DNA of 64,000 nt from Gammaproteobacteria bacterium (GTDB lineage Bacteria > Pseudomonadota > Gammaproteobacteria > Pseudomonadales > Pseudohongiellaceae): assembly GCA_002711845.1 (NCBI GenBank), contig PASF01000005.1, positions 124,001 to 188,000 of the forward strand, in the 5' to 3' direction. Position numbers and translations under genes: made by a program. The notes below the pieces were generated by a model, which was not told the origin of the DNA, searched no databases, and worked only from the letters and a program-made list of their open reading frames with translations. Positions within the stretch are counted from its first letter, which is position 1, and each line of letters starts with the position of its first letter. Shown here piece by piece: positions 1 to 64,000 of the stretch.

Positions 1-2
1 GG

Positions 3-512
3 CGCTTCGACACCATCAAACCGCATTTCACGCGCTTTCTGCTGACCTGGACGCTGCAGGCAGTCTGGGTGTTTGTCAGCAGTGCAGCCGCCCTGGCGGC
101 CATCACCGCCACGCAACGCGTGGAAATGGACCTGCTTGCCATCATCGGCCTGATCATGTGGCTTACCGGGTTTGCCATTGAGGTGGCGGCTGATGCGCAG
201 AAGCGCGCATTCAGCGCCAACCCCGCCAATAAAGGGCAGTTCATCCGCAGCGGACTGTGGGCCTGGACCCGGCACCCGAACTATTTTGGCGAAATTCTTC
301 TGTGGATCGGCGTTGCCGTGATTGCGCTGCCGGCACTCAGCGGCTGGCAACTGGTGGCGCTGATTTCACCGGTGTTTATTACCTTGCTGATCACCCGCGT
401 CAGTGGCATACCCATGCTGGAGGCCCGCGCCGACAAACGCTGGGGCGACGACCCGGCCTGGCAGGCCTACAAGGATCGCACCCCGCGCCTGATCCCCCGC
501 CCACCGCGCTGA
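3..512 (+). CDS. DUF1295 / steroid 5-alpha-reductase-like membrane protein (5' truncated)
   Basis: The reading frame is open from the window edge, and the 169 visible residues are the C-terminal part. They start in a stretch with RFDTIKP and run through three or four hydrophobic segments to the conserved tail containing TRHPNYFGE and a GIPMLE region. These are hallmarks of the DUF1295 / isoprenylcysteine-methyltransferase-like fold, a polytopic membrane enzyme family whose substrates are mostly unknown. An internal GTG at 69 could be mistaken for a start, but the family match continues upstream of it. The first ~90 residues lie outside the window. A long stem-loop with a T tract follows the stop. 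Family assignment is confident; reaction is unknown. Confidence 0.85.
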   Translation, partial: RFDTIKPHFTRFLLTWTLQAVWVFVSSAAALAAITATQRVEMDLLAIIGLIMWLTGFAIEVAADAQKRAFSANPANKGQFIRSGLWAWTRHPNYFGEILLWIGVAVIALPALSGWQLVALISPVFITLLITRVSGIPMLEARADKRWGDDPAWQAYKDRTPRLIPRPPR

Positions 513-537
513 TTCTGCTCATTTGGGGTTAATGATT

Positions 538-618
538 CGCCGTCATTGCCGATACACATGCCTGATTCATCATCAATCGACAGGCTTGTCCATCGGCAGT
601 TTCCAGACGGCGTTTTTT
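538..618 (+). terminator. Nested stem-loop with T6 tract between the DUF1295 gene and the chemoreceptor gene
   Basis: Three nested inverted repeats are seen. CGCCGTC (538-544) pairs with GACGGCG (606-612). ATTGCCGAT (545-553) pairs with ATCGGCAGT (592-600) with one G-U. GCCTG (560-564) pairs with CAGGC (581-585), inside a symmetric 6x6 internal loop. Six T residues follow at 613-618. The format is that of an intrinsic terminator with an unusually long (75 nt) structured stem. It ends only 4 bases before the ATG of the next gene, so it could also be a leader attenuator or the 3' end of a small RNA. The structure is visible in the sequence; the function is inferred. Confidence 0.6.
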
Positions 619-622
619 CTCT

Positions 623-2236
623 ATGAACAGTATTCAGGCACGACTCATGACCGCTGTGGTCAGCGGCATCACATTATTATCCATCGTCAGTCTCGCGGCC
701 ATCTGGTCGCTCACCGGCAAAGTTGGCGAGTATCGGCAACTGATTGATGTTCAGGTTGCACAGGAACGTGAAATCCACATCATCAACCTGAATTTCAAGA
801 TCCAGGTGCAGGAATGGAAAAACGTGCTGTTGCGCGGCCAGGATCCCGACCGCCGCGCTGACTACTGGAACCGTTTTACCCGTTTGCACAATGACATACA
901 GGCGCGCAGTGGCGCGTTGCTGGCCGCCATGGCGCCCGGTGCAGCACGCAATACCGTGCAGTCGTTTCAACGCAGCCACCAGCAGTTGCTGGGACAATAT
1001 CAGGCCGGCCTGGAGGCGTTCAATGCCAGTGGTTTCGACCATACGGCCGGCGACCGCGCCGTGTCAGGCATAGACCGCGAGCCCACGGCTGTGCTGCAGG
1101 AAGCCGCTGATATGCTGAGCGCGCAGAATGAAAACATCGCCGCGCAGCTGTCCCAGAGCAGTCAGCAACTGGCGTCGCTGGCCATGGTCGCGGTGTTATG
1201 TGTGGCAGTGCTGATCATGCTGGCGACCTGGCAGACCATCAGGCGAGGCTTTATCGCACCACTGCAGACCGTGATGCAGGCCATCCACAATCTGTCCGAC
1301 GGCAACTTCCAGCAGTCGCTGACCAGTGTCCGCAAGGACGAGCTGGGCACACTGACGCGCGATCTGGCGTTCATGCAGTCCCAGATTGCGGCGATCATCG
1401 GCGCTGTGCAAACCACCAGCGACGAACTGGGCGTGGCGTCCAGAGACATCAACCGCTCCGCCAACGAGATTGCCCGCCACACCGGTGACACTGAAACCTG
1501 CACCGACCAGGTAGCGTCAGCAATCACCGAAATGAGCCAGACTGCGCAGGAAGTGGCTGGCAACGCCAACAATGTCGCCTCGTCGGCGGAGCAGGTGGAC
1601 AAGGCATCGGCGGAAGGCATGGCAATCATGGATCGCACCATTGCCGCCATGAACGACCTGTCCGGGGAAGTCGACAACGTGTCACAGGCCATGGCCAGAC
1701 TGGAACAGGACACGGCTGCCATAGGCACGGTGCTGGACGTGATCCGGGGCATTGCCGAACAGACCAACCTGCTGGCTCTGAACGCCGCTATTGAAGCCGC
1801 ACGGGCCGGGGAGCAGGGCCGGGGCTTTGCCGTGGTGGCCGATGAGGTCCGCGCGCTGGCAAGCCGCACTCAGGCGTCCACGGCCGAGATCCAGCGCATG
1901 ATCGAAACCGTCCAGTGGGGCGCTGCCAGTGCCGCAGCGGCCATGCGACTGGGCCAGGAAAGAACCCTGAGCACCGTTGACCTGGCACAGGCATCGGGGC
2001 GGTCTCTGCAGGAGGTGTCGCAGGCCATTACCCATATCAAGGATATGATTACCCATATCGCCACTGCAGCAGAAGAACAGACCTACGCCACTGAAGAGAT
2101 CAACAGAAATGTATTCAAGGTGGTCAGCCTGGTGCAGGCATCACGGCAGTCAGCGCAGCACTCTACCGACACCGCCAATACGCTGGAGCACACCTCCACC
2201 CGGATCAACGAACTGGTCCGCAAATTCAGCGTCTGA
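623..2236 (+). CDS. Methyl-accepting chemotaxis protein
   Basis: A 537-residue transmembrane chemoreceptor that would signal to CheA/CheW. TM1 is at about residues 8-32, a helical periplasmic ligand-binding region follows to ~183, TM2 is at ~184-207, then HAMP to ~260 and a long cytoplasmic coiled coil. The highly conserved hairpin tip ([20 protein letters not shown]) is at about residues 376-396. There is no C-terminal CheR-binding pentapeptide; it ends RKFSV. No good ribosome-binding site precedes the ATG at 623 because the T6 tract of the upstream stem-loop lies there. An in-frame ATG at 647, preceded by CAGG, is an alternative start that keeps TM1 intact. The ligand cannot be inferred. 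Confidence 0.95.
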
Positions 2237-2267
2237 CGACGCCTGACGACGCCTGACTGATCGCACA

Positions 2268-2301
2268 GGGCAGGTAACCACCGAAGTGGTGGTGACTGCC
2301 C
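2268..2301 (+). terminator. Imperfect hairpin downstream of the chemoreceptor gene
   Basis: GGGCA/TGCCC and ACCACC/GGTGGT arms pair around a 5-base loop, with one mismatch and one bulge. There is no T tract, so transcription termination is only possible. Just before it, at 2231-2260, a decamer of the type GCCTGACGAC occurs three times in tandem and includes the chemoreceptor stop codon. The next gene starts at 2369. Confidence 0.3.
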
Positions 2302-2368
2302 TGCCTGAGTGCGGTATTCTTGAGCGGCCGTCGATATTGCAACAGGCTCACAAGGATCCAATAACAAC

Positions 2369-3892
2369 ATGCACACGCAAGACGCCCGCGACGAAACTGC
2401 TGCCCCCGCCTCCTATAGCAAAGCACAATCCATCGGACTGGTCCTGGGACCCCTGCTGTTCGGGCTGACACTGTTGCTGTTTGCGCCTGAAGGCCTGAGC
2501 TTTGAAGCACGTGCGGTGCTGGCCACCACCCTGTGGGTCGCCGTCTGGTGGATCACTGAAGCCATCCCCATTCCGGCAACATCGTTGTTGCCCATTTTTC
2601 TGTTGCCAGTCACCGGTGCACTCGATGTCGGCACCGTCACCTCGGCCTATGGTGACGATATTATCTTCCTGTTTCTCGGTGGCTTTTTTATTGCTACCGC
2701 CATGGAAAAATGGAACCTGCACAAGCGTATCGCCCTGGCCATCATTGCCTTTGTCGGCACCAGCACCCAGCGCATTCTGCTTGGTTTCATGATCGCCACG
2801 GCATTTCTGTCCATGTGGGTATCCAATACGGCGTCAGTGATGATGATGGTGCCCATGGCACTGGCCATCACCGCCCAGGTTGCCCATTCTCTGCAAGGCA
2901 AGCCGGAAGCCGGTGATATACCGGTTTTCGAAAAAGCGCTGATTTTTGGCGTGGGTTACGCCGGCACGATCGGGGGCCTGGGCACACTGATCGGCACGCC
3001 ACCCAATATCATCCTGGCCGCGCAGGCCCGGCAACTGTTTGATGTCGACATTACGTTCGCCAGCTGGATGATGATCGGCGTCCCTGTCGTGATCATCCTG
3101 CTCAGCATTGCCTGGATCTACCTGGGCCGTGTGGCGTTCCGCATTAGCATCAAGGGCCTGCCCGGCGGTCGCGCCCTGATCCAGCAGGAGCGCCATGCGC
3201 TGGGCCGGATCGGCTTTGAGGAAAAGGCCGTTGCCATGGTGTTCTCGTTCGCTGCCTTCATGTGGATTACACGCGGTTTTATCTGGACGGATCTGCTGCC
3301 GCAAATCACTGACGGCATGATTGCCGTGGTCGCTGCGGTATTGCTGTTTGTGATTCCGACATCTGCCGGCAAAGCCTCGCGGGTGCTGAATTGGCAGGAT
3401 TCGATCAATATCCCCTGGGGCATTCTGTTGCTGTTTGGTGGCGGTCTGGCGATAGCGGCCGGCTTCCGGGGCACCGGGCTGTCGGAATGGATGGGCACGC
3501 AACTGACCGTACTCGAAAGCTTCCACCTGATGATCATCATCGCCAGCGCCACCTTGCTGATCCTGTTTCTGACCGAGATCACCTCCAACACGGCCACGGC
3601 CACCATGATCATCCCGGTCGTCGCAGCCCTGGCACTGGCACTGGAAATTCATCCGTTTGCGTTGATGATACCCTGCGCAATGGCAGCCAACTGTGCCTTT
3701 ATGCTGCCGGTCGGTACCCCACCGAATGCGATCATTTTTGCCACTAACAAACTGAGCATTCTGGAAATGGTGAAAACCGGCTTTGCCATGAATGTTATTG
3801 CCTCACTGCTGATTGTCATGGCAGTCTACTTTTTGGTGCCGGTTATCTGGGGTCTTGACCTGACCTCCGTGCCGGCCGCATTCAGGCTCTGA
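2369..3892 (+). CDS. DASS/SLC13-family sodium:anion (dicarboxylate or sulfate) symporter
   Basis: A 507-residue polytopic inner-membrane carrier with about 11-13 hydrophobic segments. Two SNT signature motifs lie at residues 152-154 and 406-408, close to the spacing known for VcINDY and defining the two half-repeats that hold substrate and sodium. Each is preceded or followed by typical family context (LIGTPPN near 210, VGTPPNA near the C-terminus). The family moves succinate, other dicarboxylates, citrate or sulfate with sodium; the substrate cannot be fixed here. AAGGA at about 2351 is a loose Shine-Dalgarno. The stop is 8 bases from the next gene start, so co-transcription with the GGDEF gene is likely. 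Confidence 0.9.
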   Translation: MHTQDARDETAAPASYSKAQSIGLVLGPLLFGLTLLLFAPEGLSFEARAVLATTLWVAVWWITEAIPIPATSLLPIFLLPVTGALDVGTVTSAYGDDIIFLFLGGFFIATAMEKWNLHKRIALAIIAFVGTSTQRILLGFMIATAFLSMWVSNTASVMMMVPMALAITAQVAHSLQGKPEAGDIPVFEKALIFGVGYAGTIGGLGTLIGTPPNIILAAQARQLFDVDITFASWMMIGVPVVIILLSIAWIYLGRVAFRISIKGLPGGRALIQQERHALGRIGFEEKAVAMVFSFAAFMWITRGFIWTDLLPQITDGMIAVVAAVLLFVIPTSAGKASRVLNWQDSINIPWGILLLFGGGLAIAAGFRGTGLSEWMGTQLTVLESFHLMIIIASATLLILFLTEITSNTATATMIIPVVAALALALEIHPFALMIPCAMAANCAFMLPVGTPPNAIIFATNKLSILEMVKTGFAMNVIASLLIVMAVYFLVPVIWGLDLTSVPAAFRL

Positions 3893-3900
3893 CCCATACC

Positions 3901-4965
3901 ATGACCCAGCCACCCTATACGCCCCCGGTCGATTTTCTCGACCTGCTGCTTGATGCCGTGTGTGTCGTTGATCCGGAGGGACGTTTCGTTTACGTGTCGG
4001 CCGCCAGCGAGCAGATTTTTGGCTACCGCCCCGATGAAATGATGGGCCGCATCATTTTCGATTTTGTGCACCCCGATGACATTGATCTCACCCGCAACAG
4101 CGCTGAGCATGTCATGGCCACCGGTTCCATACGCCAGGTGGAGAACCGTTACATCCGCAAGGATGGCAGCATTGTCCACATCATGTGGACCGCGCGCTGG
4201 CTGACCGGCGACAAACTGCGTATCGGGGTTGCCCGTGATATCACCCAGCGCCGGCACAATGAAGCCGTGCAGGCGGCGTTGTATGCGATATCGGAAGCGT
4301 CACACACTGCCGCCAATCTCGACGACCTGCATGGGCAGCTGCACAGTATTGTCAATGCGCTGGGTATTCCTGCTTTTCATGACAGCAACAGCCAGAGTGA
4401 ATCGGACCGAAATCACTGGCAGCTGATCGCCACGCAGATTTCCGAAGCGCTCAGCCGCCGGCAGTTGTTCGACCGGCTCAAGTATGTGGCGCAGTACGAT
4501 CCATTGACCGGGCTGCCCAACCGGGAACTGCTGTCAGATCGCATCCGCACCACGCTGGCGCGCGCGCGCCGGCAACAAACCTCTTTTGCGCTGCTGTTTA
4601 TTGATCTGAACGGGTTCAAGCGGGTGAATGATTCACTCGGTCATGCGGCCGGTGATCAATTGCTGCAGCATGTCGCGCACCGGCTGACGCAGTCACTCCG
4701 GGAATCCGACACCGCAGCACGCCTGGGGGGTGATGAGTTTGTCATCCTGGTGGAGCGCATCAGCGAGCGGCACAGAGCACAGGATGTCGCCGACAAGCTG
4801 CACAACGCATTCGATAAGCCTTTTCTGGTAGACGGCATTGAATTGGACATCGTTCCCAGCATCGGCGTTGCCGTCTACCCCTATGATGGCGAAGACGAAT
4901 TCTGCCTGCTCAAGCATGCCGACAATGCCATGTACACGGCCAAGGGCCGTGAACGCTGCCGTTGA
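3901..4965 (+). CDS. PAS-GGDEF diguanylate cyclase
   Basis: A 354-residue cytoplasmic signalling protein predicted to make cyclic-di-GMP. A PAS domain spans about residues 12-120 (starting LDAVCVVDPEGRF), followed by a short linker and a GGDEF domain at ~195-354. The active-site motif GGDEF is at residues 276-280, and a product-inhibition I-site RESD is at 267-270, five residues ahead of it. Both catalytic and feedback sites therefore look intact. No membrane segment is present. It begins 8 bases after the symporter gene, so it may report the same signal or substrate; that is inference. It ends 12 bases from the convergent NHL gene. Confidence 0.92.
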   Translation: MTQPPYTPPVDFLDLLLDAVCVVDPEGRFVYVSAASEQIFGYRPDEMMGRIIFDFVHPDDIDLTRNSAEHVMATGSIRQVENRYIRKDGSIVHIMWTARWLTGDKLRIGVARDITQRRHNEAVQAALYAISEASHTAANLDDLHGQLHSIVNALGIPAFHDSNSQSESDRNHWQLIATQISEALSRRQLFDRLKYVAQYDPLTGLPNRELLSDRIRTTLARARRQQTSFALLFIDLNGFKRVNDSLGHAAGDQLLQHVAHRLTQSLRESDTAARLGGDEFVILVERISERHRAQDVADKLHNAFDKPFLVDGIELDIVPSIGVAVYPYDGEDEFCLLKHADNAMYTAKGRERCR

Positions 4966-4977
4966 ACCACCCGCCGG

Positions 4978-6147
4978 TCAGCGCGGCACGTATTGTGGCT
5001 GAATCAGCAGGCGCGGGTCGGCATCGGCTTTTGGCACCAGCTTCTGCGGGCGCGCATACTGATTGTCAGTGCCATAGACATTGCCATCGGCATCCACCGA
5101 GAAGGAATGCATCTCCAGCCACGCTGTGGGGCCTTCGCCAGGCAACAACCATGTGTAGACATGGTTGCCCTGTAAATCGAACTGCAGAATCTTTGGTGGC
5201 CTGATATCCGTCACCCAGAAGTACTCGTCACTGACAATGATATCCAGCGGAAAATTGGGCCCGGTGACCCGCATTTTGAACTCATAGGTCGGATACGGAT
5301 CACCGCTGCCACGATTGCTCTGACGAAAAACCTGTACGTTCATGTTATTGCGATCCACCACATACACGTCATGATCCGGCCCCATGGCAATACCGTGCAC
5401 ACTGGCGAACTGCCCGGGTTCCGAACCCCGACTGCCGAATTCGGACAGGTACTCGCCGTCCGGGCCCAGAATCACCACGCGGGCGTTCTGCAGACCATCG
5501 GCAACCAGCACTGTGCCGTCAGGCAGGAAGGCGACATCCTGCGGCAACCCGAAATGGGTTTTGTCGTCGCCGGGCACACCTTTTTCACCCAGTGTCATCA
5601 GCAGTTCCTGGCCGTCCTGCGAAAACACATAGATGACGTGATTGGTTTCATCGACCACCCAGATACGGCGCTCGGGGTCATAGGGGCTGACGCGCAGGCG
5701 GTGTGGCCCGGGGCCGTTAGTGCCGGCAAACAGATAGTCCCAGTGATCCCAGACTTCCAGCACCTCGCCGTCACTGTTGATCACGTACATGACGTTTTGC
5801 CAGGTACGCCCCTGGCCCTGGATGACATTCCAGCCCATGGAGCCGGGGAAATTGGTGTACTCGGGAGGCACCGGATCAGGCAGTTCGGTTTCACCCCGCT
5901 GCAGGACGATAATGCGGTCTTTGGATTCAACATGCACACCGGAGTTGCCACCCCAGGAATAGCCGGGACCGGCAAAGGGCTCTATCCAGTTGACCGGGAT
6001 ATCATAGGGCATGGGCCCCACCGGCTCCAGGTCCTGCGCCAGCAGCGGGCCAGCCCAGGGGGTCAGCAGCAATGCTGCGCAAAACGCAGCGATGTTACGC
6101 ACTGGCGTCATGACACGCCCGGTTGTCTTGCACAGTATCATCATCAA
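4978..6147 (-). CDS. Exported NHL-repeat six-bladed beta-propeller protein (peptidylglycine-lyase-like)
   Basis: 389 residues with an N-terminal signal peptide that fits best from the internal Met13 (hydrophobic stretch ending GPLLAQ). The rest is a series of NHL-type blades, with repeated motifs of the form DGTVLVAD, PGQFASVHGIA, DVYVVDRNN and PLDIIVSDEYFWVTD. This arrangement resembles bacterial relatives of peptidyl-alpha-hydroxyglycine amidating lyase, but many such propellers have no known activity. AAGGTGG upstream supports the start at 6147. The divergent GNAT gene lies 171 bases away, with a 12-base palindrome between them (6212-6223). Fold confident, function open. Confidence 0.8.
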   Translation of the reverse strand: MMMILCKTTGRVMTPVRNIAAFCAALLLTPWAGPLLAQDLEPVGPMPYDIPVNWIEPFAGPGYSWGGNSGVHVESKDRIIVLQRGETELPDPVPPEYTNFPGSMGWNVIQGQGRTWQNVMYVINSDGEVLEVWDHWDYLFAGTNGPGPHRLRVSPYDPERRIWVVDETNHVIYVFSQDGQELLMTLGEKGVPGDDKTHFGLPQDVAFLPDGTVLVADGLQNARVVILGPDGEYLSEFGSRGSEPGQFASVHGIAMGPDHDVYVVDRNNMNVQVFRQSNRGSGDPYPTYEFKMRVTGPNFPLDIIVSDEYFWVTDIRPPKILQFDLQGNHVYTWLLPGEGPTAWLEMHSFSVDADGNVYGTDNQYARPQKLVPKADADPRLLIQPQYVPR

Positions 6148-6211
6148 CAGCCACCTTCGTTTTTCTTGGAATTGTTATTTGTGTTGGCATTGCGCCTGAG
6201 CCTAGCACAGC

Positions 6212-6223
6212 GCCAACGTTGGC
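6212..6223. promoter_or_regulatory. Palindrome in the divergent NHL/GNAT intergenic region
   Basis: GCCAACGTTGGC is a perfect 12-base palindrome, with another GTTGGC half-site at 6183-6188. It lies between divergently transcribed genes, where an operator would be expected. No regulator is encoded next to it, so binding is conjecture. Confidence 0.3.
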
Positions 6224-6318
6224 CGCTATTGTTTTGCGAACCGGGTATTTTGCCAGGCCGAATGCCCTGCTGCGCCAACAGTATTGATAAGCGTCGGAAT
6301 TGACTATACGCTCAGCGG

Positions 6319-6762
6319 ATGACATTTATCGAGATGACCTTTGGCTCGGAGGCCTATGAACGCGCCTGGCTGTTACGGCAAACCGTGCTGCGGGCACCTC
6401 TGGGCCTGACCCTGGGCATCAGCGAACGGGCAGCGGAGGCCTCGCATCGGCATTTCGCGCTGTTTACTGACAACAACGAACTCGCCGCCTGCATCAGTGT
6501 GGTGCCGCTGCCCGACGGCTGCGCCAAACTTCGCCAGATGGCGGTCAATGAGATCATGCAGGGCGCCGGCTTGGGCCGTGCACTGATCACCCGCGTGGAA
6601 AGCCTGCTCGCTGAACAGGGCGTCCGTCACCTGCACATGCACGCCCGCGAAACGGCCATCGGCTTTTACCGGAAACTGGGATATCAGACCGAAGGTGACC
6701 CCTTTAACGAAATCACCATTGCGCATATCCGCATGAGCAAAACCCTGCCTGTCCGCGGCTGA
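6319..6762 (+). CDS. GNAT-family N-acetyltransferase
   Basis: 147 residues with the GNAT core. A central beta strand reads LRQMAVNEIMQGAGLGRAL, in which the acetyl-CoA loop Q/R-x-x-G-x-G/A is represented by QGAGLG, and a C-terminal segment IGFYRKLGYQTEG is characteristic of the fold. It would transfer an acetyl group from acetyl-CoA to an unknown amine. No signal peptide, so cytosolic. It is a single gene with the NHL gene divergent upstream and the M20 peptidase convergent downstream. Confidence 0.88.
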   Translation: MTFIEMTFGSEAYERAWLLRQTVLRAPLGLTLGISERAAEASHRHFALFTDNNELAACISVVPLPDGCAKLRQMAVNEIMQGAGLGRALITRVESLLAEQGVRHLHMHARETAIGFYRKLGYQTEGDPFNEITIAHIRMSKTLPVRG

Positions 6763-6779
6763 ATTGAGTGGCACGTTGG

Positions 6780-8216
6780 TCACTGGGCGGCGGCCAATCG
6801 CTCGACGATCTCATAGTGCGCACGGACAAAACGGTAGAATTCGCTTTCGATGATACGTTCCTGGTCACTGTGGGCTCCAAAACCCAGCGGCCCGTCTTCG
6901 GCATCAATGGCCGGACCGATGCCGTAGCACTGGATACCGCGAGCCCGCAGGTAGGCCATGTCGGTAGCGCCGGTGCTCATGGTCGGAATGACCGTGGTGT
7001 CATAGTGTGCCTGCATGACCTGCTCGATGACCCGGAACGCTTCCGTATCCAGGCCGCTTGAGGCGCCAGGACGCACATCCCGTGCGGCCCAGTTGACACT
7101 GACACTGGCATCATTGACGACCTGCCGTAACGCCGCCAGGAACTCTTCCGGTTCTTCCTGTGGCAGCAGGCGCACATCCAGCGTCGCCGTGGCATCCGAT
7201 GGAATCACGTTGACCCGGTACCCGCCATCGACAATGGTGGGTGAAATGGTACTGAACAGAACGGCAGCGTTGCGCGGTTCGTTGGCTTTCAGGTAGGCCA
7301 GGGCGCTGTCGAATTCGTCAGTCCCGGGGCTCAACAACGCGCGGTAGCGTGCGGCCGCCTCTGGCGCAGAGATGGATGCCAGGCGCGAGAAGTAGGTGGT
7401 GATGGTGTCGCTGAAGCGCACCGGCGGTTGCCAGTCAGCGGCCGCCGTGATGGCCCTGGACAACGCCACGATGGCGTTGGTTTGCAGCGGTACCGAACCA
7501 TGGCCGGCCACACCGGTACTGCTCAGCTCAATGGCACGCGGCAGTTTCTCGCCGGTCTGCACGCCAGCATATTGCACCTGTCCGCCCTGACGCACCACGC
7601 TGCCACCTTCGGCGATGCAGTGTTCGGCGTCAATCGCGGCAAAGTGTTCATTGACCATGTATTCAATACCAATGCGGGTGGCGCCTTCTTCGCCGGACTC
7701 GGCCAGAAAGATGACATCCCGGTCCAGGGCCACGTTCTGCCGTTTCAACAACAGCATGGTCATCAATGCGGCAGCCACATTGTCCTTGTCATCGACCGTG
7801 CCGCGTCCATAGATCCAGCCGCCATCACGTTCGGCACTGAACGGCGGGAACACCCATTTGTCCGGGTCAACATTGACCGTGTCCTGGTGCGCCATCAGCA
7901 GCAGCGGCCGCTTGCTGCCATTGCCGCGCAGACGGGCCACAACATTGGGCCTCTCGGCCTCCAGCGCGTAGACGTCAACCTCAATGCCTTCACGCTGCAG
8001 CACCGACACCAGGTACTCGGTCAGCTCAATTTCGCGCCCGGGCGGATCAGTGGTATCCATGCGGACCATGGTGCGGAAATGTTCCAGCACCTCTTCATCA
8101 ACCTGATCCCAGTCCGGGCTTTGTGTTTGAATCAGGTCCTGGGGCAGGCCCTGGCTGGCAACGACACTCATCATCACGGCGCTGGCGGCCATGGTCAATC
8201 GCTTGAATACGCTCAC
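6780..8216 (-). CDS. Exported M20/M28-type metallopeptidase
   Basis: 478 residues with a signal peptide (hydrophobic core MAASAVMMSVVASQG). The zinc-site motifs of M20 peptidases follow in order: LLLMAHQDTVNVD (first metal His and catalytic Asp), YGRGTVDDKD (bridging Asp), AESGEEG (catalytic Glu/metal Glu) and a C-terminal GFGAHSDQE (metal His). A dimerisation or lid domain sits between, at about residues 215-340. The family hydrolyses dipeptides or acylated amino acids, and this one would act in the periplasm. GTG at 8216 follows a GGAGATA ribosome-binding site. It appears monocistronic, downstream of the DUF4097 operon. Confidence 0.92.
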   Translation of the reverse strand: MSVFKRLTMAASAVMMSVVASQGLPQDLIQTQSPDWDQVDEEVLEHFRTMVRMDTTDPPGREIELTEYLVSVLQREGIEVDVYALEAERPNVVARLRGNGSKRPLLLMAHQDTVNVDPDKWVFPPFSAERDGGWIYGRGTVDDKDNVAAALMTMLLLKRQNVALDRDVIFLAESGEEGATRIGIEYMVNEHFAAIDAEHCIAEGGSVVRQGGQVQYAGVQTGEKLPRAIELSSTGVAGHGSVPLQTNAIVALSRAITAAADWQPPVRFSDTITTYFSRLASISAPEAAARYRALLSPGTDEFDSALAYLKANEPRNAAVLFSTISPTIVDGGYRVNVIPSDATATLDVRLLPQEEPEEFLAALRQVVNDASVSVNWAARDVRPGASSGLDTEAFRVIEQVMQAHYDTTVIPTMSTGATDMAYLRARGIQCYGIGPAIDAEDGPLGFGAHSDQERIIESEFYRFVRAHYEIVERLAAAQ

Positions 8217-8383
8217 GGGGCGCTATCTCCAGGTCAAACCGGGCATCGGCAAGACCTGAAGCCTACACCGCATCTGCCGGACTGTCTACGCAGGGCCAGC
8301 ACCATGCCGCACCGCGCGATACCACCGGATTCAGCAACCAGCAGCCTGAAGGGTTTACCCGGCCCTCATTCATGGCGCAGGAA

Positions 8384-9358
8384 TCAGTTGCCACGTAACT
8401 CCAGACGGCCACTGACCGAACTCATGTCGACCGTGCCCCGACCCTGGCCAGTGGAAAAATCCAGATTCCGTGCCGGCCCGTAACGGGCCCGCACCACGTC
8501 ATCATCAGTGATATTGTTGACCAGGTTGCCACCGGCATGACTTTCCAGGCTGAAGCGCGCATCCACATCCCCCGGCAGGGAGAGCGTGATTTCACCACTG
8601 ACCGTGCTGCCGGAAATCCGCGGTGCACTGATCCCGGTCAGGACGACGTCAATGTCACCGTTGACGCTCTTGACACTCAGGTCACTGGTACCTCTTAGTC
8701 GCGCCTGCACCGAACCATTAACGACAGTGATTTCGACTTCGTCTGCCGCACTGTCAATTTCGATTTCGCCGTTCACGGCCTCGTAATAGGCGCGGCCCAC
8801 CGAATCGCTGTCCCGGATCTCGCCGTTCACGGTCTGCAGGTCGATGCGGCCGCCAATGTTGCGCGCGGTGATATCGCCGTTGACGGTGCGTAGATCAACC
8901 CGCTCTGTCAGGTTGCTGGCGGTGATATCGCCGTTCACCGTATTGACCTGGGTGCCACCGGTGACGCCATCAATATCGACCTGTGCATTCACGCCGGCGT
9001 AGCTGATGCGGCTACCCGCCGGTACCACAAATTCCAGATCCGATTCCTGGGCGCGGCGGAAGCCGCCACTGTTTACGTTACGTGGCATCTCGACTTCAAA
9101 ATAGGTAAACCCGTTTTCCGAGCGCAACTCAAACCCCTCTGCCAGTTCGTCCAGCGTGCCGGAAACACGGAAGGTATTGTCACTGCCGGTGCGGATGATC
9201 ACCTCACCGCGCATGACTTCCAGCTCAATGCGCTCGTTGCTGCTGACCGCTCGGGTTTCGTCGATGACCACCGGGGCATCGGCCGCGCCGGCGACCTGGC
9301 TCAGGCCGATCAGCAGGGCCAACGTCGCAGCGCCAGTCCGTGATAGTGTCAGATTCAT
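8384..9358 (-). CDS. Exported DUF4097-type beta-solenoid protein
   Basis: 324 residues with a signal peptide ending near GAADA. From about residue 125 on, the sequence is a ladder of roughly 19-residue turns built on the motif TVNGDI (variants AVNGEI, VVNGSV, SVNGDI, TVSGEI), seven or eight copies, typical of right-handed beta-helix proteins of the DUF4097 group. The start codon overlaps the stop of the anti-sigma-like gene as ATGA, with AGGAGAG ahead of it, so translation is probably coupled. It is the third gene of an ECF sigma operon and is likely a target or sensor component of that cell-envelope response (inference). Confidence 0.85.
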   Translation of the reverse strand: MNLTLSRTGAATLALLIGLSQVAGAADAPVVIDETRAVSSNERIELEVMRGEVIIRTGSDNTFRVSGTLDELAEGFELRSENGFTYFEVEMPRNVNSGGFRRAQESDLEFVVPAGSRISYAGVNAQVDIDGVTGGTQVNTVNGDITASNLTERVDLRTVNGDITARNIGGRIDLQTVNGEIRDSDSVGRAYYEAVNGEIEIDSAADEVEITVVNGSVQARLRGTSDLSVKSVNGDIDVVLTGISAPRISGSTVSGEITLSLPGDVDARFSLESHAGGNLVNNITDDDVVRARYGPARNLDFSTGQGRGTVDMSSVSGRLELRGN

Positions 9359-9897
9359 AATTGCTCTCCTGAAAAATACGCTGTTGCATCGACGCGACCA
9401 ATCAGCCGCAAAAAATCCAGTTGCTGTTCGTAAAGACCCTGCAGCTGTGCCAACAAATGCGGATCGTCGGGGTAGTAATCCAGCGCACCGCTGACCTGAT
9501 CAATGGCCTGATCCCATGACGCCAGCTGATACTGCCAGTCACCAAAGTAGTCACTGTGCGGGGCCATCTGCGCCAGTTGTTCGGCCTTGATGGTCTCAAA
9601 CTGCTGAACAAGGGCGTACTGTGCCGGGACCACCCCGGCGTCCGGCATCACGGTATCATTGACCGCCACAGGCACGGCGACGTCGCCCGGCGCCAGCATG
9701 ACCTGCCAGCCGACAATAACGATCAGGGCCAGCGCGGCAGCCACGCCCAGCGCCGGGTTCATCCACGCGGCCGGGCGTCGCTTTACCGGGCGCCGCGCCG
9801 GCAGCTGCGCCTCCAGCGACGGCCACAGATCCTGCGCCGGCTGCATCTCACTAGGCAGCGCTGCGATCAATTGATCCAGTTCCTGTTCACTCTTCAC
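9355..9897 (-). CDS. Membrane-anchored anti-sigma-factor-like protein
   Basis: 180 residues, with a short cytoplasmic N-terminus (~1-42, acidic then Arg/Pro-rich), one transmembrane helix at about 43-65 (ALGVAAALALIVIVGW) and a ~110-residue periplasmic domain rich in Gln and aromatic residues. The topology and the position directly after an ECF sigma gene (11-base overlap, GTG start) are those of an anti-sigma factor. The zinc-binding HxxxCxxC motif of the classical ZAS domain is absent, so the mode of sigma binding would be different. Its stop overlaps the DUF4097 start. The role comes from context, not homology. Confidence 0.7.
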   Translation of the reverse strand: MKSEQELDQLIAALPSEMQPAQDLWPSLEAQLPARRPVKRRPAAWMNPALGVAAALALIVIVGWQVMLAPGDVAVPVAVNDTVMPDAGVVPAQYALVQQFETIKAEQLAQMAPHSDYFGDWQYQLASWDQAIDQVSGALDYYPDDPHLLAQLQGLYEQQLDFLRLIGRVDATAYFSGEQL

Positions 9898-10420
9898 TCA
9901 AGAAACCTCTTAGTAAGTGGCGGGCCCGATGATACTGCGCCTTGCTTGAGCCTTCAGCAATGCCCAGCAGCACCGCGATCTCGTTGTGCCGGTAGCCTTC
10001 CAGCGCAAACAGTACAAAAACCGCTTTGGCCTGGGGCGGCAGCCTTTGGATGGCCTGCTCCAGATCACGTCCGTCGGCGTTTTCCACCGCCGTTGTCTGG
10101 CCGCCCTGCTCGGCCAGGCCATCGACCGTTGCCGGCTCAACGAAGCTCAGACGTTTGTCCCGACGCCAGCAGTCAATGGCCGTGCGCGTGGCTATCCGGT
10201 GCAGCCAGGTGGCAAAACTGCTGTCACCTTTAAAGTCGGGCAGGCTCTGCCAGACCTTTATAAAACTCTCCTGGCTGGCATCCTCGGCTTTCTGCCGGTC
10301 CCCCAGCAAGCGCCAGCACACGGCGTACACACGTCCGATATGTTGCTGATACAGCTGGTGAAAGGCCTGGCGATCACCTGCCTGGGCCCGGCGTATGGCC
10401 ATTGTATTGTCTGCAGACAT
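9887..10420 (-). CDS. ECF-family RNA polymerase sigma factor
   Basis: 177 residues with sigma region 2 at about residues 12-85 (HIGRVYAVCWRLLGDRQKAEDASQE, then TWLHRIATRTAIDCWRR) and region 4 at about 115-172 (QAIQRLPPQAKAVF, helix-turn-helix around HNEIAVLLGIAEGSSK). It directs RNA polymerase to a small regulon, usually for envelope stress. It is the first gene of a three-gene overlapping operon with a putative membrane anti-sigma factor and an exported beta-solenoid protein. The 153-base gap to the divergent yaeQ gene would hold its (probably autoregulated) promoter. Confidence 0.95.
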   Translation of the reverse strand: MSADNTMAIRRAQAGDRQAFHQLYQQHIGRVYAVCWRLLGDRQKAEDASQESFIKVWQSLPDFKGDSSFATWLHRIATRTAIDCWRRDKRLSFVEPATVDGLAEQGGQTTAVENADGRDLEQAIQRLPPQAKAVFVLFALEGYRHNEIAVLLGIAEGSSKAQYHRARHLLRGFLSEE

Positions 10421-10573
10421 GTTCGGTCTTACATTCCGTGTTTAGAGGGTTAGACGCAGTCTTGGCGATTTGGGTTTAACGCGCCGGAAAATAATTTGCG
10501 ACACCGACTGTGCAACCAGGACCACAAAGCAAGGTATCATCCACCCTTCACTTTGCCACCCAGACGGATGCTC

Positions 10574-11119
10574 ATGGCCGCCAAATCAACAATATTCAAA
10601 GCAACACTGCACATTTCAGATATGGAGCAGCACTACTATCAGGACCACAACCTGACCATCGCCCGTCACCCCTCCGAAACCGACGAGCGCATGATGGTGC
10701 GCCTGCTGGCGTTTGCCCTGAACGCGCATGAACGACTGGAATTCGGCCGCGGACTAAGCACCGAAGATGAGGCAGATCTGTGGCAGAAGGACCTGACCGG
10801 TGCCATCGAGCACTGGATTGACGTGGGGATGCCTGATGAGCGGCTGGTGCGCAAGGCCTGCGGGCGTTCGCAGCAGGTGACCGTGTATTGCTACGGCGGG
10901 CGTATTGCCGAGATGTGGGTGGAGCAGAACAGCACGCAGTTTGCCCGGCAGAACAATCTGCGCATCATCAACCTGTTGCCCGATCACACCCAGGCGCTGG
11001 CGGCACTGGCGCAGCGCAACATGACCCTGCACTGCCTGGTGCAGGACGGCCTGGTGTCATTCAGCGACGACAGTCAGGCTGTGGAACTGGAGCCGGTGCT
11101 GCTGTATCCGGCTCAGTAA
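10574..11119 (+). CDS. yaeQ: YaeQ family protein
   Basis: 181 residues, the same length as I recall for Escherichia coli YaeQ. It opens with MAAKSTIFKATLHISDM and continues through the conserved HPSETDERMMVRLLAFAL segment, DLTGAIEHWIDVG and a C-terminal nuclease-like PD-(D/E)xK-fold sheet region. The frame extends upstream to 10496, but that part does not match the family, so ATG 10574 is chosen. The biochemical role is not established; old reports of RfaH-related suppression are not explained by the fold. Cytosolic and monocistronic. Confidence 0.93.
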   Translation: MAAKSTIFKATLHISDMEQHYYQDHNLTIARHPSETDERMMVRLLAFALNAHERLEFGRGLSTEDEADLWQKDLTGAIEHWIDVGMPDERLVRKACGRSQQVTVYCYGGRIAEMWVEQNSTQFARQNNLRIINLLPDHTQALAALAQRNMTLHCLVQDGLVSFSDDSQAVELEPVLLYPAQ

Positions 11120-11136
11120 GCGTCTTTCCTGCTGCA

Positions 11137-12513
11137 TCAATAACCAAACCAGACCGCACCGATCAGGATGACGGCGCTCGCCAGGAACAGTTTCAGCATC
11201 AATGGCATCAGAAAGCGGAACCAGCGATCATAGGGAATGCCGGCAATACCCAGGATACCCATCAGGATGCCGTTGGTGGGGATGATCATATTGGTGAAGC
11301 CGTCACCAAACTGGTAGGCCAGCACCGCCGTTTGCCGCGAGATGCCGAGCAGGTCTGACATGGGCGCCATCAGGGGCATGGTGACATAAGCCTGGCCACT
11401 GCCCGACGGGATGAAGAAGTTGAGCAGGCTCTGCATCATTAACATGCCCACCACCGCCAACTCCGCGCCCACCATTGTCAGTGGCACCGACAGGCCGTGC
11501 ACGATGGTGTACAGCACGTCGCCGTCTTCCAGAATCAGGGCAATGCCACGCGCCATGCCAATCAGCAGTGCGGTGGCGGCCAGATCGGTAACGCCTTTGG
11601 AGAATGCCACCGCGGTGTCGTCGGGGGTGATGCGGGCGACGATGGCGGTGATGATGCCCAGTGCCACGAACAGCGCGCTCAGTTCAGTCAGATACCAGCC
11701 ATAAAATATGACCCCCGCTACCAGTGTCATGATACCCAGCACCATGACCAGCAGCACCAGCTTGCGCGTGGTGGTCAGTGGCGGGTAGTCCTCAACCGAT
11801 GCTTCCGCGTGCTCGTGACGCAGATCGTACACCAGGCTGGCACTGGGGTCGGCTTTCACCCGTTGCGCGTAGCGGTAGACATGATGGAAACCCAGCAGCA
11901 GCAGCGGCAGAAATATCGCCAACCGCAGTGCGATGCCGGAGCCTGGTGGCAGGCCGGCAACATCCTGCGCCACCATGACCGTGAACGGGTTCATCGCCGC
12001 GGCGCCGTAACCAATGCCGTAGCCAACGACCAGGATGCCTACCGCGGTCATGGCGTCCAGACGCATGGCCAGACAGAACGTCATCAACAGTGCAACCAGG
12101 GTAATGAATTCAACCGCCATGCCAAAAGTACTGGCACCGACGGCAAAGGCAAACATGGGGAAAAATATCAGCAGGCCGGTGCGCGTACTGAAGCGTTGCA
12201 GGATGCGGCCCAGCAGCGCCTCGATGGCGCCGGTGTGACGAATCACCGCCAGCACCCCGCCAACGATCAGCACAAAAAAGATCACACCTTGAGAGTCAGC
12301 CATGCCTCGCGGCACTGCGGTCAACAGATCAACCACACTGAGCGAGGGACTTTCCTCCAACAGCGCAAAGGTGCCAGGAACCACCAGTTCCCGGCCGGCA
12401 TCGTTCAATGTGGTCTCAAATTCGCCGGCCGGCAGCACCCAGGTGATGACCAGCGCCAGCACCTGCATGGCAAACAGCAGAACCAGCGTATTGGGAACCT
12501 TGAAGGTTCTCAC
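11137..12513 (-). CDS. YfcC/DcuC-type membrane transporter
   Basis: 458 residues with about 11 transmembrane helices. The N-terminus KVPNTLVLLFAMQVLALVITWVLPAGEF and the GYGIGYGAAAMNPFTVMVAQ and SGSGQAYVTMPLMAPMSDLLG motifs are those of the YfcC / C4-dicarboxylate anaerobic carrier family, in which members are annotated as basic amino acid or short-chain acid carriers. The GTG start overlaps the stop of the M3 peptidase gene (GTGA), and the aminopeptidase gene lies just upstream. Uptake of peptides or amino acids released by the two peptidases is therefore plausible (inference). Confidence 0.88.
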   Translation of the reverse strand: MRTFKVPNTLVLLFAMQVLALVITWVLPAGEFETTLNDAGRELVVPGTFALLEESPSLSVVDLLTAVPRGMADSQGVIFFVLIVGGVLAVIRHTGAIEALLGRILQRFSTRTGLLIFFPMFAFAVGASTFGMAVEFITLVALLMTFCLAMRLDAMTAVGILVVGYGIGYGAAAMNPFTVMVAQDVAGLPPGSGIALRLAIFLPLLLLGFHHVYRYAQRVKADPSASLVYDLRHEHAEASVEDYPPLTTTRKLVLLVMVLGIMTLVAGVIFYGWYLTELSALFVALGIITAIVARITPDDTAVAFSKGVTDLAATALLIGMARGIALILEDGDVLYTIVHGLSVPLTMVGAELAVVGMLMMQSLLNFFIPSGSGQAYVTMPLMAPMSDLLGISRQTAVLAYQFGDGFTNMIIPTNGILMGILGIAGIPYDRWFRFLMPLMLKLFLASAVILIGAVWFGY

Positions 12514-14729
12514 TGCTGTTGCAGTCCGCGACGACGCAGCATGTGTTCGATATCAGGCAGACGGCCGGCAAAGTCCTGATACAGATCCATGGCTTCAACA
12601 CTGCCGCCGCGTGACAGCAGCGCGTTACGGAACTGGTCACCGTTTTCACGACGCATGCCGCCGTTCTCGATAAACCACTGCACGGCATCCGCATCCAGCA
12701 CTTCACTCCAGATATAGGAGTAGTAACCGGCAGAGTAACCACCCATGATGTGTGAGAAGTACGGGGTGCGATAGCGTGGCGGCACCGGATCGTAATTCAG
12801 TCCGGCATCGGCGAGCGCCTGCGCTTCAAACGCCATGATGTCATCAGCACTGGGGATCTGCTCCGGCGTCAGCTGGTGCAGCGCCTGATCGATAATGGAA
12901 GCGCCCAGGTATTCGGTAGTACCAAAGCCTTCATTGAACTGCCGCGCTTCCAGGACACGGTCAAGCAGGTCCTGCGGAATGCGCTCGCCGGTTTCATAAT
13001 GCAGCGCATAGTTTTCCAGAACGTCTGGCCATGTCGCCCACATTTCGTTCACCTGCGACGGAAATTCGACAAAGTCACGCGGCACTGCAGTACCGGCAAA
13101 TCGCGGATACTCAACATCGGAGAACAGTCCGTGCAACACATGCCCGAACTCATGGAACAGCGTGGTCACTTCATCAAAGGTCATCAGCGTCGGTTCGCCG
13201 GCGGGGGGCTTGGTGATGTTCAGGTGATTACCAATTACCTTGCTGCCACCGAGCAGGCCGCTCTGGGTATTGTAGCTGTTCATCCAGGCGCCGCCCCGTT
13301 TGCTGCTGCGGGCATAGAAGTCGCCCAGCATCAGTCCAAGACCGGCGCCGTCGACATCAAACACCTCCCAGACCTGGACATCGGGATGATAGGTGGGCAG
13401 GTCATCACGGCGCTCGAAACTCAGTCCGTACACCTGCTCCGCCGCGTAAAAAACGCCATTGTCGAGCACATTGTTCAGCTCAAAGTACGGACGCACTTCT
13501 GACTCATCAAAGGAATAACGTGCCTGACGTACCTTTTCAGCATAGTACGCCCAGTCCCAGGCCTCGAGTTCGAACGGCTCCGCCTCGATCTCATCAATCA
13601 TGCGCTTGATTTCTTCGCCCTCGACGCGGGCGTTGGCCACTGCGACCGGTGCCAGGCCGCCCAGCATCTGATTGACAACAGCCTTGCTGCCGGCGGTCTG
13701 CTCGGACAGGATGAAATCAGCATGGGTTTCGTAGCCCAGCATTTGCGCGCGCTCGGCACGCAGCCTCAGGGTGTCGGCCACAATGCCCGTGGTGTCATAC
13801 TCGTTACCTCTGCTACCTCGCGCGACCGATGCTTTCTGGATGCGTTCACGCAGTGCACGATTCTCCAGTGACGCCAGCGGCGGCTGACCACTGGTGTTGC
13901 GCAGGGTGATGACAAACTTGCCCTGCTCACCACGCTCGGCGGCTTCATTCGCGGCGGCCTGGATCTGAGCATCGGACAAACCGGCCAGCTCGTCCCGCGT
14001 GTCCACGATCACCGCAGAAGCGTTTACTTCCGCCAGCACGTTCTGGGTGAACTGTGTGCCCAGGCTCGCCAGTTCACTGTTGATTTCCCGCAGACGATCT
14101 TTTTGCTCTTCGCTCAGCTGTGCCCCGGCGCGCACAAAGCTGGTGTGGTAGCGCTCCAGCAGGCGATCGGATTCCGGGTCCAGCGCCAGCTCATCGCGCT
14201 GCTGGTACAGGGTATCCACACGGGCGAACAGCGCCGGGTCCAGTGAAATCGAGTCTCTGTGCGCTGACAACCGTGGCGCCATTTCGCGCTGCACGGCCTG
14301 CAGTTCCGGATTGGTGTTGGCACCATTGACGTTGCTGAAAATGCGAGCGACCCGCGTCAGTTCCCGCCCGGTGCGCTCCATGGCGACAATGGTGTTTTGG
14401 AACGTCGGTGGTGCCGGGTTGCTGGCAATCACGTCGATCTCTTCGCGTTCAATGGCCATGGCGCGCTCGTAGGCGGGCAGGTAATGTTCGTTGCGTATTT
14501 GATCAAAGGGTGGCATGCCATAGGGCAACGTGCTGTCAGCCAACAGCGGGTTGGTGTCGGTTTCCGCGGCCATGGGCGCGTCGTTCTGCATGTCGCTGTC
14601 AACGATGTCGGGCTGACTGTCGCCACAGGCGCTCAGCAGCAGGCTGAAACCGATGGCGGGAAACAACGCGGGCGTCATTGTGGATTTAAGGGTCGGTAGT
14701 TTGCTGGCTAATGTAAAAACAGGCTTCAA
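12510..14729 (-). CDS. M3-family peptidyl-dipeptidase lipoprotein (Dcp-like)
   Basis: 739 residues. A lipoprotein signal with lipobox LLSAC at about residues 31-35 should place it on a periplasmic membrane face. The M3 zinc motif HEFGH is at residues 526-530 (H526, E527, H530), with the third ligand Glu further on near VNEMWATWPD. Dcp enzymes remove C-terminal dipeptides from oligopeptides. The TTG start at 14729 has a well-placed CAGGAG; Met18 is an alternative that gives a normal-length signal. It sits 89 bases after the aminopeptidase gene and overlaps the transporter gene by 4 bases. Confidence 0.93.
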   Translation of the reverse strand: MKPVFTLASKLPTLKSTMTPALFPAIGFSLLLSACGDSQPDIVDSDMQNDAPMAAETDTNPLLADSTLPYGMPPFDQIRNEHYLPAYERAMAIEREEIDVIASNPAPPTFQNTIVAMERTGRELTRVARIFSNVNGANTNPELQAVQREMAPRLSAHRDSISLDPALFARVDTLYQQRDELALDPESDRLLERYHTSFVRAGAQLSEEQKDRLREINSELASLGTQFTQNVLAEVNASAVIVDTRDELAGLSDAQIQAAANEAAERGEQGKFVITLRNTSGQPPLASLENRALRERIQKASVARGSRGNEYDTTGIVADTLRLRAERAQMLGYETHADFILSEQTAGSKAVVNQMLGGLAPVAVANARVEGEEIKRMIDEIEAEPFELEAWDWAYYAEKVRQARYSFDESEVRPYFELNNVLDNGVFYAAEQVYGLSFERRDDLPTYHPDVQVWEVFDVDGAGLGLMLGDFYARSSKRGGAWMNSYNTQSGLLGGSKVIGNHLNITKPPAGEPTLMTFDEVTTLFHEFGHVLHGLFSDVEYPRFAGTAVPRDFVEFPSQVNEMWATWPDVLENYALHYETGERIPQDLLDRVLEARQFNEGFGTTEYLGASIIDQALHQLTPEQIPSADDIMAFEAQALADAGLNYDPVPPRYRTPYFSHIMGGYSAGYYSYIWSEVLDADAVQWFIENGGMRRENGDQFRNALLSRGGSVEAMDLYQDFAGRLPDIEHMLRRRGLQQQ

Positions 14730-14818
14730 AATGCGCTCCTGGGTGATGCTAGTAAAGGGTTACCATGAAACCCGGGGCGGTGCCGGGTTCCATCGGGATT
14801 TTCGGTGTCGGTTTTCAG

Positions 14819-16384
14819 TTACCGGGCCGCGTAGATTTTGACCCATTCGGTCAGCAGGCGAACGCCATGGCCGGTGCCACCGGCCGGGTGGATACCGCTG
14901 GCGCTGCTGAGCAATGCCTGACCGGCCATGTCGATATGCAGCCACGGTGTGTCGCGGGCGAAGTGCTGCAGGAAGATCGCGCCAGCCTGAGCCCCGGGTG
15001 AGCCGGTGTTCCTGATATCGGCGATACGGCTGTCGATGATGCCCGGGTAAGGCCCTAGTGGCAACTGCCAGACCCGTTCATTGGTGAGTTCACCGGCCTG
15101 GCGCATGGTGGCCACCAGTTCATCGTGCTCGGAGAAGACCGCTGACAGTTCCGAGCCCAGGGCCGTGGTCTTGGCACCGGTCAGGGTGGCAATATCAACA
15201 ATCACACGCGGCGCAAAGCGGTCGCGGGCATACCAGATGCCATCGGCCAGAATCAGCCGCCCTTCGGCGTCGGTGCTGGTCACTTCGATGGTGGTACCAT
15301 CACCGGCCGTGAGCACATCACCCGGCAACACGGCTTCGCCCGAGATGGCATTCTGCGACAGCGGCACAATGCCGACCACGTTAATCGGTACCTGCTGCGC
15401 CGCCAGTGCCTTCAGGGCGCCAACCACGGCGGCACCGCCGGCCTTGTCACCCTGCATCTGCAGGATGGAAGCCGTGGTCTTCAGGTCATAACCACCGGTA
15501 TCAAATGTATTGCCTTTGCCAACCAGCGCGATGGGCGCGTCGCTGCTGCCGCGCCAGTGCGCGACCAGCAGGTGCGCTTTGTGCTGGCTGCCCTTGCTGA
15601 CGCCCAGCAGCGACCCCATGCCGGCCGCCTCGACCTGATCGGGTCCCAAAATGGTGACCTCCACGCCCAGCGGCGCCAGCTGCGCGCGGGCATACTCGGC
15701 AAAGGCGGCCGGATGGCCATCACCACCCGGCAGATTGGTCAGTTCGCGTGCGGTAAACACACCCTGTGCCACGGCGTTGAGCATGGCATATTGCTGCTCG
15801 GCCTGGGTCTGCGACTGCACTATCCAGCGATAGAGCTGGGAGGGCCGCGGCTCCGGGCTGCTTTTCAGTTGATCAAACCGGTAATTGCGCAATTCAATTC
15901 CATGCGCGACGGCGGCCGCGATCGCGGCATTGCGGGCCGGGTCGGTAATCAGGCGGGTATTGGCTTCAATTACCGCAGCCTTGCTACCATTGATATGCAC
16001 AGCAAGCGCCGCACCCATCTCCTCGGCAACATGACGGGCCAGCTGTGCCGGGTCGCCAATACCCACAGCAATCAGGCGGTCGGCCGTCAGGCCTGCCGGT
16101 GCCAGAACCTCTACCTGCTGACGGGCACTGCCATCAAAGTCCCGGGCGGCCAGCGCGCGATTGACCTGGTCAATGGTCGCCTGATTCCAGCCGGGCAGGC
16201 TCACCTGTGCAGTGCCGGCAGGCACCAGCACCACCAGCGTATCAGCGCCGTCACCGGGCGTTTCGGTGGCGATCATGGTGGTCTGCAGGTATTGCGCGGA
16301 CGCGGCGGTGCTAAGCAGTAACAGTGTCGTCAGCATGGCCAGCCCGCGGGCGACGCGGGCCAGACCCTGATCAAATGACTTCAT
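14819..16384 (-). CDS. Exported M17 leucyl aminopeptidase
   Basis: 521 residues. ATG 16384 is chosen because AGGAGAAAA precedes it and a signal peptide follows at once (LAMLTTLLLLSTAASAQ); the frame runs open further upstream without homology. The M17 catalytic domain carries GKGNTFDTGGYDLK (metal Lys/Asp), the MQGDKAGGAAV segment and STDAEGRLILADG, close to the canonical NTDAEGRL with Asn replaced by Ser. An N-terminal macrodomain-like part precedes it. M17 enzymes are usually cytosolic hexamers, so a secreted member is notable. It is the first gene of a peptidase-peptidase-transporter operon. Confidence 0.92.
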   Translation of the reverse strand: MKSFDQGLARVARGLAMLTTLLLLSTAASAQYLQTTMIATETPGDGADTLVVLVPAGTAQVSLPGWNQATIDQVNRALAARDFDGSARQQVEVLAPAGLTADRLIAVGIGDPAQLARHVAEEMGAALAVHINGSKAAVIEANTRLITDPARNAAIAAAVAHGIELRNYRFDQLKSSPEPRPSQLYRWIVQSQTQAEQQYAMLNAVAQGVFTARELTNLPGGDGHPAAFAEYARAQLAPLGVEVTILGPDQVEAAGMGSLLGVSKGSQHKAHLLVAHWRGSSDAPIALVGKGNTFDTGGYDLKTTASILQMQGDKAGGAAVVGALKALAAQQVPINVVGIVPLSQNAISGEAVLPGDVLTAGDGTTIEVTSTDAEGRLILADGIWYARDRFAPRVIVDIATLTGAKTTALGSELSAVFSEHDELVATMRQAGELTNERVWQLPLGPYPGIIDSRIADIRNTGSPGAQAGAIFLQHFARDTPWLHIDMAGQALLSSASGIHPAGGTGHGVRLLTEWVKIYAAR

Positions 16385-16582
16385 TGCTTTTTCTCCTGAT
16401 CTTTGACTGATATGGGACTGATAATTGGTGAACGTATTCACTGGACATTGAGTATAAAAGGCTTTGCCGGCCTCTACCACTGAATCGGGCCAAACCGCGA
16501 GTCATTGACAGCGTACCCGCGATTAACCAGACTAACCTCATAACTTGCTCAATGGCATGTCATTTGCCAGTGGAATCATGAT

Positions 16583-18247
16583 TTGTTGAACCGATGGACA
16601 GCACGTCGCCTGATGAGGCGCGCGGGCAGGCATTTCCACAGCACCGGGTTACTGGTCGGCACGTTCTTCTTTGCCATGTCGTTGACGCCCTCTTTGCTGC
16701 CCAGGGAAGGCGTGGTTCAGGGCGCCATTTCCGGCCTGTCCCTGGCTGCCGGCTATGGCGTGGGCGTAACTGCCCTGCTGATCTGGTCATATTTCCACCT
16801 GCCTACGCCCAGAGCCCGCATCCAGTGGTTTCTGCAGGTCGCTGCCGGCAGCGTCTGCGCGCTGTTCGCTATCGTCTTTCTGTGGCGCGCCAGCACCTGG
16901 CAGAACCAGCTGCGCGACCTGATGGGCATGGAGGAGATCACCGGCGTCCAGGTAGTCAGTATCGGCCTGGTCGCGCTGCTGGTTTTTCTGGCGACACTGG
17001 TCCTTGCCCGCCTGTTCCGCCACACCTTCCTGTTCCTGTCCGGGCAGCTGCGGCGCTTTGTGCCGCGCAGGGTGTCGATCGTGGCAGGGCTGATGGCCGC
17101 TCTGTTTGTATTCTGGTCAGTTATCGACGGGGTGTTTTTTACCATGGCCCTGCGCACTGCTGATCGCTCGTACCAGCAGATTGATGCCCTGATTGAACCG
17201 GAGACCGCACAACCGGCAGATCCCTGGCGAACCGGCAGCGCCGAATCACTGCTGAGCTGGGAGAGCATGGGCCGACACGGTCGACGTTTTATTTCCCTGA
17301 CCCCAACAGCCGAGGCCATCAGCGCATTTACCACCGCACCCACAATGCCGCCCATCCGCGTATACGCCGGGCTGAATGCCGCCCAATCAGCGGACGAGCG
17401 CGCGGCACTGGCGCTGACGGAGCTGTTGCGGGTCAAGGCATTTGACCGGTCGGTGATGATTCTGATCACCCCCACCGGCACTGGCTGGATTGATCCGGCG
17501 GGCATCAGCACGGTGGAGTATCTGCACCGCGGAGATGTGGCCAGCGTGGCAGCACAATATTCCTACCTGTCCAGTCCGCTGGCATTGATGTCAGAGGATG
17601 AATACGGTGTGGACATGGCCCGCAGCCTGTTCCAGGCAGTCTACGGGCACTGGCGCACGCTGCCCAGCGAGCAGCGCCCCAAGCTGTATCTGCACGGACT
17701 CAGCCTCGGTGCGCGCAACTCTGATCTGTCGTTTGATTTCTACGATATCATTGAAGATCCGTTCGACGGCGTGTTGTGGAGCGGACCACCCTTTCGCAGC
17801 GGCACCTGGCAGAATATCACTGAGCGCCGCAACCCCGACTCACCCGCATGGCTGCCACGTTTCCGTGATGGCTCAGTGGTGCGTTTTGCCAACCAGAATG
17901 GCGGCATGGAGCAGGGCGATGCCCGCTGGGGGTCGTTCCGCATCGGCTACCTGCAGTATGCCAGTGACCCGGTCACGTTTTTCGCCCCCGAATCCTTCTA
18001 TCGCGAGCCGGAGTGGATGAGCGGGCCACGCGGGCCGGACGTCTCCCGCGACATGCGCTGGTTTCCGATCGTCACCATGTTGCAGCTGGCTGCGGACATG
18101 GGCGCGGGCTCAGCCCCTGACGGTTTTGGGCACCAATATGCCGCCCAACACTATCATGATGCCTGGCTGGCATTGACCGAACCCGCTGGCTGGCAGCCAG
18201 AAGAGCTGCGCCAGCTGCGGGCATGGTTGCAAATGCGCAGGGACTAG
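16583..18247 (+). CDS. Membrane-anchored alpha/beta hydrolase (Abhydrolase_9 type)
   Basis: 554 residues. The N-terminal half (about 30-200) contains four or five transmembrane helices (SLTPSLLPREGVVQGAISG, then three further hydrophobic stretches), and the C-terminal half is an alpha/beta hydrolase with nucleophile elbow GLSLGA near residue 375 and DGVLWSGPPF after it. This matches the two-part Abhydrolase_9_N plus Abhydrolase_9 architecture known from proteobacteria and actinobacteria; the substrate is unknown. The start is one of two adjacent TTG codons. The divergent aminopeptidase operon is 198 bases upstream and the DUF2189 gene converges on it. Confidence 0.85.
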   Translation: MLNRWTARRLMRRAGRHFHSTGLLVGTFFFAMSLTPSLLPREGVVQGAISGLSLAAGYGVGVTALLIWSYFHLPTPRARIQWFLQVAAGSVCALFAIVFLWRASTWQNQLRDLMGMEEITGVQVVSIGLVALLVFLATLVLARLFRHTFLFLSGQLRRFVPRRVSIVAGLMAALFVFWSVIDGVFFTMALRTADRSYQQIDALIEPETAQPADPWRTGSAESLLSWESMGRHGRRFISLTPTAEAISAFTTAPTMPPIRVYAGLNAAQSADERAALALTELLRVKAFDRSVMILITPTGTGWIDPAGISTVEYLHRGDVASVAAQYSYLSSPLALMSEDEYGVDMARSLFQAVYGHWRTLPSEQRPKLYLHGLSLGARNSDLSFDFYDIIEDPFDGVLWSGPPFRSGTWQNITERRNPDSPAWLPRFRDGSVVRFANQNGGMEQGDARWGSFRIGYLQYASDPVTFFAPESFYREPEWMSGPRGPDVSRDMRWFPIVTMLQLAADMGAGSAPDGFGHQYAAQHYHDAWLALTEPAGWQPEELRQLRAWLQMRRD

Positions 18248-18257
18248 CCGACATCAG

Positions 18258-19055
18258 TCAGGGCACGGTCACCGACCGCCGGTACAGATGCCAGGTGGCA
18301 TGGCCGAGAATCGGCACCACGATACCCAGCCCGACAAACAACGGCAGGGACCCCAGCAGCACCAGCCCGACCACGAGCAGATACCAGGCCGCCATGGCCG
18401 GCCAGTTGCTCTGAACGACGCGCAACGAGGTCATGACCGCCCGCCTAAGACTGGTTTTCTGCTGCAGCATCATGGGCAATGACACCACCGTGGCCATGTA
18501 CACCACCACGCTGTAGACGAAGCCGACCAGTGTGCCGGTGATCAACAATTGCCATCCGGCAGAGGTCATGAAGATCTGCTGCAGCATGGCCACCACATCC
18601 GCCGGCGCTCGCTCGGCGAAAAACACACCATAGAGCAGCTCAGCGGTCATCAGCCAGGCCGCAAACAGTGCCGCCAGGATAAGACCCATGGCGGCAACCC
18701 CTCCTCGCGAAGGGGCCTTGGCAACATCAAAAACGTGATACCAGGCATAATTCATGCCCAGCTCGCGGCGCCGGCTCAGCTCATACAGACCGCAGGCTGC
18801 CAGTGGACCGATCAGGGCCAGTCCACCCACCAGCGGGAACAGCAGCGGCAGGAAATTTTCGCCCAATCCAAACAGGGCAGCGAACAGGGCTATCAGCAGG
18901 TAAATCAGGGTCAGGAAGACCCCGTGGGTGGGCTTGGCTTCGAAATCAGCCAGCCCCTGGCGTAGCACCGAGCGCAGCTCGGCGACTCGGACTTCGTGGA
19001 TGACAGGCGTCTCACTACCTCGGGCGTCTGTAGATACATCGGTTCGCGCACTCAT
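18258..19055 (-). CDS. DUF2189 integral membrane protein
   Basis: 265 residues with six hydrophobic segments after a ~45-residue cytoplasmic N-terminus. The sequence LRQGLADFEAKPTHGVFLTLIYLLIAL and the later GPLAACGLYELSRRRELG match DUF2189, a family of proteobacterial inner-membrane proteins of unknown function. GGAGAATGCCG precedes ATG 19055; the ATG at 19061 would leave no spacing to this site. The PNPOx-like gene lies upstream on the same strand, separated by a 76-base AT-rich spacer containing an 8-bp inverted repeat. Confidence 0.87.
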   Translation of the reverse strand: MSARTDVSTDARGSETPVIHEVRVAELRSVLRQGLADFEAKPTHGVFLTLIYLLIALFAALFGLGENFLPLLFPLVGGLALIGPLAACGLYELSRRRELGMNYAWYHVFDVAKAPSRGGVAAMGLILAALFAAWLMTAELLYGVFFAERAPADVVAMLQQIFMTSAGWQLLITGTLVGFVYSVVVYMATVVSLPMMLQQKTSLRRAVMTSLRVVQSNWPAMAAWYLLVVGLVLLGSLPLFVGLGIVVPILGHATWHLYRRSVTVP

Positions 19056-19085
19056 CGGCATTCTCCTCAGATCACAGCTTTCGGG

Positions 19086-19129
19086 TTATGTTACCTTTCC
19101 TTACAAATGGAATGGTCAATATAACATAA
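19086..19129 (-). terminator. AT-rich inverted repeat between the PNPOx-like and DUF2189 genes
   Basis: TTATGTTA (19086-19093) and TAACATAA (19122-19129) form a perfect 8-base inverted repeat with an inner TTCC/GGAA pair. It lies in a markedly AT-rich spacer between two minus-strand genes. It could terminate the upstream gene or carry a promoter for DUF2189; a TTGACC box on the minus strand lies in the same stretch. Confidence 0.3.
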
Positions 19130-19131
19130 AT

Positions 19132-19671
19132 CTAAAGGATGCCGGTGTCCTTGCCATCCAGGCTGAGGGTGTTTTTCTCGGCCCAGTATGTCTGCACACC
19201 GTCCCGGCCGCGCTTGTCGGCCCATTTTGTCAGCGTGATGCGCTCTCCCTGATAATCGCAATGTGGCACCGCGTAACCACAGGAGGTCTGCACAAGGTCT
19301 ACGGCCAGCCGGAAGATCTGGCGGGCACCGACATGGTCATCGAACTGCGTGATCAGCGTGTCCCAGCCGGCATCGCGCGGATGAATCACCTGCGCCAGGC
19401 CATACAGCCGCAATATCAGCGGCTGCTTGCCGAATGAGCAGAACATGACGGTCATGCGCTGATTTTCCAGCACATGCGCCGCGGTCTCATTGCCGCTGCC
19501 AGTCATGTTCAGCCAGACAACCTCATTGGGTCCAAGCACACGCAGGCTGTCCATGCCCTTGGGCGAAACATTAACGCGCCCCTCGGCGCCGGCGGTGCCG
19601 ACAAAATAGATGTGCTGCTCACCGATAAAGTTGATGAACTCCGGTGATAATGCGCTGAATTTTTCCGACAT
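19132..19671 (-). CDS. Pyridoxamine 5'-phosphate oxidase-like (PNPOx-fold) protein
   Basis: 179 residues of split-barrel flavin-binding fold: FIGEQHIYFVGTAGAEGRVNVSPKGMD, then NEVVWLNMTGSGNETAAHVLEN and MTVMFCSFGKQPLILRLYG. These are typical of the PNPOx/general-stress family that binds FMN or F420. It lacks the full set of residues of true PdxH, so vitamin B6 oxidation should not be assumed. AAGGAACCGG precedes the ATG. The divergent lytic transglycosylase gene begins about 170-220 bases away. Cytosolic; substrate unknown. Confidence 0.88.
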   Translation of the reverse strand: MSEKFSALSPEFINFIGEQHIYFVGTAGAEGRVNVSPKGMDSLRVLGPNEVVWLNMTGSGNETAAHVLENQRMTVMFCSFGKQPLILRLYGLAQVIHPRDAGWDTLITQFDDHVGARQIFRLAVDLVQTSCGYAVPHCDYQGERITLTKWADKRGRDGVQTYWAEKNTLSLDGKDTGIL

Positions 19672-19841
19672 GTCCGGTTCCTTGATGACGTTACGGGTTC
19701 ATTAATATCCCTGTATCACGCGGGGTCCGTGCGGCCCCCGGGCCATCATAGCACCCGCACACCCAATGCGCCGCCCTCTTCCCATGACCCGCATCTGGCT
19801 GATGCAATACAGACGCCATTTCCAAGGTCTGTTGTCGTGTT

Positions 19842-21914
19842 ATGATCTCAGCCGTCATTCTACCAATCATCCGATTCCGCGAGCGCGCAATGTTGTCAGT
19901 TGCCAGTCGACACAATGCCATCCTGTCCCGCCTGCGCCTGGCGCTGGGCGGCACGGTATGGGTGCTGGGCGCCGTGACGGGACTGACCCACGCGGCCGAG
20001 AGTCCCGGCAACGCGCCTGACCTGCAGCAGCAGCGGGAACTGTTCCAACAGGCCCGCAACGCCCTGTCCGCAAACGACAGCAACACCTTCCAGGACCTGC
20101 GCCAGCAGCTGACGGATTATCCCCTGTTGCCCTACCTCGACTATGCTGTCCTCAGCCAACGGGTGAACCCGCTGGCACGCGCTGACAGTGACGGCGAACG
20201 GACGGATGGCCAGTTCTTCGAAATTGACCAGTTCCTGGCGCAGAACCGCAATACTTATCTCGGTGACCGCCTGGAGCGTGAGTGGGTCAGCGCGCTGGCG
20301 CGCGAGAATCGTGGCGCCGATCTGGTGCGCTACCACAACCCCGACAACACCACCACGCAGCTGACCTGCCGCGCCATGCACGCCAACCTGACGCTGGGTG
20401 ACTACACCACGCTGGCCGACGCCGACCGTCTCTGGAACGTCGCCGTCTCCCAGCCCAACGATTGCGATCCGGTGTTTGATGCCTGGATGGCCGAAGGCTT
20501 CCTGACTCCGGCCATCGCGTGGGAGCGTTTCAGCAAAACCCTGCAGGCCGGCCACCTGGGACTGGCGCGTTACATCACCACACTGATGCCCACCCGCGAA
20601 CAGACCCTGGCTGAACTTTACCTGCGCGTTCACCGTGAACCCGAACGCCTGCGCGACATTGAGTCGCTCAGCGCCGACAATGACGAAACCCGCGAGATCA
20701 TCCTGCACGGCATTCGCCGCCTGATGACGATTGACGCGCCTTTGGCCATGCTCCTGTTGCAAAGCCATCATGATGTCCACCAGTTCGCCGCCGACACCCT
20801 GATTGATCACCAGCGCCTGATCGCCATGCGTCTGCTGCTGCAGGGTTTTGTCAGTGAAACCGAGTCGCTGCTGCGCAATACGCCCAGTCTGGTCACCGAA
20901 ACACCGGTGAGCTGGATCCTGCGGGACGCGCTGCGCAATCAGGACTGGCCGCGCATTGAGGAATGGATCGCCCGTCTGCCCGACGACGCCCGTGACAGCG
21001 AGCGCTGGCGTTACTGGCAGGCACGCATGCTGGAACAGAAGGATACGCAGGCGGCGCACGCCCGGGCCCAGTCACTGTTTCTCGAGGTCGCCGGCACCCG
21101 CAGTTACTATGGCTTTCTGGCGGCTGACCGGCTGGGCCTGGATTACGAGCTGGAAGACCAGCCGGTGGCCGTTGCGCAGCCCCAACTGGCCGAACTGTCC
21201 ACCCTGCCTTCTATATTGCGTGCCCGCGAACTGTATCTGCTGGGCGATGAAGCCGGTGCCCGCCATGAATGGCAGTACGCAGTCCAGCGCATGACCCCGG
21301 CGCAGATAGCGGCCAGCGGCAAACTGGCCAACGAATGGGGCTGGCACCGCAACAGTATCCAGGCCATGATCCAGATCGGTTACTGGGATGACATGCAGCT
21401 GCGTTTCCCATTGGCTTACGGCGATCAGTTTGCCCGTGTGGCAGCCGAACTGGACATACCGGCACAATTACTGTTTGCCATCGCTCGCCAGGAAAGTGCC
21501 TTCATGCACGACGTGCGTTCACCGGCCGGCGCCCGCGGCCTGATGCAGCTGATGCCCGGCACTGCCCGCGAAACCGCCCTGGGTGCCGGCATGCGGGTCG
21601 CGACCGCCGACCTGTATCAGCCGGAAATCAACATCACCCTGGGCAGCCGCTACCTGGCGGGCCTGCTGGAAGAATTCGACGGAAACCGCGCGCTCGCGGC
21701 GGCGGCCTACAACGCTGGCCCCAACCGCGTCAAACAGTGGCTGCGACGCAGTGCCGCCAATCCGGTGCCCTTGGACATCTGGATCGAGACCATACCGTTT
21801 CTGGAAACTCGCGGGTACGTTCAGAACGTTCTTGCCTACTCGGTCATCTATGGCGTGCGCATGGGCCAGCCAGTGCCCTTCCTCTCACCGGCGGAGGCGG
21901 ATGCCACTCTGTAA
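19842..21914 (+). CDS. slt: Soluble lytic murein transglycosylase (Slt70-like)
   Basis: 690 residues, or 674 if translation starts at ATG 19890, which gives a better signal peptide (LALGGTVWVLGAVTGLTHAAES). A long helical superhelix (U-domain, about residues 60-420) is followed by a linker and a C-terminal goose-lysozyme-like catalytic domain. The catalytic Glu is in ARQESAF (E551 counted from 19842), with the family's SPAGARGLMQLMPGTA and AAYNAGPNRVKQW motifs after it. It cleaves peptidoglycan glycan strands to 1,6-anhydro products in the periplasm, in cell-wall turnover. The lipid kinase gene follows after 34 bases. Confidence 0.95.
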   Translation: MISAVILPIIRFRERAMLSVASRHNAILSRLRLALGGTVWVLGAVTGLTHAAESPGNAPDLQQQRELFQQARNALSANDSNTFQDLRQQLTDYPLLPYLDYAVLSQRVNPLARADSDGERTDGQFFEIDQFLAQNRNTYLGDRLEREWVSALARENRGADLVRYHNPDNTTTQLTCRAMHANLTLGDYTTLADADRLWNVAVSQPNDCDPVFDAWMAEGFLTPAIAWERFSKTLQAGHLGLARYITTLMPTREQTLAELYLRVHREPERLRDIESLSADNDETREIILHGIRRLMTIDAPLAMLLLQSHHDVHQFAADTLIDHQRLIAMRLLLQGFVSETESLLRNTPSLVTETPVSWILRDALRNQDWPRIEEWIARLPDDARDSERWRYWQARMLEQKDTQAAHARAQSLFLEVAGTRSYYGFLAADRLGLDYELEDQPVAVAQPQLAELSTLPSILRARELYLLGDEAGARHEWQYAVQRMTPAQIAASGKLANEWGWHRNSIQAMIQIGYWDDMQLRFPLAYGDQFARVAAELDIPAQLLFAIARQESAFMHDVRSPAGARGLMQLMPGTARETALGAGMRVATADLYQPEINITLGSRYLAGLLEEFDGNRALAAAAYNAGPNRVKQWLRRSAANPVPLDIWIETIPFLETRGYVQNVLAYSVIYGVRMGQPVPFLSPAEADATL

Positions 21915-21948
21915 CGCCCACCACTCATTTCCCCACGGACAGCCTGGT

Positions 21949-22962
21949 ATGAAACAAGGACAACCGGCGGCAGCAATGTCACCGCCCTCCCCGACAACAC
22001 ACCGTACCCGCGCGCTGCTGATCGTCAACCCCAAGAGTCGCCAGGGCGCAGAGGCCGGCCTGACTGATGGCTTGCGGCGCCTGGAGCAGGCGGGCATGGA
22101 TGTGGAGTACCTGGTCTCGCAAAGCCCCGAAGCAAGCTGTGAGGCCGTGAGGGCCCGCAAAGCTGATCTGGACCTGGTGATTGTCGGCGGGGGTGACGGC
22201 ACACTCAGCTCCATGATCGAGGTCCTGTTGGCGTGCGATCTGCCTCTTGCCATATTGCCACTGGGCACTGCCAATGACCTGGCCCGCTCACTGTGTATCC
22301 CCGAAGACCTGACACAGGCTTTTGATGTCATTGTCAGCAACCACCGACTGCCCATCGATCTTGGCGAAGTTAACGATCACTATTTTTTTAACGTCGCCAA
22401 TATCGGCCTTGGCGTGCATGTCACCGAAGAACTCACCGACGACGTGAAAAAGCGCTGGGGCGTCTTCAGCTATCTCCGCGCATTGATCGGTGCCGTCATG
22501 CGGCACGACCAGTTCCGCCTGCACCTGACACTTGATGGCAAAAAATACCGGCTGCGCTCCATGCACCTGGCGGTGGGAAATGGCCGCTACTATGGCGGCG
22601 GCAACGTCATCAATGAACATGCCTGCATTGATGATGGCAAGCTGTCACTTTACAGCCTGCGGCCACTGTCCGTTTGGGAATTCATCACGTTGGCGCCACT
22701 GCTGCGCAGTGGCCAGCAAAGCCGCGATCGTCGAGTGTTCTGCGCCCAGGCCACGGAGATAGGCATCAGCACCGGCAACCGGCAGCTGGCCATTCATGCC
22801 GATGGCGAGCCGGTCAGTCACACACCGGCACGGTTCCGCGTGCGCCCGCTGGCGTTGACGGTTGTTGCCCCTGCCATTGACGCGCACGATCAGATTGAAG
22901 AACATGCAGATGCCGGGCAGCCAATCGCCCTGGCCCGTCCGCATCAGGGAGTTAACAAATAA
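21949..22962 (+). CDS. YegS/DgkB-type lipid (diacylglycerol) kinase family protein
   Basis: 337 residues. The diacylglycerol-kinase catalytic domain is recognised by RALLIVNPKSRQG near residue 22, the nucleotide loop VGGGDGTLSSMIEVLL, then LPLGTANDLARSL. The second domain carries VGNGRYYGGGNVINEHACIDDGKL. Such enzymes phosphorylate a membrane lipid using ATP and are soluble or peripheral. ATG 21949 is taken because the conserved region starts shortly after it and the frame upstream is only a shadow of slt. One base separates its stop from the next gene start. Confidence 0.9.
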   Translation: MKQGQPAAAMSPPSPTTHRTRALLIVNPKSRQGAEAGLTDGLRRLEQAGMDVEYLVSQSPEASCEAVRARKADLDLVIVGGGDGTLSSMIEVLLACDLPLAILPLGTANDLARSLCIPEDLTQAFDVIVSNHRLPIDLGEVNDHYFFNVANIGLGVHVTEELTDDVKKRWGVFSYLRALIGAVMRHDQFRLHLTLDGKKYRLRSMHLAVGNGRYYGGGNVINEHACIDDGKLSLYSLRPLSVWEFITLAPLLRSGQQSRDRRVFCAQATEIGISTGNRQLAIHADGEPVSHTPARFRVRPLALTVVAPAIDAHDQIEEHADAGQPIALARPHQGVNK

Positions 22963-22963
22963 C

Positions 22964-23407
22964 ATGGGTATCTTACGCTCAGCGCAACAAGTGGCTCTGC
23001 AGGAATTGCATCAACTGGCACAGGAGTCAGTCGATCACTACCGGGATTCGGCAGAGTTTGTGGATGACAGCACGGCAGCGCAGCTGTTCAAGCGCATCGC
23101 CGACCAGCGCGCATCGCTGGTGGCCAATGTGGCACAGGCCATCCGTGAGACCGGCGACCTGCCGGCGGCACCGGACGCTGACAGGGAGACTGGCGAGCAA
23201 TTACTGCACCGGCTGCACGCCTGGTTTACCGCCGACCAGACACAAGACGTGCTGCAACAACGTCTGCAGGCAGAAGAGGACCTGGCGACAGCGCTGGCAG
23301 AGAACGCCAGCGACGCTTCGGACCCGGCATTCCAGGCGTTGCATGATCAATTTGCGACACAGATTTCAGGGACAGTCCAGACCCTGAAGCAGGCCATCAA
23401 ATCCTAG
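22964..23407 (+). CDS. Small helical (ferritin-like / DUF2383-type) protein
   Basis: 147 residues, all predicted helical, no signal peptide. A four-helix-bundle pattern is suggested by LQELHQLAQESVDHYRDSAEFV, LFKRIADQRASLVANVAQAI and two later helices, and a Glu/His distribution resembles DUF2383 / ferritin-like proteins. It is translationally linked to the lipid kinase (one base between stop and ATG). I do not recognise a specific function. It converges with the glucosaminidase gene after 3 bases. Confidence 0.7.
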   Translation: MGILRSAQQVALQELHQLAQESVDHYRDSAEFVDDSTAAQLFKRIADQRASLVANVAQAIRETGDLPAAPDADRETGEQLLHRLHAWFTADQTQDVLQQRLQAEEDLATALAENASDASDPAFQALHDQFATQISGTVQTLKQAIKS

Positions 23408-23410
23408 CCT

Positions 23411-24229
23411 TCACTGGCTGGTGTGCGTCCCCAGTGGCAATACATCGGCGGCCGGAGACTCATCCAGCACATCCAGTTCATTAAAACGGATCATCGAGCG
23501 CAGCTCACGGATATAAGCCTGGCCGCGCTGGGAGTATTGCGCCAGACCCTCGACCAGCTCCAGCCCGGTAATCAATTCGTCATTCTCACGCAGCTCTGAG
23601 CGCTTCACCCGCAGATCACGGTAGGCCTCATGGCTGTTCAGGTTGCGGATGTAACGCTGCACCGATTGTGCGGGAGAATCAAACGCCGCCACTTCATGCC
23701 GCGCCCCGGCGGGCCGTGAATCCGGCACCAGGCCGCAGCCTTCTACATAACACCAGTGGCCAAAATAGTTGTTACCTTCCAGCGCAAAGCGCGACAGACC
23801 CCAGCCGCTCTCATTGGCTGCCTGCGCCAGCGCCAGTGACGGCGGCACCACATCAACCCGGCGCAGTAACGTATCCCAGTCGCCTGGTTCATTGATGGCA
23901 AAGGCCTCGATGTCGTAGTCCTCTGCCAGCTGGGCCACACGCCGCTGCTGGCGCCCGGAGAGGTCATCCATGTTGTCGCGCAGACGCAGCAATTCGGCAC
24001 GCAGCTTCAGGATCTCCTCATTGCGCATTTCCACCAGCGGCAGAAAATAACCGAAGAAAGCCTCTTTACGCGCATCAATATCATCGTAATTGGCGAAATC
24101 AGGCGGGGGCTGTGACGGCCAGTAGCGCCACCCGGCCAGCAACATGCCCAGGGCACCAATGGCCAGAATGATATACGCGACGACGACGTTGCGTCGGTGC
24201 TCGGGTGTCGGTTTGGTATCAGCTGTCAT
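23411..24229 (-). CDS. Membrane-anchored Bax-like glucosaminidase-domain protein
   Basis: 272 residues from ATG 24229; the open frame upstream to 24385 has no homology. One N-terminal transmembrane helix (VVVAYIILAIGALGMLLAGW) anchors a helical region followed by a glucosaminidase/Bax domain at about residues 130-250 with the catalytic-site motif ALAQAANESGWG, then GNNYFGHWCY and VQRYIRNLNSHEAY. It is likely a periplasm-facing peptidoglycan hydrolase (N-acetylglucosaminidase). It shares a 302-base promoter region with the divergent DDGSGDI-repeat gene. Confidence 0.88.
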   Translation of the reverse strand: MTADTKPTPEHRRNVVVAYIILAIGALGMLLAGWRYWPSQPPPDFANYDDIDARKEAFFGYFLPLVEMRNEEILKLRAELLRLRDNMDDLSGRQQRRVAQLAEDYDIEAFAINEPGDWDTLLRRVDVVPPSLALAQAANESGWGLSRFALEGNNYFGHWCYVEGCGLVPDSRPAGARHEVAAFDSPAQSVQRYIRNLNSHEAYRDLRVKRSELRENDELITGLELVEGLAQYSQRGQAYIRELRSMIRFNELDVLDESPAADVLPLGTHTSQ

Positions 24230-24531
24230 GATGGTCAGATGTTCCCCCGTGCTGGTGTGCTGTGGATACTTTAACACGCCCTCCGGGTTACGTCCTGACA
24301 ACGCAGTCAGACCGGTATATTGGCGAAATTGACCACAGACCTGCCTATCTCGCCAAATAACCTGTCCGCGAACCGCCCACGCCATCGCAAACCGGATATA
24401 AAAACACTTTTATATCAAGGACATAAACCAACCATCCAATATTGGCCCCACTTTTGCAAAAGGCTTTTGCAAAAGCTTTTATCTAACCCGTGATTTACCT
24501 GATAACCCATGAATAGAAAAGGACAACAATC
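24230..24531. promoter_or_regulatory. Divergent promoter region with clustered palindromes
   Basis: This gap separates the glucosaminidase gene (leftward) from the DDGSGDI-repeat gene (rightward). It holds an inverted repeat GATATAAAA-ACAC-TTTTATATC at 24395-24416, and two tandem copies of the 12-base palindrome CTTTTGCAAAAG at 24451-24462 and 24464-24475, spaced 13 bases start to start, with AAAAGCTTTT overlapping at 24471-24480. The tandem palindromes look like an operator for a dimeric regulator. AAAGGA at 24519-24524 is the ribosome-binding site of the rightward gene. I see no coding sequence here. Confidence 0.5.
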
Positions 24532-25251
24532 GTGCGAAACATCATTCCCCTGAGCATACTGCCCCTCTGCCTGCTTGCCGCCGCTGCCCAGGCCGATGTG
24601 TGCAAGGACATCAACTTTAACCTCGACAGCGAAGACATCCGTACACTGGATATTGATGTCGGCGCCGGGTACCTGGGCATCATCGGCAATGATGACGACA
24701 CGGCGGCCATCGAGGTTCAGGGCCGGGCCTGCGCCGATTCGCGCAGCGCGCTTGATGAGATGGACATTGTCTACGAGCGCCGGGGCGACACCTGGTATTT
24801 GGAAACCCGTAACGGTGAGCAAAGCTTTTCCCTGTTCTCGCTGTTTAATCTGGTCTACAGCTCGGGCATTGACGTCGATATCATGGTCCCTGCAGGACTA
24901 CTACTGAACATCGACGATGGCAGCGGCGACATCGATATCCGGGATCTGCGCGGCGAACTGAACATTGATGACGGTTCAGGCGACATACGGATCCGCGATA
25001 TTACCGGTCCGGTGCGCATCGATGACGGCTCTGGTGACATTGAACTGCGCAATGTTGAAAGTCGCGTGGAAATCGAGGACGGTTCCGGTGACATCTTTAT
25101 CGACCGCGTTGGCGGCGACGTGATCATCGAAGACGATGGGTCAGGCGATATTGACGTGCGCGACGTGCGTGGCGACTTCATTGCCCGCGATACCGGTTCA
25201 GGTGACGTCGATTTCCGCGACATCGGCGGGCGCACTGACGTGCGCGACTGA
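24532..25251 (+). CDS. Exported acidic DDGSGDI-repeat beta-solenoid protein
   Basis: 239 residues from a GTG start with a clear signal peptide (IIPLSILPLCLLAAAAQA). The C-terminal half, from about residue 125, consists of six near-perfect 18-residue turns of the type (I/V)(D/E)DGSGDI-x-(I/L/V)-R-D-(I/V)-x-G-x, with one 19-residue turn near the end. This is the regular ladder of a beta-helix related to DUF4097 proteins, but far more regular and acidic than the DUF4097 protein at 8384-9358. The D-x-D-G-S-G-D spacing could bind calcium (inference). Two Cys (mature N-terminus and ~residue 66) may form a disulfide. Function unknown. Confidence 0.82.
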   Translation: MRNIIPLSILPLCLLAAAAQADVCKDINFNLDSEDIRTLDIDVGAGYLGIIGNDDDTAAIEVQGRACADSRSALDEMDIVYERRGDTWYLETRNGEQSFSLFSLFNLVYSSGIDVDIMVPAGLLLNIDDGSGDIDIRDLRGELNIDDGSGDIRIRDITGPVRIDDGSGDIELRNVESRVEIEDGSGDIFIDRVGGDVIIEDDGSGDIDVRDVRGDFIARDTGSGDVDFRDIGGRTDVRD

Positions 25252-25259
25252 CCCACCGT

Positions 25260-26102
25260 TCACACCGCCACCGGCCAGACAGGCGCGGGCCCTTCGGGAT
25301 CGTCGGGCTCGCTCTTGCGGTTAAGGTAGGCCAGCATGGCATCCCTGATCGCAGATCCCTGGGCCAGTCCCTGGTTACCGAACAACCGGTTGAACTCCAG
25401 CACATAGGGATGACTGCCAACCAGGGCAATATCAAAGCCGGCATGGTCCACGCCCAGTTCCCGCGCCAGCGTCAGTGCCAGATCGGTCGCCGTGGCAGGC
25501 ACCGGGCTGTAATCAATGTGCCCACCCTGGGCGACGTTATTATAGAACCCACGGTCAGACTGCATGCGCCAGTACGCAGTGACGACCTGATCCCCGACCA
25601 CCACGACCCGCACATCACGATCAATGGGCAGATATTCCTGCACATACAGCACCGGTGTGCGCTGACAGTAACGCAGCCAGTCCTGACGGTTCTCGATCAG
25701 CCACACGCCGTCCCCCATGCTGGCTTTGGGCAGCTTGGCAACAAAGGGCAGGGGCATCAGTCGCCAGAGCCTGTCCTGTGCCTCAGGGGTGTTGGCATCG
25801 ATTTCGGTCCATGGCGTATGCGTCGGCGCCACAACCTGAAAAGCCCGGGTCATCTCCACCTTGTCATGGCCAATACGGTAACTGGCCTCACTGGGGAACA
25901 CCCGACAACTCAGACCATACACCAGCGCATTGAGCTGCCAGTACTCGGGAAACAGTACCCAGTCGGCCTGCCGCAGCAAGTCCTTCTGGCGGAACAGGTC
26001 ATCCGGTTTCAAAACCGTTGTGTCCGGCAAGCCCAACGTACGAAAAATATCGAACGACACCAGGTTCATGGAATGGATGGCACTCTCAATAAAAAAGCGC
26101 AT
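25260..26102 (-). CDS. ATP-grasp (RimK-like) ligase-family protein
   Basis: 280 residues, cytosolic. ATP-grasp features are visible: FVAKLPKASMGDGVWLIEN (nucleotide-binding Lys and glycine loop), LYVQEYLPIDRDVRVVVVGDQVV, then the metal-binding end GFDIALVGSHPYVLEFNRLFGNQGL (Glu and Asn). This resembles RimK/alpha-L-glutamate ligases, which join an amino acid to a carboxyl group using ATP. The specific substrate is unknown. It is convergent with the DDGSGDI-repeat gene (8 bases apart) and lies downstream of the penicillin-acylase gene on the same strand. Confidence 0.8.
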   Translation of the reverse strand: MRFFIESAIHSMNLVSFDIFRTLGLPDTTVLKPDDLFRQKDLLRQADWVLFPEYWQLNALVYGLSCRVFPSEASYRIGHDKVEMTRAFQVVAPTHTPWTEIDANTPEAQDRLWRLMPLPFVAKLPKASMGDGVWLIENRQDWLRYCQRTPVLYVQEYLPIDRDVRVVVVGDQVVTAYWRMQSDRGFYNNVAQGGHIDYSPVPATATDLALTLARELGVDHAGFDIALVGSHPYVLEFNRLFGNQGLAQGSAIRDAMLAYLNRKSEPDDPEGPAPVWPVAV

Positions 26103-26166
26103 TTTATGCTTAATCGGGCGGTTGGCAAGCGCTTTTTCACGTCCCTTGAGACAACCGGTTGACGGC

Positions 26167-28644
26167 TTATTCCGCCGGCACCAGCCGCAGCCTTTCTGCC
26201 GTCACTGACTCCACCTTGTCCCGACTGTAGAAGAGCGGGAAGTAACGGTTGTCGACCCACTCCTCAAACAGATTATCATAGAACGGACTGTCCGGATTAC
26301 CTGACTGGCCGGGCGTGTTGGAGGCCAGCGTACGGTCAAAATCCTCGGTATCAACAATCATGCGGAACGATGCACCGCTGGTCTGGTTGTCGCCATAGGA
26401 TGTGTTGCTGACGGTATAGCTGTAGCCGTGCCGGGGCGCTGGCCCCACTTCCAGCGAGGCGCGCAGTTCATCGTTGACCGCCGCACTCATCGGGTGGCGC
26501 AGAAGCACATGCTTGTAATCTTCCTGACCATATTGCCAGGCCGCCATGTCGCTGCCGAAGCGCTGCTGCAGATCCGCCACGGCAGCCGCCAGCGCCGCAC
26601 GCAGAAGGTCATTGCGTCCCGCCGAAGGATCCGCACCAAAGCGGCCATCGGGCGACAGTAGACGATCAATCGTCGGCTTGATCTGCAAAAGACCGATATA
26701 GTCGCTGGCCGCCTCGGGAATGAACATCGCCGACACCCGTTCGCGCAGTTCCCGCTCCCAGGCCATGTAAATGCCGGCGCCCACTGACTCAATGTCCATG
26801 TGATGGTCCCAGGTCATCAGCTGCTGCCGCGCCTGCTCCACGGCATCATTGCTGTGTGTCAGGCCATTGAGCAAAGGTACCAGTGTCCGTGCCGGGATCG
26901 ACAATGAATCGTTCTGCAACTGCGCCATGTCCTGAACATTAAAAGTCTGGCCGGAGGCAAGGACTTCGCGAACGCGGTCGCTGCGGTACGGATCTGTCCA
27001 GGTCCAGCCGACCGCATTGCGGTGCGGGTAGTTGTCCGGCACCAGATTTTCGTTTGACGTGTTCCAGAACCCCTGCTCCGGGTTGGTGGCATTGGGCAAT
27101 GCCAGGATGGGCAGATAACCGTCCCACTCATAGCGACCGTCCCCCGGCACCGGCAACAGGCCTTCCCAGTTGCTGCGTAGCGGTGCTACACCTACTGCCT
27201 GGTACCCGATGTTGCCGTCGCGATCAGCCCAGACAAAATTCTCACCAGGCAGACGGCTGTAGGCCGCGCCTTCCCGGAATTCCTGCCAGGACCTCGCCTG
27301 ACTCATGCGCAGACCGGCCAGATACGGTGCCGCGCCAATGTCCAGCCAGGCCAGTCGCAAGGCAAAGGCCGCCTGAGCGTCAGGGCGTTCGTGCACCACC
27401 GGGCCGTGCCGGGTGAATTTTAATGTCACTGTGCGGGTATCGCCATCGCGCACGGCGATATCGGTCTCTTCGGTGCGCATGGCCTCCCAGCGTCCCTGAT
27501 AGCGATACTGATTGGGGTCTTCGGGGTGGGTTTCGTAGACATACAGGTCTTCGCTGTCGACCTGGAACACCGTCAGACCCCAGGCGCCAAACCCATTATG
27601 CCCGATGGAAATACCGGGCAACGACGGTTCACCACCGCCCACGATGTTCCAGCCCGGCGCATTGAGGTGAACAAAATACCGTAGCGCCGGCGCACCCACC
27701 ACGCGGTGCGGATCATTGGCCATGATTGGGTAGCCGCTTTCACTCAACGCCCCGGTGACCACCCAGTTGTTGCTGCCAATATCGTGATTACGCCCCAGCA
27801 CGTCGGTCTGGCGGGCAGCCAGCTGATCGCTGAGGCGTTCCGCTACACGTTCACTGCTGGCAGTGCTGGTGGCCCGATACTGTGGATCGATATCGTCAGG
27901 CAGAAAGGACACACTGCTGCGTGCGGCGTTATACAGGCGCAGAATGTCGTCCTGCAGCAGCGAGGTATCTATGGCCTCGTCGAACTGCAGCCCGGGCTCG
28001 CCGGGATGGAACCAGATCAGCTCTTTTACGGTGTCGCTGTCAGTGCTTGCCACCGCACGCGCCAGGTTCAGCTCCTCACGTATATTGCCCACCAGGCCCT
28101 GATGACGAGAGATGACGATCTCCGGTGTCCAGTGCTGCGGCTGCAGATCCATCAGACGGAATTCAATTGGCAGCTGTGAAGGGTCCGCCAGCATCTCGTC
28201 TATATAGGCATTGATGCCAGCCACAAACGCCGGGATGATTTCATCACCTCGCGGGTGATAGTGCCGCATCTCCTGCTGCAGATCACCGCGGAAGCGCATC
28301 AGCCGGGCACCGATATCGTGATCCAGCATGCGTTCCCCCATCAGCTCAGCCAGTGTGCCGGTGGCCTGCCGTCGCCACATCTCCAACTGGAACAGGCGGT
28401 CACGCGCAGCGTTGTAGCCCTGGCCAAAGAACAGGTCGTGGTCATTTTCCGCATAAATATGCGAGACGCCCCAGGCATCTTTCAGTATCTCCACCGGCGC
28501 TCGCAGACCATCGATCAGCAGAGAACGCTCCTCGGCTGCGTGTGATGTGGCAGCGGTGGCAGCCAGAGCCAGACCGAGAGCCAGGGACAGAGATCGGCGG
28601 GCAGACGGAACGACACGGTGCAGGTCAGGCAGCGTTGCAGACAT
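26167..28644 (-). CDS. Penicillin acylase (Ntn-hydrolase) family protein
   Basis: 825-residue precursor with a signal peptide ending near SHAAEE. The alpha chain carries the family motifs DAWGVSHIYAEND and GYNAARDRLFQLEMWRR. The autoprocessing site is DIGSNNW, where Ser291 would become the N-terminal nucleophile of the beta chain; the beta chain then shows MANDPHR and PGISIGHNGFGAWGLT. Relatives cleave penicillins, acyl-homoserine lactones or other N-acyl amides in the periplasm. Chain length fits. Substrate cannot be told from sequence: quorum quenching, peptide or antibiotic deacylation are all open. Confidence 0.93.
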   Translation of the reverse strand: MSATLPDLHRVVPSARRSLSLALGLALAATAATSHAAEERSLLIDGLRAPVEILKDAWGVSHIYAENDHDLFFGQGYNAARDRLFQLEMWRRQATGTLAELMGERMLDHDIGARLMRFRGDLQQEMRHYHPRGDEIIPAFVAGINAYIDEMLADPSQLPIEFRLMDLQPQHWTPEIVISRHQGLVGNIREELNLARAVASTDSDTVKELIWFHPGEPGLQFDEAIDTSLLQDDILRLYNAARSSVSFLPDDIDPQYRATSTASSERVAERLSDQLAARQTDVLGRNHDIGSNNWVVTGALSESGYPIMANDPHRVVGAPALRYFVHLNAPGWNIVGGGEPSLPGISIGHNGFGAWGLTVFQVDSEDLYVYETHPEDPNQYRYQGRWEAMRTEETDIAVRDGDTRTVTLKFTRHGPVVHERPDAQAAFALRLAWLDIGAAPYLAGLRMSQARSWQEFREGAAYSRLPGENFVWADRDGNIGYQAVGVAPLRSNWEGLLPVPGDGRYEWDGYLPILALPNATNPEQGFWNTSNENLVPDNYPHRNAVGWTWTDPYRSDRVREVLASGQTFNVQDMAQLQNDSLSIPARTLVPLLNGLTHSNDAVEQARQQLMTWDHHMDIESVGAGIYMAWERELRERVSAMFIPEAASDYIGLLQIKPTIDRLLSPDGRFGADPSAGRNDLLRAALAAAVADLQQRFGSDMAAWQYGQEDYKHVLLRHPMSAAVNDELRASLEVGPAPRHGYSYTVSNTSYGDNQTSGASFRMIVDTEDFDRTLASNTPGQSGNPDSPFYDNLFEEWVDNRYFPLFYSRDKVESVTAERLRLVPAE

Positions 28645-28846
28645 GGGACGGACCTCTCGACAGGGGAACAGGTCGGTTCAGCTTAAACGGCACCCCCAGG
28701 CATGTCCACCTGTTCCAGCACCATGCGCTGGGTGAGCTGGCCCTGTGCGTTCGACTAACGCTTTTTGCCGATGTCTCAACTGTGGCGCAAGCACCGCGAC
28801 TTTTCCACTCCGTCGGCTGATCGTTCACCTCGGTACGGGCAGACGG

Positions 28847-29905
28847 TCAAAAAGACGCACCACTGTAGGTAGGCGCATAGGGTTCGCCCTCTGCTTCGGC
28901 GCGGCGCGCCCCGGCGAGAATGCCCGGCATGGCGTAGTTGCCCTCATGACAGGCATATTCGTAGAGGCGATCGTCGCTGCGATTCATGGGCAATTCACCG
29001 CGCCATGGCTGCGAATAGTTCTCCGGGTCCGTGACGGTAAACTGGTAATGAATCACGTCGTCACTGACGCGGGTGAAGCGCTCCACCACATGCATGTCGG
29101 CGGAACCATAGAATCGGTGTCGCAGTGACGATCGCAGTGTCTGTTGCGGATGAAAGTGGCTGGTTTCCACCACCAGGGTATCGCCCTCATAACGACCCAC
29201 CGAATGACCCAGCCAGGGATGGGTGGGCGAGTCCGGCATCGCGCCCGCAAGCGGAATGATGCGGGCGTCATGATTCATTTCTGCCAGCAGCATGACGTAG
29301 TCTCTGGTCTGCACAATCTGGGTCAGGTTGTTGTAGGCCACCGGCAGTTTGGGCGGACCGGCGGTGGATCCAAAACCCACCACACAGCGCTCACCCATGG
29401 GCCGCACTTCCGGCCCGTCATAGGATTCGCGCATCTGCATGGCGGCAATGTGGTTGGCCCGGCCCTGCTCGTTGTAAGGCAGACGGCCATCCGGTGGATC
29501 AATGATGATGGACGTTCGCACCTCGCCATTGATGACGGCCAGTCGATCGCCGGGATCCATCCAGAAGGCGTTGTAACCACCCACGTTAACGCCCGGCGGG
29601 GGCGCGTCGCGTTCCGGGTCGCCGGGTTGATCAGCCGCGCGGCTGCGGGCCTGTACCCGCGCCTCGATCTCACTGGCTTCTTCGGCGGTCAGTATCAGCC
29701 GCCCACCATAGCGATCCGGACGCTCAAGCGTGGTCTGCGTTGCGATTGACCAGTTGCCCTGCAGATCCGGGATGCCATTGCCGGCCTGCGTCGGCGGCGC
29801 ACCGTCGTTGCTGGCATGCAGACTCAGGCCCGCCGGGAGCAGCAGAACCACCATACAACTTAGACCCATGGTGGTGCGAAGCAGAATCGAACGAGATACA
29901 GACAT
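28847..29905 (-). CDS. Exported protein of unknown function (PDLQGNW-type)
   Basis: 352 residues with a signal peptide (MGLSCMVVLLLPAGLSLHAS). The mature start IPDLQGNW resembles a widespread family of exported hypothetical proteins in marine Gammaproteobacteria and Acidobacteria beginning with a PDLSGxW motif. A conserved block includes MRESYDGPEVRPMGERCVVGFG, IVQTRDYVMLLAEMNHDARIIPL, HPWLGHSVGRYEGDTLVVETSHF and the C-terminal YACHEGNYAM. The shape suggests a lipocalin/beta-barrel-like secreted protein, but no function is known to me. GGAGATA precedes the ATG. An inverted repeat (29952-29970) lies in its upstream region. Confidence 0.75.
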   Translation of the reverse strand: MSVSRSILLRTTMGLSCMVVLLLPAGLSLHASNDGAPPTQAGNGIPDLQGNWSIATQTTLERPDRYGGRLILTAEEASEIEARVQARSRAADQPGDPERDAPPPGVNVGGYNAFWMDPGDRLAVINGEVRTSIIIDPPDGRLPYNEQGRANHIAAMQMRESYDGPEVRPMGERCVVGFGSTAGPPKLPVAYNNLTQIVQTRDYVMLLAEMNHDARIIPLAGAMPDSPTHPWLGHSVGRYEGDTLVVETSHFHPQQTLRSSLRHRFYGSADMHVVERFTRVSDDVIHYQFTVTDPENYSQPWRGELPMNRSDDRLYEYACHEGNYAMPGILAGARRAEAEGEPYAPTYSGASF

Positions 29906-29951
29906 GGCGATATCTCCGGGTTTTTTATTATTGATCCTTCATTGCGCCACA

Positions 29952-29970
29952 TTTGACCGATCCAGTCAAA
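29952..29970. promoter_or_regulatory. Inverted repeat TTTGAC-N7-GTCAAA upstream of the exported protein gene
   Basis: TTTGAC (29952-29957) and GTCAAA (29965-29970) form a perfect 6-base inverted repeat 47 bases before the start at 29905. On the minus strand its TTGACT could serve as a -35 box. The MarR gene ends 78 bases away, so it may be a MarR-family or other operator; this is inference. Confidence 0.35.
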
Positions 29971-30047
29971 ACGTTTCGTTGTGATCAGTGGCGTGTCGGG
30001 CAGTTAGCCGGGCCAACGCCATAACATCGACGCCGGTCGCCAGATTG

Positions 30048-30467
30048 TCAAAGCAGGCTATCAGCAATCCTGTGCAGATGTTGCTGATCGGCATCAATCA
30101 CCGAAGCCAGCACCGACCCGGCCGCTTGCCGGAATGAAGCCTCAGCATCCCGAAAAACAGTCTGCCCGGCAGTGGTCAGGGTCACCAGACTGACCCGGGC
30201 ATCACGCGCTGCCTCTTCCTTGCTGACCAGACCGACTTTCTCCATGGGATTCAGCATTCGGGTAACCCCCGAGGCACTCAGACCAATCTGCTGGGCAAGG
30301 TCAATCCGGCGCATTTTCTGTGCCGGCGCGTCATGCAGCTGTTTCAGCACCTGATACTCGGTAAAGCTGATGCCGTGGTAGGACAATGGACCGGCAATCT
30401 GCTTCTGGAGCATGGTGTGGAGCGCCGCCAGTTTAAGAATGAGATCGCTTGGCGTTGAGGTGGTCAT
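30048..30467 (-). CDS. MarR-family transcriptional regulator
   Basis: 139 residues with the winged helix-turn-helix core: ISFTEYQVLKQLHDAP, then RIDLAQQIGLSASGVTRMLNPMEKVGLVSKEEAARDARVSLVTLTTAGQTVF, i.e. recognition helix and the wing with D-x-R. It would act as a dimer, typically as a repressor released by small aromatic ligands. The gene is divergent from a membrane GGDEF gene, and the 75-base gap holds operator-like palindromes. It may also control the minus-strand exported protein gene downstream. Confidence 0.92.
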   Translation of the reverse strand: MTTSTPSDLILKLAALHTMLQKQIAGPLSYHGISFTEYQVLKQLHDAPAQKMRRIDLAQQIGLSASGVTRMLNPMEKVGLVSKEEAARDARVSLVTLTTAGQTVFRDAEASFRQAAGSVLASVIDADQQHLHRIADSLL

Positions 30468-30489
30468 AGCTTATTTCCTTGCTTTATGC

Positions 30490-30531
30490 TTGAGCGCGCA
30501 AGTATATTGGCAAGCACTTGATAGGTCAAGT
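30490..30531. promoter_or_regulatory. Operator-like palindromes between MarR and GGDEF genes
   Basis: ACTTGA-TAGG-TCAAGT (30516-30531) is a perfect 6-base inverted repeat with a 4-base spacer, a size usual for MarR sites. A second near-palindrome, CTTGAGCGCGCAAG, lies about 25 bases away at 30489-30502. Both share CTTG/CAAG half-sites and occupy the only regulatory DNA between the divergent genes, so MarR autoregulation plus control of the GGDEF gene is likely. Confidence 0.5.
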
Positions 30532-30542
30532 ATGCTGCAGGT

Positions 30543-31790
30543 ATGATTGTGCTCACACGCCGGGAGCGCGCCATACCGCCCCACCACACGATCGCCGGAC
30601 GGCGCGAGGGAGTCGGTTTGTCGGGACAACTCATCATCTCGCTTCTCAGCCCGGCCATCGGCTTCCTGTTCTTCGTTGCCTTTTTCCTGTTGTGGCTAAA
30701 CCAGAGGAAGCTGAACTACAGCCTGAGTGCTGCCCTCGGGTTTCTGCTCAGTGCCAGCGGTTTTGTGGTGCAGGATATCCTGCCTCCCTGGCCAGCCGAC
30801 CTGCAGCGAATTGTTGCGAACCTGCTTTTCCTGTCGGGTGTGTGCGCCCTGGCCATCGCACCATTGCAGCGGCGCCAAATTGCCCTCCCGGTAAGGACAC
30901 TGTCTGCTCTGGTGGCTCTGACGATGGTCAGTTTGTTCTGGTATCTCGTCATTCAACCCGACCTGATCAGCCGGATCGCGATCGTAAGCGTCGGCCTGGC
31001 GATTCCGGCCTTCATCACTGTCATTAAGTTACTGACCGTTTCAAATCATCGTTACTCTGATCGCCTGGTCCTGGGTGCGCTGTGCTTTACTTTGGCACTG
31101 TTCATTCTTCGGCCAGCAACGGGATTTGTGGTTCCGGGCAGCTTTGGCAACTACACAGCATCCGAGCAATCCGTGTACTGGGGGCTGGTTCACTTTACCT
31201 ACGTACTGATGACCGTCACACTCGCCATAGCGTTTTTTGTGGCTATTGCCTTTGACCTGACAGACGAGCTTCATCATCAGGCCACAACCGACGCCCTGTC
31301 AGGCCTTCTCAACCGCCGTGGGTTCGAAACCAAAGCCGCTCTGGCTCTGCAGGACTGTCAGCAGAACGGCCGGCCCGTCGCCCTGATGATTGCGGACCTG
31401 GATCACTTCAAGGGCATCAATGACACCCATGGTCATGCTGCCGGCGATGACGTCATCCGCGCGCTGGCTCGCCACATCAGGAGTCTCTCTGGCGACACCG
31501 CGATTTGTGGACGCCTGGGGGGCGAGGAGTTTGGGATTGTGCTGCCAGACCGGGAAGAAACCGCAGCGCTGGCAACTGCCGGCGCGATTCGACGCAGTTT
31601 TGACACCCACGGCGTCACGATTTCACCCCCTCCAACCGTTAGCATCGGCCTGGTAGTCAGTGCATCGCCGGCGACCCTGTCGACACTGCTGAGTGTCGCC
31701 GACAAAGCATTGTACGACGCCAAACATAGAGGCCGGAACCAGGTTTGCGTAGTGCGCCAAGACGGGGCGCACCCTCCAGACAGCCTTTAG
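30543..31790 (+). CDS. Membrane-bound GGDEF diguanylate cyclase
   Basis: 415 residues. The N-terminal ~235 residues contain about seven hydrophobic helices, a 7TM-like sensor region, followed by a GGDEF domain at about 245-410. The active-site motif is GGEEF at residues 326-330. The usual RxxD inhibition site ahead of it is missing (the corresponding residues are GDTA), so product feedback should be weak. A TTG at 30618, preceded by GAGGGAG, is a credible alternative start that trims 25 polar residues before the first helix. Probably controlled by the divergent MarR protein. Confidence 0.9.
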   Translation: MIVLTRRERAIPPHHTIAGRREGVGLSGQLIISLLSPAIGFLFFVAFFLLWLNQRKLNYSLSAALGFLLSASGFVVQDILPPWPADLQRIVANLLFLSGVCALAIAPLQRRQIALPVRTLSALVALTMVSLFWYLVIQPDLISRIAIVSVGLAIPAFITVIKLLTVSNHRYSDRLVLGALCFTLALFILRPATGFVVPGSFGNYTASEQSVYWGLVHFTYVLMTVTLAIAFFVAIAFDLTDELHHQATTDALSGLLNRRGFETKAALALQDCQQNGRPVALMIADLDHFKGINDTHGHAAGDDVIRALARHIRSLSGDTAICGRLGGEEFGIVLPDREETAALATAGAIRRSFDTHGVTISPPPTVSIGLVVSASPATLSTLLSVADKALYDAKHRGRNQVCVVRQDGAHPPDSL

Positions 31791-31839
31791 ATCAGCTGTA
31801 AATTTGCCTTCTCTTAACGAATCACCTACCATTGCGACC

Positions 31840-32080
31840 GCTTCAGGTGTTCTACTGTCAGACAGCAGAATTAAACGGGAAGTTGGTGCGACGCGCTATC
31901 ATCATCAGACGCTCAATGCCAACGCTGCCCCCGCAACGGTAAGCAAGTAAGCCACATCGATATACCACTGTCATGCCGCGCACAGCGCTTAGTTTGATGG
32001 GAAGGTGATGGGGTTTGACAATCGTCAGCAGACGGCTGTGACTTGTAAGCCCGGAGACCGGCCTGATGCCAACGACACGC
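31840..32080 (+). ncRNA. Cobalamin (B12) riboswitch
   Basis: The conserved cores appear in order: TTCAGGTG near 31850, the AATTAAACGGGAAGTTGGTGC segment near 31870-31888, CCAACGCTGCCCCCGCAACGG near 31918-31938, and the B12 box AAGCCCGGAGACCGGCCT at 32047-32064. Together these are the adenosylcobalamin-class riboswitch signature. It lies 100 bases before a btuB-type receptor gene. Binding of cobalamin should turn expression off. The limits given are approximate. Confidence 0.95.
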
Positions 32081-32125
32081 TGCGGAGGGCAGTGCTGCGG
32101 AAAGTAGCCCTTGCTGTTGCCTGTT

Positions 32126-32167
32126 AACGCAGCGCCTTTCTGTTGCAGTTTCCTCCCTGCGTTTTAT
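32126..32167 (+). terminator. Candidate expression-platform hairpin of the B12 riboswitch
   Basis: AACGCAG (32126-32132) pairs perfectly with CTGCGTT (32157-32163), followed by TTAT. This lies between the B12 box and the btuB ATG at 32184, where the ligand-controlled terminator or sequestering hairpin is expected. The loop is long (24 nt) and the T tract is short, so translational control is also possible. Confidence 0.4.
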
Positions 32168-32183
32168 GACGTAACGCACTCGG

Positions 32184-34082
32184 GTGAGAGATTGCACAAT
32201 GTTGAAAAAACCTTCTAAAACAATAACCATCACGGCGCTTGGCGGTACTACGCTGTTCATCGCCACACTGCCGTTGGCCCTTGGCGCAGCGGCGCAGCCT
32301 GCTTCGCCGGCAGGCGTCGAAACCCAGGAAGTCATCGTCACCGCCAATCGGCTGGCGCAACCGCTGGGCGAAACCCTGGCGGCCTCTACCGTGTTTACCC
32401 TGGAAGAAATCGAAGCGTCACAGGCCGTCAGTCTGTTTGACCTGCTGGCTGGCGCGCCGGGTATCCAGATGGCCCGCACCGGCGGCCAGGGCGCACAGAC
32501 CAGTCTGTTCCTGCGCGGCACCAACTCCGACCACACGCTGATTCTGATTGATGGCGTCAAGGCCAACACAGCCAGCGAGGGTTTCGCCCGCCTGGAGAAC
32601 ATTCCGGTGGCGCAGATCGAACGCATTGAAGTGGTGCGCGGCCCACAGTCCAGCCTGTACGGTGCCGACGCCATTGGCGGCGTTATCCAGATATTTACCA
32701 AACAGGCGGCGCGCAGTGATGCTGATGCCGGGCTCAGCGGCAACCTCAGCGCAGCGGCCGGCACCGAGTCTACCTACATCGCCAGCGGCGGCATCAACCT
32801 GAGCGGTAACCATACCTCGCTGGCGCTGACTGTGTCGCACAACCAGACCGGCGGCATCCGCCCCATCCATACGCCCACACCCAGTGCCCGGCGTAGCGCC
32901 TATGACAATGATGCCGCCAATCTGTCCATTGCTCATGAGTTTGGCAACGGAGCAACACTGCGCGGCGCTTACCATCTGACTGATTCGCAACTGCACTATG
33001 ACGGCGGCATCAGCAACGGCGACAGCCGCGTCGCACATCTGGGTTTACGCTTACCAGCGACCGACAGCTGGCAGAGTGACCTGCAGATTTCCAGCTTTAG
33101 TGACGAGAGCGTCAATGACAGTAACTTCGCGTCACGCAGTCGCACCGAGCGCGACGCCATCAACTGGCAGAACCATGTGCAGCTTGGTGACAGCAATGCC
33201 CTCGTGCTGGGCGCTGACTTTGAGGCCGAGGACCTGCTGTACGAGATGAGCGGTGCCGCGCAGACCGACACCACGCGCGACAACAGCGCAGCATTTGCGG
33301 TGCTGGATACGCAGTTTGCGCTGAGCAACAGGACCATTGATACCACGCTGTCGGTGCGCTACGACGACAATGAACAGTTCGGTGGCGAGACCACCGGCAA
33401 AGCCGCTATTGGCACCAACCTTGGCGAAACCGTGCAGTTGTGGACGTCGTACAGCACTGCCTTCAAGGCCCCGTCGCTGGTGGAGCTTTACGTCGATTTC
33501 CCGGGTTTTTTCTTTTTCGGCAATCCGGACCTGCAGCCGGAAACCTCGCGTAACGTCGAGATCGGCGTGGATGGTAACCACGCCGGCGCCACCTGGTCGG
33601 TCAATGCATTCCGTAACGAAATCGAAAACCTGATCACCACCGACGCGTCGTTCACCAGCCTGACCAACGTGGATCGCGCCACTATCAATGGTGTTGAACT
33701 GGCGGTGCAAGGCAGCTGGCTGGGCTGGAACGCCAACGCCGCACTGACGCTGCTGGATCACGAGAACAGCGACACCGGCCAGGCGCTGTTGCGTCGCCCC
33801 AACGAAATCCTGAGCGCAGGCATTTCGCGACAATTCCAGAAGCTGGATGTCGGGCTGACGTGGCTGCTGCGGGGCACGCAGAAAGACGTTGACCCGGTTA
33901 CCTTCGGGACGTCCTCAGTAGCCGGCAATGCTGTGTTCGACCTGGCGCTATCATATCAACTGGTTGATGACCTCAGCGTACAGTTGAAGATCGGCAATCT
34001 GTTCGATAAGGATTATCAGGTGGTAGACGGGTACAACACCTACGGTCGCACCGCGCTGCTCACCACCCGTTACCAGTTCTGA
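32184..34082 (+). CDS. btuB: TonB-dependent vitamin B12 receptor BtuB
   Basis: 632 residues with a signal peptide (~35 residues), a TonB-box-like ETQEVIVTAN, a plug domain (LFDLLAGAPGIQMARTGGQGAQTSLFLRGTNSDHTLILIDGVK, then RIEVVRGPQSSLYGADAIGGVIQIFTK) and a 22-strand barrel ending in an aromatic C-terminus (YQF). Length and plug closely fit BtuB. It brings cobalamin across the outer membrane using TonB energy. The upstream cobalamin riboswitch and the two following B12-related genes (10-base gaps) confirm the substrate. Confidence 0.95.
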   Translation: MRDCTMLKKPSKTITITALGGTTLFIATLPLALGAAAQPASPAGVETQEVIVTANRLAQPLGETLAASTVFTLEEIEASQAVSLFDLLAGAPGIQMARTGGQGAQTSLFLRGTNSDHTLILIDGVKANTASEGFARLENIPVAQIERIEVVRGPQSSLYGADAIGGVIQIFTKQAARSDADAGLSGNLSAAAGTESTYIASGGINLSGNHTSLALTVSHNQTGGIRPIHTPTPSARRSAYDNDAANLSIAHEFGNGATLRGAYHLTDSQLHYDGGISNGDSRVAHLGLRLPATDSWQSDLQISSFSDESVNDSNFASRSRTERDAINWQNHVQLGDSNALVLGADFEAEDLLYEMSGAAQTDTTRDNSAAFAVLDTQFALSNRTIDTTLSVRYDDNEQFGGETTGKAAIGTNLGETVQLWTSYSTAFKAPSLVELYVDFPGFFFFGNPDLQPETSRNVEIGVDGNHAGATWSVNAFRNEIENLITTDASFTSLTNVDRATINGVELAVQGSWLGWNANAALTLLDHENSDTGQALLRRPNEILSAGISRQFQKLDVGLTWLLRGTQKDVDPVTFGTSSVAGNAVFDLALSYQLVDDLSVQLKIGNLFDKDYQVVDGYNTYGRTALLTTRYQF

Positions 34083-34092
34083 GGAGGCCAAC

Positions 34093-34629
34093 ATGCCCAT
34101 GACCGCGATCAAACAGATGGATAAATCACAGCTGCTGACCATTGTCGCTCTGATCATCGTGGTGGCGGCCATGCGCCTGCTGCCACATCCCATGAACGTG
34201 ACGCCGATCGGGGCACTGGGCCTGTTTGCCGGCGCCCTGCTACCCCACCGTATGGCCTGGCTGGTACCCGTTGCGGCGTTACTGGTCAGTGACCTGATCG
34301 GTGGCTTCTATGCGTTGCCGGCCATGGCGCTGGTCTACCTGGGGTTTTATTGCAGCGCCGTGATCGGCCGGGTCTGGCTGGCGCGCAGGCGCTCACCGGG
34401 TCGTCTGGTGGGCGCTGTGCTGGCCTCGGCAACCGTGTTTTTTGTTATCTCCAACCTCAGTGCCTGGCTGATGTATTACCCGCGGACGCTGGATGGGTTT
34501 TTGCAATGTTACCTCAGTGCCATTCCGTTCTTCGGACGTTCACTGCTGGGAGATACGCTGTACGCCATACTGCTGTTTGGCACCTACGACGTCGTGCGTC
34601 GATACCAGCCGCGCTGGCAAACCTCCTGA
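34093..34629 (+). CDS. Small membrane protein of the B12 operon (DUF6580-like, candidate cobalamin transporter)
   Basis: 178 residues with five or six transmembrane helices and the motif AMRLLPHPMNVTPIGALGLFAGALLP near the N-terminus, found in a family I recall as DUF6580 that often neighbours btuB. Size and topology resemble an S-component of ECF transporters such as BtuM. Two Cys (87 and 139) are in or near membrane segments. It sits 10 bases after btuB and 10 bases before the cobalamin-binding protein gene; no BtuC or BtuD gene is in the window. A role in moving B12 across the inner membrane is inferred from context. Confidence 0.75.
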   Translation: MPMTAIKQMDKSQLLTIVALIIVVAAMRLLPHPMNVTPIGALGLFAGALLPHRMAWLVPVAALLVSDLIGGFYALPAMALVYLGFYCSAVIGRVWLARRRSPGRLVGAVLASATVFFVISNLSAWLMYYPRTLDGFLQCYLSAIPFFGRSLLGDTLYAILLFGTYDVVRRYQPRWQTS

Positions 34630-34639
34630 GGCTGCCAGC

Positions 34640-35512
34640 ATGCGTATCGTATCTCTGCTGCCCAGCGCCACTGAAATCGTCTGTGCACTGGGCGCGCACC
34701 AGCGCGAGAACTCGCAGCTTGTTGGCATCTCGCACAGCTGCGATTTTCCGCCGGGTATCTGCGACCGGCCGGTCCTGACCAGCACACGCGTCCCGGTGCA
34801 TAAAAGTCAGCGCGACATAGATCAGTTTGTGCGCCAGGAACTGGCCGCCAGTCGGGGATTGTATGCCCTCGATCTGGAGCTGCTGGCCTCCCTCAAGGCC
34901 GATGTGATTGTGACGCAAACGCTGTGTGATGTGTGCGCCGTGTCATCCGGCGATGTGTATCAGGCAGTCGCATCGCTACCCGGCGACTGTAAACTCGTCG
35001 AACTGGCACCTTCCAAGCTGGAAGATGTGTACGGGGATATCATTCGTGTTGGTGATGCCGTGGGAGCGCGCAGTGAGGCGCTGACCCTGGTGGCACAGTT
35101 GCGCACCCGGGCGGAAGCGGTCGAGCAGCAGCAGATTCTGATCGGCGAAAAAGTCCTGTTCCTGGAATGGCTGGAACCGCCGTTCAGCGGCGGCCACTGG
35201 ATACCGGACCTGATCCACCTGCTGGGCGGCCACAGTTGCCTGGTTGAGTCCGGACAGCGCTCTGGCACCCTCAGCTGGGAAGCAATCGCCGAGTGCGACC
35301 CGGACATCATTATCGTCGGCTGTTGTGGCTACTCCAAAGCCGAATCAGAACAGGCACTGATGTTGCTCGCTCATCATCCGCAATGGCTGTTGTTGCGCGC
35401 TGTTCGTCATGGCCGGGTTATCGTGGGTGACGGTAACGCCCATTTCAGCCGGGCCGGGCCCCGGCTGATCGATGGGCTGGAACGTCTGGCGGCTGAACTG
35501 TCAGTGCGCTGA
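34640..35512 (+). CDS. Cobalamin-binding BtuF-like protein without signal peptide
   Basis: 290 residues starting directly with MRIVSLLPSATEIVCALG, the first strand of a class III periplasmic binding protein. Further family marks are GISHSCDFPPGI, LKADVIVTQTLCDVCAVS, the EWLEPPFSGGHWIPDLIHLLGG block and a C-terminal IDGLERLA helix. BtuF normally carries a signal peptide; none is present, and the start is fixed by the 10-base gap to the upstream gene. The protein should therefore stay in the cytosol, perhaps receiving B12 rather than delivering it to BtuCD (inference). Confidence 0.88.
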   Translation: MRIVSLLPSATEIVCALGAHQRENSQLVGISHSCDFPPGICDRPVLTSTRVPVHKSQRDIDQFVRQELAASRGLYALDLELLASLKADVIVTQTLCDVCAVSSGDVYQAVASLPGDCKLVELAPSKLEDVYGDIIRVGDAVGARSEALTLVAQLRTRAEAVEQQQILIGEKVLFLEWLEPPFSGGHWIPDLIHLLGGHSCLVESGQRSGTLSWEAIAECDPDIIIVGCCGYSKAESEQALMLLAHHPQWLLLRAVRHGRVIVGDGNAHFSRAGPRLIDGLERLAAELSVR

Positions 35513-35531
35513 TCAACGCTAAGATCAGCGC
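35506..35531. terminator. Bidirectional hairpin spanning both stop codons
   Basis: GCGCTGATC (35506-35514) and GATCAGCGC (35523-35531) form a perfect 9-base inverted repeat with an 8-base loop. The arms contain the TGA stops of the convergent B12-operon and lipoprotein genes. No T tract follows on either strand, so this is terminator-like rather than a textbook intrinsic terminator. Confidence 0.45.
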
Positions 35532-35800
35532 GCGCTGGCGCCCACAGTATTCTCCCGACAAAATTCATCGCGGGTTTTCAAGGTTTCATCGGGGCGATAG
35601 AAAGTGTCCAGCGCATTGTATCTGACATAGACTTCCTGATTTTCAATGCCCGTGCAGATCACCCGGTAGGTGTCACCATTATACATGGTGGCGTACGACG
35701 GCGCCGTGTAATGGTCGTTGGTTGACGAACAGGCGGCCAGCAACGTGCCAGCCAGCGCCACAGCGGTGAGTTTCAGGCTAGATCTCATTTTCTTGATCAT
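35525..35800 (-). CDS. Small lipoprotein of unknown function
   Basis: 91 residues with a lipoprotein signal peptide, KLTAVALAGTLLAAC, giving a lipidated Cys near residue 24. The mature part is ~68 residues, rich in Tyr and polar residues (YTAPSYATMYNGDTYRV, then EVYVRYNALDTFYRP) with two Cys that could pair (residues ~49 and ~81). No family recognised. AGGAGG upstream is a strong ribosome-binding site. It is divergent from the first acidic exported paralogue, 190 bases away. Confidence 0.78.
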   Translation of the reverse strand: MIKKMRSSLKLTAVALAGTLLAACSSTNDHYTAPSYATMYNGDTYRVICTGIENQEVYVRYNALDTFYRPDETLKTRDEFCRENTVGASAR

Positions 35801-35990
35801 ACATCCTCCTTCGTCAAGATTAATCCATTCAAGTCACCCTAACATTTATAACAGAGGGTCGCGAACCGGATTGTTTTCGACAATACCCGTCGTTTGACAA
35901 CGTGTCTTATCTTTGCAAGCCTGAAAGACAAGGAAACTGAAATGATCTGGAATCATTTTTTCAATTCTTTCATAACGAATGGAGTTCACT

Positions 35991-36638
35991 ATGAATAATC
36001 TGAGACTGATGACAGCAATTGGCGCTGTACTTTACTCAACCTCGACTGTTGCCCTGGCACAGACTCCTGACCAGCAACCAGATGGCACCTGGATCAGCCT
36101 CAGCGGCAGCGTCGAGTCTGTTGAGAGAAACTCCTTTGTACTGGACTACGGGCGCGGGTTTATCACCGTAGAAATGGATGATGGTGACCGCGACGCTGAC
36201 GCCTACGCATTGCTGCAAGGTGACAATGTGATTGTCAACGGCATGATCGATGACGACCTGTTTGAGACCACCACCATCGAGGCGCGCAGTATTTTCGTAG
36301 AGTCGATCAGTGCGTATTTCGTTGCCAGCCCTGTGGATGATGAAACAGCCAGGGCCTATAGCCCGGCCTTCCCATTGGCCGTGCCGGTCGTGGCAGGACA
36401 GGCCTCCATCCATGGCAGCATTGTTGCGATAGACCCGGACGAGCAGGAGATTGTCCTTGATACGGGTCTCAATACCCTCGTCGTAGAGCTGGATGATCTG
36501 CCCTACGATCCTTTTGATGACGAAGGGTATTTCAAGCTCGATCTGCGCGATAAAATCACCGTCAGCGGCTCACTTTCGGATGACTTTTTTGAAGGCCACG
36601 TTTTCGAAGGTGATTACCTGGTCTCCATCAACAGATAA
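35991..36638 (+). CDS. Exported acidic two-domain (OB-like) protein, paralogue 1
   Basis: 215 residues from ATG 35991, chosen because GGAG lies 6 bases upstream; the ATG at 35979 lacks this. A signal peptide ends near VALAQ. The mature part looks like two related ~75-residue beta domains: ISLSGSVESVERNSFVLDYG to about residue 105, and IHGSIVAIDPDEQEIVLDTG from ~145. Each has a G-[ST]-[VI] strand, an LD-x-G turn, a V-E-[ML]-D-D strand and a final V-x-G strand. It carries the shared signature VEMDDGDRDADAYAL. Very acidic. Homologous to the proteins at 40344 and 41111. Function unknown; the double OB-like reading is mine. Confidence 0.75.
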   Translation: MNNLRLMTAIGAVLYSTSTVALAQTPDQQPDGTWISLSGSVESVERNSFVLDYGRGFITVEMDDGDRDADAYALLQGDNVIVNGMIDDDLFETTTIEARSIFVESISAYFVASPVDDETARAYSPAFPLAVPVVAGQASIHGSIVAIDPDEQEIVLDTGLNTLVVELDDLPYDPFDDEGYFKLDLRDKITVSGSLSDDFFEGHVFEGDYLVSINR

Positions 36639-36668
36639 CCGTTGACGGGAAGCAGATATGCTTCGCCC

Positions 36669-36689
36669 GCCCGGTGGCTGCCACCGGGC
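36669..36689. terminator. Hairpin at the convergent end of paralogue 1 and the MFS gene
   Basis: GCCCGGTGG (36669-36677) and CCACCGGGC (36681-36689) form a perfect 9-base stem with a 3-base loop, directly next to the MFS stop codon (36690-36692) and 30 bases past the other gene's stop. Very GC-rich; no T tract. It probably ends transcription from both sides. Confidence 0.5.
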
Positions 36690-37886
36690 TCAGCCAGCCG
36701 GCCTGGATTTTGCCACCGCCGTACTGCCATGGCTGACGATGGCACCGACACACATCAACACAGCGCTCAGCGCAAACGTCAGCCGGAAGTCCTGCTGCCA
36801 GTCAATCAGCAGACCCGCCAGCGCCGGGCCAACGAGTTGTCCCAGGGCAAAAAACACGGTGACGAAACTGACCGCCATGGCCGCATGTTGCGGCCTGACA
36901 GTGCTGGTGGCCGCCGCCAGTACCGAGGTAAACAGGCCGGTGACCGACAGGCCGGTCAGCACAAAGTGCGCGGTAAATGCTGGTGTCACCGGCCAGAGAA
37001 CTGGCAGCAGGGTGGCAAAAATTGCCACCGTCATGCAGAAGGTCAGGGCCCGACCATGGCCTACTTTGTCGGCCAGCCAGCCCCAGATTGGACCTGAGAA
37101 AATTGACACAAAGCCCATGATCGCTACCAGCCGTCCGGCAACTGGCGGCGCAACCCCGGCATCCAGAGCAAAGCTGTACATAAACAGCACCTGGACGATA
37201 TAGGTCAGCCCGACCACGCCGTAGATCAGTGCCATGCGCACGACATGCGGATTATGGTAGACCGTCTTCAGGCCCTGGCGCATGGAGACCGGTTCTTCAT
37301 GCTGTGGTGGCTCGCGCAGACATATCGCGACCAGTACGATGACAAACACGGCGATGCAGGCAAAGGTTGCCCAGATCAGTCGCCATGAGCTTTCGGTGCC
37401 TGACTGGGTAACGATCGGGATCAGCGTACCCGCGAGCAGGATACCGATGCCCACGCCGCTGCCGGCAAACCCGATGACCATGCCACGACGCTCCGGATAC
37501 CAGGCGCCCAACAGGGAGATCAGCGGGGTAAACGTAAACGCAGTGCCAAACCCCATGAGGGTCATACACAGCATCAATAGCGGATAGGCAGAGAATTGAC
37601 TCAGCCCGGCAAATCCGGCCGCCCCCAGGGACAGACCCAGCAGGATGGCCTTCTTGCCACCGTGTCTGCCGGCGAATACACCGGCATACAGCAACAGCAC
37701 CAGATACCCGAGCGCGGTCAACGTACCCAGATTGGCGGCCTGGGAGTAGCTCAGCCCCAGCGTTTCCCGCATGACAGGCAATACCAGCCCGTAGGCCAGC
37801 CGGCCGAACACCACGGCGACCAGTGTGCAGAGCATGCTGATCGGGACAAGCACAAGGACAGGCGGACGATAGGTGGAGACAGTCAT
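36690..37886 (-). CDS. Major facilitator superfamily transporter
   Basis: 398 residues from ATG 37886; the open frame reaches 37961, but the first helix begins just after Met at 37886. Twelve transmembrane helices are visible in two halves, with the MFS loop GVFAGRHGGKKAIL between helices 2 and 3 and its counterpart WLADKVGHGRALTF in the second half. The pattern is of a YbfB/oxalate-formate-antiporter-like carrier. Substrate unknown. It sits next to, but divergent from, phhB and shares no obvious pathway. Confidence 0.9.
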   Translation of the reverse strand: MTVSTYRPPVLVLVPISMLCTLVAVVFGRLAYGLVLPVMRETLGLSYSQAANLGTLTALGYLVLLLYAGVFAGRHGGKKAILLGLSLGAAGFAGLSQFSAYPLLMLCMTLMGFGTAFTFTPLISLLGAWYPERRGMVIGFAGSGVGIGILLAGTLIPIVTQSGTESSWRLIWATFACIAVFVIVLVAICLREPPQHEEPVSMRQGLKTVYHNPHVVRMALIYGVVGLTYIVQVLFMYSFALDAGVAPPVAGRLVAIMGFVSIFSGPIWGWLADKVGHGRALTFCMTVAIFATLLPVLWPVTPAFTAHFVLTGLSVTGLFTSVLAAATSTVRPQHAAMAVSFVTVFFALGQLVGPALAGLLIDWQQDFRLTFALSAVLMCVGAIVSHGSTAVAKSRPAG

Positions 37887-38002
37887 GGCGCCGGGGATTC
37901 TCAAAAAGCCGACGAGTATAGCACAGATGGTGTCGCGCGTTTGACGTGAAGGCGGGGACACACGTTAACATGGACACACATTTGCGAAGCAGGAGGACAG
38001 CC

Positions 38003-38341
38003 ATGACTGACCTGACAACCCGACAATGCCAGCCGTGTGACAGTGATGCCGCGCCGATGGGCGCCGAGCAGGTCAAACAATACCTGGTCATGATCAACAG
38101 TGACTGGCACGTGGAAAACGAAGGCAAACAGATCAGCCGCACATTCAAGTTTGATGACTACTATCAGACGTCGGCATTTGTTAACGCGGTGGTCTGGATC
38201 GCTCATGGTGAGGATCATCACCCGGACATCACCTTTGGCTACAACAAAGCCACCGTGGCCTTCAGTACCCATAACATCGGCGGCTTGTCGGAGAATGACT
38301 TTATCTCCGCAGCGAAGGTTGATACCTTGCTGGGCAATTGA
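38003..38341 (+). CDS. phhB: Pterin-4a-carbinolamine dehydratase
   Basis: 112 residues, the usual length, from ATG 38003 with AGGAGG 8 bases ahead. The active-site block HGEDHHPDITFGYNKATVAFSTHNIGGLSENDF shows the His-His-Pro-Asp motif. The enzyme dehydrates 4a-hydroxytetrahydrobiopterin in the recycling of the pterin cofactor of phenylalanine hydroxylase, or acts in related pterin metabolism. No phenylalanine hydroxylase gene is in this window. An N-terminal Cys-x-x-Cys (residues 9 and 12) is present. Cytosolic. Confidence 0.95.
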   Translation: MTDLTTRQCQPCDSDAAPMGAEQVKQYLVMINSDWHVENEGKQISRTFKFDDYYQTSAFVNAVVWIAHGEDHHPDITFGYNKATVAFSTHNIGGLSENDFISAAKVDTLLGN

Positions 38342-38348
38342 GCCGCAG

Positions 38349-40067
38349 TCACGCAGGATAACACTCAACCCGGTTACGCCCGGCGGCCTTGGCCGCATAC
38401 AACGCCTGGTCGGCGTGATTGATTAACGCCTGCTCGGACTGTTCGTCTGCCAGTTCGGCAACCCCGAAACTGGCAGTCACCTGGCCAACGCCGGGATGAT
38501 CTAACTGCGCCAGGCTTTCCCGTAATCGCTCCGACAAGCGCATGGCGTCGTTGAGCGGCGTTTCCGGTGCCAGGATGACAAACTCTTCACCACCCCAGCG
38601 GCTGACGATATCGCTGCTCCGCACTTTTTCACACAGTATCTGCGCGACCGCGCGGAGAACCTGGTCGCCCGCGCTGTGGCCAAACCTGTCGTTGATTCGT
38701 TTGAAGTAATCGATATCGACAACAATGAGTGCCAGCGGCCGCCGGTAGCGCCGCGCGGTGCTGAACGCAATGTCCAGGCGCGCATCAAAGCCCCGCCGGT
38801 TCAAGGTCTGGGTCAGATAATCACGTTCGGCGAGTTTGCGGTCGCTGATATCATGCGCCAGCGCATAAAAGCCTCTGACCTGGCCGTCACGGCCACGCTG
38901 CGGTATGTAGGTCACTTCCACTGGCATCAACTTGCCGTCAAGCTGCGGAAACAGCTGCTCAAAAACCACCTCCTCGCCAGCCAGCGCAGCCTGCATAAAG
39001 GCCCTGCTTGACTCGAACATGTCGCGGCCGATCAGCTCCGCCACCGACCTGCCAATAATCTGCTCCGCGGGGCGCTCAAACCAGTGGCTGTAACCGGCGT
39101 TGATCTCTCGAAAACAGAAATTTTCGTCAATCAATGCGATCAGGATTGGCAATGCATCAACCAGCAGGCTGCGCTGATCCTGCTCATGCTTGAAACTTTG
39201 CGCATCATACAGTGACGAGGCCAGCACTCGACTGGCCATGTTAAGCATGTCCAGGTCGTTTTCACTGAACGCTTCCGCGCGGCTGGAATAGACCTTCAGG
39301 ACACCGAAACAACGATTTTCATGAGTCAGTGGCACCAGCAATCCGGATCGAAAACCCACCCTGTCAGCGGCCGCACGCGCCACCCGCGGCTCAGCATGGG
39401 TGTCACGGCAATACATTGACCGCTGGCCACTGTAGCAGGCACCGGAGAGACTGGCGCTCACAGGCAGCCGCAAGCCCAGCGACCCCTGGGCACTGCCGGC
39501 GACCGCCGTGTAAACCATATCGCCTTCCTGGACTTCCTCCACAGCGGCGCCATCGGCACCGGTTACCTCGAGTCCGATCTGCGCAATCTGCTCGCGCAAT
39601 TCCTGCAGGTCCAGGCCAGCCGTACCGGCGCGGCTCTGGATATCTGTCAACGCCTGTAATTGCCGTCGCTGTTGTTCCAGATCACGCAGTGCCGTGACGT
39701 CACGCTGCACCGCTATAAAATAACGGGGAGCGCCACACGCAGGATAGGGACGCACCGACCACTGTATGCGGAACGGCGTGCCGTCCTTGCGGTAGTTGTA
39801 AGTCTCACCGAAAAACGTTGTGCGATCGAGCATACTGTCCCTGAGCTTTTTCATTACCGACCTATCGGTCAGGTTTCCTTGAAGAAGGCGCGGCGTTTTA
39901 CCCTCAAGTTCTTTCAGGGTGTAGCCGGTCATCTCACAGAACGCTGTATTGGCGTACACAATGGCCGGACCGGGCAGGTCAACACGGGCATCGGTCACCA
40001 GCACTGCCTCCTGAACCGTCTCAAGCACGGTCATCAACAAATCGTGGTCCGCAAATTTTTCGCTCAT
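38349..40067 (-). CDS. PAS-GAF-PAS-GGDEF diguanylate cyclase with LOV-like PAS
   Basis: 572 residues, soluble. Domain order: PAS (about 10-130), GAF (about 150-285), PAS (about 300-410), GGDEF (about 415-572). The first PAS has the LOV-like segment GKTPRLLQGN, in which Pro59 sits where photoactive LOV domains have the flavin-binding Cys, so blue-light adduct chemistry is not expected. GGEEF is at residues 492-496 and an intact inhibitory RSSD at 483-486, so cyclic-di-GMP synthesis with feedback is likely. Upstream lies a 276-base AT-rich region shared with paralogue 2. GAF ligand unknown. Confidence 0.92.
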   Translation of the reverse strand: MSEKFADHDLLMTVLETVQEAVLVTDARVDLPGPAIVYANTAFCEMTGYTLKELEGKTPRLLQGNLTDRSVMKKLRDSMLDRTTFFGETYNYRKDGTPFRIQWSVRPYPACGAPRYFIAVQRDVTALRDLEQQRRQLQALTDIQSRAGTAGLDLQELREQIAQIGLEVTGADGAAVEEVQEGDMVYTAVAGSAQGSLGLRLPVSASLSGACYSGQRSMYCRDTHAEPRVARAAADRVGFRSGLLVPLTHENRCFGVLKVYSSRAEAFSENDLDMLNMASRVLASSLYDAQSFKHEQDQRSLLVDALPILIALIDENFCFREINAGYSHWFERPAEQIIGRSVAELIGRDMFESSRAFMQAALAGEEVVFEQLFPQLDGKLMPVEVTYIPQRGRDGQVRGFYALAHDISDRKLAERDYLTQTLNRRGFDARLDIAFSTARRYRRPLALIVVDIDYFKRINDRFGHSAGDQVLRAVAQILCEKVRSSDIVSRWGGEEFVILAPETPLNDAMRLSERLRESLAQLDHPGVGQVTASFGVAELADEQSEQALINHADQALYAAKAAGRNRVECYPA

Positions 40068-40343
40068 TATGTTATTTACCTGCCTTCAACCGGAACTCAA
40101 ACCCAGGTAATAAAACCCAGATAATAAAACACCTACAATAAAAATATGGATGCTGAATATCATTCACATTTTTCTGTGTTTTTTGTTCCATTTAATTTCT
40201 TTATAAGCTGACGTTATTAATCAGCGTAATATCAGGATAACACAAATGTCGAACGACCGGTCGCGACTTGACTGACCGCTCCATCTTTGGCAGCCTGTTG
40301 TTGAGCTTAATTCTAAAACGCTGACCAACAAAAGGAGCCAACC
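40068..40343. promoter_or_regulatory. AT-rich divergent intergenic region
   Basis: This region separates the leftward GGDEF gene and the rightward paralogue 2. It is conspicuously AT-rich at 40110-40250 compared with its surroundings, with short imperfect repeats of the type ACCCAGRTAATAAAAC near 40110-40135 and a GCTGA/TCAGC pair (40208-40226). Promoters for both genes must lie here. I found no coding sequence or clear operator. Confidence 0.4.
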
Positions 40344-40991
40344 ATGACTAGCACACAGCTACTGGCGTCCGTTGGCGCCGCAGTTTTTTCGGTGTCTGCC
40401 GCGGCTCAGGGGCCGTCACCCTATCTGCAACCGGATGACACCTGGATCAGCCTGAGTGGCACGGTGGAATCTGTTCAGCAGGACGCCTTTCTGCTTGATT
40501 ACGGACGAGGCTCTGTGACCGTGGAGATGGATGACGGCGACCGCGACGCAGATGCGTATGCGCTGCAGGCCGGTGACAATGTCGTGGTCAGCGGTCTGAT
40601 TGATGACGATTTTTTCGAGATGACCACCATCGAGGCGAGCAGTGTCTTTGTGGAATCAATCAACACATTTTTCTATGCCAGCGCACTGGATGACGAATCG
40701 ATGACATTCTTTGATCCGATCGTCACCGTTCAGGGGCCGCTGATGCAAGGTGACACCACCCTGCAGGGCACCATCAGTGCGGTTGACCGTGATGAGCAGG
40801 CGTTCATCCTGAATACCGGTGTGAATATGGTGACTGTAGAGGTCGACGGACTGGGCTATGATCCGCTGGACGACGTCGGTTACCTGCAACTGGAGAATCA
40901 GGATGTGGTCACCGTGCGCGGCACCATGACCGAGGACCTGATTGAAGGTCGCGTCTTCGAAGCCGCCTCGATTGTCAGCGTCAAGCCTTGA
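40344..40991 (+). CDS. Exported acidic two-domain (OB-like) protein, paralogue 2
   Basis: 215 residues with a short signal peptide (LLASVGAAVFSVSAAAQ). The mature start GPSPYLQPDDTWISLSGTVESV is shared almost exactly with paralogue 3. It carries the identical signature VEMDDGDRDADAYAL and the following GDNVVV-x-GLIDDDFFEMTTIEASSVFVESI block, then a second related domain from about residue 140 (LQGTISAVDRDEQAFILNTG). AAAGGAG precedes the start. Its 3' end is 119 bases from paralogue 3, so the pair looks like a recent tandem duplication. Location: probably periplasm or outside. Confidence 0.75.
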   Translation: MTSTQLLASVGAAVFSVSAAAQGPSPYLQPDDTWISLSGTVESVQQDAFLLDYGRGSVTVEMDDGDRDADAYALQAGDNVVVSGLIDDDFFEMTTIEASSVFVESINTFFYASALDDESMTFFDPIVTVQGPLMQGDTTLQGTISAVDRDEQAFILNTGVNMVTVEVDGLGYDPLDDVGYLQLENQDVVTVRGTMTEDLIEGRVFEAASIVSVKP

Positions 40992-41061
40992 CCTGACAAA
41001 TCAGTATCCACCAGCATTTTATTCATCCGACATCGGGCGACGGATGCTTTATGTAATTTTC

Positions 41062-41097
41062 AAAGCTCGATGCATGACGAAAGCTCGATTCATGACG
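41062..41097 (+). repeat. Tandem 18-base direct repeat before paralogue 3
   Basis: Two copies of AAAGCTCGATGCATGACG (41062-41079 and 41080-41097, one mismatch) followed by the start of a third (AAAGGA). The last unit merges into the AAAGGAGG ribosome-binding site of the gene at 41111. It probably arose by slippage in the leader and may duplicate a regulatory or translation-related element. Confidence 0.7.
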
Positions 41098-41110
41098 AAA
41101 GGAGGTCATT

Positions 41111-41761
41111 ATGAGAAACGCCAAACTGCTGGCGTCCATCAGCGCCGTATTCTTTTCAGCTTCGACATTCGCACAGGGTCCATCACCCTACCTGCAGCCT
41201 GACGACACGTGGATCAGCCTCGGCGGTACCGTTGAGTCGGTGCAGGAAAACTCGTTTCTGCTGGATTACGGTCGCGGATCGGTCACGGTAGAGATGGACG
41301 ACGGTGACCGGGACGCAGATGCCTACGCGCTGCTTGCCGGCGACAAGGTGGTCGTCAACGGGCTGGTCGATGATGATTTTTTCGAGATGACCACCATCGA
41401 AGCCAGCAGTGTGTACGTGGAATCCATCAGCGCCTATTTCTACGCCAGCGCAGTTGATGAGGAGTCCCTCGCAATCGTTGACCCAATCGTATCCGTCGTG
41501 GGACCTGTGGTCGTGGGTGACGCCACGCTGCAGGGCACCATTACTGCAGTCGAACCACTGGAGGAGGAGCTTGTCCTCGATACCGGTGACAATCTGATGA
41601 TTGTGGAAGTCGATGACATGGGTTATGACCCGCTGGATAACGAAGGTTATCTGCAGCTTGATGTGGGCGACGAAGTGACCGTCAGCGGTACCATGACGCC
41701 GGAAATGTTTGAAAACCATCTGTTTGAAGCAGAGTACATTGTCACGCTCAACAATTCATAA
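41111..41761 (+). CDS. Exported acidic two-domain (OB-like) protein, paralogue 3
   Basis: 216 residues with a signal peptide (LLASISAVFFSASTFAQ) and a strong AAAGGAGG ribosome-binding site. Domain 1 (about 32-110) carries the family signature VEMDDGDRDADAYAL and GDKVVVNGLVDDDFFEMTT. Domain 2 (about 140-214) repeats the same scheme, with LQGTITAVEPLEEELVLDTGDN, VEVDDMGYDPL, GDEVTVSGTM. Closest to paralogue 2. The Asp-rich loops, MDDGDRDAD in particular, could hold a metal ion such as calcium (inference). A stable hairpin follows the gene. Confidence 0.75.
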   Translation: MRNAKLLASISAVFFSASTFAQGPSPYLQPDDTWISLGGTVESVQENSFLLDYGRGSVTVEMDDGDRDADAYALLAGDKVVVNGLVDDDFFEMTTIEASSVYVESISAYFYASAVDEESLAIVDPIVSVVGPVVVGDATLQGTITAVEPLEEELVLDTGDNLMIVEVDDMGYDPLDNEGYLQLDVGDEVTVSGTMTPEMFENHLFEAEYIVTLNNS

Positions 41762-41772
41762 CGGTCCAGCCT

Positions 41773-41803
41773 GCAGCCCGGCGCCTGAGCGCGCCGGGCC
41801 TGC
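41773..41803 (+). terminator. GC-rich hairpin after paralogue 3
   Basis: GCCCGGCGC (41776-41784) and GCGCCGGGC (41791-41799) form a perfect 9-base stem with a 6-base loop; GCA/TGC extends it to 12 pairs with one bulge. It lies 12 bases past the stop codon. It is followed by CTTCGGGGTTG, not a T tract. Confidence 0.5.
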
Positions 41804-42051
41804 TTCGGGGTTGATGCCGTGGCGCAGACGAAAGTCCGGAGCGGTATGCGGCCAGCGCTGGATCAATCTTGCGCTGGATCAATAAAGTGTCCTTCACGCC
41901 CCGCTATACTGCACACCGTCACACATGACCGCCACGGTTTAACTCTCGGTTATTTCTGTGTTAGGGTCTCGGTTCATGGTCTGATCGACACATTAGACCA
42001 TGGCAGCAGTCTGATTCTGTGTTGACGTCGACCACAACCAGCGGAAGGCCT

Positions 42052-42666
42052 ATGAGCTCTAACATCTCCAGTCTGACCCTGTTCAGATCCCTGTACCAGC
42101 CGCAGCAGGCGTTTGCCGAGCTGGCCAGATCCGAACCCTCGTCGCGCCGAATATTTCTGACCTATTCGCTCTGGTTACTGCTGCTACCCCCCACATTTTC
42201 CCTGATCGGCGCCGCCAATTTCGGTTGGCGACTGGGTGCTGACCAGCCGTTGTTCATGCCAACCAATGCCTTGCTGACCATCAGCATCGGCTATTTTTTG
42301 GCGTTGCTGTTCGGGCTGTTCAGTACCGCCATCATCAGCCGCTGGATGGCCAAAACCTACGGCGCCAGTGTCTCACTGGGCCGTCATATGGCGCTGATCA
42401 CCATCGTCGGCCAGCCGCTGGCCATCGCCAGCGCCGCGCACCTGTTTCCTGATGTACTGGTCAACGTACTGGTGCTGATTCCTGCCACGATCTGGGGCAT
42501 GTATCTGCTGTATGCGGGCATCCCGATAGCGCTGGAAACACCGCCCGAGCGCGGCATGCTGATGGCCTCGGCGCTGATGGCGTGGCTGCTGGTGGCGGTG
42601 GTCAGTCTGCTGGGTATCAGCATGTCGTTGTGGGTATTGGGCGTGGGTCCATTACTGGGCGTCTGA
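42052..42666 (+). CDS. Yip1-family membrane protein
   Basis: 204 residues from ATG 42052 with GGAAGG ahead; the frame reaches 42019 without support. A short cytoplasmic N-terminus (LFRSLYQPQQAFAELARSEPSSRR, the usual Yip1 opening with a P-x-x-x-F segment) is followed by five transmembrane helices. Bacterial Yip1-domain proteins are of unknown function. It lies 39 bases before ccoN on the same strand and could share its transcript, but no role in cbb3 oxidase is established. Confidence 0.82.
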   Translation: MSSNISSLTLFRSLYQPQQAFAELARSEPSSRRIFLTYSLWLLLLPPTFSLIGAANFGWRLGADQPLFMPTNALLTISIGYFLALLFGLFSTAIISRWMAKTYGASVSLGRHMALITIVGQPLAIASAAHLFPDVLVNVLVLIPATIWGMYLLYAGIPIALETPPERGMLMASALMAWLLVAVVSLLGISMSLWVLGVGPLLGV

Positions 42667-42705
42667 TTCTTCATAAGAAATTCAAACCAATCTACGGAAA
42701 ACCTG

Positions 42706-44145
42706 ATGGAAGCTGCCGAGAACAAGATTTACCAGGACAAGATTGTCATCCGCCTGATCCAGTTTTCGGTGGTGTGGGCAGTACTGGCCATTTCGGCCGG
42801 GGTCTATATTGCCGCCGAACTGGTCTGGCCCACGCTGGATTTTGGTCAATACTGGCTGTCGTACGGCCGCCTGCGCCCGGTGCACACCAATGGCGTTATT
42901 TTTGGTTTTGGCGTCTCCGCGTTGATGGCGACCGGCTTCTACAGTGTTCAGCGAACGTCACATGTGCCGCTCTTTGCGCCCCGACTGGCCTGGTTCGTGT
43001 GTTATGCCTGGCAGCTGATTGTGTTGCTCGGCGCGCTGTCGCTGCTTGCCGGCTGGAACACCACCAAGGAATACGCTGAGCTGGAGTGGCCCTTTGATAT
43101 CGCCATCGCTATCGTCTGGATCTGTTTTGGTGTGGTGTTTTTTGGCACCATCGCCCAGCGCAAAATCAAGCCCATTTATATCTCCAACTGGTTTTATGGC
43201 GCGCTGATCATCGTCATCGCCATGCTGCACGTGGTGAACAGCCTGGCCTTGCCGGTGTCCATCGACAAGTCCTACTCCGCCTACGCCGGCGCGCAGGATG
43301 CGGTGGTGCAATGGTGGTACGGTCACAACGCAGTCGGCTTCCTGCTGACCGGTGGCTTTCTGGGCATGGTGTACTATTTCCTGCCCAAGATCGCCAACCG
43401 GCCAATCTGGAGTTACCGCCTGTCTGTGGTCGCGTTCTGGGCGTTTGTTTACGCCTATATCTGGGCCGGCCCACACCACCTGCATTACAACGCCATCCCG
43501 GAGTGGGTGCAGTCGCTGGGCGTGATCATGAGTGTCATTCTGCTGGCACCCTCATGGGCCACGCTGGTAAACGGGGTGATGACGGTAAGCACGGCCTGGG
43601 AAAAATTGCGTACCGACCCTGCACTCAAATTTATTGTGCTGTCACTGGCGTTCTACGGCCTGGCCACCTTTGAAGGTCCGATGATGGCCATCCGCAGCGT
43701 CAACGTGGTCAGCCACTTCACTGACTGGACGGTTGGTCACGTGCATTCAGGCGCACTGGGCTGGAATGCCATGATCACCTACGGCACCTTCTACTTCCTG
43801 GTACCGCGCCTGGCGGGACGGGAGCTGTACAGTACCCGCCTGGCCAATATCCATTTCTGGCTCGCCTTCGCCGGCACCATGTTGTACATCATTGCCATGT
43901 GGGCTGCGGGTGTCTCCCAGGGCCTGTTGTGGCTGAGCATCGACGGCCTGGGCGAACTCAGTTTCGACTTCAAGGACATCATGGCGAGCATGACCCCTTA
44001 CTACCTGCTGCGCCTGATCGCCGGCCTGGTGTTCCTGCTGGGCACCGTGCTCATGGCCTACAACCTGTTCATGACGCTCAAAGGACAGCGTGCAGTAAAA
44101 GTGGCACCGCCAGCGGTGGATCCAGCTTACGGAGTTAACGCATGA
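42706..44145 (+). CDS. ccoN: Cytochrome cbb3 oxidase subunit I
   Basis: 479 residues with 12 transmembrane helices. Heme and copper ligands are recognised in LRPVHTNGVIFGFG (low-spin heme His), WWYGHNAVGFLLT (CuB His and the family's Tyr region), GPHHLHYNAIPEW (CuB His pair) and VGHVHSGALGWNAM (heme b3 and low-spin heme His). This is the catalytic subunit of the high-affinity oxidase that reduces oxygen to water under low oxygen. First gene of ccoNOQP; its stop overlaps the ccoO start (ATGA). Confidence 0.97.
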   Translation: MEAAENKIYQDKIVIRLIQFSVVWAVLAISAGVYIAAELVWPTLDFGQYWLSYGRLRPVHTNGVIFGFGVSALMATGFYSVQRTSHVPLFAPRLAWFVCYAWQLIVLLGALSLLAGWNTTKEYAELEWPFDIAIAIVWICFGVVFFGTIAQRKIKPIYISNWFYGALIIVIAMLHVVNSLALPVSIDKSYSAYAGAQDAVVQWWYGHNAVGFLLTGGFLGMVYYFLPKIANRPIWSYRLSVVAFWAFVYAYIWAGPHHLHYNAIPEWVQSLGVIMSVILLAPSWATLVNGVMTVSTAWEKLRTDPALKFIVLSLAFYGLATFEGPMMAIRSVNVVSHFTDWTVGHVHSGALGWNAMITYGTFYFLVPRLAGRELYSTRLANIHFWLAFAGTMLYIIAMWAAGVSQGLLWLSIDGLGELSFDFKDIMASMTPYYLLRLIAGLVFLLGTVLMAYNLFMTLKGQRAVKVAPPAVDPAYGVNA

Positions 44146-44789
44146 ATGGTCTGACGTTTCATCGCAAGATAGAAGAAAACACCGGGCTGCTGATTTTTGG
44201 CATTCTGTTTGTGTCGGCCATCGGTGGCCTGGTGCAACTGTTGCCGGTGCTGACCCAGGAGAGCCTGGAAACGGCCAGCGCCAACACGCGCCCCTACTCC
44301 GCCGTGGAACTGACCGGCCGCGATATTTACATGCGCGAAAACTGCGTGGTGTGCCACTCCCAGCAGATCCGTCCGCTGGTGGCCGAAGTTGAGCGTTACG
44401 GGCCGTATTCGCGAGCGGGCGAGTTTGTCTATGACCGCCCGTTCCTGTGGGGTTCCAAGCGCACCGGTCCGGATCTGCACCGCATCGGTGGCAAATATTC
44501 CGATGACTGGCATCGGCTGCACCTGCTTGACCCACGTGCGGTGGTGCCCAACAGCATCATGCCCGCCTACCCATGGCTGGAAGAGCGGCAGGCCAGCGAA
44601 ACCGGCAACATTACCAACAAACTGACGGTCCTGCGACGCCTTGGGCATCCTTACACGGACGAACAAATTGCCAACGCTGAAGCTGACCTGGAAGGGCTCA
44701 CCGAAATGGACGCACTGATCGTCTACCTGCAGATGCTGGGCACCGGTTTCAGCGAAGAAGACGCCGCGATGGAAGGGGGTTCACATTGA
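44142..44789 (+). CDS. ccoO: Cytochrome cbb3 oxidase monoheme subunit
   Basis: 215 residues with an N-terminal membrane anchor (LLIFGILFVSAIGGLVQLLPVL) and one c-type heme site, ENCVVCHSQQIRPL, near residue 68, with an axial Met expected in the NSIMPAYPWL segment near 145. It passes electrons from CcoP to CcoN on the periplasmic side. Length is typical for shorter CcoO. Translationally coupled to ccoN by a 4-base overlap and followed immediately by ccoQ. Confidence 0.97.
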   Translation: MNGLTFHRKIEENTGLLIFGILFVSAIGGLVQLLPVLTQESLETASANTRPYSAVELTGRDIYMRENCVVCHSQQIRPLVAEVERYGPYSRAGEFVYDRPFLWGSKRTGPDLHRIGGKYSDDWHRLHLLDPRAVVPNSIMPAYPWLEERQASETGNITNKLTVLRRLGHPYTDEQIANAEADLEGLTEMDALIVYLQMLGTGFSEEDAAMEGGSH

Positions 44790-44791
44790 CG

Positions 44792-44920
44792 ATGTTCATA
44801 TTTCTGGGCGACATGCTGGTCATGGCGTTCATGATCGGCCTCGCCATCTGGCTCGGTAGCCGGGGCACCAAAGAAGCCCTGGACCGCACTTCACGCATAC
44901 CTTTGGAAGACGAGGACTGA
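44792..44920 (+). CDS. ccoQ: Cytochrome cbb3 oxidase small subunit CcoQ
   Basis: 42 residues: MFIFLGDMLVMAFMIGLAIW and then a polar tail with GTKEALDRTSRIPLEDED. This is one transmembrane helix plus a charged tail, the typical size and form of CcoQ/FixQ, placed exactly between ccoO and ccoP (2 bases after the ccoO stop, 1 base before the ccoP start). AAGGGGG upstream can serve as ribosome-binding site. It is thought to help stability of the complex. A TTG at 44786 is an alternative start. Confidence 0.92.
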   Translation: MFIFLGDMLVMAFMIGLAIWLGSRGTKEALDRTSRIPLEDED

Positions 44921-44921
44921 T

Positions 44922-45800
44922 ATGGCCAATTTGCCTTCAGGTTTTTGGGCCGGCTGGATTGTGGTCGTTACCCTGGTGTCACTCGCCGCTGTATTGTGGC
45001 TGGTGTGGAGTATCTATTTTGGCCGCGACCTGCATGAAGAGTCCGAGGTGGAACCGGTCTGGGACGAAACACTGGCGGAAGGGCATAACCCACCGCCACT
45101 GTGGTGGTTCTGGCTGCTGTTCGGCTCGATGATTTTCTCCCTGATCTATCTGATCTTTTTCCCGGGGCTGGGCTCCAATCCCGGTTTGCTGAACTGGTCG
45201 CAAGGGCAGCAGGTCGCCAGCAGCCAGGACCGCTTTGAAGCCAGTTTCTCTGACGCGCGCGCGGCCGTGGTAGACATGGATCTGCTGCAGATACAGGGCG
45301 ACGCAAATCTCATGGCTACTGCCGAGCGCATTTACCAGCGCGAGTGTGCAGTCTGCCATGGCCCGGAAGGACGCGGACAGGCTAACCTGTTCCCCAACCT
45401 GCAGGATGCCGAATGGCAATGGGGCGGCACCCCGGCGCAGATTGAGCAGACGCTGCGGGGCGGACGTCGCGCCAACATGATCGCCTGGCAGAGCATTCTC
45501 AGCGCCGAGGTAATTGACGACGTTTCCGGTTATGTGATGACGCTGCACGAAGGCGGCGACGAGAATCATCCCGGGAAACCGTTCTACGAGCAAAACTGTG
45601 CGGCCTGTCACGGTGTTGATGGTGCCGGCAATGAAATGCTGGGCGCCTCGCGCCTGTCCGATGATATCTGGCTGTATGGCGGCGACTTCGACACCATCCG
45701 CGAGACGCTGCTTTACGGACGCACCGGCGAAATGCCTGCCTTCGGCGAGCGCCTGGATGATTTCCAGATCAAGTTGCTGGTGGCGTTGCTGGCGCGCTGA
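44922..45800 (+). CDS. ccoP: Cytochrome cbb3 oxidase diheme subunit
   Basis: 292 residues with two N-terminal transmembrane helices (about 8-32 and 58-80) and two cytochrome c domains. Heme sites are RECAVCHGPEGRGQ near residue 143 and QNCAACHGVDGAGN near 226. It accepts electrons from soluble cytochrome c. Last gene of the cluster; the accessory genes ccoGHIS are not downstream, where an ABC permease gene converges after 3 bases, so maturation genes must be elsewhere. Confidence 0.97.
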   Translation: MANLPSGFWAGWIVVVTLVSLAAVLWLVWSIYFGRDLHEESEVEPVWDETLAEGHNPPPLWWFWLLFGSMIFSLIYLIFFPGLGSNPGLLNWSQGQQVASSQDRFEASFSDARAAVVDMDLLQIQGDANLMATAERIYQRECAVCHGPEGRGQANLFPNLQDAEWQWGGTPAQIEQTLRGGRRANMIAWQSILSAEVIDDVSGYVMTLHEGGDENHPGKPFYEQNCAACHGVDGAGNEMLGASRLSDDIWLYGGDFDTIRETLLYGRTGEMPAFGERLDDFQIKLLVALLAR

Positions 45801-45803
45801 TTT

Positions 45804-48251
45804 CTACTCCGATCGCAGCGATTTGATCGGATCTGACTTTGCAGTTCTGATGCATTGGGCTGCCACCGTCAATAGTGACAGAACAAGGGTGCCCGCAATA
45901 ACCAGCACAAAAACCCATACGCTCAGGTTCGCTTGCGCTGAAAACTGTTGGAAATAGTAAGACGTCGCCAGGTAGGCCAGGCCACTGGCCAACACACAGG
46001 CAAGCAAAACCGGTTTGATAAAGTCCAGTGTCAGCAGCTCAACGATCGATCGCGCCGAAGCACCCAGTACTTTGCGCACGCCAATTTCCTTGGTGCGTCG
46101 CTCGGTTGAATAGTAGGCCAGTGCATATAAGCCCAGCGCCGCGATAACAATCGTGACCAAGGCAGCAAACTGGGCGGCGCGATTGATACCATTGGTCTGT
46201 TCATAGATCTGCTGACTGAAGGTCTGTTCATAGAACTCACGATTGATGGGTGCGTCAGGCCGGTGACGGGCCCAGACCGTATCGATGTGATCAAGTGCGC
46301 TGGCGCGTTGTGCCGGATCGACCCTCACCAGCAGTGTCCGCATTGGCTGGTCACTGGCACGCAATATCGACGTTGATCGTAATGTGTCCTCCAGCCCTCC
46401 TGAGAGCCTGAAATCGCCAATCACCCCGACGACACGAAAACTCAGGTTGCCTATCATCAAAATTTCATCAATGGCTTCTTCATTGCTGCCCAGATCAAAG
46501 TTTCGTACCGCGGCTTGCGTGATCACAACCCCGTAAGTCTGTTCTTCATTTGGTGGGCCATCGGCTATAAAGTCAGCCGGAAAGTCCTGTGAAAAGTTTC
46601 GACCGGCAAGCAACGTCAGTTCCATCGCATCAAGATAATACTCATCCACACCCAGGTGGCTGATAGCGCGGGCGTCTTCCTGCGGCCAGCTTGAGTGGCG
46701 CCAGGGATTGTAGCCGCCATTATTGGGAGGCGGTGTCTGCGATTTACCGATGTTTACGATGCCAGGGTGCTGACGCAGATCATCCACCATCGCAGCATAA
46801 TTGAATTGCTCCGGATTGCGTGGGTTATACATACTGTCCAACACAACAAGATTGCTGCGATTAAACCCAATATCAACTTCATTCAGGTACCGGACCTGCA
46901 GGCTTATACCGATGGCCAGAATCACCAACACCACAGCAAACGTAAACTGGACTACGGTCAAAGCTGAGCGCACCAGCCGGCTGGATTTGCCCCCATCGCG
47001 CTTGCCACTGATAGCAGCGGTCGGCGCATAGCGGGACATACGCAGCGCCGGCACCAACCCGGACAGAAAACCGGTGAGTATCACAAACAACACAATAACA
47101 AGCACCTGGGAGGACCCAAACATGTTGGCGAAGTTAAACGCCGTGCCGGTGAGTGCAGTATAAGGACCCACCGCCAGGTAGACGACCGGCAGCGCAACCA
47201 GCAGCGCCAGCAGCGTCAACAACATGGACTCGACCAGGAATTGAGTCAGCAGATCCGTGCGAGTGGCGCCCAGCGTTTTGCGTACGCCGGTCTCCTTTCC
47301 CCGCTGCTGCATCTGCGCCAGTGACAGGTTGGCGAAATTGATACAGGAGCTCAGCAGGATAAGGACGGCAAAGCTGACCAGCCCTCCCAACACCAGTCGG
47401 CGGCTGTAGTCCGCAGCAGCAAAGCCCTGGCGGGGAGACAGATAGATATCCTCAAGCCGCTCCAGATCAAGGGTGGTATCCACACTCGCCACAAATTCAC
47501 GCTGTGCATCCGGTACGTTTCGATCGATAAAATTTACCAGGTCAGCGCGGAGGGCTTCTGCCGACGCTGGATCAGGAATAACCAGATAGAGTCTGGTATC
47601 ACCGTATCCGGCCCAGGCCGTGCCATCCATAAACGACTCACCCACAACCTGGCGCGCCGTCGCCACACCAATCATGATCTCGATATCAAGGTGCGTATTG
47701 GGCGGCAGGTCTCTGATAACGCCCGTCACACGAAGATCGTTGCGATTCTCCAGCGTCAAAACTTCACCCATCGGATCTTCGCGACCAAAGTATTTCAGCG
47801 CCGCTGTTTCAGTGAGCACCACGGTATTGGGATCGGAAAGTGCACTATTGGCATCGCCCTGCAAAAACTCAAAGGAGAAGATTTCCAGGAACGAAGGCTC
47901 GACCCACGTGTAATCATTGGGCGCCGATATATCTCCGTTGGCAAAAAGCCCGCTACCTCCACTGATTTTGGCGGCTCGCTCAATCTGCGCGTAATCCTGC
48001 AGCAAAGGATGGTAAATGCCTTCAGCGATCAGCATGCCATCAAGGCGCTGATCAGTGGTGATACTGGTCACCACCCGGTAGATATTCTCGTAGTTATCAA
48101 AATGTTTGTCGTAGCTGTTGGTGTACTGCACATGCATCAACACCAGAATGCTACAGACCAGACCGAGACTCAGGCTGAGCACCTTGATGGCCGTGAAACC
48201 CGGCTGTTTACGCAGATTGCGAAACGCAACGATCAGATAGTTCAGGAACAC
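45804..48251 (-). CDS. FtsX-type ABC transporter permease (MacB-like, duplicated)
   Basis: 815 residues. Two repeats are seen, each a periplasmic MacB_PCD-like domain plus FtsX membrane part. A first helix (VLSLSLGLVCSILVLMHV) is followed by a periplasmic core, three helices around residues 285-400, then a second set with helices near 440, 690, 745 and 780. Conserved FtsX pieces include NFANLSLAQMQQRGKETGVRKTLGATR and YYSTERRTKEIGVRKVLGAS. This is a mechanotransmission-type exporter or lipoprotein-release-like permease. It partners with the ATPase and HlyD genes upstream in the same operon. Substrate unknown. Confidence 0.92.
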   Translation of the reverse strand: MFLNYLIVAFRNLRKQPGFTAIKVLSLSLGLVCSILVLMHVQYTNSYDKHFDNYENIYRVVTSITTDQRLDGMLIAEGIYHPLLQDYAQIERAAKISGGSGLFANGDISAPNDYTWVEPSFLEIFSFEFLQGDANSALSDPNTVVLTETAALKYFGREDPMGEVLTLENRNDLRVTGVIRDLPPNTHLDIEIMIGVATARQVVGESFMDGTAWAGYGDTRLYLVIPDPASAEALRADLVNFIDRNVPDAQREFVASVDTTLDLERLEDIYLSPRQGFAAADYSRRLVLGGLVSFAVLILLSSCINFANLSLAQMQQRGKETGVRKTLGATRTDLLTQFLVESMLLTLLALLVALPVVYLAVGPYTALTGTAFNFANMFGSSQVLVIVLFVILTGFLSGLVPALRMSRYAPTAAISGKRDGGKSSRLVRSALTVVQFTFAVVLVILAIGISLQVRYLNEVDIGFNRSNLVVLDSMYNPRNPEQFNYAAMVDDLRQHPGIVNIGKSQTPPPNNGGYNPWRHSSWPQEDARAISHLGVDEYYLDAMELTLLAGRNFSQDFPADFIADGPPNEEQTYGVVITQAAVRNFDLGSNEEAIDEILMIGNLSFRVVGVIGDFRLSGGLEDTLRSTSILRASDQPMRTLLVRVDPAQRASALDHIDTVWARHRPDAPINREFYEQTFSQQIYEQTNGINRAAQFAALVTIVIAALGLYALAYYSTERRTKEIGVRKVLGASARSIVELLTLDFIKPVLLACVLASGLAYLATSYYFQQFSAQANLSVWVFVLVIAGTLVLSLLTVAAQCIRTAKSDPIKSLRSE

Positions 48252-48307
48252 GGTGTATACCCCGCTGTCATAATGGAACCGGCTGTTTACGGAAAGACAT
48301 CGGCTGT

Positions 48308-49003
48308 TTAAAGAACGGCTTCTGCATCGGCTTTGGCATTGGCGTCGACAATCTGGCCATCCAGCAGACGCACCACGCGCGTGCCATAGGCCGCGTAGTG
48401 CTCCGAGTGCGTGACCATGATGACGGTAGCCCCTTCCTGATTCAGTTCTTTCAACAGCGCCATCACCTCGTCACCATTTTTTGTATCCAGGTTACCGGTT
48501 GGTTCGTCTGCCAGCAGCACTTTCGGATTGGTCACAATGGCACGGGCAATCGCGACACGCTGCTGCTGACCACCTGACAACTGTTGGGGATAATGTTTGC
48601 TGCGATGATCAATGGCGACCCGTTTCAGCACTGTTTCCACGCGCGCCTTGCGCTCGTCAGCGGGTACCTTTTGGTATAACAGCGCCAGGTCTACGTTTTG
48701 GGCAACCGTGAGCTCATCGATCAGATTGAAGCTCTGAAAGATCACCCCGATATTGGCTTTTCGAATACTGGCGCGCTGTGACTCATTGTAGCCAGCCAGG
48801 TCTTCTTCGTTGAAATAATAGTGACCACTGCTCGGCGTATCCAGCAATCCGAGCATATTCAGCAGGGTGGACTTGCCACAACCCGACGGCCCCATAATGG
48901 ACACAAACTCGCCCTTTTCCACGGTCAGGTTGATATCATCCAATGCAGCGGTTTCGATATCTTCGGTGCGGTGAACCTTGCAGATCGATTCAAGTTTGAT
49001 CAT
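48308..49003 (-). CDS. ABC transporter ATPase (MacB/LolD type)
   Basis: 231 residues with Walker A GPSGCGKST (about 37-45), Q-loop VIFQSFNLIDELTV, signature LSGGQQQRVAIARAI, Walker B VLLADEPTGNLD and switch His in MVTHSEH. It is most like the MacB/LolD subgroup that drives FtsX-type permeases. It lies 30 bases after the HlyD-like gene and 56 bases before the permease gene, on the same strand. Confidence 0.95.
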   Translation of the reverse strand: MIKLESICKVHRTEDIETAALDDINLTVEKGEFVSIMGPSGCGKSTLLNMLGLLDTPSSGHYYFNEEDLAGYNESQRASIRKANIGVIFQSFNLIDELTVAQNVDLALLYQKVPADERKARVETVLKRVAIDHRSKHYPQQLSGGQQQRVAIARAIVTNPKVLLADEPTGNLDTKNGDEVMALLKELNQEGATVIMVTHSEHYAAYGTRVVRLLDGQIVDANAKADAEAVL

Positions 49004-49033
49004 GGCGACAGCTTCCCTGGTGTGATTTTGGTT

Positions 49034-50293
49034 TTATTGACTTAACTGAACCCTGTCGGCTTCTGCGATGGCACCATACCCGGAGGTAATCACCCGCTCG
49101 CCTGCCCGCAGTCCATCCCTTACTTCAATGAAACGATTATTGCGTCGACCCACACTGATCTCACGGCGATAGGCTGTTTCGCCAGCGTCGTCCAGTACAA
49201 ACACCCAATTGCCTCCGGTTTCCTGTACAAAACTGCCAACCGGCAACAACAGTGTTTCTTGTGGGCTGCCCAGCACCAGCTCCAATTGCAAGGTCTGCCC
49301 GCGACGCAGGGTTTCCGGGACATCGGTATCAAAGATGAGATCGATGGTAAAAAGACCACTGCTGATTTCCGGATACACCTTGTCGATCAGCACACTGAAA
49401 TCATTACCGGCCAGAATAAATCGCGCCTCCTGACCTGGGGCGACCCGGGATACATAGAACTCGTCCACCTGGGCTGCGATTTTGTATTGGTCCACCACGT
49501 CAATCTGACCAAGGCGTTCGCCGTTGATTTTGCTCTCACCCAGCTGAACGGGTAACGACGTTAACTGACCGGTAATGGGCGCACGAACCAACAGGCTTTC
49601 GAAACTGCTTTGGGCCAGGGTCAGGTTTTCTTCCAGTTTTTCTATCTGCTCGGCTATCTGCAGCTGGCGATCCTGGCGGATGCGGTCTTCCAGTTTCTGT
49701 CGCGCTTGCGTGTTGGTCAGCAAACGGTTCTGATATTCAAGCTCATCAACAATGGCATCAAAGTCTTCCTGCGAAATCATGCGATCACTCACCAGCTCCT
49801 GTTGGCGCCGCATCTGACGCTCCAGGGTCACGATCCGGTATTCAATATTGATGATTTCACGCTCGGTATTGAGCTGGGTGGTTTCCAGGCCATTGGCGAT
49901 ATTGGTAAGGTTGTTCAACTGCTCAGTGATCGCAGTATCATTGCTGGCAACATTGAGGCGCAGAGAGGTATTGCTTAATTGCAGCAGCGGCTGGCCCGCC
50001 TCGACAAAGGCGCCTTCTTCTACGAAGATGCGCTCCACGACACCGCCGTTGACAGCGTCCAGAAATACACTGTTCAAGGGCTGTACATTGCCACGCACCG
50101 ATACGACATCGTCCAGTGTGCCCATCTGCACATTGCTGATGATCAGTTGGCTGGCGGGCACGCGCGCGGTTCTGATCGACGCATTACTAATGGCCTGGTA
50201 CAAAAACCAGATTAGCACCATAGCGACGGACAGGGCCAATACCCACTGCCACCATGGCCTTCCCTGCTTCTGGATAACTCTATCCATCGCCAT
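49034..50293 (-). CDS. Periplasmic adaptor (HlyD/MacA-like) protein
   Basis: 419 residues with one N-terminal membrane helix (WWQWVLALSVAMVLIWFLYQAI), a lipoyl-like half (GVVERIFVEEGAFVEAGQPLLQL), a long coiled-coil hairpin at about residues 110-215, the second lipoyl half (SFESLLVRAPITGQLTSLPVQLGE) and beta-barrel/MP domains. It should link the inner-membrane ABC pair to an outer-membrane channel; no TolC-like gene is nearby. First gene of a three-gene operon. Upstream, a perfect TGTTAA/TTAACA repeat may be the operator. Confidence 0.93.
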   Translation of the reverse strand: MAMDRVIQKQGRPWWQWVLALSVAMVLIWFLYQAISNASIRTARVPASQLIISNVQMGTLDDVVSVRGNVQPLNSVFLDAVNGGVVERIFVEEGAFVEAGQPLLQLSNTSLRLNVASNDTAITEQLNNLTNIANGLETTQLNTEREIINIEYRIVTLERQMRRQQELVSDRMISQEDFDAIVDELEYQNRLLTNTQARQKLEDRIRQDRQLQIAEQIEKLEENLTLAQSSFESLLVRAPITGQLTSLPVQLGESKINGERLGQIDVVDQYKIAAQVDEFYVSRVAPGQEARFILAGNDFSVLIDKVYPEISSGLFTIDLIFDTDVPETLRRGQTLQLELVLGSPQETLLLPVGSFVQETGGNWVFVLDDAGETAYRREISVGRRNNRFIEVRDGLRAGERVITSGYGAIAEADRVQLSQ

Positions 50294-50595
50294 ATTGATA
50301 TTCCATTATTTTTATGCGCCGTTCTTTTGCGGCATCACAAACGATAAGTCAATTAACGGCAGACCTCAACATCTATCTGTTAAATTGTTAACACAAAGAT
50401 CCTTACCCGCCAGCTTACCTGCTTTGGCAACCTGCTCTGCCTGCCAGTTCAGCGATGCGGCAATGATTACCCAGCAAATACCAGGCCAGATTATTTTAGC
50501 AATGGATATCAGAGACTTGGGAAGTACAGGGTGTGGCTAAAAACGACAACATTAGCCGAAATGGATATATAATGGTGGTTCCGGAAACGCTCCCG
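50294..50595. promoter_or_regulatory. Non-coding region upstream of the HlyD-like operon
   Basis: 302 bases between the adaptor gene start and the end of the small acetyltransferase gene, both on the minus strand. The main feature is TGTTAA-ATTG-TTAACA (50378-50393), a perfect 6-base inverted repeat with 4-base spacer, 85 bases before the adaptor start and so a plausible operator. The region 50290-50400 is AT-rich. The rest shows no recognisable gene or RNA. Confidence 0.45.
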
Positions 50596-50859
50596 TCACC
50601 GCAGGAACTTCTGCACATACCAGCAACTGGCCTGAATCTCCAGCTCGTGTGCCCTGGCCCAGGTCAGGCCACGACGCACCAGCGCTTCAGCAATGCCCTG
50701 ACCGCGCAGTTCGCCCGGCACATAGGTGCGGGTGAAGTCGACGCCGGGTCGATCTGAATCAGGGTTCAGCAAACGGTACTGGAGTATGGATTCTTTACCC
50801 TCGGTGTCGACGGTGAAACAATGACGCTGCGGATGATGCTCTATTGCAATAGCCGTCAC
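50596..50859 (-). CDS. Small GNAT-type N-acetyltransferase (YjdJ-like)
   Basis: 87 residues from a GTG at 50859, chosen because AGGAGG lies 5 bases upstream; an ATG at 50898 would add 13 residues. The fold is the minimal GNAT type: ILQYRLLNPDSDRPGVDFTRTYVPGELRGQGIAEALVRRGLTWARAHELEIQASCWYVQKFL, with the acetyl-CoA loop RGQGIA and the late Cys-x-Tyr-x-x-x-(F/Y)L end of the GNAT_acetyltr_3 group. Acceptor unknown. It follows the FkbM gene on the same strand. Confidence 0.87.
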   Translation of the reverse strand: MTAIAIEHHPQRHCFTVDTEGKESILQYRLLNPDSDRPGVDFTRTYVPGELRGQGIAEALVRRGLTWARAHELEIQASCWYVQKFLR

Positions 50860-50910
50860 GGTGCCCTCCTGTGCTAAACGGTCATCTGAACGGGGCATCA
50901 GGGTCGCGAT

Positions 50911-51666
50911 TCAGGCGGGCGCTGTCAACCGGGCATACACATCGCCACTGCCCTCACGCAGCTGGCCAAGATGCTTGCGCATATCATCCGCAGAGAGCCA
51001 GGTCGCAAACTGCAACCGGTGGGTTTCGCCCGGCGCCAGGTTGTAGTCATACTGGCCCAGCTCCTCCAGCCGTTTGATGCAGTCCAGGGCCATATCAATC
51101 GCGGCCGGGATGTATTCAAATGACAGGGCCGCCAGGGGGCGCGACAATCCCTGCAGCACCGCCAGCTCAAAGCCTTCGACATCGATTTTGCAGAATGCCG
51201 GCTCGCCCCAGGTCGCAATCAACGCATCCAGCGTCGTCACGGGCACGGTGACCTGCCGGTCCCACTCTACCTTCTGGAAGGATGCATCCTTTTGCACACG
51301 TGTTATCCAGTCCTGTGACAGGGTGGTGACCGTGGGCGTGCGGGTGCTGATGTGCAGGGTAGCCTCGCCCGGCGCGGCACCGATGGCCTCCTCAACCAGA
51401 TTGACCGCTGGATCGGCGCCGTAACGGCGGCGCAGGGTCTCCATCAACAGCGGCTGCGGCTCCACTGCCACCACCCGCGCACCCAGGGCACGCCAGGCCA
51501 TGATGCGGTTACCGACATGGGCGCCGATTTCAAAACACAGATCATCGCGCTGAATGAACTGGCCATAACAGCGTCGCATGCGCGCCTGACGGCCGGGAAT
51601 GCCGTAGTACATGAGCAATGATCGCCACAGCCCCCATCGTTCGCGCCAGCCTTGTGTTGCCGTCAC
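50911..51666 (-). CDS. FkbM-family SAM-dependent methyltransferase
   Basis: 251 residues from a GTG start at 51666 that overlaps the upstream stop as GTGA; the longer frame to 51735 lies inside the sulfatase-fold gene and is not needed. The Rossmann methyltransferase core is seen in FEIGAHVGNRIMAWRALGARVVAVEPQP, then CKIDVEGFELAVLQGL (motif typical of FkbM, with K-I-D-V-E-G). Members O-methylate sugars or lipid-linked glycans. Coupling to a membrane sulfatase-superfamily gene suggests envelope-glycan modification (inference). Confidence 0.88.
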   Translation of the reverse strand: MTATQGWRERWGLWRSLLMYYGIPGRQARMRRCYGQFIQRDDLCFEIGAHVGNRIMAWRALGARVVAVEPQPLLMETLRRRYGADPAVNLVEEAIGAAPGEATLHISTRTPTVTTLSQDWITRVQKDASFQKVEWDRQVTVPVTTLDALIATWGEPAFCKIDVEGFELAVLQGLSRPLAALSFEYIPAAIDMALDCIKRLEELGQYDYNLAPGETHRLQFATWLSADDMRKHLGQLREGSGDVYARLTAPA

Positions 51667-53288
51667 TGCAATCCCTCCTGCTGCCTGTACGAAAACGCCT
51701 CGATGAAATGATCGCGCAACCGGTCCATGCGCCACACCGGCGCGTCAACGTCGGGCAACAACCCCGGTTGCCACTGCCAGTCGGCGATGGCGTCAATCAC
51801 GGCCGGGTCATGGGCAATCAGGTGCACAGGCACCTGTTTGTCGTCGCTGTCTCCGGTAATGAACGGTGCCGCCGGGTGATCACCCAGCACCATGATCACC
51901 AGGTCTTCATCGCCATATGTCTGCACATAGGACACCAGCGTCTGCAGCATGTATTCAATCGATTGCCGGTAGTGGTCACGGATACTGTCGACATCAGCCC
52001 AGACCTCTTCGGGGCTGAGCCCGGATTGCGCCTGGACGTCAAAGGCCTGTCCGTCGCCGACCTGCTCCCAGGGTAACAATTGCGCCACCGGCGTCCAGGG
52101 CGCATGCGAGGAAATCAACGCCAGCTCTGCCATCACCGGGCGCCGGATGCCCTGGCTGCGTTCGCGCGCGTGCAGCGCCGACCAAACGTACTGGTCCGGC
52201 ATGGTGACCCAGTTGAAGGGCAGGCCCTGATACCCGAAATTGTGCGCATCGTAGATTTTGTCATAGCCGTAATACCCCCCTTCCGGCCACGCCAGGCTGA
52301 TCGCAGGCATCGCGGCCACAGTGCGCCACCCGGCATCGCGGAACAAACGGTTGAGCGTTGCACGCTGACTGATGACCAGACTCTTGTAGCGGGTTTCGCT
52401 GTCAATCCAGGCGCCGGAAAGCGCCGAAGCATGGGCCAGCCAGCTCAGTCCGCCGACTGTCGGCGAGGTCAGGAACGCACTGCGCATATGCACGCCGTCG
52501 GCCGCCAGGTCTGCTTGCGCCTGCGTCAACGTGGCCCGTACAGAGTCGGCAAACGGCTCGCGCTCCAGCAAGGCGCGGCCATAGGACTCGGCAAATACAA
52601 TATACACATCCTTGCCCTGCAGGCGACCAAACAGCCCCTCGCCGGAGCGCGTTGCCCAGACATCCTCGTTCACCACCTCGGCAAACGCGCGGATATCACG
52701 AACGCTGGCGACCGTGTCCTGGCCATGCAGGACCAGCTGGTCCCAGGTAAACGTGCCGGTACGCGGCCAGCCCGAGCTGTTCAGGAATATGCCCGTCAGC
52801 AGCATTGCCGTCAGCACCGCGGCCGAGCTGCGCGGCGCCGCCCGCAACGCTCGCTGAATACGTCGCAGCATCAGGTAGGCCAGCCCGCTCAGCAACATGG
52901 CAGCCAGCGCCAGCAAAACGCCCACACCGACCGCCGCCAGATCACCCAGGACGCCGGTCAGCAGTCGACTGCCGTCGGCCAGCAAGTGGCTGTCAAACAC
53001 CAGATTGAACGGACGGGCAAAGATCTCATGGGTGACCAGATCCGAGCCACGCAGCAGGACGGCGAGCCCCAGCAGCAGGGTCAGCACCCAGCGGCACACA
53101 TCACCGGTGCGCCCGGGCACCAGCAACAGCAGACCGATGACCATGAACTCCAGCGGCAGAAAAATAAACGCCGGCGCATTGATCCAGGCCAGCCGGTTAG
53201 GCAGCGTCAGGGCGACAAACAGGCCAATGAAAGCAATGACCGTGAGAAGGTGTCGGGCAGCAGGGCGATAGCGCAAAGTGAGAACCAT
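51663..53288 (-). CDS. Membrane sulfatase-superfamily protein (phosphoglycerol/phosphoethanolamine-transferase-like)
   Basis: 541 residues: four or five N-terminal helices (about 12-180), then a periplasmic alkaline-phosphatase-superfamily domain from about 235 (KDVYIVFAESYGRALLE, then FLTSPTVGGLSWLAHASALSG with candidate Ser/Thr nucleophile, and the metal motif VIMVLGDHPAAPF). There is no C-x-P-S-R sulfatase motif, so it more likely transfers or cleaves phospho-alcohols, as LtaS/EptA-like proteins do, than sulfate. A perfect 11-bp hairpin lies 9 bases before its ATG, and no clear ribosome-binding site is seen. Confidence 0.8.
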   Translation of the reverse strand: MVLTLRYRPAARHLLTVIAFIGLFVALTLPNRLAWINAPAFIFLPLEFMVIGLLLLVPGRTGDVCRWVLTLLLGLAVLLRGSDLVTHEIFARPFNLVFDSHLLADGSRLLTGVLGDLAAVGVGVLLALAAMLLSGLAYLMLRRIQRALRAAPRSSAAVLTAMLLTGIFLNSSGWPRTGTFTWDQLVLHGQDTVASVRDIRAFAEVVNEDVWATRSGEGLFGRLQGKDVYIVFAESYGRALLEREPFADSVRATLTQAQADLAADGVHMRSAFLTSPTVGGLSWLAHASALSGAWIDSETRYKSLVISQRATLNRLFRDAGWRTVAAMPAISLAWPEGGYYGYDKIYDAHNFGYQGLPFNWVTMPDQYVWSALHARERSQGIRRPVMAELALISSHAPWTPVAQLLPWEQVGDGQAFDVQAQSGLSPEEVWADVDSIRDHYRQSIEYMLQTLVSYVQTYGDEDLVIMVLGDHPAAPFITGDSDDKQVPVHLIAHDPAVIDAIADWQWQPGLLPDVDAPVWRMDRLRDHFIEAFSYRQQEGLQ

Positions 53289-53297
53289 GGTTGTTGA

Positions 53298-53328
53298 GTA
53301 ACCGGGCTTTTTCAGGGAGCCCGGTTAC
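53298..53328 (-). terminator. Perfect 11-bp hairpin between host-attachment and sulfatase-fold genes
   Basis: GTAACCGGGCT and AGCCCGGTTAC pair perfectly around a 9-base loop. It lies 65 bases past the end of the host-attachment-type gene and 9 bases before the next ATG on the minus strand. No T tract follows, so it may be a terminator-like element or a structured 5' leader that limits translation of the sulfatase-fold gene. Confidence 0.5.
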
Positions 53329-53393
53329 AGAATACGCAGTGTAACCCATGCTGGACCATGACGGGGGTGTCAGTCGCTATCGCGGTAACAGGC

Positions 53394-53834
53394 CTAGACT
53401 GGCAGGACCTCGGGCAGATACTTGCGAATATCCTCGACGGATCCCTGTGCCAGACTCTTGTTGACCTCCTGCATCACAACCTTCTGCAGCTCGGGCGGCA
53501 TCTCCTCACGAAGCTGGCCAAGGAACTGGGGGGCCGCCATGATCACAATGCGCTCATACTCCTGCCGGCTGCGGCTCTGATCCAGCATGGCGATCAATTC
53601 CTTGGCAAAGGTCTCCGCCTCATGCTGCTTGGCGCTGGTCGGCTGCTGCTGCGCATGGCGGCCTTCCCCCGCACTGTCAAATGCTCTGCCGCGCCGGTCA
53701 GTGACCAGGTCCTGCTCGTGCAGACGGCTTTCGGGGTGAACAAGGGTTTTGATCTCACTCAGCACGTCGCGGGATTGCCAGTCAAACAGTCTTGCCCGGC
53801 TCTTGTCCGCAACCAGTACCCATGTTGTTTTCAT
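53394..53834 (-). CDS. Host-attachment-protein (baeRF-like) family
   Basis: 146 residues. It opens TTWVLVADKSRARLFDWQS, continues with a LVHPESRLHEQDLVTDRRGRAFDSAGEGRHA segment and ends in PQFLGQLREEMPPELQKVVMQEVNKSLAQGSVEDIRKYLPEVL. This is the family named after an Agrobacterium gene required for attachment to host cells and later linked to bacterial relatives of eRF1/Pelota. Whether this protein acts at the ribosome or at the surface is unknown; it has no signal peptide, which favours a cytosolic role. Confidence 0.88.
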   Translation of the reverse strand: MKTTWVLVADKSRARLFDWQSRDVLSEIKTLVHPESRLHEQDLVTDRRGRAFDSAGEGRHAQQQPTSAKQHEAETFAKELIAMLDQSRSRQEYERIVIMAAPQFLGQLREEMPPELQKVVMQEVNKSLAQGSVEDIRKYLPEVLPV

Positions 53835-53911
53835 AGAATCTCTCCACTAACTTGCGATGGAATTTCCATGGTAACGAACCTCGAGTACAAATCAAACACA
53901 TGGCGCGGCGA

Positions 53912-54637
53912 TCACGATTGTTGCTGTTGCAGCCGGTATTTATCGGTCAACGCCCCCTCCAGCAGAACCTTGATCAGGGTATCGGCATACTCGTCAATCT
54001 GCGCCGCATCGTCGCTGTTGGCGTCAGCCAGGGCATTGCGTAGCGCGGCGTTGGCAAAGGGAGCCATGGCCGCATGGGTAGCAATCAGGAACACAAAGTC
54101 CGGGTTCATGTCGCGCATCAGGCCCTGATCGACCGCCTTGCGGAACGGCACCAGTGACAGCGCCTGCAGCGGCTTCACATAGGTCTCGATGACATAGTCA
54201 AAATGCTCGCCACCATCGAGCCCGGCCTGCATCAGGAACCCTGCCATGTAGGGCAGTCGCGCCGACATGCGCACATAAGCACGCACCTGCACCGTCAACT
54301 GCCGCACCGGATCATCAGTGCCGACCTGCTCAGCCGCCTGTAATAGCGGCCTGGCCATCTCACCGAAAAGATAGTCAGCGGCCGAGTGGAACAGCTCCTC
54401 CTTGCCCTGAAAATAATGTCGGATCAGCCCATGCGCCACGCCCGCCTGCTGGGCAATTCTGCGCAGCGAGGTGCCGGCAAACCCGGTTTGCGAGAACGCC
54501 GCCAAGGCCGCACGAATGATGTTCTGCCGCTGCTGCTCAGGGTTGGCGTTCACTGGCCGGCCTGCTTTCGTACTGGCGCCGGCACGGCTCGTGGCATCGG
54601 TTTTTGGGGCGATTTTGGGGCTCTTTTCGTTATGCAT
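53912..54637 (-). CDS. TetR-family transcriptional regulator
   Basis: 241 residues with an unusually long basic, disordered N-terminal tail (~32 residues) before the helix-turn-helix at about 36-82 (IIRAALAAFSQTGFAGTSLRRIAQQAGVAHGLIRHYFQGKEELF). The C-terminal ligand domain (about 90-220) is of the TetR_C type. Divergent from the sulfatase operon with only 37 bases between start codons; a 7-base inverted repeat over a TATAAT box lies in that gap, so self-repression and control of the operon are likely. Ligand perhaps an operon substrate (inference). Confidence 0.92.
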   Translation of the reverse strand: MHNEKSPKIAPKTDATSRAGASTKAGRPVNANPEQQRQNIIRAALAAFSQTGFAGTSLRRIAQQAGVAHGLIRHYFQGKEELFHSAADYLFGEMARPLLQAAEQVGTDDPVRQLTVQVRAYVRMSARLPYMAGFLMQAGLDGGEHFDYVIETYVKPLQALSLVPFRKAVDQGLMRDMNPDFVFLIATHAAMAPFANAALRNALADANSDDAAQIDEYADTLIKVLLEGALTDKYRLQQQQS

Positions 54638-54663
54638 GCTTGCCTGGGGAGTTTGAATCTGAT

Positions 54664-54685
54664 TAATTATACTAATGGATAATTA
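54664..54685. promoter_or_regulatory. Candidate TetR operator overlapping -10 box and start codon
   Basis: TAATTAT (54664-54670) and ATAATTA (54679-54685) are a perfect inverted repeat with an 8-base spacer. On the minus strand a perfect TATAAT (54671-54666) would place the TetR transcript start about 22 bases before its ATG. On the plus strand TATACT (54668-54673) abuts the proposed ATG of the formylglycine-generating enzyme. A bound repressor would block both directions. Confidence 0.5.
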
Positions 54686-55541
54686 TTATACACCAGGTTG
54701 TGCGTTTTTGCTGCTGATCGCCTCTGCCAGTGCCGCAGTGCCTGCCGACATGGTGCTGATTCCGGCGGGCATCAGCCCGATCGGCGCCAGCGCGGGCGCG
54801 ACCGACGAGCAGCCGGTGTTTCGGGCCGAGGTTGACGCCTTTTACCTGGATCGCAGCCCGGTGACGGTCAGCGCGTTTGCAGATTTTGTCGCCCGCCATG
54901 CCTACACCACACAGGCTGAGACTGCGGGCAGCGCTGCCGTCATGGAATTCGGCACCGGCCACTGGTACCTGCTGCCCGGTGCCAGCTGGCAACACCCTGT
55001 TGGCGGGCAGAGCCCGGCGGCGGCCGATCACCCGGTAACACAGGTATCCTGGCATGATGCCGTGGCCTATTGCGACGCCCAGGACAAACGTCTGCCCAGC
55101 GAAGTGGAATGGGAGCATGCGGCGCGTGCAGGCCATGACGGCGAGGTTGCCTATGCCTTTGGCGACACACTGCTGCACGAAGGCGACTATCTGGCCAATG
55201 TCTGGACTGGCACCTTCCCGGTGCTCAATACCGGCGACGACGGTTTCAAGGCAACCTCGCCCGTTGGCCAGTTCGGGCTGACCCCGGCGGGACTGACCGA
55301 CATGGCCGGCAATGTCTGGGAATGGACAGCTGACTGGCATGCCAGTTACCGCGGCCGCCTGGGCGCCGGCGACGCGCCGGCCAGCGGCACCCACAAGGTC
55401 CAGCGCGGCGGTTCGTTTTTGTGTGAAACCTCAGTCTGCCATGGCTTCCGGGTGTCTGCCCGCAGCCCGGCCACCCCCGACAGCGCGTCCATGCATGTCG
55501 GTTTTCGCTGCGCGCGATCGGTAAAGGAGACCCGCCTGTGA
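54675..55541 (+). CDS. Formylglycine-generating enzyme (exported, SUMF1 family)
   Basis: 288 residues. The N-terminus is a short hydrophobic stretch (CAFLLLIASASAAVPA) resembling a signal sequence but without Lys/Arg before it. The FGE fold follows: MVLIPAGISPIGAS, FYLDRSPVTVSAFADFV, RLPSEVEWEHAARAG, MAGNVWEWTADW and RGGSFLCETSVCHGFRVSARSPATPDSASMHVGFRCA. Cys250 and Cys255 are spaced as the copper-binding, catalytic pair of true FGE, so it should convert the sulfatase Cys to formylglycine. The start codon lies within an operator-like repeat with no ribosome-binding site, so a downstream start such as the in-frame TTG at 54708 is possible. It overlaps the sulfatase gene by 4 bases (GTGA). Confidence 0.9.
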   Translation: MDNYYTPGCAFLLLIASASAAVPADMVLIPAGISPIGASAGATDEQPVFRAEVDAFYLDRSPVTVSAFADFVARHAYTTQAETAGSAAVMEFGTGHWYLLPGASWQHPVGGQSPAAADHPVTQVSWHDAVAYCDAQDKRLPSEVEWEHAARAGHDGEVAYAFGDTLLHEGDYLANVWTGTFPVLNTGDDGFKATSPVGQFGLTPAGLTDMAGNVWEWTADWHASYRGRLGAGDAPASGTHKVQRGGSFLCETSVCHGFRVSARSPATPDSASMHVGFRCARSVKETRL

Positions 55542-57202
55542 GCATACGTCGCAAGGCCGGCATCGCCGTTGCCATGGTACTGGCCATCCCGCTGACAGGC
55601 TGGCTGACCATGGATCGCTGGATCATCTACCTGCCCGGGCTGATGATTGACCTGACCTCACCCACCGGCCCCCATCAGCCGGTCAACTGGCAGGCCGGGC
55701 CGGACGGACCACGACGCAGCGATCAACCCAATATTGTGCTGATTGTTGCTGATGACCTGGGCTGGAATGACATCAGCTTCTACGGAGGCGGCGTCGCCGG
55801 TGGCAGTGTGCCCACCCCGTCCATCGACAGCATTGCCCGCGCCGGACTGGCACTGAATCAGGCCATGTCTGCCAGCGCCATCTGTGCTCCGTCCCGCGCC
55901 GCATTAATGACCGGGCGTTACCCGACCCGCTTTGGTTTTGAATTTACGCCACTGCCCAACGGCATGGCCGATATCAACCTGAGACTGGACCGCAGCATCG
56001 AAGCCGATTATCGGCGCCCCCTGATCAGCCACCTGGGACAGCCCGGCATTTATCAGGCCGATTTCGCCGACATGGGCATGCCCGGCAGCGAAGTCACCAT
56101 TGCCGAGATGTTGAAGGCGCAGGACTATAAAACCGTGCACATCGGCAAATGGCACCTGGGCAGCAACAATGGCTCACAGGCCACCGCGCAGGGGTTTGAC
56201 GAGAGCCTGAACCTGGCCGGGCTGCTTTACCTGCCCGAGGATCATCCCGATGCGGTCAATGCGCGGCAGGACTTTGATCCCATCGACAGGTTTTTCTGGT
56301 CGGTCGGGCGCTATTCGATGGACTTCAACGGCGGCGACCGGTTTGCCGCCGACGGCTACCTGACCGACTATCTCACCCGCGAAGCGGTCAAGGTCATCGA
56401 GACCAACAGGCATCAACCCTTCTTCCTGTATCTGGCACACTGGGCACCGCACTCGCCCCTGCAGGCACTCAGGTCAGACTACGACGCGCTGGCGCATATA
56501 GAAGATCACACCCTGCGCACCTACGCCGCCATGATCAGGGCGCTGGATCGCGGTGTAGGCCAGGTGCTGGACGCACTGAAAGAAAACGGCCTGGAGGACA
56601 ACACCATTGTCATCTTCACCTCCGACAACGGCGGCGCCCACTATCTGGGACTGCCGGATATCAACCAGCCCTATCGCGGCTGGAAAACCACCTTTTTTGG
56701 CGGTGGTATCCGGGTACCCCTTTTTATCCGATGGCCCGATGGCATCGCCCCGGGCAGTCAGTTCGACCCTTATACCCACCACACCGACCTGCTACCGACA
56801 CTGGCGCAACTGACCGGTGCCACTGTGCCCGCCGACCGGGTCATCGACGGTGTCAACCTGCTGCCCTATATTCAGGGTGATGCCGGTGGTGAGCCACACG
56901 ACGCGCTGTTCTGGCGCAGCGGTCATTATGAAGTGGTGATCGCCGACGGCTGGAAGCTGCAGCAGGCCGAGCGACCCGACCAGGTCTGGCTGTATCACCT
57001 GCGCAACGACCCCACCGAGCAGACCAACCTGGCCGCGCAGAACCCGGCCAAGGTAGCGCAGCTGCAGGCCCGGCTGGCGCAGCACAATAACGAGCTGCCG
57101 CCGCCGATGTGGCCCTCCGTGATCGAAATGCCGGTGACCATCGACAAACCATTGGGTGTGCCTGACCAGCCTGATGACGAATATATCTATTGGCCCAACT
57201 GA
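55538..57202 (+). CDS. Cys-type (formylglycine) sulfatase, membrane-anchored or exported
   Basis: 554 residues with an N-terminal hydrophobic segment (AGIAVAMVLAIPLTGWLTM). Arylsulfatase features: NIVLIVADDLGWND (metal Asp pair), SASAICAPSRAALMTGRYPTR with Cys116 in the C-x-P-S-R modification motif, HIGKWHLGS, FLYLAHWAPHSP and FTSDNGGAHYLG. It should hydrolyse a sulfate ester after conversion of Cys116 to formylglycine, most likely by the enzyme encoded immediately upstream, with which it is translationally coupled. The natural substrate (algal polysaccharide, sterol, aryl or alkyl sulfate) cannot be told. Confidence 0.95.
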   Translation: MSIRRKAGIAVAMVLAIPLTGWLTMDRWIIYLPGLMIDLTSPTGPHQPVNWQAGPDGPRRSDQPNIVLIVADDLGWNDISFYGGGVAGGSVPTPSIDSIARAGLALNQAMSASAICAPSRAALMTGRYPTRFGFEFTPLPNGMADINLRLDRSIEADYRRPLISHLGQPGIYQADFADMGMPGSEVTIAEMLKAQDYKTVHIGKWHLGSNNGSQATAQGFDESLNLAGLLYLPEDHPDAVNARQDFDPIDRFFWSVGRYSMDFNGGDRFAADGYLTDYLTREAVKVIETNRHQPFFLYLAHWAPHSPLQALRSDYDALAHIEDHTLRTYAAMIRALDRGVGQVLDALKENGLEDNTIVIFTSDNGGAHYLGLPDINQPYRGWKTTFFGGGIRVPLFIRWPDGIAPGSQFDPYTHHTDLLPTLAQLTGATVPADRVIDGVNLLPYIQGDAGGEPHDALFWRSGHYEVVIADGWKLQQAERPDQVWLYHLRNDPTEQTNLAAQNPAKVAQLQARLAQHNNELPPPMWPSVIEMPVTIDKPLGVPDQPDDEYIYWPN

Positions 57203-57207
57203 GAGAG

Positions 57208-58272
57208 ATGCCCATGCCTGCCTGTCGCCGATGTCTGAACAGCCTGCTGTTTGCCTGCTGTGCAATGCTGGCCGCTGCTGATGCCGTGGCCGATGAGATT
57301 GCGCCGGGCATTTACAGGACGCCCGATACGCGCTTTGCCAATCTGCCCGACTATGCCTTCCAGCCGCACTATGTGATGGTCGATGGCCTGCGCATGCACT
57401 ATGTTGATGAAGGTCCACGCGATGGCCAGGTGGTGCTGTTGCTGCACGGCGAGCCCTCCTGGAGTTATCTGTACCGCCACATGATCCCGGTGCTGGCGCA
57501 GGCCGGCTATCGTGTGGTCGCCCCCGACCTGATCGGCTTTGGCCGTTCCGACAAACCTGCAGACACGGCCGCGCACACGCATAGTGGCCATGTTGCCCAG
57601 ATAAGCGTCTTGCTGGGAACGCTGGATCTGCAGCACATAACCCTGTTTATCCAGGACTGGGGCGGCCTGATTGGTCTGCGCGTGCTGGCCGACATGCCCG
57701 AGCGCTTCGCCGGTGTGGTGGCCGCCAATACCGGCCTGCCCGCCGCCGATGGCATTCCGGGCATCATCGGTTACCCGATGTTCCGGTTGTCCCTGTGGTG
57801 GCAAGGGGAGGTGAGCTGGGACGAGCTGCAGGCAGAACCCGGCTTCCTGCGCTGGGCGGCCTACTCGCGCTCAGTGGACGACATGCCGGTGGGCCAGGTT
57901 GTCGCGGTTGACATCAGTGCCGGCGACCCCGCACGCGAGGCCATCATCCGTGCCTACGATGCACCTTTTCCCAGTGCCGATTACAAGGCCGGGCCGGCCA
58001 TCATGCCATCCCTGGTGCCCTCGGAACTGGCGCTGAACGCCGAGGCCTGGCAGGTACTCGAACAATGGCAGAAACCCTTTCTGACCGCCTTCAGCGACGG
58101 CGACCCGATCACCGCTGGCGGTGACATCGAGTTCCAGCAGCGCATCCCCGGCGCTGCCGGACAGAATCACACGATCATTGAGGGTGCCGGGCACTTCCTG
58201 CAGGAAACCCATGGCGAACAACTCGCGCGATTGATGCTGGCATTCATGTCACAGCCGGGTTATCGACGATAA
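57208..58272 (+). CDS. Exported haloalkane-dehalogenase-like alpha/beta hydrolase
   Basis: 354 residues (ATG 57214, with GAGAGA at good spacing, is equally likely) with a signal peptide (LNSLLFACCAMLAAADAVADE). The core matches HLD-I dehalogenases: HGEPSWSYLYRHMIPVL (oxyanion hole), DLIGFGRSDKP, FIQDWGG with nucleophile Asp150 followed by the halide-binding Trp, FSDGDPIT (acid) and GAGHFLQE (His). HLDs are usually cytosolic, so a secreted member beside a sulfatase is unusual. The enzyme may dehalogenate, or hydrolyse another small ester/epoxide-like product. Confidence 0.88.
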   Translation: MPMPACRRCLNSLLFACCAMLAAADAVADEIAPGIYRTPDTRFANLPDYAFQPHYVMVDGLRMHYVDEGPRDGQVVLLLHGEPSWSYLYRHMIPVLAQAGYRVVAPDLIGFGRSDKPADTAAHTHSGHVAQISVLLGTLDLQHITLFIQDWGGLIGLRVLADMPERFAGVVAANTGLPAADGIPGIIGYPMFRLSLWWQGEVSWDELQAEPGFLRWAAYSRSVDDMPVGQVVAVDISAGDPAREAIIRAYDAPFPSADYKAGPAIMPSLVPSELALNAEAWQVLEQWQKPFLTAFSDGDPITAGGDIEFQQRIPGAAGQNHTIIEGAGHFLQETHGEQLARLMLAFMSQPGYRR

Positions 58273-58356
58273 CATCGGGGCAGCAATCGCTGATCCAGTC
58301 ACGCGCTGACAGCGTATCAACCATTTCGCCAACTGTTTATCCCCGGGATCCGATTT

Positions 58357-59544
58357 ATGCACCGATGCTTCATGCCTGTTATTGCCGCACTTGTACTTTA
58401 CGCCGGTGTTGCCGCGCCCGTTCACGCGCAGGGCCGACCCATGCCCTTTCCGTTGCCGGACGGACCTGTGGAGATCGCGACGGTCAATGCGGATATGACG
58501 GCCACCGTCATCGCGCAGGGCATCCCCCGGCCTTTCGGCTTCGAGATACTGACCAATGGCGACATCCTGATCACCGATCGCTACACCCCCGCGCTTCGGG
58601 TGGTCCGCAACGATGTGCTTGATCCGGAACCGCTCGGCGGCCTGCCGGCCATTCGCACCGGTTTCCACTCCGGGCTGCTTGATGTCATTGCGCATCCGCA
58701 GTTTGCCGACAACGGCTGGATTTATCTCAGCTACCACACCGCCTTGGCCACCGAGGGTGAGTACGCCATCACGGTCGGCCGCGGGCGCTACGACGGTGGC
58801 GACGCGCTCAGGGATTTCGAACAGCTGTTTATCGGCACACCGATGACCATTTCCGGCGGCTCACGTATGGTGTTTGCGCCTGATGGCACACTCTTTGTGA
58901 CCGTCGGTGGCGCCATGGATCGACGGCCGCTGGCGCAGGACCTGATGCGACTGGAAGGCAAAGTGCTGCGACTGAATGACGATGGCAGCATACCCGCAGA
59001 CAACCCCTTTATCGGTCGCGCCGATGTGCGGCCGGAGATCTATTCTTACGGACACCGCGATCAGTATGCGGTGGCGATTCACCCGGAGACCGACCAGCTG
59101 TTTCACGCCGAACTGGGCCCGCTGGGCGGCGACAAGCTCAATGTCATCAAGGCTGGTGGCAACTACGGCTGGCCGCTGTATGGCTACGGCAGCTACAACG
59201 ACGGTGAACCGATGGACAAACTGCCACGCGAAGGCTTTGAGTCAGCGCTGCTGATCTGGCAACCGGGCATCGTGCCCTCCGGCTTGATGTTCTACTCGGG
59301 CGACGCCTTCCCCCAATGGCAGGGCAACCTGTTCACCGGCAGCATTCAGCGCGGGCGCCTGCCCGGTAGCGGTGGCCTGGAGCGTATCGTGTTCAACGAG
59401 AACCTCTGGGAACTGCAGCGCGAAACCATGGCGACTGAATTGCACCAGCGCATTCGCGATGTTGCACAGGGGCCGGATGGCTTTATTTATCTGCTGACCG
59501 AAGAAGACAATGGCGCCGTGATCCGGCTGCAACCGGCACAGTAA
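58357..59544 (+). CDS. Exported PQQ-type sugar/sorbosone dehydrogenase
   Basis: 395 residues with a signal peptide (FMPVIAALVLYAGVAAPVHAQG). A six-bladed glucose/sorbosone dehydrogenase propeller follows: IPRPFGFEILTNGDILITDRY, GGLLD-like FHSGLLDVIAHPQFADNGWIYLSY (catalytic-His region carries HSG in place of the usual Q-G-G), RMVFAPDGTLFVTVG, GKVLRLNDDGSIPADNPF, YSYGHRDQ, AELGPLGGDKLNVIKAGGNYGWPL. These enzymes oxidise aldoses in the periplasm using PQQ. The gene is 84 bases after the dehalogenase-like gene, same strand. Confidence 0.9.
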   Translation: MHRCFMPVIAALVLYAGVAAPVHAQGRPMPFPLPDGPVEIATVNADMTATVIAQGIPRPFGFEILTNGDILITDRYTPALRVVRNDVLDPEPLGGLPAIRTGFHSGLLDVIAHPQFADNGWIYLSYHTALATEGEYAITVGRGRYDGGDALRDFEQLFIGTPMTISGGSRMVFAPDGTLFVTVGGAMDRRPLAQDLMRLEGKVLRLNDDGSIPADNPFIGRADVRPEIYSYGHRDQYAVAIHPETDQLFHAELGPLGGDKLNVIKAGGNYGWPLYGYGSYNDGEPMDKLPREGFESALLIWQPGIVPSGLMFYSGDAFPQWQGNLFTGSIQRGRLPGSGGLERIVFNENLWELQRETMATELHQRIRDVAQGPDGFIYLLTEEDNGAVIRLQPAQ

Positions 59545-59581
59545 TTACGATTGACGGGCACATCGCTTTCGGAGAATGTAA

Positions 59582-59971
59582 ATGCAAGACACCCACAAAA
59601 ATCTCAGGATAGCGGCCTGGATCATGGTTGTGCCCGCGACACTGTTTTTGCTGATGGCGGGCACCACCAAAATCCTGGGCGCCAACCCGCTGGCCAGTAT
59701 TGATGCCATGGCGCCGTGGGTGTTCTGGATTGGCCTGGGTGAAGTCACCGCGGCCGTGCTTTACGCATTACCCAGAACGTCAATCATTGGCGCGCTGTTC
59801 CTGAGTGCACACCTGGGCGGCGCCATCCTGTTTCACATCATCAGGGGCGAAAACTTCTTTGGCCCCATCCTGACCAGTTTCTGGTTTCAGTCGCTGATGC
59901 TGGCCAGTGTGTGGGTGGTCGTGTTCTTGCGCTATCCGGGGATTGTTTCGAATTTCAGGGATGGCAAGTAA
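59582..59971 (+). CDS. DoxX-like small membrane protein
   Basis: 129 residues with four transmembrane helices (AAWIMVVPATLFLLMAGTTKI, APWVFWIGLGEVTAAVLY, GALFLSAHLGGAILFHI, FWFQSLMLASVWVVVF), the form of DoxX_2-type proteins whose members are sometimes linked to thiosulfate:quinone or other membrane redox units. GGAGAATGT is a clear ribosome-binding site. It ends the plus-strand run that began with the formylglycine-generating enzyme. A role in passing electrons from the dehydrogenase to quinone is conceivable but not shown. Confidence 0.82.
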   Translation: MQDTHKNLRIAAWIMVVPATLFLLMAGTTKILGANPLASIDAMAPWVFWIGLGEVTAAVLYALPRTSIIGALFLSAHLGGAILFHIIRGENFFGPILTSFWFQSLMLASVWVVVFLRYPGIVSNFRDGK

Positions 59972-60166
59972 TGCCAGCCGGTGTTAAATGTCGGTCTCTG
60001 CAGGGTAAAAGTGCGCATTGTCTATCACTTGCCCCCATGTCAGTATAGGGCCTAGACAATGCGATAGTCTTCTCGACTCGTTATGGCGGTGCTCTTCTGG
60101 CTTTGTCACCACCAAGGAACCCCCATTTGGGATAGAGAGGCAATCTAATCCGATCATTTTCAGACT

Positions 60167-60184
60167 GTTAGCGAACCTGCTAAC
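60167..60184. promoter_or_regulatory. Inverted repeat upstream of the dynamin-like gene
   Basis: GTTAGC (60167-60172) and GCTAAC (60179-60184) form a perfect 6-base inverted repeat with 6-base spacer, 30 bases before the GTG of the dynamin-like gene. It could be an operator or a small leader hairpin. The remaining ~190 bases upstream show no convincing gene. Confidence 0.3.
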
Positions 60185-60214
60185 GCCGGTGTCTGACCCA
60201 AAGGAGGAAAGATT

Positions 60215-62293
60215 GTGAAGACCGATATGCAGGCTTTTTGTCAGGAACTGTCCAGGGAACTCGAGCCTTTCGGTGATGAGCTGCGACAAGCGCTATCCGA
60301 CCTGCCTCCACGCAAAGATTTCACCAAGATTGATACTCAGGTCCTGGCGTTGCAGGAGATTCAGCAGCGGCTGTCCACGCTTAGAGCAAAAGTGAGCAAG
60401 CAAAGCACGTTTCTGCTGATTTTTGGCCCTCTCAAGAGCGGCAAATCCACCCTCATGAACGCACTGAGCGGTGCTTATGTGAGCGAGGTTTCCAGTCTGC
60501 CTGCCTACCCCGCATTGGTCTACGTTAAAAACGGCGAGCAGCGCCGCTTTGAGGCAACCGACTACGAAGGTGGCAGGCGTCAGTTCCCCGACAATGTCTC
60601 CATGGCCGAGGCCATTCAGAGAGATCATGCGCAATTGGCAGAGGCTATTGTTGCCGCGGAAAATACGGGTGAGACCTTCGACCCTCAAAAACACTACCCG
60701 CAGGCCATACGCCGGATGGATATCGAAGTGCCCGCTGCGAGCCTGGCTGAGTCCGGCTCCGTCCTGGTGGACACACCCGGGCTGTACAGCCGAATGCGGT
60801 TCGGCTATGACCAGATGACACGGGATTTCCGCGATACGGCAACGTGTGCCATCTTTGTGGTCAAGACCGACAACCTGTTCTTTGAAAAGGTATTCGAGGA
60901 ATTCGAAGACCTGCTGAGCTGCTTCAGCCGCATATTTCTGGTGGCTAACATCGATTCATCGAAACAGGACCTGAGCCCGGATGGCACCCTCAAGCCCAGC
61001 CTGGAGAGCCTTGACCCTGACAAAATCATCGATTCTTTCCGATCACTGTCCATGAGTGCGACCCTGAGCGGCGCCATTGAAAGCGGACAACTGAAAATCT
61101 ACCCTATCGATTTGCAGAAGGCAGCGACCAGAACCTTGAGCCATGGTGATCACACGCCTTCTGATGTTGCGGGAGACGAGACCTCGCTGGCGGCGCCTCG
61201 CGACGATGGCTTTGACGAGTTTGTCGCGGACCTGACCGGCTATCTGAACAGCAGCGATTACTTCCACGATTTCAAACATGACAGCCTGCGTTTGGCCCGC
61301 GACCTGTCAGACGAAGCCGGCAAACTGGTGACGGGCAATGCCGTGACAGAGTTGCGTGAGGACATCCGGGAGCAACTGGAGCGCGAACGGGCACGTCTGG
61401 CGGCGCTCCAGAACCTGGAACAGCAGAATTGGGAGCACGCTTTTAACACGCTTCAGGACACCAAAGGCCGTCTGCCCGAAGGCCTGACCGAGCTCAATGC
61501 CGAGCAACTTGAAAAGTCCTGCCAGCAACAGATTTCAGCCTGGATGGACAGCAACGAAAGCTGGAATGAATTGTTGGCGCGCCTCAATCCGCAAATTGAA
61601 CAGGAGAGCGTCCGCCAATCCAGACTGTTGCTGGAGCACCTGCAGGAACAGTTAAAAGGTGAGCACGCCGGGGCAGAATTCACCGAGACACAGCTGGCCG
61701 CGTTCCGCGACGCCGGCCTGCAGGTGGAGAAGACACTGGACGGATGCCTGCATGACCTCGGCAAAGGAACGCATGCCGTCAGTCCAAAAATGGAGGTGAC
61801 CACAGAGGATATTCCTATTACCCGTGCTATGAGCGACTATCTGAAGTTTCGCAGTCGCAGTCGGGTGTGGCAGCAGGTATTCGGTGACGACGGTGATCGC
61901 AGCGTCGAGCCAGCCGTCAAGCAATCGCGTCTTGGCAACGACAGCCTGGAGAAACTGCACGCCATAGCACGCGACGCCGTCAGTCGGCAGATGCCCGAGT
62001 TACTCCAACGCTACTCTGACGAGCTGGCGGATACGCACGTGAGCAAATGTGTTGCGGCGCTTGAGCAAAAAATCGCCGAGCTCAAGACTGCGTCCGAGAA
62101 GTCCATCGCACCGCTGGAGTCGACCATGCAGTTTTGCCTGCGGGCACAGGACGTGTTCGACCGTATCAAGGCCAGCAGTACGCACTTCAGTCAAGAACTG
62201 GGCGAGCTGCAGAGTCAGCTGGACAGTGATCAGGCGGCGGCCAAGGCAAATGAGGTCGAGCCGCGGATCCAAGAAACAGTCGAGGAGGACTGA
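60215..62293 (+). CDS. Bacterial dynamin-like GTPase
   Basis: 692 residues from a GTG preceded by AGGAGGAAA. The GTPase domain spans about residues 60-320: G1 P-loop GPLKSGKSTLMNAL near 72-85, G3 VDTPGLYS near 186, and a candidate G4 region around VANIDSSKQDL. The rest is a long alpha-helical stalk with coiled-coil stretches (about 370-480 and 590-690). No C-terminal transmembrane paddle is apparent, so membrane contact would be peripheral. Such proteins remodel membranes; some protect against phage lysis or stress. It stands alone here rather than as the frequent tandem pair. It is less GC-rich than its neighbours by eye. Confidence 0.88.
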   Translation: MKTDMQAFCQELSRELEPFGDELRQALSDLPPRKDFTKIDTQVLALQEIQQRLSTLRAKVSKQSTFLLIFGPLKSGKSTLMNALSGAYVSEVSSLPAYPALVYVKNGEQRRFEATDYEGGRRQFPDNVSMAEAIQRDHAQLAEAIVAAENTGETFDPQKHYPQAIRRMDIEVPAASLAESGSVLVDTPGLYSRMRFGYDQMTRDFRDTATCAIFVVKTDNLFFEKVFEEFEDLLSCFSRIFLVANIDSSKQDLSPDGTLKPSLESLDPDKIIDSFRSLSMSATLSGAIESGQLKIYPIDLQKAATRTLSHGDHTPSDVAGDETSLAAPRDDGFDEFVADLTGYLNSSDYFHDFKHDSLRLARDLSDEAGKLVTGNAVTELREDIREQLERERARLAALQNLEQQNWEHAFNTLQDTKGRLPEGLTELNAEQLEKSCQQQISAWMDSNESWNELLARLNPQIEQESVRQSRLLLEHLQEQLKGEHAGAEFTETQLAAFRDAGLQVEKTLDGCLHDLGKGTHAVSPKMEVTTEDIPITRAMSDYLKFRSRSRVWQQVFGDDGDRSVEPAVKQSRLGNDSLEKLHAIARDAVSRQMPELLQRYSDELADTHVSKCVAALEQKIAELKTASEKSIAPLESTMQFCLRAQDVFDRIKASSTHFSQELGELQSQLDSDQAAAKANEVEPRIQETVEED

Positions 62294-62335
62294 ATGGCCT
62301 GAAATGCTGGCACCGCAGGCGATCAACAACAGTCT

Positions 62336-63055
62336 TCACCCATGCCGTTTTTTGGCGAAGTGGCCATGCAGCGGCAGACTGATGCCCAATGTCATATAGA
62401 TCCAGCCCGCCAGGACGATCAGGGAACCCGGCGCGACCAGTGCGATGACCAACCCTGTCAGTCCTGTCAGAGCCGGTATCAGCCAGGATTCGATTTCATT
62501 ACGTGTTTCGACTACTTCGGCGGAACTCAGGTTCAGCCACTCGCGCTTGCGGTAGGCATGCCAGTAGAGTGCGCTGATCAACATGCACATGACAAAAAAG
62601 CCAAATCCGTAGATGGCAAACACCGCTCGCATTTGCGTCCACGCCAATGGAAACGGAAATGGCAGGAGTTCATTGGAAAAATAGCCAAACGCTGAGGCAA
62701 ATAACACGCGCAGTGGGTAGACAACAATCAGAATCCCACAAACCAGCACCAGGGACAGTACCAAAGACGGGCCATCTTCAAGGCCGTATCGGCGACTCCA
62801 GGCCCGATGCCCAAGCCAGAACATGATCACCTGAAAAAAGCTGGCAATAAAGGCAGGCGCGTTAAGCAATGCCTGCACGAACTCTTCGTAGTTCTGGGGC
62901 ACATCATCGACGGAGATCACCAGCATGGTGACGGCAAAGGCAAACGCCGCATCCACGAACGTATCCAGCCGGGTCATGGCTTCGCCGCGCAGGAAAAAGC
63001 GTCCATGCTGGTTGAGTTCTGCCAGGCGTTGTTGATTCCAGGGGCTATCGGGCAT
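62336..63055 (-). CDS. TMEM175-family (DUF1211) potassium channel-like protein
   Basis: 239 residues from ATG 63055 with AGGATAA ahead; the longer frame to 63109 is unsupported. Six transmembrane helices, the first with the family motif RLDTFVDAAFAFAVTMLVIS. The usual pore-lining F-S-D is here F-V-D, a change in a position conserved in most members. Bacterial TMEM175 proteins are tetrameric, leaky potassium channels lacking the standard selectivity filter. It converges with the dynamin-like gene (42 bases apart). Confidence 0.88.
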   Translation of the reverse strand: MPDSPWNQQRLAELNQHGRFFLRGEAMTRLDTFVDAAFAFAVTMLVISVDDVPQNYEEFVQALLNAPAFIASFFQVIMFWLGHRAWSRRYGLEDGPSLVLSLVLVCGILIVVYPLRVLFASAFGYFSNELLPFPFPLAWTQMRAVFAIYGFGFFVMCMLISALYWHAYRKREWLNLSSAEVVETRNEIESWLIPALTGLTGLVIALVAPGSLIVLAGWIYMTLGISLPLHGHFAKKRHG

Positions 63056-63087
63056 TGTGGTTATCCTGCAATTTCTTAATGGTCGGG

Positions 63088-63930
63088 CTAATTCGCCTTG
63101 ATCGTCCACCTCTCATCTTCGCACAGGGCGCAGTTGTCACCGTCGAACATGCGCGCAGCTTCCTCGTCGTCGCGTAATTGCATTCTTAACCAGGCGGTCA
63201 TCACGCCACGATAGCTGCCGCCGGTCTGCATGGGTGCGAAATGGGTGGCGCCGCGCAAGGTGAGCCAGGTAACAGGCACGTCGGTGTTGTCGTAGATCGG
63301 CTGCTGATGGGTGGCAGGCGGCGCGGTGACATCGTCGGCGCCCGACAGCAGCAGCATGGGCCCGTGCTGGCCGCGCACAGCAGTGGGATTGAAGCGTACG
63401 CCCTGAATATAAGGCTGCAGGGCGATAACAGTGCTGATGCGCAGGTCGCGGCCGAGCATGATGGCACCGGCGCCGCCCTGCGAGTGGCCGGCGGTGGCGA
63501 TGCGAGCCGGATCGAGCCGGCCCTGGAAGGGGCCGGGCTCACTGTTCAGATTCAGGGCATGGTCCAGACAACGCGCCATTTCGCGGCCGCTGCCGGGATT
63601 GGGGCTCATGGCGGCGACCACCACAAAACCATGGCTGGCCCAGTGCTCAAGCAGGTCGCGGTAGGAAGCAGGACTGGTGCCGGTACCATTGCCCCAGACA
63701 ATAACAGGGTGGCGACCATAGTTCATGTTGATGGGATGAAAGATTCGGCAATGCGGACCACCGCGTGTGACATCGACGCCAGCATAGACACCTATATCAA
63801 AATAGGATTGATGCAGAGCCTGATTGTCCAGCCTCGGGCCGGGCATGGCGGTGCAGGCACCAAGCACCAGGGCGCCCAGTGTGGCGAACAGGCCATAACG
63901 GACCGTGTCTTTACATCGTAGCTCAGGCAT
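63088..63930 (-). CDS. Lipoprotein alpha/beta hydrolase (chlorophyllase/PET-hydrolase-like)
   Basis: 280 residues from ATG 63930, which overlaps the preceding GGDEF stop region by 8 bases; the frame upstream is only a shadow. A lipoprotein signal (YGLFATLGALVLGAC) gives a lipidated Cys near residue 26. The hydrolase core has VIVWGNGTGTSP (oxyanion region), nucleophile elbow GHSQGGAGA, LSGADDVTAP (acid) and GATHFAPM (His). It resembles the dienelactone/chlorophyllase/cutinase-type group with unknown ester substrate. Confidence 0.88.
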   Translation of the reverse strand: MPELRCKDTVRYGLFATLGALVLGACTAMPGPRLDNQALHQSYFDIGVYAGVDVTRGGPHCRIFHPINMNYGRHPVIVWGNGTGTSPASYRDLLEHWASHGFVVVAAMSPNPGSGREMARCLDHALNLNSEPGPFQGRLDPARIATAGHSQGGAGAIMLGRDLRISTVIALQPYIQGVRFNPTAVRGQHGPMLLLSGADDVTAPPATHQQPIYDNTDVPVTWLTLRGATHFAPMQTGGSYRGVMTAWLRMQLRDDEEAARMFDGDNCALCEDERWTIKAN

Positions 63931-64000
63931 GGCGTTTTCTGCGCTGCTGCTTGACGGCATACATGGCCTTGTCGGCGCTGGCGAGCAGATCGTCTGCATC
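63923..64000 (-). CDS. GGDEF diguanylate cyclase, C-terminal end only (truncated by window edge)
   Basis: The last 25 residues of a gene entering from the right edge read DADDLLASADKAMYAVKQQRRKRHA and then stop. LL-x-x-AD-x-A-(M/L)-Y-x-x-K is the characteristic final helix of GGDEF domains; compare the ends of the three complete GGDEF proteins in this window. Catalytic motif and sensor domains are outside. The following hydrolase gene starts within its last bases, so the two are co-transcribed. Confidence 0.8.
   Translation of the reverse strand, partial: DADDLLASADKAMYAVKQQRRKRHA

Follow-up and report, generated by a model that had tools for sequence, protein, structure and literature searches.

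A predicted TetR-linked cassette pairing a formylglycine sulfatase with a haloalkane dehalogenase

A stretch of 64,000 nucleotides from a Pseudohongiellaceae genome (contig PASF01000005.1, positions 124,001 to 188,000; hereafter the window) carries a TetR-family gene divergent from a row of genes that includes a sulfatase and a dehalogenase-like hydrolase, and raises the question of which of these genes work together, and on what. A preliminary description had read five of them as one operon acting stepwise outside the cytoplasm. Gene calls and domain matches bear out its six genes at their positions, as well as the overlap of the maturase and sulfatase genes, which amounts to 4 bp. The features, in window coordinates, are:

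53912..54637, minus strand: TetR-family repressor (PF00440, 7.8e-15), divergent from the cassette
54645..54650, plus strand: predicted -35 TGGGGA, with a 17-bp spacer to the -10
54665..54683, plus strand: putative operator AATTATACTNNTGGATAAT, a 19-bp imperfect dyad including the -10 TATACT (54668-54673)
54675..55541, plus strand: formylglycine-generating enzyme (FGE), the sulfatase maturase (PF03781, 1.2e-61); start codon uncertain in this strain
55538..57202, plus strand: S1-type (formylglycine) sulfatase (SULF; PF00884, 3.8e-58), with Cys116 and a hydrophobic N-terminal segment
57208..58272, plus strand: subfamily-I haloalkane dehalogenase (HLD; NF002043, 387 bits against a cut-off of 265), with a signal-like N-terminus
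58357..59544, plus strand: GSDH-family beta-propeller (PF07995) without PQQ/base residues; resident neighbour outside the cassette
59582..59971, plus strand: DoxX_2 membrane protein (PF13564, 26.7 bits against a cut-off of 26.3); resident neighbour of the GSDH gene

Genome comparison supports well a smaller unit, in which the TetR gene faces FGE, SULF and HLD, and the six genes together are not one unit. In the sister genome G183, which lacks the cassette, only the GSDH and DoxX genes occupy the same site, beside the same left-hand flanking gene, and we therefore regard both as resident neighbours. Nor is the five-gene order kept elsewhere: the stretch after HLD is visible at seven genus loci, of which two (the window and G200) have GSDH next and one has DoxX. 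The DoxX-like protein is thus encoded where it had been placed, but does not belong to the cassette. Similarly, the gene described as a PQQ sugar dehydrogenase does encode a GSDH-family protein, but in the alignment this protein and its three genus orthologs (G183, G200 and G110, of which G183 and G110 have no SULF) lack the usual His and the R-N-x-Q motif, which are present in 11 and 10, respectively, of 12 other distinct comparison rows; we take these to be the catalytic and PQQ-binding residues. A single operon for desulfation, hydrolysis and oxidation with PQQ, for which it can be said that all five genes lie on one strand, that the terminator scan lists no terminator-like site in the 84-bp HLD-GSDH gap and that the genome carries pqqC, is consequently very improbable; we rejected it on the G183 comparison and the GSDH alignment, and with it the oxidation step.

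The cassette itself recurs across the genus. Ortholog and pattern searches place SULF, FGE and the operator in the same nine of 15 genomes, which supports the proposed coupling of sulfatase and maturase, and in all nine HLD lies 3' of SULF on the same strand, with 15 to 75 bp between the matched stretches. A TetR ortholog adjoins SULF in eight of the nine; in the ninth (G198) the contig is too short to show it. The regulator has the helix-turn-helix domain (PF00440) and the conserved dyad at a divergent promoter that would be expected of a TetR repressor. The operator pattern occurs at 15 sites, all within the nine SULF-bearing genomes and none in the six genus genomes without SULF, and the reversed pattern, used as a control, has no sites in the genus. 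An exact 7-bp repeat (TAATTAT-8-ATAATTA) was also considered as the operator, but is found in only the window, G200 and G161 among eight regions, and the wider conserved dyad was adopted.

The operator is predicted to overlie a sigma-70-like promoter. A -35 of the form T(A/G)GACA lies exactly 17 bp 5' of the -10 at 13 of the 15 operator sites, and the remaining two have weaker versions, TGGGCA in G200 and TGGGGA in the window. This strain has a poor -35, and the case for the promoter rests on conservation; a consensus promoter scan missed it, listing a single promoter-like site where shuffled sequences gave 2.0 on average. The suggestion of a single TetR with a shared operator is thus supported by comparison, and is put more strongly here than originally, since in relatives a second operon carries this operator as well. 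A second operator copy precedes FGE and/or a second sulfatase (SULF2) in seven of the nine genomes: it leads to FGE and then SULF2 in G044, G199, G201, G203 and G198 (only the start of SULF2 being visible before the contig end in the last), to FGE alone as far as the contig extends in G202, and to SULF2 alone in G161. SULF2 is found in exactly these seven of the 15 genus genomes, and not in this strain. The regulon of these relatives therefore appears to consist of two sulfatases, a maturase and one HLD.

The sulfatase is, by its motif and its metal and active-site residues, an S1 formylglycine sulfatase, and the C-x-P-S-R target at Cys116 stands as described, reading Cys116-Ala-Pro-Ser-Arg120. 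Cys116, Arg120, Asp72, Asp73, Lys204, His206, His305, Asp363, Asn364 and Lys383 are invariant in all 18 aligned sequences; the metal and active-site positions were assigned on the assumption that they are equivalent to those of arylsulfatase A. With S1 sulfatases matured by SUMF1-type FGEs it shares the CAPSR motif, the full metal site and the C-x4-C of the maturase, but it differs from other S1 sulfatases in forming a clade of its own, in its hydrophobic N-terminus, in lying recurrently near HLD genes and in a C-terminal [IVL]-Y-W-[PSA]-N (17 of 18 aligned). Its closest solved structures are the S1 carrageenan sulfatases 6prm, 6psm and 6bia.

The closest solved relative of the FGE is human SUMF1 (1y1e, 8.6e-57), and the C-x4-C copper pair is where it was said to be, at Cys250 and Cys255, and is kept in all eight other genus orthologs; a strict C-x4-C expression picked out 8 of 27 FGE rows, all from the genus, and in distant loci often matched an earlier motif. 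Export of the FGE is not confirmed for this strain. The ATG given in the annotation falls within the operator, 5' of the position at which transcription is predicted to begin. Relative to G200, its closest relative, the strain lacks 70 bases, which in G200 carry the FGE start and the N-region of a leader. By inspection, the FGE N-termini are leader-like in relatives and truncated here, and either the leader or the start of this FGE may have been lost.

The hydrolase is, both by sequence (best structure match 6f9o, 1.1e-92) and by modelled fold (AF2 pLDDT 85.6; Foldseek top match 6f9o, TMt 0.89), a haloalkane dehalogenase of subfamily I. The proposed Asp150/His triad holds up as a true subfamily-I active site by comparison, with the Asp150 nucleophile (counted from the ATG at 57208), the Asp299 acid and the His329 base invariant in 23 of 23 aligned HLDs. 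Among 42 rows, with DpcA, some duplicate loci and several distant relatives counted in, the halide-binding Trp151 is present in all and the cap Trp216 in 40; we take these to be the equivalents of DhlA Trp125 and Trp175. The fold, the triad and the tryptophan pair are common to DpcA (6f9o), DmrA (4mj3) and DhlA, but the genus HLDs differ in a signal-like N-terminus and this HLD has approximately 30 additional residues where the cap begins, a low-confidence part of the model. By eye, signal-like N-termini are confined to the genus, and linked HLDs elsewhere begin like cytoplasmic ones; the certainty with which every protein had been placed outside the cytoplasm is not supported. DbjA, the enzyme with which the HLD domain of Zobellia galactanivorans is compared below, belongs to subfamily II.

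Proximity of the two enzymes extends beyond the genus, where an HLD lies within 10 kb of a clade sulfatase in 28 of 92 distinct loci, although within 500 bp in only six of the 28; together with the nine genus loci, this supports the coupling of sulfatase and HLD. No HLD lies within 10 kb in the other 64 (33 of the 49 loci whose flanks extend 7 kb or more in each direction), and the sulfatase clade therefore also works without a linked HLD. In 35 genomes, 15 HLD genes fall in 13 sampled regions (including L155, almost identical to L147) against 0.38 expected by chance, and 34 of 49 HLD genes lie outside these regions, the total having been merged by hand with HLD-like matches below about 90 bits left uncounted. 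HLDs are also common without the clade sulfatase, 56 of 194 genomes of an order-level sample having one. Linkage requires at least 16 changes on a 72-row tree. In that sample, inspection by eye finds an HLD within 10 kb at 6 of 19 clade sulfatase places and at none of 19 non-clade places (one-sided Fisher p 0.0098); among the six, three belong to one genus and two to another. Pfam families among 121 sampled neighbours outside the genus include acyl-CoA dehydrogenase, SDR, AMP-binding, enoyl-CoA hydratase and GST, and distant clusters contain further sulfatase-like metallo-hydrolases (SdsA1/Pisa1-like; the arylsulfatase 8gyg is the best solved match). We also note a two-domain GST-like neighbour at 47 of the 92 loci, for which a structure-database search found no solved relative.

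We favor, with a probability of roughly 0.55, a TetR-repressed cassette in which one sulfated organohalogen is the shared substrate of enzymes that probably work in the periplasm. A ligand, either substrate or product, would release TetR from the operator covering the -10 and transcription start; FGE would mature the sulfatase by turning its Cys116 into formylglycine; the sulfatase would remove a sulfate ester; and HLD, with Asp150 as nucleophile, would then displace a halide from carbon to yield an alcohol that could be catabolised further. With the full regulon of seven of the nine relatives, in which the operator would also drive SULF2, in some cases together with FGE, two sulfates and a halogen could be removed. 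The genes, residues, operator distribution and recurrent linkage were computed; repression, localisation, the order of steps and the single substrate are what we infer. Of the stepwise pathway first envisaged, the coupling of sulfatase and HLD stands, and a sulfated, halogenated substrate would fit this evidence.

The main alternative, possible though doubtful, is that the sulfatases instead desulfate glycans, carrageenan-like or other, and that HLD detoxifies separate algal organohalides, both under one alga-sensing TetR, as the carrageenan sulfatases nearest to SULF might suggest. In Zobellia galactanivorans, ZGAL_234-236 encode a TetR, an HLD-domain protein (its HLD domain 40% identical to DbjA) and the kappa-carrageenase CgkA, and the first two genes are up-regulated on kappa-carrageenan, the authors proposing such a detoxifying role (PMC5613140). 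That locus resembles the cassette in that a TetR gene adjoins an HLD gene at a site devoted to sulfated algal material, but it is a polysaccharide locus with a glycoside hydrolase, and the sections of that paper on which we draw describe no sulfatase-HLD operon (PMC5613140). Around the clade sulfatases, no glycoside-hydrolase family is among the best 25 of 128 Pfam families in the 121 non-genus neighbours, and there is no glycoside hydrolase in 15 genus proteins scanned. Cleavage of alkyl, sterol or other lipid sulfates without halogen, with the HLD fold catalysing another Asp-nucleophile reaction, would suit the lipid-type enzymes and additional metallo-hydrolases of the distant clusters, and the subfamily-III relative OleB is described as mainly a beta-lactone decarboxylase (PMC10503415); we consider such a reading unlikely given the subfamily-I sequence and fold and the retention of both halide-binding tryptophans in 40 or more of the 42 rows. 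The Psychrobacter module slfRCHSL (plasmid pP62BP1) is likewise a compact regulated operon for desulfation and product processing, acting on alkyl sulfate and induced by a product, lauryl aldehyde, but it uses an AraC/XylS regulator, the alkyl sulfatase SlfS, alcohol/aldehyde oxidation and a CoA ligase, and neither FGE nor a dehalogenase is among the module genes named in the sections on which we draw (PMC10779009).

Within the preferred reading of a sulfated organohalogen, the boldest and quite speculative suggestion is that the regulon initiates the catabolism of chlorosulfolipids or similar sulfated polyhalogenated lipids, probably in the periplasm, with two S1 sulfatases desulfating and HLD dechlorinating. 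Coastal seawater chlorosulfolipids are reported, in the portion of the study cited, with up to 11 chlorines and, in one chain-length class, up to two sulfates, and a word search of its main text returned no sulfatase, dehalogenase or degrad- (PMC13413282). Our literature search (sulfatase with dehalogenase, chlorosulfolipids, HLD role or export) returned no description of a sulfatase-HLD operon or pairing.

What haloalkane dehalogenases do in nature is described as still unclear (PMC10503415). Their recurrent proximity to sulfatases in many bacteria hints at a natural job for these enzymes, and the pairing, co-regulated as it appears to be in one genus, focuses the search on sulfated organohalogens or algal material containing both groups, with the cassette TetR offering a regulator whose ligand can be screened. 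If the chlorosulfolipid reading were true, it would provide both a natural substrate class for haloalkane dehalogenases and a degradation route for chlorosulfolipids.

The coordinates proposed for all six genes from TetR to DoxX are borne out in G000 (3.59 Mb; window, G000:C5:124001-188000), from a bacterium whose habitat is likely marine:

51663-53288, LtaS-like gene, the left flank of the cassette (not one of the six)
53912-54637, minus strand, TetR regulator
54675-55541, formylglycine-generating enzyme (FGE)
55538-57202, S1-type sulfatase (SULF)
57208-58272, haloalkane dehalogenase (HLD)
58357-59544, GSDH-family protein
59582-59971, DoxX_2 protein

Individually, FGE, SULF, and HLD are known kinds of enzymes. 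FGE matches PF03781 in a domain search (1.2e-61), has human SUMF1 as its top solved relative, and contains the reported copper pair (Cys250 and Cys255). The sulfatase target motif, Cys116-Ala-Pro-Ser-Arg, is likewise present, and the metal and active-site residues expected for SULF, which we take to be equivalents of those in arylsulfatase A, are invariant in 18/18 aligned members of its clade. HLD scores above the NCBIfam haloalkane dehalogenase cut-off (387 versus 265 bits), is nearest to DpcA (subfamily I) by both sequence and fold, and in alignment retains the catalytic triad, as described, together with the tryptophan pair; its AlphaFold2 model has a mean pLDDT of 85.6, with ∼30 residues at the cap start that are absent from DpcA and poorly modelled. 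A second HLD gene (G000:C5:196442-196927) is located outside the window, ∼14 kb beyond the first, with a match spanning residues 28-179 only.

Comparison of 15 genus genomes shows that SULF is present in nine (75-100% identity), that HLD follows it in all nine, and that FGE orthologs are in precisely those nine and no others, supporting both the proposed sulfatase-maturase coupling and the sulfatase-HLD pairing. The five-gene order of the preliminary description is not kept: among seven genus loci of sufficient length, GSDH follows HLD in two (the window and its closest relative, G200) and DoxX in the window only. In the sister genome G183, which lacks the cassette, the LtaS-like gene directly adjoins GSDH and DoxX, so that the cassette and a gene at 53394-53834 sit between resident genes. 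Arrival by insertion is the simplest reading of this arrangement, the alternative being loss in G183, and GSDH and DoxX are excluded as cassette members. GSDH orthologs are present in G183 (88% identity) and G110 (76%), neither of which has a sulfatase of the SULF clade. Nor does the GSDH-family protein fit its description as a PQQ sugar dehydrogenase, as it lacks the catalytic His and the PQQ-binding R-N-x-Q of this family, as do its orthologs in G183, G200, and G110; among 12 other distinct rows of the alignment, 11 have the His and 10 have R-N-x-Q. PQQ itself is probably available, since G000 has pqqC. A Dynamin_N-type large GTPase (60215-62293) is 3′ of the resident genes, and also adjoins the cassette region in G200.

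Regulation was proposed to involve a single TetR gene with a shared operator, and the distribution of a 19-bp motif (54665-54683, spanning TATACT at 54668-54673) agrees with this. With up to one mismatch, AATTATACTNNTGGATAAT has 15 sites in the 15 genomes, all of them in the nine SULF genomes; there are none in the six genomes without SULF, and none in any of the 15 when the motif is read backwards. TATACT is present in 15/15 sites, with T(A/G)GACA precisely 17 bp 5′ in 13; the other two have TGGGCA (G200) and TGGGGA (window). The motif forms an imperfect dyad across the -10 and the predicted transcription start, as expected of a repressor site, and we regard it as a putative operator. Eight sites are at the TetR promoter, which the G198 contig does not reach, and the other seven precede FGE or SULF2, a second S1 sulfatase (∼600 aa) that is present in exactly those seven genomes (G044, G161, G198, G199, G201, G202, and G203). 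The predicted regulon in these relatives is therefore TetR, SULF, HLD, FGE, and SULF2.

G000 and G200 have no SULF2 and one operator site each. FGE lies between TetR and SULF in G000, G200, and G161, the last having SULF2 without FGE beside it. In G044, G199, G201, and G203, FGE overlaps (as called) the SULF2 gene at a separate place; in G198 SULF2 starts immediately 3′ of FGE before the contig ends, and in G202 the FGE contig stops before any SULF2. By eye, the TetR-SULF intervals of G044 and G199 contain remnants resembling the FGE leader, suggesting possible loss of FGE from this position. On contig C9, G000 has one further sulfatase above the family cut-off, of a different type. A Cys-type (CTPSR) sulfatase is common to G000 and G183 (L179:3718-5043, L180:5310-6638), and despite it, no FGE ortholog is found in G183 at 1e-15.

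All of the proteins were thought to act outside the cytoplasm, and for FGE of the window strain this is questionable. Its annotated start (54675) falls within the operator, and the distance from operator to the common downstream ATG is 66 bases, versus 136 in G200. The 70 missing bases (region 54675-54752) include the likely start codon and the leader N-region of G200, making FGE translation or export doubtful in this strain unless translation begins further downstream; the gap may instead reflect an assembly error.

Outside the genus, a scan of genome contigs from 84,980 species matched more clade loci than the best 80 taken, which are labelled as Alpha-, Beta-, and Gammaproteobacteria (including SAR86), Myxococcota, and Neomarinimicrobiota, among others. 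Adding the window, loci of the order sample (194 genomes), and the genus loci brought the total to 104, from which four near-duplicates were removed.

Neighbors within 10 kb of the clade sulfatase (92 distinct non-genus loci; 49 loci flanked by 7 kb or more on both sides)
HLD: 28; 16
SULF2-like sulfatase: 30; 22
FGE-like protein: 19; 14
Two-domain GST-like protein: 47; 31
MBL protein (one with an arylsulfatase as top solved match): 29; 16

The 35 whole genomes behind the long loci contain 49 HLD genes, of which 15 are in the sampled windows (13/35 loci) against 0.38 expected by chance; the Poisson value (4e-16) is overstated because the genomes are related. HLD linkage requires at least 16 changes on a tree of 72 sulfatases, which is biased toward HLD rows because a row was kept if it had HLD or if both flanks reached 5 kb. 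At close spacing the order varies: HLD is 5′ of the sulfatase in L083 (29 bp), L130 (437 bp), and L150 (458 bp), and 3′ in L088 (31 bp), L095 (24 bp), and L093 (226 bp); the other 22 linked HLDs are more distant or on the opposite strand. HLD is also frequent without such a sulfatase nearby, with 34 of the 49 genes outside the sampled windows and HLD in 56/194 order-sample genomes. The GST-like protein (∼370 aa; hub L051:10754-11869, also L044:4859-5971), the commonest counted neighbor, has no solved relative found for its hub. A ∼208-aa protein (L142:11662-12288 and relatives) is near the clade sulfatase in 26/92 non-genus loci, with no Pfam or NCBIfam match for its hub, and in G009 a sulfotransferase-family gene (PF19798; L055:9857-10591) is beside the sulfatase, with HLD ∼5 kb away.

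The main rival explanation is a Zobellia-type reading, in which HLD handles algal organohalides while sulfated galactans are used (PMC5613140); the nearest solved relatives of SULF are carrageenan S1 sulfatases. Among 121 randomly sampled non-genus neighbors, drawn once the eight largest clusters had been set aside, the 25 of 128 families listed include acyl-CoA dehydrogenases, SDRs, AMP-binding enzymes, enoyl-CoA hydratases, and GSTs, and no glycoside hydrolase is among those matches. These distant neighborhoods favor lipid-like substrates over glycans. A hypothetical substrate class is the chlorosulfolipids, sulfated molecules bearing many chlorines that are reported from coastal seawater, one class having up to two sulfates (PMC13413282). 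A non-dehalogenating role for HLD ranks third.

Comparative evidence supports the sulfatase-HLD regulon well, and we found no prior description of it in the literature searched, in which subscription papers are largely missing. From the parts, residues, operator distribution, and linkage observed, we infer repression, export, and ordered steps on a shared substrate: substrate or product would de-repress TetR, FGE would mature the sulfatase, the sulfatase would strip sulfate, and HLD would then displace halide.
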